In this document: positions 1-48,359 of the stretch, in pieces | Layout of the letters: the number at the start of each line of letters is the position of its first letter | Numbering within the stretch: the stretch's first letter is position 1 | Source of the DNA: Deltaproteobacteria bacterium | Lineage (GTDB): Bacteria > Myxococcota_C > UBA6777 | Length of the DNA: 48,359 nucleotides | Assembly (NCBI GenBank): GCA_002731275.1 | Contig: PCBK01000095.1 | Span: 1-48,359 of the forward strand | Reading direction: 5' to 3' | Program-made: the position numbers and the translations under genes | Notes under the pieces: generated by a model | What the model was told of the DNA's origin: nothing | What the model saw: only the letters and a program-made list of their open reading frames with translations | Databases searched by the model: none

Positions 1-462
1 AAAGGCTTGAGAGGAGGGATGTCACGAAGTGACAGGGTGGTGAGTTTGTTGAGGCATATGTTGCAAAGCGTACGGAGCAAACGTCCTCATAGGACAGCTT
101 TGCTTTGGGCGCAAGTGCAACGTCTGCCGGATCCGATTTATAGCATCCCCCGTATACATCGGCGAAAACCCCCCCTTTTTCAAAGGGGCTCAGGGATTGT
201 GAGTTTGTTGAGGCGTATGTTGCAAAGCGCACGAAGCAAATCAGCCACGAAGAGAAGCCCCTCCAGGAAGAGGTCTGTAGGTGGTAAAGCCCCAACCCCG
301 CAGGGGTTCAAATGCGGTCCTGCGCGCTGCGCTGGTGTAACGTCTGCCGGTTCAGACGTCAAGCTAATCCCCGTGTATATCGGAAAAATGGTACTTCATC
401 TCGAAAGGCTTGAGAGGAGGAAAGGAGCGGATTCTCAGGAAGGAAAGAAGGAGAGGTGAGGA
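1..462. repeat. Repeat-rich non-coding segment
   Basis: No convincing gene. The open frame at 7-459 has no recognisable domain and is built from repeats. A 42-base unit at 40-81 recurs at 199-240 with about three mismatches. GGCTTGAGAGGAGG occurs at 4-17 and again near 408-421. AACGTCTGCCGG occurs near 119 and again near 340. Short hairpins are present, for example GTCAC-GAA-GTGAC at 21-33 and CGTCTG...CAGACG near 342-359. A 30-base stretch at 307-336 recurs at 46573-46602 with one mismatch. This looks like a dispersed, hairpin-forming intergenic repeat family. Confidence 0.6.
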
Positions 463-1107
463 TCAGTTACTAGAGCCTTTTTCCCAGACATCGACTTTGC
501 CATCAAAGTCGGTATCACGACCGATGCGATCGAGGTTCCCGCGCTCCCAATACTCCCAATAGTCGATCCGACCGTCAAGGTTGGTGTCACGTTCTTTGCG
601 CACGAGGAAGGATTTTTTCTTACGCTTTTTGCCTTCGAGTTCAAAGTATTTGAAGACGTCGGGGCGGGTTTTGGAGCGCAGGTAGTACGCGTGTTTGTAA
701 GCGTGTCCTTTGTGGTAGAATTTTTCGAGGTCAAACTTTCCGTCGTAGTCGAGATCAAAGATCTCGCGGTGTTTGGTTCCGTCTTTGTAAAAGCGTTTGA
801 TATCGATCTTTCCATCGCCGTTGAGATCGATCTCTTGGCGAACCAGTTTGAGGACAGTTTTTGTGCTATCGCGTTTGTCGGTGACTTTGACGTAGACTTT
901 CCACAGGTCCGCGCGTTTGTCCTTGTTGAGGTCGAACTTTTTGACAAACTCATTGGCCCCACCCACTTGGGGTTCGGGGATGTTGGCTTTGCTTTTGGTG
1001 GCGTTTGTGTCTTTTTTTGCGGCGGTCTTGGCAGGAGCACTACACGCTACAAGAAAGAAGGCAACAAACCACACGCAGATGTAGAAAGCGATTCGCTTTA
1101 TCGACAT
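463..1107 (-). CDS. Lipoprotein with EF-hand-like Asp repeats
   Basis: Predicted 214-residue lipoprotein. The N-terminus has a hydrophobic signal ending in lipobox LVAC (Cys22), followed by a Lys/Ala/Thr linker. The body carries five Asp-rich loops of the DxNxDG type (DLNKDKRAD, DLNGDGKID, DLDYDGKFD, DTNLDGRID, DTDFDGKVD). These resemble EF-hand or dockerin calcium loops, each followed by aromatic residues. The ATG at 1107 is chosen over the upstream in-frame start at 1143 because GGAG lies about nine bases before it and the signal peptide begins there. The likely role is a calcium-stabilised outer-membrane or periplasmic lipoprotein; function is unknown. It is divergent from the sugar-nucleotide gene that follows. 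Calcium binding is inferred from the loops only. Confidence 0.85.
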   Translation of the reverse strand: MSIKRIAFYICVWFVAFFLVACSAPAKTAAKKDTNATKSKANIPEPQVGGANEFVKKFDLNKDKRADLWKVYVKVTDKRDSTKTVLKLVRQEIDLNGDGKIDIKRFYKDGTKHREIFDLDYDGKFDLEKFYHKGHAYKHAYYLRSKTRPDVFKYFELEGKKRKKKSFLVRKERDTNLDGRIDYWEYWERGNLDRIGRDTDFDGKVDVWEKGSSN

Positions 1108-1174
1108 GTTGATGTACTCCACATGAGAAGGGTTGACAATCATTACACTGCCCGGTAATTTACCGTCGTCTTTT

Positions 1175-1203
1175 ATTGTAGGGAATCCTTACACAAGACG
1201 CAA
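1175..1203 (-). promoter_or_regulatory. Candidate promoter of the EF-hand-like lipoprotein
   Basis: On the minus strand, TTGCGT (1198-1203) and TACAAT (1175-1180) are separated by 17 bases. The -10 matches the sigma-70 consensus at five of six positions; the -35 is weak. A perfect inverted repeat CGGTAA-T-TTACCG (1153-1165) follows in the leader and could be an operator. By-eye prediction. Confidence 0.35.
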
Positions 1204-1285
1204 GTAACCCAATGGATATAAGTGATAACCCTTCAAACGTCAACGCTGTTAACGCAACAAGCGCTTGTGGATAGTGAATAAAGTA

Positions 1286-2242
1286 ATGAAGAAAATTTTG
1301 ATGTCAGGTGGAGCGGGATTTGTGGGTTCTCATCTCACAGACCACTTCCTTGCAAAAGGAAATCAAGTCACAGTCGTCGACAATCTCCACAGTGGTCAGG
1401 TTGAGAACCTCGCTCATCTCGAAGGAAATCCAAACTTCACATTCCAAAACAGAGATATTTGCCAGGATCTGTCCGATCTGTACGCCGGAGAATGGGACGC
1501 AGTACTCAACCTCGCGAGCCTCGCGAGTCCGGTTGATTACACAAAATACCCGATTGAGACCCTTCATGTCGGCTCGCTGGGCACCGAAAACATGCTCAAA
1601 GTCGCCAAGGAATCAGGCGCGGTCTTTTTGATGACCTCCACCTCCGAAGTCTACGGCGATCCAGAAGTCCATCCACAACAAGAAGATTACTGGGGGAACG
1701 TCAACCCATACGGTTCACGCTCCTGCTACGATGAATCCAAGCGCTACTCAGAAGCTCTCTGCTTCACGTACGCACAGCAGTTTGACGTCAAAGTGCGCAT
1801 CGCGAGAATCTTCAACACATATGGTCCACGGAATAGAGTGAATGATGGTCGTGTTGTACCAACGTTCATCAACCAAGCCCTGCAAGGCGAGTCGCTGACG
1901 ATCTTTGGTGACGGACAACAAACGCGTTCATTTTGCTTTGTCTCCGATCTCGTTGAAGGACTTGAACGCTTGCTATGGAGCAACTATGATCAACCAGTAA
2001 ACCTCGGGAATCCACAAGAGATGACCATCCGAGAGTTTGCAGAGCTGATCGTCGAATTAACGGGCTCCAGCAGCGAGATCATCTATCAACCTCTTCCTCA
2101 TAAAGATGATCCCAAAAAGCGTTGTCCCAACATCCAGCGTGCCAAAGAGATCCTCAAATGGGAACCCACCGTCCCACCACGTGTCGGATTCCAAAAGACG
2201 ATCGACTACTACGCCACGCTCATGAAACAAAACCAGTCCTAA
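1286..2242 (+). CDS. uxs: UDP-glucuronate decarboxylase (UDP-xylose synthase), SDR family
   Basis: Extended short-chain dehydrogenase/reductase of 318 residues. It likely converts UDP-glucuronate to UDP-xylose with bound NAD, supplying xylose-type sugars for surface polysaccharide. The Rossmann glycine motif GGAGFVG is at residues 8-14. STSEVYGDP is near 118-126 and the catalytic pair YDESK is Tyr148/Lys152. RIFNTYGPR and the C-terminal substrate-binding segment follow the UXS pattern closely. The ATG at 1286 begins the usual MKKILxxGGAGF sequence; the upstream TTG at 1265 would add seven residues before the fold. A close relative such as a dTDP-glucose dehydratase is less likely, because the DYWGNVNP segment is typical of UXS. 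Confidence 0.9.
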
Positions 2243-2264
2243 CCTCGCGAGTGATAACCAACAC

Positions 2265-4064
2265 ATGTCCCAAGAAAACATTCGAAATTTTTGCATCATC
2301 GCCCACATCGATCACGGCAAGTCCACACTAGCTGATCGTATCCTCGAATACGTAGGTGCCGTCAATGAGCGCGAGAAACAAGAACAATTTCTCGACGGAA
2401 TGGACCTCGAACGAGAGCGTGGGATCACCATTAAAGCCTCCTCTGTCCGGCTTGACCACAAACACACAGACGGCAAAGAGTACCGGATCAACCTGATCGA
2501 TACTCCCGGACACGTCGACTTTATGTACGAAGTCTCCAGGGCACTTGAGGCATGTGAAGGTGCGCTGCTCGTCGTCGATGCCTCCCAAGGTGTCGAAGCC
2601 CAAACACTCGCCAATGTCTACATGGCTATCGACGCAGACCTCGAAGTCGTCCCTGTCCTCAACAAGATCGACCTGCCAAGCGCCGAACCCGAGCGCATCA
2701 GCGAAGAGATCGAGGATGTCATCGGGCTCGACGCCTCCAAAGCACCGCAAGTCAGCGCCAAGACTGGACTCAATATCGAACAAGTCATCAACGCCATTAT
2801 CGAACAACTCCCCCCTCCAACAGGAAAAGAAGATGAGCCCCTACGCGCGCTGATCTTCGACTCCTGGTACGATGCTTATAGAGGCGTCACCGTCCTCCTT
2901 CGCGTTGTGGATGGCTCGATCTCAGTCGGTGACAAAGTCAAAACCCACTACACCAACCAAGTCTACGAAGTCCAATCACTCGGGATGTTCACACCACACC
3001 GCAAGGAAGTGAAGACGCTCGAATGTGGTGAGGTTGGATTTTTGACCGCGAGCATCAAAAACGTCGAAGAGACGAGGATCGGGGACACAATCACCTCCGC
3101 CTCAAAACCGACTGATACACCATTGCCCGGCTTTAAAGAGGTCAAGTCAATGGTCTTCAGTGGACTCTACCCCGTAGACTCCGCAGACTACGAAAGTCTC
3201 CGAGACGCCCTCGACAAACTTCGACTGAACGACGCTTCCTTTAGTTACGAGCCAGAGACCTCTGTCGCGTTGGGCTTTGGTTTTCGCTGTGGGTTCCTTG
3301 GACTCCTCCACATGGAGATCATCCAAGAACGACTCGAACGAGAGTACAACCTCGATCTGATCACGACGTCGCCTTCTGTTATCTACCATTGCTATCTCAA
3401 AGATGGTGAGATGATCCACGTCGACAACCCCTCACAGCTGCCCGATCCAATGCTGATCGATCGGATCGAAGAACCCTATATCGAAGCAAGCGTCTTTGTC
3501 CCGACGGAGTTCATCGGCGCGGTCATTAAGCTGTGTGAAGAGCGTCGCGGCCTCCAACAAGGCATCGAGTACATCGGAACGCAACGTGCAGCCGTCAAAT
3601 ATCACCTGCCCATGGCAGAGGTCGCGTTTGACTTCTACGATAGACTCAAGTCCGTCTCCCGTGGGTACGCCTCACTCGACTACGAGATGCTCGACTACAG
3701 AGCAGGTGCGCTTGTTCGACTCGACATCTTGATCAACGGCGACCCTGTCGATGCCCTCTCGATTGTCGTCCACAAACAAAGCTCGTATGGCCGTGGACAG
3801 GCTCTCACCAAAAAGCTCAAAGAGGTCATCCCCCGACAACTCTTTGAGGTTGCGATCCAGGCTGCGATCGGCAACAAAGTTATCGCGCGAACCACACAAA
3901 GAGCCCTACGCAAAAACGTAACGGCCAAATGTTATGGTGGAGACATCTCCCGTAAACGCAAACTTCTTGAAAAACAAAAAGCCGGTAAAAAGCGCATGAA
4001 ACAAGTTGGCTCTGTCGAAATTCCTCAACAAGCCTTCCTCGCAGTCCTCAAGCTCGACGATTAA
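2265..4064 (+). CDS. lepA: Elongation factor 4 (LepA), back-translocating GTPase
   Basis: Full-length LepA/EF4 of 599 residues. It binds the ribosome and can back-translocate or remodel stalled ribosomes under stress. The P-loop AHIDHGKST is at residues 13-21. The effector-region threonine is in [11 protein letters not shown]3 is DTPGHVDF and G4 is NKIDLP. The LepA-specific C-terminal domain ends with [25 protein letters not shown], a family hallmark (positions about 3928-4000). The start ATG fits the usual N-terminus. It is followed after 18 bases by two signal peptidase genes, the classical lepA-lepB arrangement, so co-transcription is likely. No key residue is missing. Confidence 0.97.
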
Positions 4065-4082
4065 CTAGACCGGGAGCACTCC

Positions 4083-5027
4083 ATGTCCGAAGCCTCGAGA
4101 AAAATCGAAGAAAAAAGCGCTCGTCAACTCCTACGTGAGACCCGCAAGCTACAGAAGAAGTTCAAAAAGAAACTTGAGGAGAACGAGCAAAAGGAACTTC
4201 AAGAGGCGATCGATGCCCTCACCGAAGCACTCGATAAACAAGAAAAGCTCTCCCTCCTCACCAAAGACCTCGAACAACTCGCGACGCGATTGTTTGCCCC
4301 CTATCGCAAAAGCGTCACGCGGGAGTACGTCGAATCCATTCTGATCGCAGTCGCAGTCGCGTTGTTGTTGCGGACGTTCGTAGTGGAGCCGTTTAAGATT
4401 CCCTCAGGATCGATGATACCAACGCTGGCGATTGGCGACCATATCTTCGTCAATAAGCTCTCTTACGGTCTCTGGATACCCTTCGCACAAAAGAAACTAC
4501 GCTTTGGCGCAGGTCCACAGCGTGGCGATGTGATCGTCTTTATCTATCCAAAGGACCCCACAAAAGACTTTATCAAACGAGTGGTTGGACTGCCTGGTGA
4601 CACTATCGAGGTGAGGAACAACGTCGTCTTCATCAACAAAAAGAAGATCGGCCTCGTCAAAAAGCACATGCACACCTACAAAGAACAAGATGAGATGAGT
4701 CGACAGTGGTACAGCCGCAAAGGTCGCGTCTACATCGAAGACCTCTTTGGTGTCAAACATACCCTCCTCCAAGACGAGAACGCCATCCCCTCCAATCGCA
4801 ACTGGAGCTCTTTCACAGACGCACCACAAAATCTCCGCTCCTGGGGTCCAAAGGTCAAACCTGGCTTCGTCTTTGTGATGGGAGACAACCGCGACCACAG
4901 CTCTGATAGCCGTGAATGGGGTCTCGTCCCTGTCAAAAATATCAAGGGACGCGCCGTCCTCGTCTGGCTCTCCTATGGTGGTGGCAAAGGTATCCGCTTC
5001 GATCGCTTCTTCACATTGATCAAATAA
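4083..5027 (+). CDS. lepB: Signal peptidase I (copy 1) with N-terminal coiled coil
   Basis: Membrane-bound leader peptidase of 314 residues that removes signal peptides from exported proteins. The nucleophile Ser110 lies in PSGSM and the general base Lys165 in IKRVVGLPGD; GDNRDHSSDSR near the C-terminus is the S26 family box. One membrane segment covers about residues 83-99. Unusually, about 75 charged, coiled-coil-like residues precede it on the cytoplasmic side. It sits 18 bases after lepA. A stretch of 129 bases around the catalytic serine (4356-4484) is almost identical to the following gene, while the flanks are much more diverged. The insert between the Lys and GDNRD boxes is longer than in minimal family members. 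Confidence 0.95.
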   Translation: MSEASRKIEEKSARQLLRETRKLQKKFKKKLEENEQKELQEAIDALTEALDKQEKLSLLTKDLEQLATRLFAPYRKSVTREYVESILIAVAVALLLRTFVVEPFKIPSGSMIPTLAIGDHIFVNKLSYGLWIPFAQKKLRFGAGPQRGDVIVFIYPKDPTKDFIKRVVGLPGDTIEVRNNVVFINKKKIGLVKKHMHTYKEQDEMSRQWYSRKGRVYIEDLFGVKHTLLQDENAIPSNRNWSSFTDAPQNLRSWGPKVKPGFVFVMGDNRDHSSDSREWGLVPVKNIKGRAVLVWLSYGGGKGIRFDRFFTLIK

Positions 5028-5060
5028 CTCCCCCCCCTCTCACACCGAGACACAAAAATC

Positions 5061-5999
5061 ATGGCCAAAGCATCCAAACTCGACCGCAAACAGGCTGACA
5101 AGCTGCTCGCACAAGCACGTGACTTTCAAAAAAAGCACAAAAAAAAGCTCGATGAAGCACAACAAAAACAGCTTGAAGACGCAATCACAGCGCTCATCAT
5201 CAAAGTCGAAAAAGAATCCCCCTGTAGCAAAGAGCAGCGTCAACTCGAACAACTCATCCAAACCTTCTCAGCCGACACCAGCGGTGGATGGTTTGAACAA
5301 GTACGGGTCATCCTGATCGCAGTGGCGGTCGCGTTGTTGTTGCGGACGTTCGTAGTGGAGCCGTTTAAGATCCCCTCAGGATCGATGATACCAACGCTGG
5401 CGATTGGCGACCATATCTTCGTCAATAAGCTCTCTTACGGTCTCTGGATACCCTTCTCCCAAAAGAAACTGCGCTTTGGTGCGGGTCCACAACGTGGTGA
5501 TGTGATCGTCTTTATCAACCCAACAGATCGCTCTCGTGACATGATCAAACGGGTGATTGGACTTCCTGGCGATGTCATTATGGTCAAAAACAACGCCCTC
5601 TACATCAACCAAAAGCCCATCGCGCAACTCAAAAAGAGACCCTTCACTTACAAAGATCGAGATGACGAGAAGAGCCCCTGGTCCCAACAACAGGCCGTCC
5701 TCTACCAAGAAAAGCTCGCAGGGCGAACATATAACACCCTCCGACACCCAGACTCTCCTTCTCCACTCAAAGACTGGAACGCAACACTCGACGCAAGAAG
5801 AATCAACCGCCCCTGGGGACCACAAGTCAAACCTGGCTTCGTCTTTGTAATGGGAGATAACCGTGACCGCAGCTCTGACAGCAGGGACTGGGGTCTCGTC
5901 CCCATCAAAAACATCAAGGGACGTGCCGTCCTGATCTGGCTCTCATATGGTGGTGGAGAAGGATTTCAGTGGAATCGGATCTTTACACCCATCCGATAA
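5061..5999 (+). CDS. lepB: Signal peptidase I (copy 2) with N-terminal coiled coil
   Basis: Second S26 signal peptidase, 312 residues, in tandem with the previous gene and 33 bases after it. Nucleophile Ser108 is in PSGSM, Lys163 in IKRVIGLPGD, and the GDNRDRSSDSR box is present, so it should be active. It has the same layout: a charged N-terminal coiled coil of about 78 residues, one membrane segment, then the catalytic domain. The central insert (about residues 180-255) is quite different from copy 1, suggesting divergent substrate choice. The 129-base block 5328-5456 matches 4356-4484 with one mismatch. Retention of two full copies may reflect a large secretome (inference). Confidence 0.95.
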   Translation: MAKASKLDRKQADKLLAQARDFQKKHKKKLDEAQQKQLEDAITALIIKVEKESPCSKEQRQLEQLIQTFSADTSGGWFEQVRVILIAVAVALLLRTFVVEPFKIPSGSMIPTLAIGDHIFVNKLSYGLWIPFSQKKLRFGAGPQRGDVIVFINPTDRSRDMIKRVIGLPGDVIMVKNNALYINQKPIAQLKKRPFTYKDRDDEKSPWSQQQAVLYQEKLAGRTYNTLRHPDSPSPLKDWNATLDARRINRPWGPQVKPGFVFVMGDNRDRSSDSRDWGLVPIKNIKGRAVLIWLSYGGGEGFQWNRIFTPIR

Positions 6000-6075
6000 C
6001 TCCCCTCCTATCAACAGCCTCTCTTCCCTACGCCAAACCTCACCCCACCTCTTTTGCACCAGACACCATCACACA

Positions 6076-6855
6076 TCATGGTTTTTTGAAGACGATAAAC
6101 TCCTGGTAAGGCAGCAACTTGGGCTTCTCACTGTGCATCTTGAAGCCCGCCTTTGTGAACATCTTGATCAGGGACTTCTTGGGGATTTTCATTTTTGCAG
6201 GCGGACCTTTTGGCAGCTTCCCTTCCTTGAACTCAAGCACGACGATCCTCGTCCCAGACGCAACGGCGTCAAAAATCCGCTTGAGCCACAAGGCGCGCTT
6301 TTGCACATGGTGAAGCACATCACAGATAAACACGACATTACTGTCTTTGGGGACTTTGGGGTTGCCTGCTTCGCCAAAGACGATGAACACGTTGTTGATG
6401 CCTTTGACGATCGTTGTGTGGTGAATGTACCGAAGCATCTCAGGTTCGACGTCAATTGAGTAGACCTTCCCTTTGGGCAACACTTTGGCGAAGCGGAAGC
6501 TAAAGTATCCAGAGCCCGCGCCAACATCAGCGATCTTCTCATGACCTTTCAACCCAAGTGCTTTGACGACAACGTCGGGTTTTTGCCACGATGAACGATC
6601 CTTGCGTTCGAGCATTTGTATGTATTTTTGGATATCTTTGAAGGGTTTCATTCCAGGCTTGTGAAGCCCCTTCTTCGCGAAAGGACAGTCGATCGGCGCG
6701 ACATGACCTTTTTTCTTCGCTTTCTTCGCTTTCTTCGACTTCTTCGACTTCTTCGATTTTTGAGAGGTTGACGTCTCATACTTCACTTCATGTGCCCACG
6801 CAGCAGAAGAAAATGCAAAGACAAGACTCACTGCCAGTAACAATTGTTTGGACAT
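6076..6855 (-). CDS. Exported class I SAM-dependent methyltransferase-like protein
   Basis: Protein of 259 residues with a clear signal peptide (hydrophobic LLLAVSLVFAF, probable cleavage after AWA at about residue 21). A Lys/Ser repeat stretch (KSKKSKKSKKAKKAKKK) follows, then a Rossmann methyltransferase domain. Motif I is VADVGAGSGYFSFRFA; the acidic end of strand 2 is YSIDVEP; VVFICDVLHHV resembles motif IV. The ATG at 6855 is preferred because GGAG lies six bases before it and the signal peptide starts there. A SAM-binding fold outside the cytoplasm is odd because SAM is cytoplasmic. The signal may be a membrane anchor, or the domain may have changed ligand. The gene converges on the second signal peptidase gene. 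The substrate is unknown. Confidence 0.85.
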   Translation of the reverse strand: MSKQLLLAVSLVFAFSSAAWAHEVKYETSTSQKSKKSKKSKKAKKAKKKGHVAPIDCPFAKKGLHKPGMKPFKDIQKYIQMLERKDRSSWQKPDVVVKALGLKGHEKIADVGAGSGYFSFRFAKVLPKGKVYSIDVEPEMLRYIHHTTIVKGINNVFIVFGEAGNPKVPKDSNVVFICDVLHHVQKRALWLKRIFDAVASGTRIVVLEFKEGKLPKGPPAKMKIPKKSLIKMFTKAGFKMHSEKPKLLPYQEFIVFKKP

Positions 6856-7264
6856 GTACATCTCCAGAATGGATGAATTCATCAAACACAAAACATACCG
6901 CTTTGTGAAAACAACAACATTGTATACACAACAAGAGACAGAGAATTACCAAAAGGTTCAAAGTTTGAACCTGTGTGGACTCCACGTAACACTTCGCTTT
7001 TTCGCAACAAGAGTCTCTCTTTCCGCCCCCAAAAACTGACGCAAGAACAAACACATAAAAAACTTACAACAGATACAGAGGCATCGCTCAAAAAACGTTG
7101 CGAGTGGATACGCATCAAAAGAACACGAGAAGCATACGCAACAAGGTTGCCACCTTGTGGTTCTTTACCATACCTTGCAGGCAGCAATGAGGCGTATGCC
7201 GTATATGACTGCCATATACAACAGACCACACCATCTCACTTTGAAGGAATAAAGGAGTCAGGGA
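6856..7264. other. Divergent intergenic region with nested inverted repeats
   Basis: No gene is supported here. It separates the minus-strand methyltransferase from the plus-strand protease. Three perfect inverted repeats lie within 90 bases. GCATACGC (7132-7139) pairs with GCGTATGC (7192-7199). Inside it, ACAAGGT-TGCC-ACCTTGT spans 7141-7158. Just after it, GTATATG-ACTGC-CATATAC spans 7201-7219. None is followed by a T-run, so these are not simple terminators. They may be operators, a structured leader for the protease mRNA, or a repeat element. AAGGAG at about 7252-7257 is the protease ribosome-binding site. Confidence 0.5.
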
Positions 7265-9877
7265 ATGATGCATGTCAAGCGTGCGAATTGGATGCGTTTG
7301 TTATTACTTTGTGTTGCAATTTTATGTTTTGGAACGTTTGAGCAAGCGTGTTATCACACCGATGAGTCGCCGGAAAAAGCGAATATCGGCCAACAAGCGA
7401 ACGCGATTATCAACGGCGCGCCTGACCTCGATCAGCCGGCGATCGGTGCGCTCGTCATTAAAGGACAAGGGCACTTTTGTACGGGGACTTTGATCACCCT
7501 TCAGCTCGTCGTAACGGCTGCACACTGTGTAGATGCGGTGAATCGATATGGGATGTCCAATGTGCAATTCCGTGTCGACTTCAAAGATCCCAACAAAAAG
7601 TTTGTCAGCGATCACTACGACTTGCTCCAGGTCGCCAAGCACCCCAAATATACTTCAGGTAGTGGCGCGGACTATGACATCGCGGTGTTGGTCCTCAAGA
7701 CAAAAGCCAAAAACGTCACCACGATCCCCATCAACAGAGTCGCGATGGACCCCAAATGGGTTGGTACAACAGTTCGGGTAGTCGGATACGGACAAATCCA
7801 AACCCAACCTCAACCCAAGTCTGCTGACCAAAAATACGGTGCAGACATCCCACTGTACCAAATCAACAATCGCTCCTTTATCCACTACGACGACAAGACA
7901 CCTGTTGCCCAAAGAAAAAGCGCCTGCCACGGTGACTCAGGTGGCCCCTCGCTTTACAAAGTCAACGGCAAACTCCGCGTCCTTGGCGTCACATCCATCG
8001 CCTACCGTGCCACAGGAGCAGGAAACGGCCAGACACTCTGCGACGGCGGCGCGGTCTCAACACGTACAGACACAGCGCTCGACTTCTTGCGAACATTCCT
8101 CCTGCGTTATGGCGATGGACCTGAGCCTTGTGCAGTCGACAGTGAATGTGCGCCTTGTGGCACTTGTGATACACAAAAGAAAGTGTGTGCTCCCAAACTC
8201 GTCCCCGAAGAAAAAACCACCTGTCAGCCCTGTAAAAGTGATGCGGACTGTGGTGGTGGTGTTTGTCATCGTTTCAGTACAGGATTCCGTTGTTTGCAGC
8301 CCTGCACCACAGACACCTGCTGTCCCAATGGCAGCGCTTGCGCAACAGTCGGAACGAGCAAAACGACACAAGCCTGTGTTCCTCTTGATGGCGTATGCCC
8401 TGACGTCAAATGTACCGCAGACACAGACTGTGGACCTGGCGAGACATGCAAAAACAGTGTCTGCACAGTTGAACCTCCCAAACCAATCGCCCAACTCTGT
8501 CAACCTTGCCACACAAGCGAGCAATGTGGTGCAGGCAATTACTGCTATGAAGGCTCCAGTCCTCTCGGCTATTGTGTACAGGCTTGCAGTCTCGGACAAT
8601 TTTGTCCCAAAGGCTTTAGCTGCCAACAAATCGCCGCAGGTATCGAGCAATGCATTCCAACAAGCGGTTGCTTCGTCTCTTGTGATGCCAACACGACATG
8701 CCCCACAGGTTCAAGTTGCCAGTCAGGGATCTGCAAACACGACACAGGCGCCAAAGAAGGCGAATCCTGCAACAAAGAAGTCACTTGTGAACAAGGACTC
8801 GAATGTGTGAGTGACGGGACTGTCGGTCGTTGTGCAAGAGCTTGCGGTGCAGGACCCGGTGAAGCAGGTTCTCCTTGTGACAACGGCAAGTGTAACGCAG
8901 GTCTGCGCTGTATCAACTTTGGCGGCGGATATACAGCCTGTCTCGAAGTATGTACTGGACAATGTGGTGCCGCAGGTGGGATTTGTAGCCAACTCGGCCG
9001 TTCACTGCGAGCTTGCATGTGTCAAAGTGACTCAGACTGTGCGAGTGGATACAGCTGTAACCGCTCTGGTTTCGGATTCTACGGAGCTTGTGCACCCGCT
9101 CCAAAAGCTGGCTCCTGTCACCCCAGCCTGACCTGTCGTGACATCGCGACCCGAGGTAACTACTGTTTGCCCCCAGAAAACCAGGGAGAACAAACAGCTG
9201 GAAGCCAGTGCTCTTATCACACAACCTGTCGCAATGGACTCACCTGCCTCGCGATCGCACAAGATCAACCCGCTGTCTGCTTGGAATCTTGTGGAGGCCC
9301 CGGTTCCTTCTGTAGTCAGGGTGGACAATGTACACAACTCGGACGTAGCTCCTACTTCTGTATGTGCTCAACCAACCAACAATGTCCAGATGGCACTTAC
9401 TGCCACGAGCTCGTACAAAGTGGCGGAACAACTTACGGAACCTGCCGCGCGACCAAGGATCTGAAGTGTACCAAAGACTACCAATGTCCCGCTGAGTACT
9501 CCTGTCAGTCAGGTGTGTGTGTGTTTGATACAACCAAAAAACGCAAGCCCTACCCCAAGTTTGTCCCCCCAGACGGGTCAACCAACACAGAGCCTGCAAC
9601 CGAACCTTCTGTTGAACCCGTCAAAGACGCAAGTGTACAACCGGAGCCTACAATAGAACCCCAGCCAGAGGTCAAAGTAGAACCCCAACCAGAGGCCAAA
9701 GCTGAACCCAAACCAGAGGCCAAAGCCGATACCAAAGGCGCAAGTGACCTAGACGTCACACTCTCTGGCGGCTGCCAAGGTTGTAACACCCAACAAGGTC
9801 AGGCGCCCTCAGCTCCTTGGCCCATGATGTTGATGATGGTGTTTGGATTGTTTGCGATCACACGCCGAAAACGATAA
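7265..9877 (+). CDS. Secreted trypsin-like serine protease with Cys-rich modules and a MYXO-CTERM-like anchor
   Basis: Exported 870-residue protein. A signal peptide (about residues 1-30) is followed by an S1-family protease domain with catalytic His87 (TAAHC), Asp138 (DYDIAVL) and Ser225 (CHGDSGGP), so it is probably active. Residues about 275-760 are a long series of Cys-rich modules (patterns such as CxxDxDC and CxxGxxC) resembling disulfide-bonded repeats of myxobacterial surface proteins. A Pro/Glu/Lys-rich linker follows. The C-terminus has GGCQGC (Cys837, Cys840), a hydrophobic stretch (about 852-866) and RRKR, which matches the MYXO-CTERM sorting layout (Cys motif, membrane span, Arg cluster). 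It is likely exported, processed and displayed at the surface. AAGGAG supports the start. Substrate unknown. Confidence 0.93.
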   Translation: MMHVKRANWMRLLLLCVAILCFGTFEQACYHTDESPEKANIGQQANAIINGAPDLDQPAIGALVIKGQGHFCTGTLITLQLVVTAAHCVDAVNRYGMSNVQFRVDFKDPNKKFVSDHYDLLQVAKHPKYTSGSGADYDIAVLVLKTKAKNVTTIPINRVAMDPKWVGTTVRVVGYGQIQTQPQPKSADQKYGADIPLYQINNRSFIHYDDKTPVAQRKSACHGDSGGPSLYKVNGKLRVLGVTSIAYRATGAGNGQTLCDGGAVSTRTDTALDFLRTFLLRYGDGPEPCAVDSECAPCGTCDTQKKVCAPKLVPEEKTTCQPCKSDADCGGGVCHRFSTGFRCLQPCTTDTCCPNGSACATVGTSKTTQACVPLDGVCPDVKCTADTDCGPGETCKNSVCTVEPPKPIAQLCQPCHTSEQCGAGNYCYEGSSPLGYCVQACSLGQFCPKGFSCQQIAAGIEQCIPTSGCFVSCDANTTCPTGSSCQSGICKHDTGAKEGESCNKEVTCEQGLECVSDGTVGRCARACGAGPGEAGSPCDNGKCNAGLRCINFGGGYTACLEVCTGQCGAAGGICSQLGRSLRACMCQSDSDCASGYSCNRSGFGFYGACAPAPKAGSCHPSLTCRDIATRGNYCLPPENQGEQTAGSQCSYHTTCRNGLTCLAIAQDQPAVCLESCGGPGSFCSQGGQCTQLGRSSYFCMCSTNQQCPDGTYCHELVQSGGTTYGTCRATKDLKCTKDYQCPAEYSCQSGVCVFDTTKKRKPYPKFVPPDGSTNTEPATEPSVEPVKDASVQPEPTIEPQPEVKVEPQPEAKAEPKPEAKADTKGASDLDVTLSGGCQGCNTQQGQAPSAPWPMMLMMVFGLFAITRRKR

Positions 9878-9913
9878 CGCCCCTCACTCTCCCTCTTCTC
9901 CTCCAATCAAGAC

Positions 9914-11098
9914 CTACCAACGACCCGAAGCCAATGGGATCTGAAGTCCAAGAGTCATCTGCCCATTCCGATCTCTTGTCGGTGCCGCTGAAGGCAAAGG
10001 CATGTTCAGCGACCACTCACCTTTGCGATAAGACAACAAGCTGAAACTTGTGTGGGTTCTTTTTGCAGCGCGCATATTCCTCGTGAAGAAGATCGTCAGC
10101 CCCATCCCTGCAGCCGCACCGAGCAACGCTGCGGTGACATAAGGTGTCGCTGTAGCTGGTGAGCCGAGCAACGCAAGCCCCGCACCAAGTGCGCCCCCGA
10201 CGACACCACCGAGGTTGATAAAGATACTGCGACTGCGCGAAAAGTTGATCACTGGGTGCAAAAAGATCCCGGCCAACAAGCCTATATTGGTTGTCGCCAA
10301 CAACGCAGAGAGTACGTTCTCAAATGACAAATTGACCTGCTGGTCAAGCATGATCATCGTGATCGCCCCGGTCACACCTCCCATCCACAACCCCAAAGAG
10401 CTCGCGAACGTCACAACATCAATAGAAGGCTTTTTAAAAACGCCGATCAACGCACCTGCGGCGTAGCCCAACACACCGCCAACAATCCCGAGACGCAACG
10501 GAATGATTCCACCCAACTGTGCGATCCCAGAAATCGCAAATGCGTTCCATGTCCCCCACACCGTTCCAATCGTAATGCTCGAAGCCTGCCCTGGCGTAAT
10601 CGCCCATCGCGAAGAGCCAAGTAGCGATCCAACAAGTCCTGCCGCAGTAAACCCTACAATGGACAATCCAAAGACCACCGGAGAGCTTGCCTCAAAGGCA
10701 GCAGGGATCGCGATCCCAAGCCCTACACCGAACAAACTAGAGGTTGAAACAAACTCGATTCTTCCGCCGGCATCAAAACGCGAGATCTTTTTCCAGGCTT
10801 TCAACAGACGTCCCGCTTCCAGCGCAGCTGCTGTTTGGCGGTAATCTTTTAGGATCATATTCAGGTAACGTTTGGCCGTGTCGATATGATTCTTGTCAAA
10901 GAAATCTTTTGCCGAACGAAGCAGTGCCTTGGAGACGTAGTGTGCACAGACTCCTTCACAAGCCTTCCCTTCGAAAGCTTCGTTATCAAACGAACCAGGT
11001 GCGCTCTTTGTCTCCTCGGACTTCTCTTCCGCAAATGCAACACCAGCCACAAGCGACATCAGAATAAACAACACGACAACTCGACATCCAATCAACAT
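9914..11098 (-). CDS. Glycine/alanine-rich multi-span membrane protein with signal peptide
   Basis: Predicted 394-residue protein of unknown family. It begins with a signal peptide (VVVLFILMSLVAGVAFA). A Cys-containing helical segment (about residues 40-110, perhaps one or two TPR-like helices) follows, then many short Gly/Ala-rich hydrophobic segments over about residues 115-335, as in multi-pass membrane proteins. The C-terminal 60 residues are soluble and end GLQIPLASGRW. The ATG at 11098 has GGAG seven bases upstream; the longer form from 11137 lacks such a site and would bury the signal peptide. It converges with the protease gene. No function is assigned. Confidence 0.85.
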   Translation of the reverse strand: MLIGCRVVVLFILMSLVAGVAFAEEKSEETKSAPGSFDNEAFEGKACEGVCAHYVSKALLRSAKDFFDKNHIDTAKRYLNMILKDYRQTAAALEAGRLLKAWKKISRFDAGGRIEFVSTSSLFGVGLGIAIPAAFEASSPVVFGLSIVGFTAAGLVGSLLGSSRWAITPGQASSITIGTVWGTWNAFAISGIAQLGGIIPLRLGIVGGVLGYAAGALIGVFKKPSIDVVTFASSLGLWMGGVTGAITMIMLDQQVNLSFENVLSALLATTNIGLLAGIFLHPVINFSRSRSIFINLGGVVGGALGAGLALLGSPATATPYVTAALLGAAAGMGLTIFFTRNMRAAKRTHTSFSLLSYRKGEWSLNMPLPSAAPTRDRNGQMTLGLQIPLASGRW

Positions 11099-11234
11099 AT
11101 GCCTTCTCCGATCAAGTGATGAGGTGACGGGCTTCAAAAAAAGTCACCACGATCTTTTTGTTTTTGAGTTCCATACAACAAAAGTAAAAACTTTTCGCAC
11201 AAAACACCTTGACTTGTATCAACCAATACAACAA

Positions 11235-14200
11235 TCAACGCTCGACAAATCGCACACCTCGTTCTTCAACCCAGCCGCGTTTTCCGTCCTTTGTCTTTAT
11301 AAAGACTACGGAATTTGCCTTGCGAAGGTTTTGAAATTGTTCGGGAATCGAGAAGCGCACCACACAGACCTTGCCACGCAGCTTGAGAGAAAAACGTCCT
11401 CCACCGAGCGACAACGCAGCACGCCCTCGACGAACACGCTCGCGGTGACCTCGCTCACAAAGAGGTCGCATCGAGCGCTTTGTCCTGTACAGGCGCGGCT
11501 GTTTGGAAAACACACGCAGACGAAGCGCCTGTGTGCCCCTCTTCAGCCACCCGAGGGGGTGAAAAAACAATGGCTCCTTCCACAGACGCACACGACGTGT
11601 GAGGATGATCTGTTTACGTTGTCTCCACCGTGCATACCGCTGCGCTCCGAGTAGAGTTTGTAAGGCCCTCCTCGCCACCGCACGTACGCGCCAGACGTGA
11701 TCTTTTGAGAGCCTCTTGAGTGTCTCGATAACCGTTGTCCCACCAAGCTGCTGAAGACCTTTGATCGCAAGAAGACACACCTCAACATCCGTATCATCCG
11801 CGCGCTGTATGAGATAAGGCAACGCACGTTTATCTTTCAGACGCAGAAAGATCTCCATGAGCAGCCGTCGCACTCTCACATCATGCGATGCCAGTAGTGG
11901 ATAGATAGAAGACAACAAGGACCTGTCCACCCGACGAGAGAGAAGCAACGCGGCAGTTCGACGGTACTGACGGTTTGGATGCTTCGCGAGACGCAGCAAT
12001 GTCTCAAAGACGCGCCTCTTATGACGCTGCTTCAACGCCCTGACGGCCTGCAAACGGACTCTGACCTCGGGGTCACGTAAACCCATCAGCAGGATCTTGT
12101 TGGCCTTCTTATTGCTTTGGTGGGCGAGGGCTTCCATCACCTCTTTGCGCACCCGCCAATGTCCATCTTTCCAAAGACCACGAAGACGTCGGCGAATCTT
12201 CTTGTCTGCAATGCGACTGAGCGCACGTATCGACCAACAGCGCACATCGACATCTTTGTCTTTGAGTGTCTGTTGTAACGCGATGAGAGCGTCTTTTCCA
12301 CCAAGCCGACCGAGGCTTCGTATGGCGAGTTTTTTCACACGCCAGTTCTTGTCCTTGGTGGCCAAAATCAAGGCCCGAAGAACATATGCGCCGCCAATTT
12401 TTTCGAGGACTTCAGCCGCGTGCTCTCGAACCTTCCAGTCTCGATCTCCAAGCGACAAGAGCAACTCATGTACAACGGCGTTCCCCCCTATCTTCCCGAG
12501 CGCTCCAACAGTCCAATAGCGGATCTCTGGATCTGTATCAGTGAGCATCTGACTCATCGCGACAGAGGCCTTCTCCTCTTTGAGCATCGCGAGAGACGTA
12601 AGCGCTTGCTTGCGGACTTGTTTGTGTGGATCTCGAAGTGCACGGATCAAAACGGAGAGCGCACGAGTTGCTCGAAGTGTACCAAGCAGGCTCGCTGCGA
12701 GCTGACGTGTTTGCCATGTCTTGGAAGACATCATGCGGATCAAACCCTTAATAGTGCGCTTGCCCTTGATCTTTTCGAGCGCCCCAAGCGCCTGCTTCCG
12801 CACCCCCTCATGAGGATCCTCCAACGCACGAAGGAGTGGGACAAGAGCCCTCTTCGAGGGTTGTTGTGCGAGGCCTTCAGCCGCATGCTCTCGGTTCTCT
12901 GAGGAGCGATCACGTAGCGCCTTGAGTAACCCGGCAAGCCCCCTAGGATGTTTGAGTTTGATGAGCGCGCTGATGACCCAGTATCTCACTGTAGGATGTG
13001 GATCATCTAATTGTTTCAAGAGGATAGAGAGGCTCTTTCGCTGCTTGAGTTCACCGATGAGTGTGATCACTTGCTTGCGTACACGCCAGTCCTTGTCATG
13101 GCACATACGATGAAGGATAGGGAGCGCTTTTTGACCTCGAAGTTTGCGCAAAACGCTCGCAGCCCAAGCGCGGATATTGGGGTCTTGGTCAGTAAGGGTT
13201 TGTAAGATCGCAGGGAGTGCTTTTGTGCTGCCGATATCTTTGAGGGCTGTGAGTACAGCCCGTCGGACCTTCCAGTCTTTGTCTTGTGAAGCCTTGATGA
13301 GGGGAACAACGGCGTCGACTTTCCCAATACGGCCGAGCGCCTCGGCTGCTTGCTCGCGAACTTTCCAGTCTCGATCAGTGAGGGCCATACACAGAGCACG
13401 TACAGCGCGCTCATCCCCGAGCTGTCCGAGCGCTCTCGCTGCACTGTGGCGGATACGCCAATTGCGATCTTTGAGGCGCTGTATCAAGCCTGGAACAGCG
13501 CGCTTGTCACCGATGTTTTCGAGCGCAATAACGACCCCAGCCCGGATCAAAGCGCGCGTATCTTCAAGACGCTGTATCAACGCAGGGAGGGCTCTTTTGT
13601 CCTTCATCTTTCCGAGACGCTCCGCGCTCTCAAAGCGCACCCCAGGGTGTGTATCTCGAAGCGCCAAAATTAACGTCGAGATCGCGTGCTTTCCGCCGAT
13701 CTGTGCGATGGCTTTCACGACCTGCTTTCTCACCCGCCAATGCTTGTCCTTGAGTGCCATGATCAAGACCGCGAGCGCACGCGGTGCACGGAGACGCCCC
13801 AGCGCCTGTGCCGCATGCTCTCGACTTTTTGGGTGTTTGCCTTGGAGCATGTGCATCAACGCAGGGACCGCCTCTGTTTGACCTGTCGACGCGAGCAGCT
13901 CAGCCGCGAGCTTCCTCACACGCCAGTTGCGGTGACGTAGCAACCGGATCAATCCTCTCGTCAACGCTTTTCCCTGGCGACGCGTCAACACCTCTGCAGC
14001 GTTCTCCCGGGTGGTCGCGTCGCGACTTTGCAAACACGCGAGGAGCACTTGCGTCACTTTTTTGCGATTGATCTTCTGAAAGATATCCACCGTGTACTCA
14101 TGCATTTCCCATGAATATGAGCGCATCACAGTGCGCAACAGCGGGAACGCATGCTCCCCTCCCCAATTGGCCAGTCGTAAGATCTCTTTTCGGTGGGCCT

Positions 14201-14372
14201 GTGAATCCCCCGGCTTGCGCTTGTGAAAGCGTTCCAAAGCTCGCGAAAACTTCGTCAATTGTAGTGGGTGACGAGTGTAAGTCTTCGCGGCCCAAACATT
14301 TACATGAGAGGTACACATCCACAGGAAAAAGAGACCACCCACTCGCCACACAACCGATGCACGCCCAAGCAT
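11235..14372 (-). CDS. Exported giant HEAT-repeat (PBS-lyase-type) protein
   Basis: Protein of 1045 residues with a signal peptide (VVWRVGGLFFLWMC...VWA). The rest is mostly tandem HEAT repeats of about 31 residues, over two dozen, with the consensus xxALPxLIxALxDxxxxVRxxAAxALGxIG. Such solenoids bind proteins; this one is predicted to be extracytoplasmic. After the solenoid, about 150 C-terminal residues are basic and end in a possible SH3-like segment (VVFIKTKDGKRGWVEERGV). The ATG at 14372 follows GAGGGGGG closely; the in-frame TTG at 14387 overlaps that site and is rejected. It lies a few bases after a second HEAT gene on the same strand, so the two form an operon. Partner unknown. Confidence 0.92.
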   Translation of the reverse strand: MLGRASVVWRVGGLFFLWMCTSHVNVWAAKTYTRHPLQLTKFSRALERFHKRKPGDSQAHRKEILRLANWGGEHAFPLLRTVMRSYSWEMHEYTVDIFQKINRKKVTQVLLACLQSRDATTRENAAEVLTRRQGKALTRGLIRLLRHRNWRVRKLAAELLASTGQTEAVPALMHMLQGKHPKSREHAAQALGRLRAPRALAVLIMALKDKHWRVRKQVVKAIAQIGGKHAISTLILALRDTHPGVRFESAERLGKMKDKRALPALIQRLEDTRALIRAGVVIALENIGDKRAVPGLIQRLKDRNWRIRHSAARALGQLGDERAVRALCMALTDRDWKVREQAAEALGRIGKVDAVVPLIKASQDKDWKVRRAVLTALKDIGSTKALPAILQTLTDQDPNIRAWAASVLRKLRGQKALPILHRMCHDKDWRVRKQVITLIGELKQRKSLSILLKQLDDPHPTVRYWVISALIKLKHPRGLAGLLKALRDRSSENREHAAEGLAQQPSKRALVPLLRALEDPHEGVRKQALGALEKIKGKRTIKGLIRMMSSKTWQTRQLAASLLGTLRATRALSVLIRALRDPHKQVRKQALTSLAMLKEEKASVAMSQMLTDTDPEIRYWTVGALGKIGGNAVVHELLLSLGDRDWKVREHAAEVLEKIGGAYVLRALILATKDKNWRVKKLAIRSLGRLGGKDALIALQQTLKDKDVDVRCWSIRALSRIADKKIRRRLRGLWKDGHWRVRKEVMEALAHQSNKKANKILLMGLRDPEVRVRLQAVRALKQRHKRRVFETLLRLAKHPNRQYRRTAALLLSRRVDRSLLSSIYPLLASHDVRVRRLLMEIFLRLKDKRALPYLIQRADDTDVEVCLLAIKGLQQLGGTTVIETLKRLSKDHVWRVRAVARRALQTLLGAQRYARWRQRKQIILTRRVRLWKEPLFFHPLGWLKRGTQALRLRVFSKQPRLYRTKRSMRPLCERGHRERVRRGRAALSLGGGRFSLKLRGKVCVVRFSIPEQFQNLRKANSVVFIKTKDGKRGWVEERGVRFVER

Positions 14373-14390
14373 AACAACCCCCCTCAAATG

Positions 14391-15569
14391 TTATCGTTTC
14401 TCTCGTAAAATTAGCTTCGCAGCGGTACGCACCTGTAAAACAGGATCGCGGAGCGCTCGCTTCAAGAGTGTATGCGCAGTCCGTTTATCAAGTGCACGAC
14501 ACGCGAGCACAAAGTGTTGCCGGACATACGGACTCTTATCTTTGAAGATGGTGATCAGATAGGACAGCTCAGAAGGACCAGAGACCTTCACAATGGACGC
14601 GACGATCGCAGCCCTCACGACATCAGCGCGCTCTCTCTGAAGTGCTTTTTGAAGGATCATGAGGCTCTTGCGTCCTTGAAGTCGTCCCAATGCGCGGGCA
14701 GCTTCAACACGGACATAACGTCCTTTATCACCAAGAGCTCGCTGCAATCCTTTGTACGCAAGCGCCCCACCGAACGCTCCAAGTAAACGGGATGCGATCC
14801 GCCTGACCTTCTCTCGTTTATCTTGTAGCAACGCAATCACAGCCGGTACAGAACTCTCTCCCCCAAGTTGACGAACAGCCCTCTCCGCTTGAAAGCGCAC
14901 ACCCCATGTAGGATCTTGAAGCGCTTGTATCAACGCCGGAAGCGCTCTCTTCTCACGCGCACGCCAACACGCATAAGCCGCCGCCTTGCGCACCTCCATG
15001 TCCTGATCGCGCAGCATCTTCAAGAAGACACCCAACGAGGACTTGTCCCCCAACTCTCCGAGCGCCATCGCCGCACCAAGCCTCCCATGATACGTATCTT
15101 TTTGTAGGCGCTTTTGCAAAACAGCCCGCAAGGCTTGCCACTTCAACAAGCCGACTCCTTCGGCAGCTTGTCCACGAAGGAACCATGTATCTGCGCGCAA
15201 CATCTTCAACAAATACGTACGCAAAGCCTTCTTGTGGTTGCGATAGAGCGCAAACAAAGCCTCTCTTCGGACCACCTTAGAAGGGACATGAAGGCGTCCA
15301 AACAACGCCTCACGTGCCTTTGGATGTTTCACACCAGAGAGTGTGCGGATCGCCCCTAACTGCACCGCGACGTTCTCCGAAGAGAGCTTTCGCAGCAAAG
15401 CACCAACATCGACGACAAGACGAGTTGTTGGAGTCGTTGTAGCCTTCACACTTGGTGTACGTGTGGGGGTTTGCGCGTACACGTCCCCGCCGCTCATACA
15501 GGCGATGACACACATCACCCCTCCCAACCTCTTCCAGCACACCCGACCTCTGGTAAGTACTTGCTTCAT
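14391..15569 (-). CDS. Exported HEAT-repeat protein, first gene of the HEAT operon
   Basis: Protein of 392 residues. The N-terminus is a signal peptide ending VYAQ, or possibly an atypical lipoprotein signal around VIAC. A Thr/Pro-rich linker follows, then about ten HEAT/PBS-lyase-like repeats (LGRLQGRKSL, LRDxDxxVRxAAA and similar). The start has AAAGG about ten bases upstream. The stop codon is 18 bases before the start of the giant HEAT protein, implying co-transcription and a possible complex of the two solenoids. The repeats resemble those of the partner, so an old duplication is likely. No catalytic motif is visible. Confidence 0.9.
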   Translation of the reverse strand: MKQVLTRGRVCWKRLGGVMCVIACMSGGDVYAQTPTRTPSVKATTTPTTRLVVDVGALLRKLSSENVAVQLGAIRTLSGVKHPKAREALFGRLHVPSKVVRREALFALYRNHKKALRTYLLKMLRADTWFLRGQAAEGVGLLKWQALRAVLQKRLQKDTYHGRLGAAMALGELGDKSSLGVFLKMLRDQDMEVRKAAAYACWRAREKRALPALIQALQDPTWGVRFQAERAVRQLGGESSVPAVIALLQDKREKVRRIASRLLGAFGGALAYKGLQRALGDKGRYVRVEAARALGRLQGRKSLMILQKALQRERADVVRAAIVASIVKVSGPSELSYLITIFKDKSPYVRQHFVLACRALDKRTAHTLLKRALRDPVLQVRTAAKLILREKR

Positions 15570-15598
15570 CGAAATTTAACCTTTCGCTCTATGGAGAC

Positions 15599-15654
15599 GT
15601 ATTACGTTCAATCATCTGATACGAGATGTTGTAACAAACGATCAGACGTAATAC
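15599..15654. promoter_or_regulatory. Inverted repeat upstream of the HEAT operon
   Basis: GTATTACGT at 15599-15607 is perfectly complementary to ACGTAATAC at 15646-15654. CTGAT (15616-15620) and ATCAG (15641-15645) add inner pairs. It sits about 30-85 bases upstream of the first HEAT gene, where an operator or leader structure would lie. By-eye call. Confidence 0.35.
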
Positions 15655-15753
15655 AACCAGCATACAACGATATGCCCCTAGTAACGGAGGGGGAAGGAAA
15701 ACACAGGAGGTATTGGAGAGGAGTATATTGGGGGAGCAGAGAGGGTTGAAGCT

Positions 15754-16092
15754 TCACCTGTGGTGGACGAGTTGTCCACGTCGAGGAGCGTGGGTCCCCA
15801 TCACAGCGGCAAGCCCAGCGAGGGCATCCTTTAGTGTGGGTGCAGGTGGGAGCGTCTTAACCCTCTGCGTCCGCGCACGAGCAGCACAGACAGGCACAGA
15901 GTTGACACCAGAGAGGCCTGAATCGGGGCTTTTGTAAGAAAACGTCACACCAGCCCACATAAAGAGTGTAAACGCGACCAAACCAACCAGACGATTTTTT
16001 CCATACGAACTCATCACTGCCCTCCATCGTTTCAATGGCGACCTGCGCTGTCTCTTCGCGACATGCGAAAACACAGCCAGGATACGCGACAT
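15754..16092 (-). CDS. Small hypothetical protein with one membrane segment
   Basis: Possible 112-residue protein, basic at the N-terminus, with one hydrophobic stretch (LVGLVAFTLFMWAGVTF) and no recognised domain. Two starts are plausible. The ATG at 16092 has AAGGA about five bases upstream. The ATG at 16014 has GGAGG about six bases upstream and would give an 86-residue protein with an N-terminal signal anchor. An overlapping frame (15857-16267) runs through the same DNA and cannot be fully excluded. It may be a small exported or anchored protein; the C-terminus is Ala/Pro-rich. Low certainty. Confidence 0.4.
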   Translation of the reverse strand: MSRILAVFSHVAKRQRRSPLKRWRAVMSSYGKNRLVGLVAFTLFMWAGVTFSYKSPDSGLSGVNSVPVCAARARTQRVKTLPPAPTLKDALAGLAAVMGTHAPRRGQLVHHR

Positions 16093-16560
16093 GTTGTCCT
16101 TCGTTTGAGAGTAACTCTCTTTGCGACATCACGTCGTTTTTCAAGGCGTCATAAAGATAACGCGCTTGTGCATGTTGTTTGTTCATGTATAGACGTATGA
16201 GATACGAAAATGTTCTAACAAAATCCGGTCCTTCGGCCCTATCGAGGTAACTCGTCAAGATCAGCACAAAAGGGCACCAAAAAAGACGTTTTCCGCCTCA
16301 CAAATGGGCGACAAAGTAACGTCGGTGTTTCTTTGCTTTTGGGCCGGATGAGGCTTATCTTATAGGTGGAGAGGCAGCGCTTGTTGGCGCGATAGCCACT
16401 CGGAAACAAAGGTTTTTTCACACGAGCAAGAAACTTGATGTGAAAAAGTCTTTTTGTTACGATGACCTGCAAAACCAATGACCGCAACACAGAAAGGCAC
16501 TCATGGTGTGATATGTGCGAGATCGTTGGTGTCAGGCACATCACCACAAAGCGGAGGCCG
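16093..16560. other. Intergenic region upstream of the DacB-like gene, with candidate promoter
   Basis: No convincing gene. A plausible sigma-70 promoter for the downstream PBP gene is TTGATG (16435-16440), a 17-base spacer, and TACGAT (16458-16463), each matching four of six consensus positions. The frame at 15857-16267 on the minus strand has no recognisable domain or good start. Confidence 0.35.
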
Positions 16561-18123
16561 ATGTTGAAACGGATCCCTTCACATATGTATCGTCATGCGC
16601 TCTCGGCCCTCGTGGGGTTGTTGGGATGGTCGCTTCTTTGTCTATCCCACATCGACCACGCATCAGCGCGCCCCAAGAGCAAGAAACACAGTACACGAGT
16701 AAGCCGCGCCCAGCTCTCGAAGCGTGGTTTTGGGGCACAAACCACATTTGACCGCAAACAACTCACCCGCAAGCTCAACCGCATCTTGCGCAGCAGAAAA
16801 CTGCGCGGCGCACGTGTCGGTCTTATCGTCACAGATCGTGATGGGCATCCCCTGTACCAAAAAAACGCAAAGAAGCTCTACATCCCAGCTTCTAACACGA
16901 AAATTTTCACCATCGCGGCCGCGCTTCACACACTTGGTCCCCAATACCAGTACACAACAAAGATCTATGGCACTCGGCCCATCGACAAAAATGGAGTCCT
17001 CCGTGGAGACCTCTATATAAAAGGCAGCGGTGACCCTCTGCTGCGTTCAGAGGAGCTTTGGCGCATCACACGTGATCTGTACAACCTCGGGCTACGCAAA
17101 ATCACAGGGCGCGTGAAGTTCGATGCTAGTGTCTTTGACCGCAAACGCTTTGGAAAAGGTTGGAAAGACCACAATCACGAACGCTACCGCCCCTATCTCG
17201 CCGCGACAGGTGGACTCTCGATGAACTTTAACACCATCACGATCACCATCCATCCCGGAAAAGTGGGAAAAAAAGCGCGTATCACGATCGATCCACCAAG
17301 TCGGTATGTCCGAAAAGTGATCAACCTGACCAAGACTGTCACCAGCGTTGGACGCATCAAAGCCAAGATCCGAATGCGCGGTTTTCGCAACCGTGAACAC
17401 ATCATCATTCGTGGCAACATCCCCTCCTCCGCGGCTCCACGTAGTTACTGGCGCCGCGTCTCCCACCCAGGTTGGTATACAGCCTTCAATCTGGTATACT
17501 TTTTACGTCAGCAAAGAATACGTGTGAATCGCTGGCCAAGACGCTCACGTGTTCCAGGAAATGCTGTAGAGCTGCACAGATACGTCTCCCCGCTCCTGAC
17601 CACCTCGCTCCAGTACGCAGGAAAATACAGCTCCAACTTCGTCACAGAACAGGTCCTCAAGACGATGGGTGCAGAGAAGTACAACGCTCCCGGGACCTGG
17701 AAGAAAGGGCTACGCGTCGTGCAAACATTTCTCAAAAAGCACGGGATCATGCCCAAAGAGTACACCATGCAAAATGGCTCGGGCTTGGGTCGTGGCAACC
17801 GCTTCTCTCCTTTGCAGATCGCGACCCTGCTCAAAGGTATGCTCGCCGATCTGTCCACACGTCCCGACTTCCTGACAGTCCTCCCTGTTGCCGGGAAAGA
17901 TGGGACGCTGCGCAATCGTATGCTCTCGATAAAGAGTACGCTGCGTGCAAAAACAGGCACCATCGATGGTGTCTCCAGTCTCTCTGGTTATGTACAGACG
18001 CGCGACAAACGCATGTTGATCTTCTCGATCTGCATGAATGGAAAACTCAGACAAGTGAAACTCTTTCGTCGATTACAAAACAAAATAGGCGCTGTTCTAG
18101 CGGCGTATCCATGGAAGAAATAA
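16561..18123 (+). CDS. dacB: D-alanyl-D-alanine carboxypeptidase/endopeptidase (PBP4/DacB type)
   Basis: Class C penicillin-binding protein of 520 residues (peptidase family S13). It trims or cleaves D-Ala cross-links in periplasmic peptidoglycan. A signal peptide (ALSALVGLLGWSLLCLSHIDHASA) is followed by a basic linker. Active-site motifs are SNTK (Ser111, Lys114), SSN near residue 355 in YSSNFVTEQ, and KTG at about 464 in RAKTGTIDGVSS. The large insert between SxxK and SxN is typical of PBP4. The ATG at 16561 has GGAGG five bases upstream; the longer frame from 16462 adds about 33 unlikely residues before the signal peptide. The next gene starts one base after its stop and is also a peptidoglycan enzyme. 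Confidence 0.93.
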   Translation: MLKRIPSHMYRHALSALVGLLGWSLLCLSHIDHASARPKSKKHSTRVSRAQLSKRGFGAQTTFDRKQLTRKLNRILRSRKLRGARVGLIVTDRDGHPLYQKNAKKLYIPASNTKIFTIAAALHTLGPQYQYTTKIYGTRPIDKNGVLRGDLYIKGSGDPLLRSEELWRITRDLYNLGLRKITGRVKFDASVFDRKRFGKGWKDHNHERYRPYLAATGGLSMNFNTITITIHPGKVGKKARITIDPPSRYVRKVINLTKTVTSVGRIKAKIRMRGFRNREHIIIRGNIPSSAAPRSYWRRVSHPGWYTAFNLVYFLRQQRIRVNRWPRRSRVPGNAVELHRYVSPLLTTSLQYAGKYSSNFVTEQVLKTMGAEKYNAPGTWKKGLRVVQTFLKKHGIMPKEYTMQNGSGLGRGNRFSPLQIATLLKGMLADLSTRPDFLTVLPVAGKDGTLRNRMLSIKSTLRAKTGTIDGVSSLSGYVQTRDKRMLIFSICMNGKLRQVKLFRRLQNKIGAVLAAYPWKK

Positions 18124-18124
18124 C

Positions 18125-20473
18125 ATGAAATATATACTCCCGCTCCTACTATCGCTTATCCTTCTCATCCCAGGTAACGCGCCTGTTTGGGCAGGCAAAA
18201 AGCACAAGAAAGTGTCCAAACGCGCAGCTCTTCGTGCGATGAAAAAAGCCCGCAAAGCTGTGCGTAAAGCCAAACGCGCGATCCGCAAACGAGATCGCAA
18301 GACCTACGCCAAAAAGCGTCGCTACAAACGCAAAAAGCGTCGCTACAAACGCAAAAAGTGGCAAAGTCGTAAAGTCGCATGGCAAAAAGCCAAAGAGGAA
18401 GTGCTCGCGCTGTTCAAAAAACACGACCTCGCTTACGAACCCAAACAACGGAGACTCACACAGGCACACTTTGGCCTGCCCAAAAAACTTGGTGCCTTCC
18501 CAATTACCGTTGAATTGGCACCACGTATCCGTTTCTGGGCCAAGATCTTTGGCGCATACCGCTCCAACGAGATCGTCCTGTACAACCCCAAACGACACAT
18601 CTTCATCACGCACTTTGCAGTCAAAGGTGGCGAACTCTCCCCCGACGATCCCTACAAAGTCCGCCGCAAAAAGAGCCGCAAACGAGTCAAACACGCTGCC
18701 AAAAACATGAGAAAGCTGCGCACTGCGTTGCGCACACTCGCACGTCTCGAAAAGAAAGCCGAGAGACAAGAACGTGCCCATTGGTGGAAACTTCGTAGAT
18801 CTCTCTGTCGCACTCCCAAGTCCTGGCGAGCACGACGTCTCTGTCGTAAAGCATTGACCTTCTCATCTGCACGCATCAACGCAGCACGATGGAACAACTA
18901 CTTCAAAGGTCTCGACGCCTACACCCGAAGCATCTTCAAGCGCATCAACGAAGAGCCACATATGAACGGTCCAGATGGACACAAACTCTTTCGGTTGCTC
19001 GCAAGTCAGCGCATCTCGTGGCAAAGTAGCTATCGTGGCTTCTACAAAAAAGGCATGCGTTTTGAACAACGATACCACAAACATATCGCACGCATCCTGA
19101 AGGCCTCCAAGCTCCCACCACAGCTCGCGGCGCTCCCCTTTGTCGAGTCGATGTACAACCCCTCTGTCCGCTCATATGCCGGCGCTGTTGGACTCTGGCA
19201 ATTGATGCCTGATACAGGCAAAGAGAACAGCATGTACATCGTGCATCGCCGAAAAAATCGCTCCATCTTTCCATTTGACGAGCGACTCGATCCTCTGATG
19301 GCCACAAAAGGTGCCACGCGCTTTCTGCACCTCTGCCGTCATTACTTTCCCAAAAACTGGCCCCTCGCGATCACATCGTACAACCAGGGACCAGGACGTA
19401 TGCTCAAAGAGTCCAAAAAATACGGACGCAATCTCGACAAGATTATCAAGCGTTCACGCACAAGGAGTTTCGGCTTTGACGGTCGTAACTTCTACGCGAA
19501 GTTCGTCGCGTCTGCGTATATCATCCAAAAACAAAAGACCTTCTTCAAAGAACTCCCCACCCGCGGGACACTGCACTACACAACGATCTCCTTCCCCCGT
19601 CCAGTCTGGTTTCGCGATCTGACTCGTATCACGGGGATGAGCGCTGCCTCCATCAAGATGTACAACCCCTCGTTGTTCAGCCTCAAATGGAACCGAAAGT
19701 TCCCTATCCCCGCACACTATCCACTGCGTATCGCGCCCTCCAAATACAAAAAGTACAAGCGCTCTATCAAACAATTCCAACAATATGGACGCTCTCTCAG
19801 ACTGGTTAAAGCCATTAAAGGTGACAACCTGTATCGCATCGCCCGACGACACAACGTCTCATGGCGCGTCCTTGAGCGAGTCAACAGACCTTACGCGCAC
19901 CTCGCGAGACTTCGTAAAAAGCCTAAGCGTCGGCGCTCTTTGTGTGCCAAACACACCGTCAAACAACACAAAGCCCTCGCCTGGAAAAAGAAAAAGAAAC
20001 GCTGCGCGCCACTCTCCCCCAAAAAACGGATCGTGCGAGGCTCTTTAATTCGCATCCCCGCTGTCAAGTGGGCATCGCCAGCAGAAAAGACCTTCACATA
20101 CCGCGTCAGAGGGACAGAGCCACTTGCGTTCATCGCATGCAAACATTGCACGACAGTATGGCACCTGCGCAAACTCAACCCCAAGCTGACTGTCAGACGG
20201 CTCCGCCCAGGGACCAAAGTCATCGTCCCGACCTGTTCGCGCTACAGAAGAAAAAGCATGTACCGCTACTGTGGGGTCTACCACTTCGGTGGTCGTCGCC
20301 GCTACGTCAGAAAACGACGAAAGAGAAGAAGACGCAGAAGACGCCGCGCACGTCGTCGAAAACGACGCAGCAAAAAGTACGTCAAGAGAAAGCGCCGCAA
20401 ACGACGCAGCAAAAAGTACGTCAAGAGAAGCCGTCGCAAACGAAAATACCGTCGCCGTGTCTCACGACGATAA
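18125..20473 (+). CDS. Lytic transglycosylase (SLT, MltD-like) with LysM and polybasic segments
   Basis: Exported 782-residue muramidase-like enzyme that should cleave glycan strands to 1,6-anhydro-muropeptides. A signal peptide (ILPLLLSLILLIPGNAPVWA) is followed by a Lys/Arg-rich region with the repeat RRYKRKK. The SLT domain has the catalytic Glu341 in LPFVESMYNP and the family motif GAVGLWQLMPDTG. One LysM-like domain is near residues 557-590 (IKGDNLYRIARRHNVS), and a second weaker one is near 660-700. The final 60 or so residues are almost only Arg and Lys, with the repeat KRRSKKYVKR twice. The coding start is one base after the dacB stop, so the two are co-expressed and probably act together on the wall. 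Confidence 0.92.
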   Translation: MKYILPLLLSLILLIPGNAPVWAGKKHKKVSKRAALRAMKKARKAVRKAKRAIRKRDRKTYAKKRRYKRKKRRYKRKKWQSRKVAWQKAKEEVLALFKKHDLAYEPKQRRLTQAHFGLPKKLGAFPITVELAPRIRFWAKIFGAYRSNEIVLYNPKRHIFITHFAVKGGELSPDDPYKVRRKKSRKRVKHAAKNMRKLRTALRTLARLEKKAERQERAHWWKLRRSLCRTPKSWRARRLCRKALTFSSARINAARWNNYFKGLDAYTRSIFKRINEEPHMNGPDGHKLFRLLASQRISWQSSYRGFYKKGMRFEQRYHKHIARILKASKLPPQLAALPFVESMYNPSVRSYAGAVGLWQLMPDTGKENSMYIVHRRKNRSIFPFDERLDPLMATKGATRFLHLCRHYFPKNWPLAITSYNQGPGRMLKESKKYGRNLDKIIKRSRTRSFGFDGRNFYAKFVASAYIIQKQKTFFKELPTRGTLHYTTISFPRPVWFRDLTRITGMSAASIKMYNPSLFSLKWNRKFPIPAHYPLRIAPSKYKKYKRSIKQFQQYGRSLRLVKAIKGDNLYRIARRHNVSWRVLERVNRPYAHLARLRKKPKRRRSLCAKHTVKQHKALAWKKKKKRCAPLSPKKRIVRGSLIRIPAVKWASPAEKTFTYRVRGTEPLAFIACKHCTTVWHLRKLNPKLTVRRLRPGTKVIVPTCSRYRRKSMYRYCGVYHFGGRRRYVRKRRKRRRRRRRRARRRKRRSKKYVKRKRRKRRSKKYVKRSRRKRKYRRRVSRR

Positions 20474-20692
20474 CGTACTCGGTTTGCTTGGATTACAACC
20501 TCTTACTCCCTCACACAAAGAAACTCCAGCCACTCCCCTCTTACTCCCTGCAGACTAAAGCCAAACGCCCCATTCATAGCACAAAAAGTTCCCCCTCCCG
20601 TGGTGCAATCTGGTATCATCCCCACAGGCACTTTGTGAACTCTACAACGCACCAAGCCAACGGCTCCGTCTACCAGATGAAAGGGCAACAAG

Positions 20693-21919
20693 ATGAAAGT
20701 AACACAACTCTCTCCACTCCTCTTCACGCTCCTCCCCTTACTCTCCTTGGTGCAAGGACCGATTGCATGTGCTCCCTCCCCTACAACCGAAGCAGCACAA
20801 GAGCAAGCTAAAGAACAACCAACCGCAACAGAGAAACAGGCAGAACAAATACAGACGGAGCCCACAAAAGAACCGACACAGGATGCATCGACACCAGAAA
20901 CCACACATGATGAGCTGCTCCCTGAGCCAACCGTCGAAGCCACTGCCGAGCCGACCGTTGACGCCCCCGCAAGAGAACAGCCCGTACAAGAGCAGCCAGC
21001 CGAACAATCCGCAGCAAAGGCGAAGTGTGTAACTTCGACATTCACCCTCCAACAAAAACAGCGCGCGTACATCTTGTGTACACCCGATCCTCTGCCTGCC
21101 GGTCCTCTCCCTCTCGTTTTGGGATTTCATGGTGGTGGTGGCGCAGCCAACTCTTGGAAGAACGGGAACCCATGGCACGAGCTCGCCGCCCAAGAGGGGT
21201 TCATCATGGTGTACATGCAAGGGTGTAGAGATAACCTGACAGATTGTGTGGCCGTCAAAGGAAGCTACTCTTGGAACGTCGGCAAGAGCAGCGATCCCAG
21301 AACAACAGACGATCAGCAATATACTCTTGAGGTCGTCAAGCGACTGACACAAGTACACAAACTCTCCATCGACACAAACAAACGCTATGGGACAGGCCAC
21401 TCACTTGGTGGGATGTTTTTGTACTCGATGTACTGCGATCGTCCAAACTGGTTCCGGGCCATTGGTCCTGTCTCAGCGACCCCTTCGGACAAGACGTGCA
21501 CTCCTCACGCCAACACATCGATCTTCCATCTTCACGGTGAGGACGATACCAATGTCCCTTTTACGACAGGATGTTGCTCACGCGCACAAAAAAATACAAA
21601 TAACGCGGCGTATCTACCGGGATGTAAACAATTGCCTCTCTGCACCAACCCCAACAACTACTGGTCTCCTGTTCGCTCTGGTGTCCACCCCTTTGAGACC
21701 GTCACAGGGTTGGATAAGATGGCGACGACGGGCTTACAGTGTAAGAGTACGCTCACACAAACTCTCAAGACAGCGGACGTCACATGTCAGGCCTTTGACA
21801 ACTGTGCTCAAGGAAAACATGTGGAGTTTTGTATGGTCAAAGGAGTCGGACACGCGCTGCGAGATTTTCACCAAGTGATCGATATGAGGGCTCACCTGTG
21901 GGCGCGTTTTTCTCAATAA
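20693..21919 (+). CDS. Lipoprotein esterase of the PHB-depolymerase/feruloyl-esterase (LpqC) type
   Basis: Lipoprotein of 408 residues. The signal peptide ends with a relaxed lipobox PIAC (Cys26). A Glu/Thr/Pro-rich linker (about 30-115) follows, then an alpha/beta hydrolase domain. Seen motifs: an oxyanion-type FHGGGGAANSW, nucleophile Ser237 in GHSLGG, a probable acid in HGEDDTNVPF, and a C-terminal His in KGVGHALRDF. This resembles extracellular PHB depolymerase or feruloyl esterase family proteins that act on polyester or plant-wall esters. It is likely surface-attached and degradative. AAAGGG is about eight bases before the start. A second lipoprotein esterase is encoded at 28006-29304. 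Substrate not determined. Confidence 0.9.
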   Translation: MKVTQLSPLLFTLLPLLSLVQGPIACAPSPTTEAAQEQAKEQPTATEKQAEQIQTEPTKEPTQDASTPETTHDELLPEPTVEATAEPTVDAPAREQPVQEQPAEQSAAKAKCVTSTFTLQQKQRAYILCTPDPLPAGPLPLVLGFHGGGGAANSWKNGNPWHELAAQEGFIMVYMQGCRDNLTDCVAVKGSYSWNVGKSSDPRTTDDQQYTLEVVKRLTQVHKLSIDTNKRYGTGHSLGGMFLYSMYCDRPNWFRAIGPVSATPSDKTCTPHANTSIFHLHGEDDTNVPFTTGCCSRAQKNTNNAAYLPGCKQLPLCTNPNNYWSPVRSGVHPFETVTGLDKMATTGLQCKSTLTQTLKTADVTCQAFDNCAQGKHVEFCMVKGVGHALRDFHQVIDMRAHLWARFSQ

Positions 21920-22037
21920 ATTGGGAAGAAAAAAGACAAAGATTGACCCCAAGGGCTCTTATGTGTAGATTACTGTGCAATCGAACGAAGACATGAGGTC
22001 CACAGGGACTTGAACACGTGGCAAGAAGGCAGCCTCG

Positions 22038-23342
22038 ATGAACGATCCAAATCCCTCTGAAGTCCTACCCCTCGAAGAACTCTCACTACTCATCTTGTGT
22101 GGTCCTTCAGGGAGCGGCAAAACGGAATTTGCCCGGCGATGGTTTCGAGAAAGTGAGATCATCTCAGCAGAGCAATGTAGTACGCTTGTGGCGGACCAAC
22201 CGTCACCTGGAGTGTATAGTGCGCAAACCCTCTCCCTGCTCGAAACGATTGTAGATCATCGCCTTCACATCGGACGTTTCACGGTCATTGATGCCAACAA
22301 CCTGGACTCCGATTGGCGACGGCGTCTGATCCAGATCGCCCGACACCACCAAGTCCCCGCCTACCTGCTCATCTTCGATGTGCCCCTTCAACTGTGTCTC
22401 AGCCGAAAAAAACGGCAGAGCAAAAAGGTCGACACACTTAAGATCACGATCCAGCACCATCAAGCCAACCAGACCTTGCGCATCGCTCCACAGGAAGGGT
22501 TTCGACAAATTTTCCAAATGAGTGACTTTGCCACAGAAGGTCCTCTCCCTCTCAAATACCCACTCCCCGTCCACCATCCACACCACGGCCCCTTCGACAT
22601 CATTGGAGATATACACGGTTGTATCCATGAGCTTCATATGCTGCTCAAAAAGCTTGGATACCAACAAGGCAAAGACACCTACTTTCACCCACAAGGTCGC
22701 ACAATCGTCTTCTTAGGAGATCTCGCAGATCGTGGTCCCAAGAGCGTCGACGTGATCAAACTCATGCTCGATCTTCACCAAGCCGGACGTGCCTTGTACA
22801 TACCAGGAAACCACTGTGACAAGCTCGCAAGGTACCTACAAGGCGCAGCCGTCAGCCTTAACCACGGAATCGAAACCACCGTCAAAGAGTTTGAAGCGCT
22901 CCCCTCATCCGAACGTTACCAAATCAGCGAGCGTTTTCTACACATCTTTAGACAATCACCTCCTTATCTGATGTTGGACAACGGTCGCGTTGTCGTCGCC
23001 CACGCAGGACTCCCTGAGCGCTTTCATGGACGACTATCCCGTCGCATCCGCTCGTTCTCCCTGTACGGTGATGTCACAGGTGAATTGGACGCAGATGGCT
23101 ACCCCATCCGACACGATTGGGCACAAAAGTACCGAGGCACCCCACTCGTCGTATATGGACACACTCCCGTACTGTATCCTAAGTTTGTCAACAACACGCT
23201 CAATCTCGATCAAGGGTGTGTCTTTGGCGGCTCTCTCTCCGCCATGCGTTACCCCGAACGCGAGATCGTTTCTGTTCCCTCTGAGCGCACATACTGGCTC
23301 TCCAAAGCGTCCCGCCCAACAGACAACCAGACTCCGTCATAG
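22038..23342 (+). CDS. Pnkp-like polynucleotide kinase-phosphatase lacking the ligase domain
   Basis: Cytoplasmic protein of 434 residues with two domains. Residues about 15-170 form a P-loop kinase (GPSGSGKT at 22-29, VIDANNLD near 83-90, a lid-like SRKKRQSKK near 122-130) resembling the 5-prime-OH polynucleotide kinase of bacterial Pnkp. Residues about 185-430 form a calcineurin-type metallophosphoesterase with GDIHG (190-194), GDLADRG (227-233), GNHC (257-260), AHAGLP and YGHTPV, as in the 2',3'-phosphatase domain of Pnkp or in PrpE/ApaH. Known bacterial Pnkp proteins are near 850 residues with a C-terminal ligase and often a hen1 neighbour. Neither is here. It may heal RNA or DNA ends or act as a nucleotide kinase/phosphatase. 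Start supported by AAGG eight bases upstream. Confidence 0.88.
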   Translation: MNDPNPSEVLPLEELSLLILCGPSGSGKTEFARRWFRESEIISAEQCSTLVADQPSPGVYSAQTLSLLETIVDHRLHIGRFTVIDANNLDSDWRRRLIQIARHHQVPAYLLIFDVPLQLCLSRKKRQSKKVDTLKITIQHHQANQTLRIAPQEGFRQIFQMSDFATEGPLPLKYPLPVHHPHHGPFDIIGDIHGCIHELHMLLKKLGYQQGKDTYFHPQGRTIVFLGDLADRGPKSVDVIKLMLDLHQAGRALYIPGNHCDKLARYLQGAAVSLNHGIETTVKEFEALPSSERYQISERFLHIFRQSPPYLMLDNGRVVVAHAGLPERFHGRLSRRIRSFSLYGDVTGELDADGYPIRHDWAQKYRGTPLVVYGHTPVLYPKFVNNTLNLDQGCVFGGSLSAMRYPEREIVSVPSERTYWLSKASRPTDNQTPS

Positions 23343-23656
23343 CCCCTTCAGTCCGCGAAAAAGTCTACTCACAAAACGGAATATCACGACACCACAGGTA
23401 AAAATTGATTTACACGCCTAGCATTTGTGCATACATTTTAATGGGTGTGTCTCTACGTAGACGACAGGTAAACACATCACAACTATCGAGCGATATTGCC
23501 GATACTATTCAAATAAACCATGAGGCTTTCTTACAAAAACCTCCTCTTTTTGCGTCACTGCGTTCTTTTGGGCAGTCCACTTTTGGCCTTGTGCAACACG
23601 GTGTACAACACCAAATCACTGCCTGCCTTATCACAGCATCAATATGGGACTTTGTT
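23343..23656. other. Intergenic region before the MopE-like lipoprotein
   Basis: No gene or clear structure is seen. The downstream reading frame is open through most of it (from 23405), but that part lacks a signal peptide and does not resemble protein. I therefore treat it as leader DNA. Confidence 0.4.
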
Positions 23657-25780
23657 ATGGTCAGGAAGTATGTCTATGTTTTCTTCGGGTGTTTTCTTTT
23701 GCTGTTGTCTCTCTCCCTATCCGTCGCCTGCTCAGGAGGCGAATGTACATATGACTCCGACTGTGAGGGGGAAAAGTTCTGCCAAGAGGGCAAGTGTGTC
23801 GACGGTATCGTCGGCAATGCCTGTACCCTAAACACAGATTGTAAGACTGGGGAGTCTTGTATCAGCAGCAAGTGCATCAAAGTCGAGTGTACAGATGGCG
23901 AGCAAACGTCTTGTTACGAAGGCCCAACAGGGACCATTGGACAAGGGACATGCAAGGCTGGTGTTAAGCTCTGCCAAGGCGGACGCTGGGGTTGGTGTGA
24001 GGGCGCGATCACGCCTTCAAGTGAGCTGTGTGACAAACTCGACAACGACTGCAACGGCAAAATAGACGACGATCCGCTCTGCACGACAACCTGTAACGAC
24101 GGGGACTCAAGACCTTGCTACACAGGTCCTGCAAGCACACGAAACGTCGGTCTCTGTCGAGAAGGGAAAGAGTTGTGCACCAACGGCGCCTGGGAAGGCT
24201 GCTCCGGTGACACCAAACCCGTCGCCGAAAAGTGCAACGACAATCTCGATAACAATTGTGACGGCAATATCGATGAGAATTGCGGTGACTGTCAGGACGG
24301 CCAATCAAGAGCATGCTACACCGGCCCAAGCAGCACCCGTAACATCGGAGAATGCAAAGAAGGTACACAAACCTGTGCAGGCGGCAAGTGGGGACAATGT
24401 CAAAATGAATCCATACCCCAAAACGAGACCTGTGGTGACAACAAAGACAACGACTGCAACGGCAGAGTCGACGAACTCGCGAGCTGTAATCAGGGATGCA
24501 CAGACGGCACAACCAGAGCCTGTTACACCGGCCCCGCAGGCACCAAAGATGTCGGCGTTTGCAAGGGAGGTGGTCAGCTGTGCAAAAACAACAAATGGGA
24601 AGCCTGTGTCGGTGAAATCGTCCCCACAACGGAGATCTGTGGAGACGGTAAAGACAACAACTGCAACAACCAAGTCGATGATAACTGTGGTGTCTGTCGT
24701 CCCGGCTCACAAGAAGCCTGCTATAGCGGAACAACAGGTTGCACCAAAAATGGCAATGTCTACACCTGTAACACCCCATGTAGCGCAGGAACACGCACCT
24801 GCAAGGCTGATGGACAATGGGGTCCATGTACGGGCGAAACCACGCCAGCAGCGAAAGAGATCTGTGGAGATAACATCGATAACGATTGCAACAACTTCAT
24901 CGATGACAATTGCAACACCAAACTCCACCAACCCTGCCAAACGGACACAGACTGTGGGACAGGAAACCGATGTGTCCGTGCAAGTAACGTCCTTCAAATC
25001 TGCGTGCAAGAGTGCACCAACGACCCCACAATCTGTAACAAAAACCCCAAACGCAAAGTATGCCGGGCCTACACCATCACTGACCAAGGACAACAACTCT
25101 CCATGTGCGCAGAGGAAGCATCCAGCGGACAGAGCTGTGACTTCTCCAAAAGCATCATGTGCAAATCCAATCTCGTCTGCGACAATGGCTCCTGTCGTGC
25201 CGCGACATACGTCAATGAAGGTGAAATCTGTGACTCCACTGCCGCAACGCCCGTCCTTTGCGCTCTCGGACTGACATGCGTCTCATTTGGAAACGGTCGC
25301 CCCAATGTCTGCCTCAAGCTCTGTAGTGTCGCGAATCCCGTACGCTGCTCACGCAGCTCCTTCTCTTGTATGCCTTTTCAAACAGGTGGACAGGTCGGTG
25401 GTTGTATTCAAACAACATGTACCCAAAACAGCGACTGTGTCTTCACAAACACACCCCATGAATGTGTCTCAACGTCCTCTGGAGGAAAGCTCTGTGTCTC
25501 CTCAACGTCCCCAGGCACTGCGACTTTCGGGAACATTTGCGACAACAACACCATCCGCTGTCAGGCTGGACTCACGTGTCTCGCGACAAGCTCAACAGCC
25601 GCCAATGGATTTTGTAGCCAAGATTGCACCACAAGTGGGACATGCCCAACTGGAGGGACATGCACACAGGTCAGCACCACACAAAAGATGTGCCTGATCC
25701 CATGCACCACCACCTGTAGCAACACACAGTTTACATGCCAGACCATTGGACAGCTCGGGAATTTCTGCTTTCCAAACTAA
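23657..25780 (+). CDS. Cys-rich lipoprotein with MopE-like metal-binding repeats
   Basis: Predicted 707-residue lipoprotein. The signal peptide ends LSVAC (lipid Cys about 25). The N-terminal half has five modules of about 60-90 residues. Each has a CYxGPxGT-like segment, a KxGxQxCxxxxWGxC segment and an Asp/Asn loop of the type CDxxDNDCNGxxDD (variants CDKLDNDCNGKIDD, CNDNLDNNCDGNIDE, CGDNKDNDCNGRVDE, CGDGKDNNCNNQVDD, CGDNIDNDCNNFIDD). These match the putative metal-binding motif known from MopE-type proteins of Myxococcota and methanotrophs. The C-terminal half has further disulfide-rich modules. The ATG at 23657 is chosen because it directly precedes the signal peptide; its ribosome-binding site is weak. 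Function likely metal binding or surface adhesion (inference). Confidence 0.9.
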   Translation: MVRKYVYVFFGCFLLLLSLSLSVACSGGECTYDSDCEGEKFCQEGKCVDGIVGNACTLNTDCKTGESCISSKCIKVECTDGEQTSCYEGPTGTIGQGTCKAGVKLCQGGRWGWCEGAITPSSELCDKLDNDCNGKIDDDPLCTTTCNDGDSRPCYTGPASTRNVGLCREGKELCTNGAWEGCSGDTKPVAEKCNDNLDNNCDGNIDENCGDCQDGQSRACYTGPSSTRNIGECKEGTQTCAGGKWGQCQNESIPQNETCGDNKDNDCNGRVDELASCNQGCTDGTTRACYTGPAGTKDVGVCKGGGQLCKNNKWEACVGEIVPTTEICGDGKDNNCNNQVDDNCGVCRPGSQEACYSGTTGCTKNGNVYTCNTPCSAGTRTCKADGQWGPCTGETTPAAKEICGDNIDNDCNNFIDDNCNTKLHQPCQTDTDCGTGNRCVRASNVLQICVQECTNDPTICNKNPKRKVCRAYTITDQGQQLSMCAEEASSGQSCDFSKSIMCKSNLVCDNGSCRAATYVNEGEICDSTAATPVLCALGLTCVSFGNGRPNVCLKLCSVANPVRCSRSSFSCMPFQTGGQVGGCIQTTCTQNSDCVFTNTPHECVSTSSGGKLCVSSTSPGTATFGNICDNNTIRCQAGLTCLATSSTAANGFCSQDCTTSGTCPTGGTCTQVSTTQKMCLIPCTTTCSNTQFTCQTIGQLGNFCFPN

Positions 25781-25871
25781 TAGGCTTGTTGGGGATGGAG
25801 ACAAATAAGGGGAGAGGTGACCAAAGAGAGGCGCACTTGGTGGGGCATGGAGCGGATATCAGACGGGGTGT

Positions 25872-27689
25872 TTAGAGCGAGGAGAGCGAACCTTCATAGA
25901 ATGAATCCAACACACTCATGTACTTCTTCTCGATGACCTTGCGTTTGACCTTGAGGCTTGCGGTCATTTCTCCGTCCTCAACACTCAAATCTTTGGGCAG
26001 GATCGCAAACTTTTTGATCGTCTCGTAACGTGCGAGACCGGAGTTCAACTCATCGACAGCCTCTTGAACCATCGCGATGACCTTCTCGTGTTTGGTCAGC
26101 GCTTCGTAGCTCAGGTTACTGAGACCATTCTCTTCGGCCCATCCAGCGATACTCTCCTCATCGATCGTCACCAACGCGGTACAGAAGTTGCGTTTGTTCC
26201 CGTGGACAAGTACCTGGCTGATATATGGAGACAGTGATTTCAATGTCCCTTCGAGTGCTTGTGGCGCGACGTACTTTCCGCCGGAGGTCTTGATCAGATC
26301 TTTTTTACGGTCGGTGATTTTGAGGAAGCCATCAGCATCCAGCTCACCAATATCCCCTGTCATCAACCAACCATCTTTGAGCGTCTCGGCAGTGACTTCG
26401 GGCATGTTGTGATAACCGCGCAAGACACCGGGACCTTTGATCAAGATCTCGCCATCTTCTTCGGCGATCTTGACTTCTGTCCCAGGCAATGGAAGCCCAA
26501 CCGTCCCAAACTTGTAACTCTCAGGAAGGTTGACAAAGCTCGCGGCGCTCGACTCCGTCAAGCCGTAACCTTCGAGAATCAAGATGTCTGCGGCGTGAAA
26601 AAATTCAGCAAGCTCGCGAGAGAGCGGTGCGCTCCCGGAGATGAAAAACTTGAGGCGACCCCCAAAGCGTTCCTGGAGTTTGGAGAAGACGAGTTTGTGT
26701 GCGAGTTTGGCCTGGATCGCAAGCAATCCACTAGGCTCTTTGCCCTTTTGCTTGAGCTTGGAGACTTGAGAGCCTATTTTGACCGCCCACTTAAAGATCG
26801 AATACTTAATCGCCCCACCACCTTGCGCGTTGGTGACGACTTTGTTGTAGACCTTCTCGAAGATCCTCGGCGCTGCGGCCATAAAGGTCGGACGCACAAC
26901 TGCGAGGTTGTCGACGAGTTTGGGGATACGTCCATCAACCGCGGTGGGGTAACCTGTGTAAATTTGCGACGCTTCGAGTACTTTCCCGAAGGAGTGCGAC
27001 AACGGCAACCACAAGTACTGCAGATCGCTCGCGGACAAGATCCCCAGATCGTGGATTCCCTTGCCTTCGTAGACCCAAGAACGATGGAGCAGCTCAACAC
27101 CTTTGGGTTTTCCAGTCGTCCCAGAGGTATAGATCAGTGTAGAGAGATGATCTTCTTTCAGCTCATTGATCACCGCTTCGTACTTCTCGGGGTTCTCTTT
27201 GTTGAACGCATCTCCAAGCTCTTCGAGCTGCTTGAGGGTGATGACCCAGCCATCTTCGCTCTCACCACCGTCAAAGTTAATGACATGCTTGACTTGTGGG
27301 ATTTGTTCACGAATCTCCAACAACTTTGCGACCTGATCATCATTTTCGGCAAACACGTACTGTGTTTGGGAGTCGTTGATGATGTACTCGCACTCTTCGG
27401 GTGTGTTGGATGGATAGATTGTTGTCGTCGCCCCACCGGCTCCGAGCACACCAAGGTCCGCCAGGATCCACTCAAGACGTGTTGAGGAGAGGATCGCACA
27501 ACGCTCTTCAAGTCCGAGACCAAAAGAGTGTAAACCACCAGCAACCGCACGAACGCGCTCGCCAGCCTCGGCCCAGGTCATCTTTTTCCAGTCATCCTTG
27601 ACAGGGTACAGATAAGCGAGTGCTTTGGGAGTATCTTGAATGCGATGCAAAAACATCGCAGGGACAGAATCAAACGATTTTCCACTCAT
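25872..27689 (-). CDS. Long-chain fatty-acid-CoA ligase (AMP-forming)
   Basis: ANL-family adenylating enzyme of 605 residues that activates fatty acids as acyl-CoA with ATP. The P-loop-like A3 motif LIYTSGTTGKPKGVEL is present, along with the A5 motif EGYGLTESSA, A7 TGDIGELDADGFLKITDRKKDLIKTSGGKYVAP and the C-terminal Lys region LKVKRKVIEKKY. The layout matches the FadD15-type long-chain ligases of actinobacteria and Myxococcota, including the EGE-like HSFGKVLE segment. The ATG at 27689 has GGAAGGA upstream; the frame extends to 27821 but the added residues do not resemble the family. A sigma-70-like promoter lies about 150 bases upstream. Gene symbol left open because several fadD-like paralogues are likely. 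Confidence 0.93.
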   Translation of the reverse strand: MSGKSFDSVPAMFLHRIQDTPKALAYLYPVKDDWKKMTWAEAGERVRAVAGGLHSFGLGLEERCAILSSTRLEWILADLGVLGAGGATTTIYPSNTPEECEYIINDSQTQYVFAENDDQVAKLLEIREQIPQVKHVINFDGGESEDGWVITLKQLEELGDAFNKENPEKYEAVINELKEDHLSTLIYTSGTTGKPKGVELLHRSWVYEGKGIHDLGILSASDLQYLWLPLSHSFGKVLEASQIYTGYPTAVDGRIPKLVDNLAVVRPTFMAAAPRIFEKVYNKVVTNAQGGGAIKYSIFKWAVKIGSQVSKLKQKGKEPSGLLAIQAKLAHKLVFSKLQERFGGRLKFFISGSAPLSRELAEFFHAADILILEGYGLTESSAASFVNLPESYKFGTVGLPLPGTEVKIAEEDGEILIKGPGVLRGYHNMPEVTAETLKDGWLMTGDIGELDADGFLKITDRKKDLIKTSGGKYVAPQALEGTLKSLSPYISQVLVHGNKRNFCTALVTIDEESIAGWAEENGLSNLSYEALTKHEKVIAMVQEAVDELNSGLARYETIKKFAILPKDLSVEDGEMTASLKVKRKVIEKKYMSVLDSFYEGSLSSL

Positions 27690-27836
27690 CGCTGTATTTC
27701 CTTCCTCGCACCCTCTTGGTATCGGGGTACTTTGGTTTGGTTGACTTTCATCGACTTTCTCGGAGCGGCCTTCTTTGAGTGGCTTCTCGACACATGACAG
27801 GGATGACGATAAACACCACAAGAACCGCGAAGATGC

Positions 27837-27864
27837 ATGGTACTGGAAGACAACGCACTGTCAA
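27837..27864 (-). promoter_or_regulatory. Candidate promoter of the acyl-CoA ligase gene
   Basis: On the minus strand, TTGACA (27859-27864, perfect -35) and TACCAT (27837-27842, four of six) are 16 bases apart. This implies an untranslated leader of about 140 bases before the ATG at 27689. The rest of 27690-28005 holds no visible gene. Confidence 0.45.
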
Positions 27865-28005
27865 GTAGACGCCACGCTTCGGTCAGGAGAGAGTCAGAGA
27901 AAAGCCCGGAGGAGAGGAGAAGAGAGGGGGCAGAAAGGACAACACTGCGAGAGGGAAAAGGCTCGCAAAAAGCCTTCTCAGCGAATAGAGAGAAGCAAAG
28001 ATAAA

Positions 28006-29304
28006 CTAGATAGGACAGGAAGGATCACCACACTTACCAGAGCGTTGTGTCGCGGAGCCCGCACCAATCCCACACCAAGAGATAACAGATGATGGCCACC
28101 CTTTGACTTGGTAAGGTGATGCGCCCTCCTTCATCCAATATGGATGCGAGAAGGCAAAATCCCATATAGGCGCATAGCGAGACTGTCCAGCAGGAGGCGT
28201 CACTGGAGGCTCACCGTGTTTGCAGTCGTGAATACATTCGACAAAAAAGTGGCCGTCACTGGTCAGTTTCTTCTCAAGCTCTTTGGACGCGGTCTCAAAA
28301 TTGAGGAGGACACAGCTGTCTTCTGCGCCCCCCCAAAGAACGAGACCTGGAAGCTTACGTGTGGGGGACTTCCATCCACGAATCAATCCATTTGAACTAA
28401 ATCCTCCAGCTTGGCTACCGATCCCACCGGATAAGGAGATAAAAGAAGACAAATATTGGCTACGTGCCTGTGCGAGCTGGACCGTAAACAAAGCCCCCGC
28501 ACTCACGCCAGCGCTGCTGACACATTCTTTGTCCACTTTGTATTGTGCGGAGACACACGCGAGCATATCATCGAAGAACTTGAACTCCTCTTGCATCCGC
28601 GCATCAGAGACAACAGGTGAGGTCATAAAGGGCCAGGGAAAATCGACCTCTGTGTTCGCGATGGGGATCTTAAACTTAATGTCCCCTTTCTTCTCCGGCA
28701 AAACCGCGATGAAATCCTGTTGATCAACTGCACTTTGGATCTCTCCTCGTGTCAAAAACTTGGACGCAGAACCTTTCAACCAATGCCACAAAAAGATCAC
28801 AGGGTATGTCTTGCTCGGGTCAAAGGTTTTGGGTAAGACCAAGATAAATTCACGCTCCGCACCACCACTTTTGATCTTGTTACTACCCACCTTGAATGTA
28901 GGACACGTTCCACCCGAGTATGCAGGAGGCGCAGCAGCAAGAGTCGCGCCAGAGGGAGGTGTCATCCCACACTTGTACGTCCCGAGCTTGGGATCAAGTG
29001 GCACATCTGGCTTGGAAGGCTCAGGCTGGGGTTCAGGTCTCGTCTCATCAGGTTGCGTGGGTTCTGGCTCAGGAGCGATCACATCAGGTGCAGCGTCAGG
29101 TGTGCTCTCTTTTGACACCAACTCTTCACCAGAAGGCTCATTGGACTTCTCCACACTGGCGACCTCTGTTGCCTTTTCGGTTTGTCCACTGGACTCCTTG
29201 GCGCTCTCGCTTCCTGCCCCTTCGCCTGTTGGCGTCGGTGTCCCGCAATACATCAAACTCATCGAAAGAAACAAAAACAAAAACAACCAACTTCTCTTCA
29301 ACAT
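28006..29304 (-). CDS. Lipoprotein alpha/beta-hydrolase (PHB-depolymerase/esterase-like)
   Basis: Lipoprotein of 432 residues. A hydrophobic signal ends at Cys20 (LMYCG, a relaxed lipobox), followed by a Glu/Pro/Ser/Thr-rich linker to about residue 105. The hydrolase domain has FLWHWLKGSASKF as an oxyanion-type segment and nucleophile Ser268 in GVSAGALF. WDFAFSHPYW near the C-terminus may hold the catalytic His. The protein ends with a Cys-containing tail (KCGDPSCPI). The ATG at 29304 has GGAGGT six bases upstream, a strong site; the upstream in-frame start at 29346 is rejected. The architecture parallels the lipoprotein esterase at 20693, though sequence similarity is low. Probably surface-exposed and degradative; substrate unknown. 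Confidence 0.9.
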   Translation of the reverse strand: MLKRSWLFLFLFLSMSLMYCGTPTPTGEGAGSESAKESSGQTEKATEVASVEKSNEPSGEELVSKESTPDAAPDVIAPEPEPTQPDETRPEPQPEPSKPDVPLDPKLGTYKCGMTPPSGATLAAAPPAYSGGTCPTFKVGSNKIKSGGAEREFILVLPKTFDPSKTYPVIFLWHWLKGSASKFLTRGEIQSAVDQQDFIAVLPEKKGDIKFKIPIANTEVDFPWPFMTSPVVSDARMQEEFKFFDDMLACVSAQYKVDKECVSSAGVSAGALFTVQLAQARSQYLSSFISLSGGIGSQAGGFSSNGLIRGWKSPTRKLPGLVLWGGAEDSCVLLNFETASKELEKKLTSDGHFFVECIHDCKHGEPPVTPPAGQSRYAPIWDFAFSHPYWMKEGASPYQVKGWPSSVISWCGIGAGSATQRSGKCGDPSCPI

Positions 29305-29503
29305 GAAGACCTCCAAGCATGCTATGCAAATGTGTTGAGACCGCATTATTACAGATCCCCACGCAACTTTGCAACGACCTGTACCAAAGCAAAAGATAAC
29401 ACACTGTAAGAAGAAGATTTTTCAAAGACAGGAAGAGGCAAAGAGAGGGGCGTGTAAAGTGGTGTTCTGGAAACCAGACACACAGCTTTGGGGATTGGAT
29501 TTG

Positions 29504-30178
29504 CTAGCCATTTTTGCTCGTTGGGTTTCGAAACCAAGCGCACTCCTTGTGACAGGTCCGACCACGTTTGGAAGCAGATCGTATACAAGCTTTGCGCTCT
29601 GAGCGCACTCGCCCCATACACTTCCGTCTCAGTTTTCGAATACGACTTTTCCTACACGCTTTTTTGTTGCGTCTTTTGTGTCGTTTGACACATACACTGT
29701 GCAAGCGTCGGGCTCGACGAGTACATCTATTGAGTTTTCTCTCGGCGAACTGGAGACTTCGCTTGTATTTTGCTGCACAACGTTTGGCAGCATGTAGGAT
29801 GCGAGCGCGTTCACACATGCTTCTGGCTCGTGGAACCATCTTACGACAGCTTGACTTCGCAAACAGCGCTCCCCTCTTCGTGCACGAAACACGCCGACGC
29901 ATCAAGCGCGCCAAGTGCTTGGCTCTTTGTTTTTGGCATCGCTTGATACGACTTCGTTTTGTTTTCAAACAAGCTGTGGGTTTCCGATGACAGAACCGGC
30001 GCGTCCGGCAGCGCTTAAACTTCCTCTTGAATCGTTTTACACACCGGTCTTTTCGATTCTTTGTCAGAGCTTTGCAGTCACGTTTACATTGCGCGCCCCA
30101 CTCTTTCGCTTCGGCAGCTCCCCCTGCGACAAGTGCAAATACCATCAGCAAACTACACACTTTGAATGTTTTTCTCAT
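29504..30178 (-). CDS. Exported polybasic protein with an 18-Cys ladder (paralog A)
   Basis: Protein of 224 residues, extremely rich in Arg/Lys, with a signal peptide (LLMVFALVAGGAAEA). The mature part has 18 Cys. The numbers of residues between successive Cys are 3, 10, 10, 5, 6, 10, 17, 11, 10, 11, 17, 10, 11, 11, 10, 10, 3. The series is almost a mirror image of itself and nearly matches that of the neighbour at 30519. Cys every 11 or 18 residues would line one face of a helix, and the CxxxC pairs at both ends recall helical-hairpin disulfide proteins. GGAG seven bases upstream supports the start. Possible roles are binding anionic polymers (DNA, LPS, peptidoglycan) or antimicrobial action; all are inference. 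No known family recognised. Confidence 0.85.
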   Translation of the reverse strand: MRKTFKVCSLLMVFALVAGGAAEAKEWGAQCKRDCKALTKNRKDRCVKRFKRKFKRCRTRRFCHRKPTACLKTKRSRIKRCQKQRAKHLARLMRRRVSCTKRGALFAKSSCRKMVPRARSMCERARILHAAKRCAAKYKRSLQFAERKLNRCTRRARRLHSVCVKRHKRRNKKACRKSRIRKLRRKCMGRVRSERKACIRSASKRGRTCHKECAWFRNPTSKNG

Positions 30179-30258
30179 CCATGATCTCCATCATTCATTC
30201 AGGCGCGATCCTCTCCGACATCTATCTTGGACATCAGAAGACATTCCCGAAACGACAA

Positions 30259-30340
30259 AAGGCTACAGTCGTAGCCTTGGACAACAGTGTATGTGGATCG
30301 CTATCACTACACTTTTCGATCGTATCTCATGTATACGATC
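30259..30340. other. Two perfect hairpins between the Cys-ladder paralogs
   Basis: AAGGCTAC-AGTC-GTAGCCTT (30259-30278) is an 8-bp stem with a 4-base loop; on the minus strand it is followed by TTTTG and could weakly terminate transcripts from the upstream paralog. GATCGTAT (30318-30325) pairs with ATACGATC (30333-30340) across a 7-base loop. The rest of 30179-30518 holds no gene. Confidence 0.45.
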
Positions 30341-30518
30341 AACGAACACAGCGATAAAAAATTCAAAAGAGGAGCTCGCTCACGCATCAGAGATGCATTC
30401 AAAAGTAATTGATTTATCAATACATAGAAAGCATTCAGGGAGCAGGAAAGGAACATTTTGGGGGAGGTTTTTTTGGGAAGATGAGAGAGGGGGAAGTCTC
30501 ATTCAGCTTGCTGAATGA

Positions 30519-31211
30519 TTACTTTTTCCAGGGCTTGAGAGCTTTGATCCAGTTACAACGCTTGTGGCAAGCTTTGCGGCGTTTTGCAACGCGCTTGTGA
30601 CAAGCTTTTGCACGACGAGCGGAGCTTGCTCTGCAGCGTTTGTAGTTTTTGCGTGCCCATGCAGCACAGACTTTGGAGGGACGACGTTTCCCGAAGTACT
30701 TGTAGCAAACGCCAGACCAAGCTTTGACGCCTTTGCGGCAAGCAGCGGCACGACGTGCAGCATAGGAAGCGCGAGCTTTGTAGCGTTTTGCACAAGCTTT
30801 TGCGTAGCGTCTGACGCGAGCACGGTAGCAAAGTTTGCGGTATTTTTTGCGGATCTTGAGACAAGACCACTTCGCAAACTTGATAGCGCGCTTGATACAA
30901 GCTTTACGACGCTTTGCGTAGCGTCTCACGCGATTCACGCGGCGAACTTTACAGCGCTTATAACGCTTTGCAGCAACTCTTTTGCAGTGGTTTCTGACTT
31001 TTGCAGCCTTACAGATTTTGTAGAAGACTTTCGCACGAGCAGCGCATCGCTTGGTGCGATTCTTGTAACGCTTGTTACAACGGCTGTGACGAACCTTTGC
31101 GGATTTACCACAACGCTTATGGCAACGCTTGAACCAGCTAGCATCAGCTTGTCCGCTGGAAGTCAACATGAATGCACCGAGAACAAAGAGAACACTGAGA
31201 GCTCTTTTCAT
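30519..31211 (-). CDS. Exported polybasic protein with an 18-Cys ladder (paralog B)
   Basis: Protein of 230 residues, paralog of the product at 29504. A signal peptide (ALSVLFVLGAFMLTSSGQADA) is followed by a mature part with 18 Cys. Intervals are 3, 10, 10, 10, 8, 10, 17, 11, 10, 11, 17, 10, 12, 10, 10, 10, 3, which reads the same in both directions except 8 against 12. Between the Cys the residues are mostly Lys, Arg, Ala and Tyr, with little direct identity to paralog A, so the Cys frame is what is conserved. The ends share CHKxCxW. The ATG at 31211 has AGGAG eight bases upstream; the frame reaches 31283 but the added residues precede the signal. A disulfide-stapled helical fold is likely (inference). 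Confidence 0.87.
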   Translation of the reverse strand: MKRALSVLFVLGAFMLTSSGQADASWFKRCHKRCGKSAKVRHSRCNKRYKNRTKRCAARAKVFYKICKAAKVRNHCKRVAAKRYKRCKVRRVNRVRRYAKRRKACIKRAIKFAKWSCLKIRKKYRKLCYRARVRRYAKACAKRYKARASYAARRAAACRKGVKAWSGVCYKYFGKRRPSKVCAAWARKNYKRCRASSARRAKACHKRVAKRRKACHKRCNWIKALKPWKK

Positions 31212-31533
31212 TTGGTTTTCTCCTAAGGCATGGTAGCCAGATAAAGTGGGAAGTGAAAAAAGATGTGTCAGCAAAACAAGCACTGCTCTTTTTTCCTCAT
31301 TTGCGAACCACTCTCATGGACGCGACCGATATCCCTTTATTCAAAAAGAGCGCATAAAACTCCCCAACAAAACACAAAACCCTTACATCTCAAAAAGATA
31401 GAAGGTTGCATTTTTTTAAATGCATGCACGTAAGGAGACAAAAGGATACGTCCACACCGATCTGATCTACGATGTCCTTCATTATATATGGGAGGCAGTG
31501 GATCACCCCATGATCCCCCTCGGTCCTCTTTCG
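31212..31533. other. Intergenic region upstream of paralog B
   Basis: It should contain the promoter of the Cys-ladder gene and the 3-prime end of the pyrophosphatase transcript. A perfect inverted repeat TGCATTT-TTTT-AAATGCA lies at 31407-31424. No gene is seen. Confidence 0.35.
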
Positions 31534-32145
31534 CTATTGACCATAGGCCTCGTCGTAGTCTTCCATCGAAGCAGTCACAACAGCGCGAGCATGATCGGCA
31601 CCGTAGACTTTTTCGATCGAGACATTGTTTTCGCTACCAGGCACAAATTTGTAGGTCATAAAGTAGTGCTGAAGTCGCTCGACAAGAACCTGTGGAAGAT
31701 CGTCGAGATCTTCGAGTTGTCCCCAGACGTGATCATTTTCGAGAACAGCGATGATCTTGTCATCAGCTTCATCGTGATCGACCATCTGCAAGCCTCCAAC
31801 GACCTTCGCGGTGACGATGACCTCAGCGCGGTTGATCGGTCGCTCGCTGATCACACATATATCGAGTGGGTCGCTGTCTCCACGTTTTGCCTTCGGTGAG
31901 AGCGCGCAGACACGAGCGCCACAAAATGTACGAGGGACAAACCCGTACAACGCAGGGTGTTGTGAAGAGCTACGGTGGGGACGATCCACACATAGATAAC
32001 CGGTGCTCTTATCGATCTCGTACTTCACCAAGTCAAAGGGCGTGATCTCGATGTAGGCCTTCACAGAAGAAGGTGCATTGTCTCCAACATCCAGACCATG
32101 CCAGGGGTGAGGTCGCCAACGATAAAACGGTTTCGGAAATGACAT
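31534..32145 (-). CDS. ppa: Inorganic pyrophosphatase, family I
   Basis: Soluble enzyme of 203 residues that hydrolyses pyrophosphate to two phosphates, pulling biosynthetic reactions forward. The signature DSDPLDICV carries the metal-binding aspartates. [15 protein letters not shown] near the N-terminus and the [11 protein letters not shown] segment are typical of family I. The protein is slightly longer than the E. coli enzyme. The minus-strand start at 32145 gives a natural N-terminus ([17 protein letters not shown]), with a GGTAG-like site upstream. It is divergent from the SLC13-type transporter. Confident family call. Confidence 0.94.
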
Positions 32146-32517
32146 ATCTACCTATCCTATATGGAGAAAAAATAATTCAAAAGGGCACATGGTCACCACA
32201 GACCGCAGAGGAATATAGCGAATGGCGACGCATCTGTCTGCGCTTTTTGGATGCACAAGCCCCCTCAGAGGTGTCTTTGAGCCTATTTTTTCCTGTAATA
32301 CACCGTTTCAACATATCTTTTTCGGATGGTGACATTTTCGCAAGTTCTCACACAACACCGAGCCTATCATCCCCACACACAAAGACCCCGAAGACACCAA
32401 GGGCTTGTGTCCTTGTCTTTCACTCCCAAAACGCTACAATGCCCCACACACCTCACACATCAACGATGTCTTTCTGCCAACAAGACACCACGGCTGCAAT
32501 TGTTTAAGGAGCTCTGC
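32146..32517. other. Divergent intergenic region between ppa and the SLC13 gene
   Basis: No supported gene. Open frames exist on the plus strand (32073-32507 and the extension of the transporter frame from 32326), but their products look like random translation. Promoters for both flanking genes should lie here. AAGGAG at about 32505-32510 is the transporter ribosome-binding site. Confidence 0.4.
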
Positions 32518-33900
32518 ATGGCACGTACGATAAAATGGAACCGAGAGTCGACGTTGTGGATCGCACCAACACTCGCGCTCCTCGCGGGCTTGTTCGCGAA
32601 GAGTCAGGGGGTCCCAACACCTGCATGTTGGACGATGGCAGTCGCGATCATTTGCGCGCTCTGGTGGATCTTTGAACCCATCCCCATTCCAGCGACATCC
32701 CTCATCCCCTTTGGTATTCTCCCTCTCACTGGCGTACTCAGCAACAAAGACGTCGCAGCCGCTTACGGTCACCCTTTGATCCTATTGTTAATGGGAGGCT
32801 TTATCCTCTCGACCGCGATGGAGAAGAGCGGCACACACAAACGCCTCGCCCTCGGTATCGTTCGGCTCGTAGGAGGCGGTGGAAAACGGCTGGTCCTGGG
32901 ATTTATGATCGCAACGGCGCTCTTGAGTATGTGGATCTCCAACACCGCGACAACCCTCATGTTGCTCCCTGTAGCCCTCGCAGTGATCGACCAGAGCGAA
33001 GACAAAGACATCGCGATCCCGCTTATGTTGGGGATCGCTTATTCTGCGAGCGTTGGTGGGATCGGGACGCCTGTTGGAACCCCTCCCAACGTGATCTTCA
33101 TGGGGATCTACGAAAAGGTCACCGGAAAAAGTATCAGCTTTTTGGCCTGGATGAAGATGGGTATCCCACTTGTCGTCTGCTTCATCCCTATTATCTGGCT
33201 TTACATCACAAGACAGCTCAAGCAGAGCGCACCGATCAAGCTTCCGACTTTGGGACCATGGAGAAAAGCAGAGGTCCGGGTACTAGGTGTGTTCTTCATC
33301 ACAGCGGTCGCCTGGATCACACGTGTCGCGCCGATGGGAGGTTGGAGTCAATTTTTGGGTCCGGTGCGGATCGGTGATGACACAGTCGCCTTGACGGCTG
33401 CGGTGATCATGTTTTTGATCCCCGACGGTGAAGGTGAACGCCTACTCGACTGGGAGACTGCCGTACGTATTCCTTGGGGAATCCTGCTGCTGTTTGGTGG
33501 TGGGATCGCCCTCGCCAAAGCGTTTGGTTCTTCGGGATTGAGCGCGATGATGGGACAGACCCTCTCCGGTCTGACACACTGGCCGGTGCTGCTGATGTTG
33601 TTTGTAATCGCGATCGCCGTAACCTTCTTGACGGAGGTCACCTCAAACACCGCGACGACAACGCTGCTCATGCCGATCCTCGCGGCGGCAGGTGTCGCCG
33701 CAAATATCGATCCAGCCCTCTTGATGATCCCCGCGACGATGAGCGCAAGCTGTGCGTTTATGTTGCCTGTCGCGACAGCTCCCAACGCGATCGTTTTTGG
33801 GACACAATACATCACAACACAGACCATGGCACGTGAGGGATTTGCCCTCAATACCATCGGCGCCTTCTTGATCACAGCGCTGTGTTACTTCATGCTCTGA
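32518..33900 (+). CDS. SLC13/DASS family anion:sodium symporter
   Basis: Inner-membrane transporter of 460 residues with about 11-12 hydrophobic segments. The two inverted half-repeats each carry the family SNT motif (SNTATTLMLLPVA and EVTSNTATTTLLMPI), which coordinates sodium and the substrate carboxylate. GGIGTPVGTPPN and the C-terminal MPVATAPNAIVFG-like stretch (seen as LPVATAPNAIVFGTQ) also fit. Known members import succinate, malate, citrate or sulfate; the exact anion cannot be read from the sequence. The ATG at 32518 has AAGGAG seven bases upstream, so the 64-residue upstream extension is rejected. Confidence 0.93.
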   Translation: MARTIKWNRESTLWIAPTLALLAGLFAKSQGVPTPACWTMAVAIICALWWIFEPIPIPATSLIPFGILPLTGVLSNKDVAAAYGHPLILLLMGGFILSTAMEKSGTHKRLALGIVRLVGGGGKRLVLGFMIATALLSMWISNTATTLMLLPVALAVIDQSEDKDIAIPLMLGIAYSASVGGIGTPVGTPPNVIFMGIYEKVTGKSISFLAWMKMGIPLVVCFIPIIWLYITRQLKQSAPIKLPTLGPWRKAEVRVLGVFFITAVAWITRVAPMGGWSQFLGPVRIGDDTVALTAAVIMFLIPDGEGERLLDWETAVRIPWGILLLFGGGIALAKAFGSSGLSAMMGQTLSGLTHWPVLLMLFVIAIAVTFLTEVTSNTATTTLLMPILAAAGVAANIDPALLMIPATMSASCAFMLPVATAPNAIVFGTQYITTQTMAREGFALNTIGAFLITALCYFML

Positions 33901-33989
33901 GCCCCTCCAAAGCCCAACCATCACGCAACAACCGTACATCTACACCACGTTGCGAATTTCTCCTTGACGACCCACACACAAACTGTTAA

Positions 33990-35780
<1,791 letters not shown>

Positions 35781-35784
<4 letters not shown>

Positions 35785-37052
35785 GAATCGCCATCCGAAA
35801 TACATTCCTCATCGACACAGAGGGCGAACACGGCGTAGGTGACCTCTACATCAAAGATGGCCTGATCGAAGGACGCAATCTCGGCGGCAAAGTAGACCAG
35901 GAGTTCGACGCAAAAGGACTCGTGACGACACCTGCATTCCTCGATCTACACGCCCACCTACGCGAACCCGGACAAGAAGCCAAAGAAGACCTGCGCTCCG
36001 GCTTGAGCGCCGCAGCCGCTGGAGGCTATGGGACCGTCGTGAGCATGGCCAACACGAGCCCTGTGATTGATGAACCAGGCTGGGTGCAGACGTTGCTCGA
36101 ACGCGCTGAGTCCATCCAACAAGCTCGCCTGCGCCCTGCCGCGACACTCAGCCGTGGTCTCAAAGGAGAATTACTCACGGACTTTGCCGCCCTTCAGGAA
36201 GCAGGCGCGGTGATGATCACAGATGACGGCATCCCCGTCCAAGACGGACACCTGATGAGACGCGCCTGTGAATATGCCGTAGAGCTCGACCTGATCATCC
36301 AGACACACTCCGAAGATCCAGGTCTTCGACAAAATGGTGTGATGAACGAAGGACGTATCAGCCACCAGCTCGGTCTTCCTGGAAACCCCATCGCCGCAGA
36401 AGCTGCGATGATCTACCGCGATTGTGAGATCGCCTTGATGACAGGCGCCCGCGTTCACATCGCACATATCAGCTCCAAGAGAGGTATGCAGATCGTCGAA
36501 TGGTTCAAGGAGCAAGGTGCCAATGTCACCGCTGAAGTCACACCCCACCACCTCACCCTCACGGATGAATCGTTTTTACAATTTGATCCCCTGTTCAAAG
36601 TCGCTCCGCCCCTCCGCACAGGCGAAGATGTCAGCTACCTGCGTGACGCCGTAAAGAGAGGTGTCGTCGATAACATCGGGACAGATCACGCCCCCCATAC
36701 ACGCGCCGAGAAAGAACACGATCTTCTCCACGCGCCCTTTGGGATCGCCAACCTCGAAGTCTCCTTTGCGCTCCTCTACACACACCTCGTCCAACAAGAA
36801 GGGCTCCCTCTCAGAGACCTGCTCAAACTTCTCCAAGACGGCCCAGCCAAGATCATGAAGTGGGACATCCCCTCACTCGCCACAGGAATGCCCGCAGATG
36901 TCGTCGTCCTCGACCTCGAAAAACCAAGAGAGGTCACCCCCTCGACCTTCAAGAGCAAAGCCAAGTGGACCCCATGGGATGGCCAAACACTCCAAGGCTG
37001 GCCCATGTACACGTTCGTTCGTGGACAAAAAACCTTCCAACGTGTAGACTAA
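35781..37052 (+). CDS. pyrC: Dihydroorotase (multifunctional-complex type)
   Basis: Zinc amidohydrolase of 423 residues that cyclises carbamoyl aspartate to dihydroorotate. The metal-binding HxH is His57/His59 in DLHAHLREPG. Further motifs are ISSKRG, the His-containing TPHHLTL and GTDHAPH with the catalytic Asp. VMITDDG replaces the carboxylated Lys region of other types, as in the Aquifex/Bacillus class. The start ATG overlaps the pyrB stop by four bases and has GGGAGG upstream, so translation is coupled. Genes for the later steps (pyrD, pyrE, pyrF) are not in this window. Confidence 0.96.
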
Positions 37053-37109
37053 TCCCTCCATCAAACCTTGCATCAGTCGAATACAGCCCCCTTTTCATGG
37101 AGGATATAC

Positions 37110-37937
37110 ATGGACACATTTTCCGTGCTCACGACAGAACCACAAACTGTAGGTGTGGAGTGGTTTGCTGAGATCTCCGACCTCTTGCTCAACAAGACGG
37201 AGTTTGTCGTTGCAGGCATCCCTCACAGGTTCACAGAGATCGAATACTACTACTTCGGTGGTGAACACAAAGACCCCTTTGCACACTGTGATCCATTGCA
37301 ACAGACAACGGCCAAGTGGTACTTTCACAGGGAGTCAGGTTCCTACAGAGGAGGCAGCTTCAAGGGTCTCGATATCAGCTTCGGCAGTGAAGGAATGTTC
37401 GGTGGGATCTTGATTCGCACCATCGAAGACCCAGACGGCAACGAGATCAACGGGTGTTCGTTGTGTGTGGATCATCTCCTCAAGACCACAGGACACGCAA
37501 AAGTCGCCGACCTCGATGGAGAAGTCGCCGAGCGTCTGATCTGGGATGAGAGCAGCCCGATCCACATCCGACACAACGATGCGCTCACAGCGAAAGAGAT
37601 CATCCCAACCGCGCGCGTGGGGTTGACCCTCAAACGAATGGGCAAACATCCGGATATGCCTGCGTTCATCATGAGAGATTATCGCTATCTCACCATCCCC
37701 AAGATCAAAAAGGGCAAGGTCCACACGATCATCGCCTACCACAAACAAGGCCTCTCAGCCGAAGAGATCAAGCAAAAGACACGCAGCCCGCAGCGCACGA
37801 TCAACGGCTACATCGATGCCTTCGATGAGGGCCAGCAGCTCGAAGACTTTCAAAGCTACAAAGGCCAATCCCTCAAGTCAGCCGATGTCTGTCGCCTTCA
37901 TGGGACATGGCATCGCCACTTCGCGACGACCTCCTAA
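37110..37937 (+). CDS. Possible 3-methyladenine glycosylase (AAG)-like protein with C-terminal helix-turn-helix
   Basis: Protein of 275 residues, no confident family. Several segments recall the AAG/MPG glycosylase pattern in the right order. TEIEYY (42-47) resembles the TEVEAY motif with the catalytic Glu. DPFAHC (55-60) resembles DPACHS. SYRGG (78-82), GILIRTIEDPDG (99-110) and TARVGL...YRYLTI (167-195) resemble YRGRT, AVLIRALEP and SPRIGI...RYVS. Residues about 204-245 look like a helix-turn-helix (YHKQGLSAEEIKQKTRSPQRTINGYI). The gene starts 57 bases after pyrC with GGAGG seven bases before the ATG. It could instead be a different DNA-binding protein; the glycosylase link is by eye. Confidence 0.8.
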   Translation: MDTFSVLTTEPQTVGVEWFAEISDLLLNKTEFVVAGIPHRFTEIEYYYFGGEHKDPFAHCDPLQQTTAKWYFHRESGSYRGGSFKGLDISFGSEGMFGGILIRTIEDPDGNEINGCSLCVDHLLKTTGHAKVADLDGEVAERLIWDESSPIHIRHNDALTAKEIIPTARVGLTLKRMGKHPDMPAFIMRDYRYLTIPKIKKGKVHTIIAYHKQGLSAEEIKQKTRSPQRTINGYIDAFDEGQQLEDFQSYKGQSLKSADVCRLHGTWHRHFATTS

Positions 37938-38039
37938 GAACATCCACCCCACCACCTCTTGCTTGTCTCCAAGACTTTCTTTACAATATATCCGCCGAAC
38001 AGACGTAGAAGATCGCGACCCCGTATAGGAGAAGAGAAG

Positions 38040-39209
38040 ATGTCCAACCAGCTAGATAGAGAAGTCCTCGTCTTCCGATTGTTAGCCGGCGAGCTTTCCG
38101 ATGAAGAGGCCACTCAGGCGCTTGATGCGATTGAACAAGAACCCGAGCTGCGCGAACTTCTCCTCCAAAGAGACGCCCTCCAGGAAGCCGCAAAGCATCT
38201 CGTACAAGCCCTCACCATCAGCGAAACCGAGATCCGCGACTACATCCTCGGAAACATGACGCAAGACCAACAACGCACATTTGAGGAGCGTGTCTCCAAA
38301 GACGAAGACGCACAAGACCGCGTCGAACAAGCCAAAAAGCTGCTCAAGACCTTGCAAACCACTCCCTCCACCAACGCCCCCGCCAAAAATGAGACCGCAC
38401 ACTGGGTCGCCGCCAAATCCGAGAAGGTGCTCAGTGACCTCGCTCTTCACAGCGAAGCGCCCGAAGAAAACGACCTCAATATGACACAAGACTTTCGCCC
38501 CGCTCCCTCCAAGGTCCAAACCAACCAAAACGACGACGGCGAACCCAAACCCGCAAAAGACCAACTCACAGCTTCCTACGAAGGCGCGCTCGACCCCGAC
38601 GCCGTCCCCACCGTCGATCTCTCAGACCATCCGGGCCTGACACAAGCCATCGGCTCTGCCGGCGAAGGTCTGCAGCTCGAAACAACAGTCGAATCACCAC
38701 CTCCCCCTGAAGTCCAAGAAGCCGCAAAGGCAGGCAGCCTGACACACACCTTCGATCAACCCCCTCCACCTCCACCAGCCGAACCCAAACGCATGGACCA
38801 AACCGTCGAAGTCCGCGCATCACAACAACCTCCCCCCCCACAAGAGAACAGCCGATACACCGCTGTCCTTGAGTTCCACAGTAAGTCCAACCGCGAACGA
38901 CACACGCTCCAGAGTGGTCCCACACTGATCGGCGCCCTCCACCCATGTCAGATCCAGATCGAAGACTCAGAAGTCTCCGGCGTACACGCAAGACTCCTGT
39001 TCAGCGAGAGCACCGGCGGACTGTGGATCGAAGATCTGCGCTCCACCAACGGCACCTACCTACTTCAAGATGTCCGAAAGATCCGACTGTCTGCACCATC
39101 CCGTGTCGAAGGCAAAGACTACCTCCTGACCTATCCACAAGAACTCAAAAACGGCGACAAACTCCTCGTTGGCGATACGTATATCACCGTCGAGATCCAC
39201 ACCAAATGA
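38040..39209 (+). CDS. FHA-domain protein with anti-sigma-like N-terminus
   Basis: Cytoplasmic protein of 389 residues. Residues 1-100 are helical and acidic (LLAGELSDEEATQALDAIEQEPELRELL), resembling the non-zinc anti-sigma/ASD fold. The middle is a disordered, Pro/Glu-rich linker with runs such as PPPPPP. Residues about 275-385 form an FHA domain (GALHPCQIQIEDSEVSGVHARL, STNGTYL) that should bind phosphothreonine peptides. The ATG at 38040 has AGGAG about eight bases upstream. It is followed by a Ser/Thr kinase gene 94 bases on, so it is a likely substrate or adaptor of that kinase. Its linker has Thr residues that could be phosphorylated (inference). Confidence 0.9.
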   Translation: MSNQLDREVLVFRLLAGELSDEEATQALDAIEQEPELRELLLQRDALQEAAKHLVQALTISETEIRDYILGNMTQDQQRTFEERVSKDEDAQDRVEQAKKLLKTLQTTPSTNAPAKNETAHWVAAKSEKVLSDLALHSEAPEENDLNMTQDFRPAPSKVQTNQNDDGEPKPAKDQLTASYEGALDPDAVPTVDLSDHPGLTQAIGSAGEGLQLETTVESPPPPEVQEAAKAGSLTHTFDQPPPPPPAEPKRMDQTVEVRASQQPPPPQENSRYTAVLEFHSKSNRERHTLQSGPTLIGALHPCQIQIEDSEVSGVHARLLFSESTGGLWIEDLRSTNGTYLLQDVRKIRLSAPSRVEGKDYLLTYPQELKNGDKLLVGDTYITVEIHTK

Positions 39210-39303
39210 CCATCTATCAACAGACACCTTCCCACCTACCAAAAGAGAGCCCGATCGCGTAAAGATCCATTCCTTTTGCCCCAACACAACCGGGAGTCCT
39301 TTC

Positions 39304-42300
39304 TTGCGTTGCCCTCAATGCCACTCAACGTTTCAGCAAGACATCGCCGAGATGTCCTTTTGTCTCCACTGTCGCTTCCCCCTGCGAGACATCGCGCACA
39401 AGTACAAGCTCGCCCGTGTCCTCGGACGTGGTGGCGCAGGGACAGTCTATCTCGCCCATCACATCCGCCTCGCACAACACAACGAACGCGTGATCAAGAT
39501 CATCACGACGCCCCGACGCACAGAAGAACTCGAAGCCCGCTTCTATCAAGAAGTCCAGATCACCGCGTCGCTCTCCCAATCCAATGACCATATCGTCCGT
39601 ATATACGATGACTTTGGTTATGAAAAAGGTCTCGGCTACTACTACGTCATGGAGTACCTACAAGGCCAAAGCCTGCGCGAGCTGCTCGACCAACAAGGCG
39701 CCCTACGTCCCGACGTCGCCCTCCCCCTCTTCCACCAAATCTGTATGGGGATCATCGCCGCCCACAGAGAAGGCGTCATCCACCGCGATCTCAAACCCGA
39801 AAACGTCCAAATCATCAGAAGACCTGACATCCCACTCTTCGCAAAGGTGATCGACTTTGGCATCGCTTACACCCTCACAGAAGACGCCGCGCACATCACC
39901 AAAGGGCTGATCGGCACACCACAATACATGTCCCCTGAGCAGTGCCTCGACAAACCCATCGACCAACGCACCGATATCTACGCGATGGGCGTCGTTCTCT
40001 ACGAAATGCTCACAGGTGCCACGCCCTTCATCACGGACAACACCCCCTCCCAATCAGGCAACTTCGCCGTCATGTTCGCCCACGTCTGGAACGAACCACA
40101 ACCCATGCGCAGACGCTGGCCGACCCTCGCGATCCCTGACACACTCGACGACATCGTACTCAAGATGCTCGCCAAAGATCCCAATCACCGCTACAACACC
40201 CTGCAAGAAGTCCTTCACGAGATCTTACAGGTGATGGAGCTTCCACCTTCGACAGCGCTGCCCTCCTTGCAAAATATCCCGGCGCTCGACAACCACATCA
40301 ATACACCCCGCTCCACCGCACAGCGCCTGACCTCCGTCCCCTACCATACCACACAAGCCTCCTCTCCCTACGACGCGCTCAACAGCATGGAGCGCATGTA
40401 CCTGCAAAAGAGCAATCTCAAAGAGTCGATGACACCGTTCATCGGTCGCGCAGAAGAATTGCAGCGGCTGACACAGCTCTTCACAGAAGGACATCGACTC
40501 GTGACCCTCCTCGGTCCAGGCGGGACAGGCAAAAGCCGCCTCGCGACTGAGTACGGACGCGCACAGATCGAACAACGCGATGGCGGCGTCTGGTTCTGCG
40601 ATCTCACAGAGGCACACAACTTACGCGACCTCCTCAGCGCCGTCGCGACACCGCTTCAGATCCAATTGTCAAACAGCAACACAAACGACGCCATCCAACA
40701 GATCGGTTATGCCTTGCGTTCACGTGGTGACACGCTGATCTTGATGGACAACTTTGAACAGGTCCTTCAACACGCCCCACAGACATTAGGGGTCTGGATG
40801 ACAGAGGCCCCACAAGCGACCTTCTTGTTGACGTCGCGAGAACGTCTGCGGCTGCCCGGCGAGCATCCCTTTGACCTCCCACCGCTCCCAGAAGACGAAG
40901 CGCTCGAATTGTTCAAACAACGGGCCAAAGCAGTCCGTGCGGACTTCGAGATCGATGACAGTAACAGGGAGACGCTCCTTCATATCGTCGAACGACTCGA
41001 CAAACTCCCCCTCGCGATCGAGCTTGCCGCAGCGCGCGTCAACATCCTCAGCCCCGACGCCCTCCTCGACCGTCTCGACAAACGCTTCCAACTCCTCAGC
41101 AGCGGCAGAAAAGAGCTACCACAACGACAGGCCACACTGCGCGGCGCGATCGATTGGTCCTGGGAGCTGCTCGAAGATTATGAACAAGAGACCTTCTCAC
41201 AATGTGCGATCTTTCAGGGCGGCTTCACCCTCGAAGCAGCCGAAGCGATCCTCGACTCTCAATTTGAAGATGCCCCCTGGATTCTCGATCGCATCGAAGC
41301 CCTCAAGGACAAATCCCTCCTGCGTTTTTGGAAGCCTTCACACAAATGGAGCGACACGCGCTTTGGGATGTACGAAAGTATCCGCGAGTACGCCGCCGAA
41401 AAGCTCAAGAAATCGGAACAGCGCGATGACCTCGCGAAGAGACACGCCGCTTACTACCTGAAGCGTGGCAGTGAACTCTCACAAGGCGTCTACCAACACG
41501 GTGGCGTCAAAAAACTCCACAAACTCTTCGAGGAGTCGAGGAACATTCGTGGGATTTACAAACGATTCAAAGAGGACGACCCGCTCCTCGCCCTGCAAGC
41601 TCTCCTCGTCCTCGAACCCGTCTATTCGATGAAGGGTTCTCGCCAAGATTACCTGGAGATGTTGCGCCCACTCCTCTCACTCGATCAAAAAGAAACCAAG
41701 CTCGAACACATCAAAGGTTTTCGCATCCAGGCGGAGATCCTGCGTCGTGTCGGGCAGGTCGACGAGGCTCACAAGACCTTCGCCTTTGCTCTACACGCGG
41801 CAAAAGAACAGGGACATCGCGCTGAAGAGGGAGACATCCTCAACAGAGTCGGCAATCTCACCCGTCTACAGGGCGATAAACAAGGTGCCAAAGACCTCCA
41901 TCTCGAAGCGATGAAGATCTTCAAGTCACTCGACGACAAACGAGGTGAGGCGATCTCCCTTGGACATCTAGGCAATATCCATCGCCTCCTCGGTCATCTC
42001 GACGCCGCAGAGGAGTTTCATCTGCGCGCCCTCTCCCTTCAACAAGAGACAGGTGACAGACGTGGTGAAGGCATCGCGCTCGGCCAGCTCGGCAATCTCT
42101 ACAGAATCCAAGGCCGCCTACACGAGGCCAACAGATATTACGGCCTCGCCCTGAAGATCCACCGCGAGCTAGGCGACCGCAACGGCGAAGGCATCGACCT
42201 CAACAATCTCGGCAATTTGCTCATGAGACAGGGTCGCCTTCGAGAAGCTGAGAAGCACTACAAGAAAGCCCTCGATATCCACAGAAGAAGCGGAGATCGT

Positions 42301-43152
42301 CGCGGCGAAGGCATCGCCTCCGGACAGCTCGGCAATCTCTACAGGATGAAGGGTGACTTTCACAAAGCCGAACCTCTCCAGCGGAATGCCTTGCAATTAC
42401 AACGCACACTCGACGACAAGAGAGGCGAAGGCATCGGGCTCAACAACCTCGGTAACTTGTACCGTTCACAAGGACATTACAGAGAGGCCGAACATCATTA
42501 TCAACAGGCCATCGAGATCCACAAACGCCATCACGACAGGATGGGTGAGGGCTTCTCGCTGCTCTATCTCGGGATCTTGTACCTCGAAGAGCAACGTTAT
42601 CTGGACGCTTCGCGCTCTCTACAGCAGGCGCTCACACAATTTTCCAAACGCCGCGTCAAAGGTCCACAAGGGACTGTCCTGAGTCATCTCGGGACGTGGC
42701 ATCGTCTCGAAGGCCGTACCAAAGAAGCCATACAGTGTTACATGCAGGCGCTTGGGTTGTTGGAGAAGAAAGACCGCCGCGAAGAAGCACGAACACGCGC
42801 ACTCCTCGGCAGCCTACACGCAGACATGGATAAAAAGACCGCTGCGATCAACTCCTTTCAAATCGCCCAACAGCTGCTTGAAAACTACGAAGACCCGCTC
42901 TCCAAAGCGGTCCTTGACATCTCACGTGGTCATCTCGACCTTTCGTACATGCGGGAAGCCATCAAATTCCGCGAACAGGCCGCAGCCGATACACATAAAC
43001 AGGCCGCCCAAGAAAAGCTAGACCTAGTGAATAAGCCCGACTACATCGAGCTTCCTTCTTCGGCACAGGCGCTGAGTATGGCCGCTTGCTCAAGTGAGCT
43101 GCGGATCGCCATACAGTGCCTGGAGAGAGCCCTGCATAGCAGACATCACTGA
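39304..43152 (+). CDS. Ser/Thr protein kinase with zinc ribbon, NB-ARC-type ATPase and TPR array
   Basis: Protein of 1282 residues. An N-terminal CxxC...CxxC zinc ribbon (RCPQC, FCLHC) precedes a Hanks-type kinase: GRGGAG (41-46), Lys65, HRDLKPEN (His160-), DFG Asp184 and GTPQYMSPEQ. Next is a STAND-type ATPase with P-loop GPGGTGKS (404-411), then about nine TPRs (about residues 800-1180) with the motif GNLYRxQGxxxEAExxYxxALxIH. This fits large myxobacterial kinases that sense a ligand through the TPR and ATPase part. The start is inferred as TTG at 39304: GGGAG is seven bases upstream, no ATG lies before the zinc ribbon, and the frame opens at 39169 inside the FHA gene. The next gene follows after 16 bases. 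Confidence 0.92.
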   Translation: MRCPQCHSTFQQDIAEMSFCLHCRFPLRDIAHKYKLARVLGRGGAGTVYLAHHIRLAQHNERVIKIITTPRRTEELEARFYQEVQITASLSQSNDHIVRIYDDFGYEKGLGYYYVMEYLQGQSLRELLDQQGALRPDVALPLFHQICMGIIAAHREGVIHRDLKPENVQIIRRPDIPLFAKVIDFGIAYTLTEDAAHITKGLIGTPQYMSPEQCLDKPIDQRTDIYAMGVVLYEMLTGATPFITDNTPSQSGNFAVMFAHVWNEPQPMRRRWPTLAIPDTLDDIVLKMLAKDPNHRYNTLQEVLHEILQVMELPPSTALPSLQNIPALDNHINTPRSTAQRLTSVPYHTTQASSPYDALNSMERMYLQKSNLKESMTPFIGRAEELQRLTQLFTEGHRLVTLLGPGGTGKSRLATEYGRAQIEQRDGGVWFCDLTEAHNLRDLLSAVATPLQIQLSNSNTNDAIQQIGYALRSRGDTLILMDNFEQVLQHAPQTLGVWMTEAPQATFLLTSRERLRLPGEHPFDLPPLPEDEALELFKQRAKAVRADFEIDDSNRETLLHIVERLDKLPLAIELAAARVNILSPDALLDRLDKRFQLLSSGRKELPQRQATLRGAIDWSWELLEDYEQETFSQCAIFQGGFTLEAAEAILDSQFEDAPWILDRIEALKDKSLLRFWKPSHKWSDTRFGMYESIREYAAEKLKKSEQRDDLAKRHAAYYLKRGSELSQGVYQHGGVKKLHKLFEESRNIRGIYKRFKEDDPLLALQALLVLEPVYSMKGSRQDYLEMLRPLLSLDQKETKLEHIKGFRIQAEILRRVGQVDEAHKTFAFALHAAKEQGHRAEEGDILNRVGNLTRLQGDKQGAKDLHLEAMKIFKSLDDKRGEAISLGHLGNIHRLLGHLDAAEEFHLRALSLQQETGDRRGEGIALGQLGNLYRIQGRLHEANRYYGLALKIHRELGDRNGEGIDLNNLGNLLMRQGRLREAEKHYKKALDIHRRSGDRRGEGIASGQLGNLYRMKGDFHKAEPLQRNALQLQRTLDDKRGEGIGLNNLGNLYRSQGHYREAEHHYQQAIEIHKRHHDRMGEGFSLLYLGILYLEEQRYLDASRSLQQALTQFSKRRVKGPQGTVLSHLGTWHRLEGRTKEAIQCYMQALGLLEKKDRREEARTRALLGSLHADMDKKTAAINSFQIAQQLLENYEDPLSKAVLDISRGHLDLSYMREAIKFREQAAADTHKQAAQEKLDLVNKPDYIELPSSAQALSMAACSSELRIAIQCLERALHSRHH

Positions 43153-43167
43153 AAATGAGGCCATGAC

Positions 43168-44589
43168 ATGTCCGGTACAATCAGAACGTTCGCGTTCCTC
43201 CTGCTCCTCTCTCTGACAGCGCTCCCCCACCTCGCTGACGCCCGTCCACAAGGCCTTTACACACTCGAAAAGGCGTTACAACATAGCAACTGGAGACATC
43301 GCCTTCACGCGATCGAGCAGCTCGCCCAAAGAGGCGATCGCGGCGCACGTATCATGTTGCGTGGGCTCTCCGATCAGGCGTGGCAGGTCCGACGCAAAAC
43401 AGGAGAACTGTTCGCTGCCATGGGTCGCCGCGCCCAACCTTTTTTGTGTCAGGCCCTCACACACACATCACCACGAGCACGACTTCAGGCCGCAGAAGGT
43501 CTGAGCAACGCAGGGAAACCGACGAAGAAGACCCTACGTGCGCTCAAACGAGCCTTCAAGGATCGAGAGCCTGGTGTCCGTATGGCCGTGATGAAGGTGA
43601 TCAAGCAATATACACCGCAGACCTTCTTGCCACTCCTTCCGACATGTTTGGAGGACAAGTATTGGCTGGCGCGCGCACGTTGTGCGGACGCAATCGGTGC
43701 GTACAAGCGCCGCGCAGCGGCGCTCATTCCCCACTTGATTCGTCAAAGCCGTCACAACAAAGAACACATTCGTTTCTCCGTCTTGCGGGCGTTAGGTGCG
43801 ATCGCCAGCCAACCAAAGCGCTCTTTGCCTGCCCTGATCGTGGGACTCGCGGACACACAATGGCGTGTGCGTTGGGCCGCCGCGACAGGGATCGGCGTGT
43901 TCCGGAAAAAAGCCAGACGTGCAGTGCGTCCCCTTCTGCGTGCTTTTCGAGACGCCAAACGCAAGATCCGTGGACCCGCGGCGATCTCCCTCGGCCAGAT
44001 CGGAAGACGCGCGACACGCGCCCTCCCCTTCATCATCGCGCCCCTCCAAAAAGACAAGACGATGGCCCACATATCGAGTAAGCTGTCATCTTCTTTCCAA
44101 CGCGCGATGCTGGCGTTCCAATTACGTCCCAAAGAGAAGCACTTGTTGTACCTGTTCTCACTGACACGCGCAGTCGCAGAGTATGGGAAGCTCGCTGTTC
44201 CTCTGTTGCGCAAGCGGACCTTTAGAGGGAAAGGGATGCCACGGATGTGGTTGTTGTTTTGCTTGGGTCGGATTGGCCCAGCGGCGAGACGTGCGACCCC
44301 ACAGGTCAGGAGATTGCTGACACACCCCAAGCAAGAGGTCCGCTGGATCGCCAGCCTCGTCCTCGCGAGGATCGCCCCTCGTAAACAATCGACCATCCGC
44401 GCCTTAAAGAGACTGAAGGCTGATAAGAGTGAGTGGGTACAGGCGGCCGCAAAACAAGCGCTCTTTCACGCTGAGCTTCCCTACGCCAACCCCAAAGTCA
44501 AACGACTGCCTCAAGCTGAACAAGCTGCCGCACAATTCCTCTACGTAATGCGCAGCAAAGACACCTCCCCAACGCTCCTTTGGCAATAA
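43168..44589 (+). CDS. Exported HEAT-repeat protein downstream of the kinase
   Basis: Protein of 473 residues with a signal peptide (FAFLLLLSLTALPHLADA) and HEAT/PBS-lyase-like repeats (LSDQAWQVRRKTGELFAAMG, LADTQWRVRWAAATGIG, IGRRATRALP). It has about ten repeats and no visible enzyme motif. It follows the kinase gene by 16 bases with a GAGG site before the ATG, so it is in one operon with the kinase and probably the FHA gene. A link between a cytoplasmic kinase and an exported scaffold is an inference from operon layout. It is the third exported HEAT protein of the window. Confidence 0.9.
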   Translation: MSGTIRTFAFLLLLSLTALPHLADARPQGLYTLEKALQHSNWRHRLHAIEQLAQRGDRGARIMLRGLSDQAWQVRRKTGELFAAMGRRAQPFLCQALTHTSPRARLQAAEGLSNAGKPTKKTLRALKRAFKDREPGVRMAVMKVIKQYTPQTFLPLLPTCLEDKYWLARARCADAIGAYKRRAAALIPHLIRQSRHNKEHIRFSVLRALGAIASQPKRSLPALIVGLADTQWRVRWAAATGIGVFRKKARRAVRPLLRAFRDAKRKIRGPAAISLGQIGRRATRALPFIIAPLQKDKTMAHISSKLSSSFQRAMLAFQLRPKEKHLLYLFSLTRAVAEYGKLAVPLLRKRTFRGKGMPRMWLLFCLGRIGPAARRATPQVRRLLTHPKQEVRWIASLVLARIAPRKQSTIRALKRLKADKSEWVQAAAKQALFHAELPYANPKVKRLPQAEQAAAQFLYVMRSKDTSPTLLWQ

Positions 44590-44918
44590 TCATCTCAGAA
44601 CCAGCTTCCCCCTACTCAAACCTCGACACTCTCGGCTTGGCAAGGGGAGCGATGTATACAAGAGGAAGCAGAACCCCCTCAGACGGGCTTCGCCCGCCAG
44701 CTCCCCCTACTCAAACCTCGATACTCTCGGCTTGGCAAGGGGAGCGATGCATACAAAAGAATAAGAGTCAACAACCTCTGCCTAAGGGGAGCAGCTTGAG
44801 AGAGTCTCTGTGTTGACCAGTCCCAGTGAGAACACTCGAAATGACTTGGGGAAGCACAAAGCTCCTATTCAAATTGACAGAGAGCGAAGTGAACGGATTT
44901 GGGAGGGGAGGATTTCAA
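44590..44918. repeat. Intergenic region with a roughly 60-base direct repeat
   Basis: A unit of about 60 bases beginning CAGCTTCCCCCTACTCAAAC at about 44602-44662 recurs at about 44698-44759 with a few changes, including a single-base deletion near its start. A small hairpin CGGGC-TTC-GCCCG (44684-44696) lies between the copies. No gene is supported. The region also contains the 3-prime flank of the Rieske gene. Confidence 0.6.
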
Positions 44919-45260
44919 TCAGTGTGAATTACGTGGTCGTCGTCTTTTGGGTGGCCATTCAAGTTCGATCACACCATCGACTTCACGGATGGTGTAGATC
45001 AGAGCGGCCCGACAATTGATCTTGGAGGTCACGGAGCCGACGTGGAGATTGAAGCGGGCGTTGTGCCAGGGACACAGGACAGTCGTCCCTTCGAGCGTCC
45101 CTTCAGACAGGGGCGCGCCCATGTGGGGGCATTGATTCTCGATCGCATAAACATTCCCTTCGACACGGAACACGGCGATCTCTTCGTCTTCAAATTTTCG
45201 GCACAGAGAGCCACCTTCGGCGAGGTCTGATGAATTCGCGTAAAATATCCACTCAGGCAT
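44919..45260 (-). CDS. Small Rieske [2Fe-2S] ferredoxin-like protein
   Basis: Cytoplasmic protein of 113 residues with one Rieske cluster. The ligands are CPH (Cys44, His46) and CPWH (Cys63, His66). It resembles stand-alone Rieske ferredoxins and NirD-like subunits that pass electrons to oxygenases or reductases. The ATG at 45260 is preferred: GGAG is nine bases upstream, and the TTG at 45266 would be too close to it. It ends with a basic tail (PKRRRPRNSH). It is divergent from the selenocysteine peroxiredoxin-like gene; 215 bases between the two starts should hold both promoters. A shared redox role is plausible but unproven. Confidence 0.92.
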   Translation of the reverse strand: MPEWIFYANSSDLAEGGSLCRKFEDEEIAVFRVEGNVYAIENQCPHMGAPLSEGTLEGTTVLCPWHNARFNLHVGSVTSKINCRAALIYTIREVDGVIELEWPPKRRRPRNSH

Positions 45261-45475
45261 CTTCAATGTCTCCTTTTGTTGTGGCTCGATTCGCCAGATA
45301 GAAGGTCCGTTTGTGTACTTTGGTACCTTTTGTGTGTATCACAGATGAGCCCCAAACATCACCAATGGTTGCAAAGATTTCTCGGACACCACCGTTTTTT
45401 GCGTGTATATTGCAAAGACACTTCACATACCACCCCAACCCGTTTTTGCGGCCTGGGTGAGAGAAAGGACGAAAG

Positions 45476-46288
45476 ATGTACGCACAGATACAGCTCTGGA
45501 GTAGCGTCGTAGGTCTCGTGGTTGTCGTTGCTGGGTGGGTCCACTACCTCGCGCTGATCCCACAGGAGAAAGTCCCCGCAAGACCCACACTCCACACGTC
45601 ACTGATGGGACTCTCGATCCTCGCGATCGTCGCCACGTTCACAGTGGGGATCGTGATGGGACAGGTCCCCTCTGTTGTCTCTTGGATCCTCGCCGGAAAT
45701 GTCGTCGTCCTCGGCGGATTCTTTTTGTACTTGTTGACACAAGCGCCTTTACCGGATCAGGCGATCAAGGTCCGGCTCGGAGAACCCTTCCCACTGCTCA
45801 CTGCCCCTGACAGCCAAGGGACGATACACAGCTCAGAGACATGGAAGGGAAAACGTGTACTGTTCAAGTTTTTTAGAGGGTACTGGTGACCTTATTGCGC
45901 CGCTGAGTTGCAGCGGTTCGACCAGATGAAGCCTTTGTTTGACCAGTACAATGTGAGCGTGATTGCGCTGAGTAAAGATACGCAAAAAGAGGTCGCATTC
46001 CACCTTGAGAGGGACGGATTGGAGAATGTATTGTTGTTGTCCGATCCAAAGCTTGAGATGATCCGAAAATTCGGTCTTGAACATCACAAAGCGCTGGAGT
46101 TTATCACCTGGAATGTCTTGGGCATCCCACTCGGTGTCCCCGGAGGGTTTAAGACAATGGCGATCCCTACATCGATCTTGCTCGACGAAGAAGGTGTCGT
46201 GCGATGGATCGATCAGGCCGATGATTACAGACAACGCGGCGATGAACAACGTATCCAAACCGCCCTCGAAGAGGTCTTTTCATCGTAA
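45476..46288 (+). CDS. Membrane-anchored peroxiredoxin-like selenoprotein (in-frame UGA)
   Basis: One 270-residue gene interrupted by a TGA at 45887-45889 that I read as selenocysteine 138. Before it: three membrane segments (about residues 8-27, 42-62, 68-90) and the start of a thioredoxin/AhpC-TSA fold (GEPFPLLTAPDSQG, then RVLFKFFRGYW). After it, in the same frame: PYC-AAELQRF and the rest of the fold (VSVIALSKD, AIPTSILLDEEGVVRWI). The motif is RGYW-U-PYC, matching the WCPYC redox site of AhpC/TSA-like Prx with Cys replaced by Sec. A SECIS-like hairpin follows directly. Start supported by AAAGGA six bases upstream. It is likely a thiol peroxidase or disulfide reductase at the membrane. 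Ordinary gene calling would report two truncated ORFs. Confidence 0.88.
45899..45917 (+). promoter_or_regulatory. Candidate bacterial SECIS element
   Basis: CCGCTG-AGTTG-CAGCGG (45900-45916) is a perfect 6-bp stem with a 5-base loop, extended by one G-U pair. It lies inside the coding sequence just after the TGA; the loop begins 16 bases after it. The loop has G in its second position followed by U. This fits the published bacterial SECIS features (apical loop with G in the first two bases, 16-37 bases from the UGA). Confidence 0.7.
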
Positions 46289-46772
46289 GTTTCTGGGGAG
46301 AAGCACTATCCGTCTTTTGGGGAAAAGAACTATCCGTTTTGAGGAGAAGAACTGTCCGTTTTGAAGAGAAGAACTGTCCGTTTTGAAGAGAAGAACTGTC
46401 CGTTTTGAAGAGAAGAACTATCGGGGGAAATGAATTTCCCCCAAGCGCGCTTTGCTTGCTTTCCCCCTCAGTTGAGCCTCTTTGAGGCTGTTTTTGTTTT
46501 CGTAGGGCTACACACATAGGCGTAGAGGAATTCTTTTTGAATTGAGCTGGCTATCCCCAAGGCCGTCAGGCCTTCAAATGCGGTCCGGCGCGCTGCGCTG
46601 GTTCAAATGCGGTTTCGCAAACGGTTTTGCAAACGCCTGTCTTGTATGCCATTCTTTGTAAGTGGTCCTCTCGCGAAGTAAGCGCATGAGTATGATGTTG
46701 CATTTCCCCCCATAGGGTCGGGCCTTGTGTCCGACCTCAAGGCATTGAAAACACACGCCAAAGGAGTTCGTT
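46289..46772. repeat. Intergenic region with 22-base tandem repeats and dispersed repeat
   Basis: No gene. About five and a half copies of a 22-base unit (GAGAAGAACTGTCCGTTTTGAA) run from about 46297 to 46420, the first two less perfect. A hairpin GGGGGAAAT-GA-ATTTCCCCC follows at 46423-46442. A 30-base stretch at 46573-46602 repeats one at 307-336 with one mismatch, and TTCAAATGCGGT recurs at 46602-46613. The repeats are contiguous, so they are not CRISPR. Confidence 0.7.
46475..46500 (+). terminator. Rho-independent terminator after the selenoprotein gene
   Basis: AGCCTC-TTT-GAGGCT (6-bp stem, 46475-46489) is followed by GTTTTTGTTTT. It lies about 190 bases downstream of the selenoprotein stop and in the plus orientation, so it probably ends that transcript. 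Confidence 0.65.
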
Positions 46773-47675
46773 ATGGTACACAGAGAGACTTTTGAGAACA
46801 GAGATGAACGATTTCGCCAAAAGCTCAAGCAGCTCGTCGCAAAGACACTCCCTGTCGTCTTTGTGTCCGGTACGCTCATGCTCACCCACTGTAGCTCCGG
46901 CCCCGCCACAAAAGAAGGCACACAAACCGAACAAACCAAAGAAAAAGTCACAGAGCAGGCAAAAGAAAAAGCAACAGAAAAAACAACAGAGCCCATCACA
47001 GAATATCCAGTGGTGGTTGATGGAAGGCGTCCAGATGGGCTTTGTGAACCGGCCTTTGATGACAGTTATATGACAGAGGAGCGGGACATTGTGAGCGCGT
47101 TCTTTGCCCGAATCGTCCACCTTGAGCGTTCTGCGGTCGTAGCCTTTGAGTATCTTGCCCGTGAATTGGAAGCCTATAACGCACCACAAGAGTTAATCGA
47201 TATCGCCTACCAGGCTGTCGAAGAGGAAAAAGAACACGCTCGTTTGATGACACAGGTCGTCGAACACTTTGGTGGTGCGTCAATTCCCCCGGTCGAAGTC
47301 GCTCCCTTCAAACTCCGACCACTTTATGAGATCGCATTTGAGAACGCCGAAGAAGGTTGTACACGAGAGACATACGGTGCGTTGATGGCTTTGTGGCAAG
47401 CAGAGGCCGCGAATGATGAACTGGTACGTTCGGTGTGTGCGCAAGTGGGGCATGATGAGAGCCGACATGCAGCGCTGTCTTGGGCGATCGATGAATGGGT
47501 GACACCACTTTTGACAATTGAGCAACAGCAAGAACTTATGGCGATCAAAGCGTCAACGATGGATGTCCTTCGCGAAGAATCCAGGCGTCCCGTCCACCCT
47601 GCGCTTGTCAAATGGGCTGGATATCCCACACCACAAGCCGCTTCTCTCCTCCTCCAAGATAGTTTCGCCGCGTAA
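46773..47675 (+). CDS. Ferritin-like-fold lipoprotein
   Basis: Protein of 300 residues. The N-terminus has a charged stretch and then a hydrophobic signal ending LMLTHC (Cys40, a relaxed lipobox). A Glu/Thr/Lys linker follows (to about residue 80). Residues about 110-250 look like a four-helix ferritin-like domain with Glu/His metal motifs: HLERSAVVAFEYLARE, AVEEEKEHARLM, QAEAANDELV and GHDESRHAALSW. These can bind a di-iron centre. Myxococcota have related ferritin-like lipoproteins of unknown role. The start has AAAGGAG eight bases upstream. Possible roles are iron or oxidant handling in the periplasm (inference). Confidence 0.87.
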   Translation: MVHRETFENRDERFRQKLKQLVAKTLPVVFVSGTLMLTHCSSGPATKEGTQTEQTKEKVTEQAKEKATEKTTEPITEYPVVVDGRRPDGLCEPAFDDSYMTEERDIVSAFFARIVHLERSAVVAFEYLARELEAYNAPQELIDIAYQAVEEEKEHARLMTQVVEHFGGASIPPVEVAPFKLRPLYEIAFENAEEGCTRETYGALMALWQAEAANDELVRSVCAQVGHDESRHAALSWAIDEWVTPLLTIEQQQELMAIKASTMDVLREESRRPVHPALVKWAGYPTPQAASLLLQDSFAA

Positions 47676-47694
47676 GCCTCCCCTCCCAATAACC

Positions 47695-48114
47695 TCAATC
47701 ATCATCAAGTAGCTCCAGCTTTGCCTTCTTGTTGATTTTACGGAAAACAAAAATGTCCACCGAACGTTTGCAACGAAGTCCCTTTTTGGTTTTATGACAC
47801 TTCAACCATCCCGCAAAAGGCGAAAAAATAGTCAGTTGCCCCTTATCAACAGACCAATCTTGCTTGGACTCCTCGACCCCCCGAATCCCCATCGCGATCG
47901 TCTCAATTTTGATATGAGCTCGCATCCCAGGCATCAAAGTCATATGTATTTTTTTGGTCTTCCTCAAGTTCTCAATTTTTAACACATCCTTATAGATGTA
48001 GGAGCCCCAGTATGGACGCTCAAGCTCTCGCTGGTATTTTTGATAGGATGTGTATTTGTAATAACCAAATGACACAGTACCCACAACAAAAGTAAGCCAA
48101 AATAAGAATCTCAT
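47695..48114 (-). CDS. Small membrane-anchored hypothetical protein
   Basis: Protein of 139 residues. A single N-terminal hydrophobic segment (FLFWLTFVVGTVSFGYY) is followed by a soluble, basic domain that looks beta-rich (KIENLRKTKKIHMTLMPGMRAHIKIETI, CHKTKKGLRCKRSVDIFVFRK). Two Cys near residues 106 and 115 could form a disulfide. The start is supported by AAGGAGGGAAT immediately upstream. It converges on the ferritin-like lipoprotein gene with 19 bases between their ends. No family recognised; probably an anchored periplasmic protein. Confidence 0.75.
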   Translation of the reverse strand: MRFLFWLTFVVGTVSFGYYKYTSYQKYQRELERPYWGSYIYKDVLKIENLRKTKKIHMTLMPGMRAHIKIETIAMGIRGVEESKQDWSVDKGQLTIFSPFAGWLKCHKTKKGLRCKRSVDIFVFRKINKKAKLELLDDD

Positions 48115-48262
48115 ATTCCCTCCTTTTATCTATCTATCTTCAAGGACATCGTAGAACAATGAATCTACTTAGCAGTCATATTAACGTCAAGCATCTACCG
48201 ATAAGAAAACGACCCAATAGAGAAAAATGACAATCACAAGCGACTCCGCGAACGCTTTTTTA

Positions 48263-48280
48263 GGGCGTGTCTGCAAACTT
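48263..48280. repeat. Possible terminal inverted repeat of an IS5-type element
   Basis: GGGCGTGTCTGCAAACTT sits just beyond the stop codon of the truncated transposase reading frame. IS5-family ends commonly begin GGG(G)CGTGTCTGCAAA. The other end of the element lies outside the window. Confidence 0.45.
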
Positions 48281-48359
48281 AAAGCCACGCCACGATCGAA
48301 GAAATCGTCCACATTGCCAAAAACATCTCAGGTAGCTTTTCGTATCTCGTGGCCAACCT
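48279..48359 (-). CDS. IS5-family transposase, C-terminal end (cut by window edge)
   Basis: Reading the minus strand from the right edge gives a 26-residue C-terminus containing ATRYEKLPEMFLAMWTISS and ending AWL-stop. The pattern TRYxKLxxxFLAxxxxxxxxxWL is typical of IS5-type transposase ends. The stop codon is at 48279-48281. Only the tail of the gene is visible, so intactness cannot be judged. Confidence 0.6.
   Translation of the reverse strand, partial: RLATRYEKLPEMFLAMWTISSIVAWL

Follow-up and report, generated by a model that had tools for sequence, protein, structure and literature searches.

Relation to described redox proteins

Prx-like selenoproteins with a UxxC motif (PF00578; "Prx-like 1") are a listed family (PMC1088965, PMC2398784, and Table 1 of PMC13188914). 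The locus described here shares with them the PF00578 domain, the UxxC motif and a bacterial SECIS directly after the UGA, but its own family differs by three conserved N-terminal membrane spans and by the great rarity of Cys forms. As to a membrane anchor in the listed proteins, the word "transmembrane" is absent from PMC1088965 and the word "membrane" from PMC2398784.

Among the NCBIfam models, the best match of the protein encoded in the window (the whole analysed stretch of 48,359 nucleotides) is the SelL-related redox protein NF040769, which has a related redox domain; however, the score is 41.4 bits against a cut-off of 120, and the match is confined to the redox domain. No NCBIfam model exceeded its cut-off for the window protein or the other homologs scanned, including two distant leader-bearing ones. 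Sec-peroxiredoxin (TxxU) is likewise a selenoprotein of the same fold superfamily, but there Sec replaces the peroxidatic Cys, while the window Sec lies three residues earlier (UxxC). ResA and TlpA carry a single tether, and their Cys-containing domain faces outside. They resemble the window protein in the thioredoxin fold with a CxxC-type motif, the Pro-Thr pair and the membrane tether, whereas the window protein has three spans, is predicted to face inside and contains Sec; the ResA model NF002854 gives it 30.8 bits against a curated cut-off of 170. The soluble proteins named "peroxiredoxin-like family protein" in RefSeq show 25-30% identity, but to the redox domain only (~61-66% of the query), with no three-span anchor aligned.

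The UxxC Prx-like kind is already known, while the three-span, almost always Sec-containing subfamily appears to be undescribed. The main texts of the open-access papers searched yielded no description of a three-span Prx-like selenoprotein layout, which does not prove its absence, and the subfamily could already sit, unremarked, in the "Prx-like 1" or "redoxin family" sets of metagenome surveys. We tentatively suggest, at somewhat less than even confidence, that it represents an unnamed selenoprotein subfamily of three-span, inner-membrane, cytoplasm-facing redox enzymes, in which Sec is near-exceptionless across several phyla, Cys occurs only upon loss of the Sec machinery, and the function is to counter the oxidation of lipids or proteins as a reductase at the membrane surface. 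Since standard annotation presents such genes as two fragments or an antisense ORF, a family distributed across several bacterial groups is easily missed.

Reading frame and in-frame TGA

The features of the locus are collected in Table 1. As the initial annotation had claimed, two frames in the same phase are parted by one TGA only, the frame being otherwise open, and its read-through translation places U138 within RGYW-U-PYC. The continuity of the thioredoxin-fold protein on both sides of the TGA was borne out by the Pfam scan of the window protein: the PF00578 match spans the TGA (residues 102-244; 78 bits against a gathering score of 26; E 7.4e-22), and PF08534 was also matched across it. 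When two sibling genomes were compared (L003 versus L004), dN/dS was 0.17 upstream of the TGA and 0.07 downstream; the latter value indicates that the 3' half is a translated protein. An antisense ORF of 141 aa (window 45833-46258, minus strand) spans the TGA, and annotation might mistake it for the gene.

Table 1. Features of the selenoprotein locus (window coordinates)
Feature	Coordinates	Strand	Details
Selenoprotein gene, 270 residues, three-span, AhpC/TSA-domain, Sec at 138	45476..46288	+	ATG start, TAA stop (46286-46288)
Region coding three predicted membrane helices (residues ~5-30, 38-60, 67-88), no Cys	45487..45742	+	Hydropathy and AlphaFold2
Peroxiredoxin-like thioredoxin-fold domain, residues ~99-270	45770..46285	+	PF00578, PF08534; fold match Bcp4 3hjp
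In-frame TGA interpreted as selenocysteine (U138), U-P-Y-C motif	45887..45889	+	Homolog comparison
TGC codon of Cys141, proposed partner of U138; sole Cys in protein	45896..45898	+	
Bacterial SECIS hairpin: 6-bp stem CCGCUG/CAGCGG, loop AGUUG, conserved G second in loop	45900..45916	+	

Conservation of the TGA in homologs

In the alignment of the 40 closest distinct loci (>195 bits, window included, re-fetched copies removed before counting), 39 have TGA at the residue-138 column, and the sole exception, L082, has TGC (Cys). The next homologs outward (<100 bits) have either Cys or Sec there (RGGWCPYC, RGxWUPYC), which identifies the column as a redox Cys/Sec position. The TGA is fixed in independent genomes and is therefore not a sequencing error.

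The sampled phylum of the window genome comprises five genomes. The TGA is retained at the same column in three of the four siblings, these being all that have a full copy of the gene; the two siblings with the closest homologs were deposited as Myxococcota MAGs and a third sibling as a Deltaproteobacteria MAG. The fourth, G001, has only the last 38 codons, behind unrelated sequence (L007 1501-1614): this genome may have lost the gene or be able to do without it, or the contig may be incomplete, and the tail is a gene remnant or an assembly join. The scan of genome contigs revealed homologs in records labelled Actinomycetota, Deltaproteobacteria, Oligoflexia and Alphaproteobacteria, all of them with TGA, and many more came from 377 and 385 further genomes searched. 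The viral contigs searched contained no relatives of the window protein, and the plasmids searched only distant soluble ones.

Some related sequences deserve separate mention. The L003 ortholog (2302 onward) has a frame without a stop that continues into lipoprotein-like sequence, by fusion, frameshift or chance. L108, a distant homolog match in G733, has one TGA and three TAG codons in frame, pointing to a decayed gene or TAG recoding. In two sibling genomes there is a further Prx-like protein, shorter and likewise with U at the residue-138 column (L025 1414-1965, RGDWURFC; L026 1303-1884, RGHWUPYC); it has a leader-like N-terminus, not three spans, and is probably a separate selenoprotein.

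Selenocysteine machinery

The selenoprotein claim depended on Sec genes elsewhere in the genome, and all of those sought were detected in the 10.75 Mb assembly, of which the window is one whole contig: SelA (E 3e-139), SelB (380 bits, exceeding its cut-off), SelD (365 bits; it too carries an in-frame TGA, in a UxxK motif, at L050 around 1541) and tRNA-Sec with the anticodon UCA. SelD with one TGA was also seen in three of the sibling genomes. Among the 13 genomes tested in all, SelB was found in each of the 12 that carry the TGA form. Two of the genomes with the TGA, G003 and G043, gave no SelA match, which we ascribe to incomplete assembly. In G413, the genome of the Cys form L082, neither SelA nor SelB was found; machinery, hairpin and TGA are all lost together there, in a single genome only. 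With Sec used almost without exception and Cys confined to a genome lacking SelA/SelB matches, the family is a clean natural setting in which to ask why selenium is required by a redox enzyme. In an Actinomycetota-labelled record (G041:C153 5195-15575), selA adjoins selB, ~7 kb from the selenoprotein gene on the same contig.

SECIS hairpin

The hairpin proposed as a SECIS in the initial annotation is indeed present and folds as described there: the arms CCGCTG (45900-45905) and CAGCGG (45911-45916) enclose AGTTG, and the stem-loop begins 10 nt 3' of the UGA. Across 39 distinct sequences, 99.1% of the cells of the six-pair stem are paired, and double-sided changes affect 4 of the 6 stem pairs (22 cells); none of 500 shuffles matched this pairing and covariation, and stems displaced by 1-3 columns have far lower scores. 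At columns 14-30 the pair varies between C-G, G-C, U-A and G-U; since the 3' base of this pair falls at the third position of an Arg codon, the match is not explained by coding alone. The loop of the homologs reads AGUU(G/A), with G in second place, in agreement with the small apical loop with a guanosine reported for bacterial SECIS elements (PMC1088965). The evidence for the hairpin is comparative, since its single-sequence fold is unremarkable against shuffles (z -1.4), and Rfam covariance models run over 44800-47000, permissive thresholds included, gave no SECIS. After the TGC of L082 the hairpin is lost, only two of the six pairs remaining when counted by eye.

Taken with the Cys/Sec column in homologs, these data strongly support the selenoprotein interpretation of 45476-46288, and other readings of the TGA have to be measured against them. 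A nonsense mutation or a sequencing error in an ordinary Cys gene (TGC/TGT) would make the locus a pseudogene, and a single base change does separate TGA from a Cys codon, as the TGC of L082 illustrates; however, the identical TGA column in 39 distinct loci, the purifying selection downstream of it, the covarying hairpin and the Sec machinery encoded in the genome all speak against this, and we rejected the pseudogene as refuted by the conserved TGA, leaving it a negligible probability. The UGA might also be decoded by ordinary readthrough or by a code that assigns TGA to Trp or Gly, and the frame is open under any code that takes TGA as sense. Nevertheless, TGA also terminates several of the homologs' own genes, the single close homolog that lacks the TGA has Cys rather than Trp or Gly in a genome where SelA and SelB were not found, and a dedicated tRNA-Sec(UCA) is present. 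An alternative code was rejected on these grounds, and decoding other than as Sec is, in our estimation, extremely improbable.

Membrane anchor, fold and proposed chemistry

The three N-terminal spans noted from the sequence as an unusual layout are borne out by hydropathy and AlphaFold2 and extend to the whole family, being clear in 37 of the 38 homologs scored. In the AlphaFold2 model of the window protein (mean pLDDT 86, pTM 0.79), three helices (H2-30, H38-60, H67-88) are joined to a thioredoxin fold, whose best fold match is the peroxiredoxin Bcp4 (3hjp; Z 21.9, rmsd 2.2 over 157 residues). Over the 38 homologs, the mean K/R number is 3.6 in loop 1, 0.13 in loop 2 and 2.1 in the post-span segment, a distribution which, by the positive-inside rule, suggests an N-terminus on the outside and a catalytic domain on the cytoplasmic side.

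The initial annotation placed the TGA at the peroxidatic or resolving Cys. That it occupies a redox Cys/Sec column holds; the peroxidatic assignment does not, since the profile alignment sets C141 opposite the peroxidatic Cys and U138 opposite the Thr of the PrxQ-type TxxC (PKDNTPGC etc. versus RGxWUPYC). The classical peroxiredoxin motif PxxxTxxC is absent, the same columns reading RxxxUxxC, and the UxxC motif is present as UPYC. By this alignment, U138 is the first residue of a thioredoxin-type UxxC, in the thioredoxin order with the nucleophile first and the resolver three residues later. "Prx-like thiol:disulfide oxidoreductase, UxxC" suits the protein better than "peroxiredoxin" because U138 starts a thioredoxin-like UxxC and C141 takes the peroxidatic position. 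U0 and C+3 are the only Cys/Sec positions common to the family, and C141 is the sole Cys of the window protein. In eight members the P231-T232 pair is invariant, and it presumably recalls the thioredoxin cis-Pro.

On the comparative evidence, we propose that the ribosome would insert selenocysteine at the UGA, directed by the downstream stem-loop, SelB and tRNA-Sec, and that the product would be an inner-membrane protein whose peroxiredoxin-like domain, behind its three spans, faces the cytoplasm. U138 may act as the attacking selenolate of the UPYC motif and reduce a substrate near the membrane, either a disulfide or a (hydro)peroxide; resolution by C141 may then give an internal selenenylsulfide, which a thioredoxin-like donor would re-reduce. 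Attack by the selenolate followed by an internal selenenylsulfide is the simplest chemistry to propose, since neither the protein nor the shared core of the family has a redox residue besides U138 and C141. The explanation as a whole, a full-length selenoprotein with Sec insertion, a membrane anchor and cytoplasm-facing UPYC redox chemistry, is in our opinion very probable. With a single Sec and only one shared Cys, a Sec enzyme of this kind, bound to the membrane and apparently facing the cytoplasm, lends itself to simple tests.

The selenoprotein could instead be a true Bcp/PrxQ-like peroxidase for lipid or alkyl hydroperoxides at the membrane. The PF00578 match, the peroxiredoxin Bcp4 as top fold match and the fit of lipid peroxides to a membrane placement give this substance, but U138 stands opposite the Thr of a motif that is not preserved, and UxxC with the P231-T232 pair resembles ResA, TlpA and thioredoxin, so we regard a peroxidase as a plausible but less probable function than that of a thiol:disulfide oxidoreductase. 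The sequence resemblance to ResA, which is tethered outside the membrane, would suit a catalytic domain facing the periplasm, as in ResA or TlpA; we consider this orientation unlikely, given the positive loop 1 and post-span segment and the nearly uncharged loop 2, which are consistent over the 38 homologs.

Gene neighbourhood

When the window was compared with four other loci, the flanking genes of the homologs were not conserved, and the context therefore gives no hint of a pathway. Directly 3' of the selenoprotein stop lies a tandem array (window 46298-46422) of a 22-bp unit, GAGAAGAACTATCCGTTTTGAA, in 5.6 copies with 91% matches. It is followed by a gene (window 46773-47675, plus strand) for a ferritin-like-looking lipoprotein with repeated E..H motifs and no Pfam or NCBIfam match. 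On the other side, window 39169-43152 (plus strand) encodes a STAND-type signalling protein of 1327 aa that combines kinase, NB-ARC and TPR domains.
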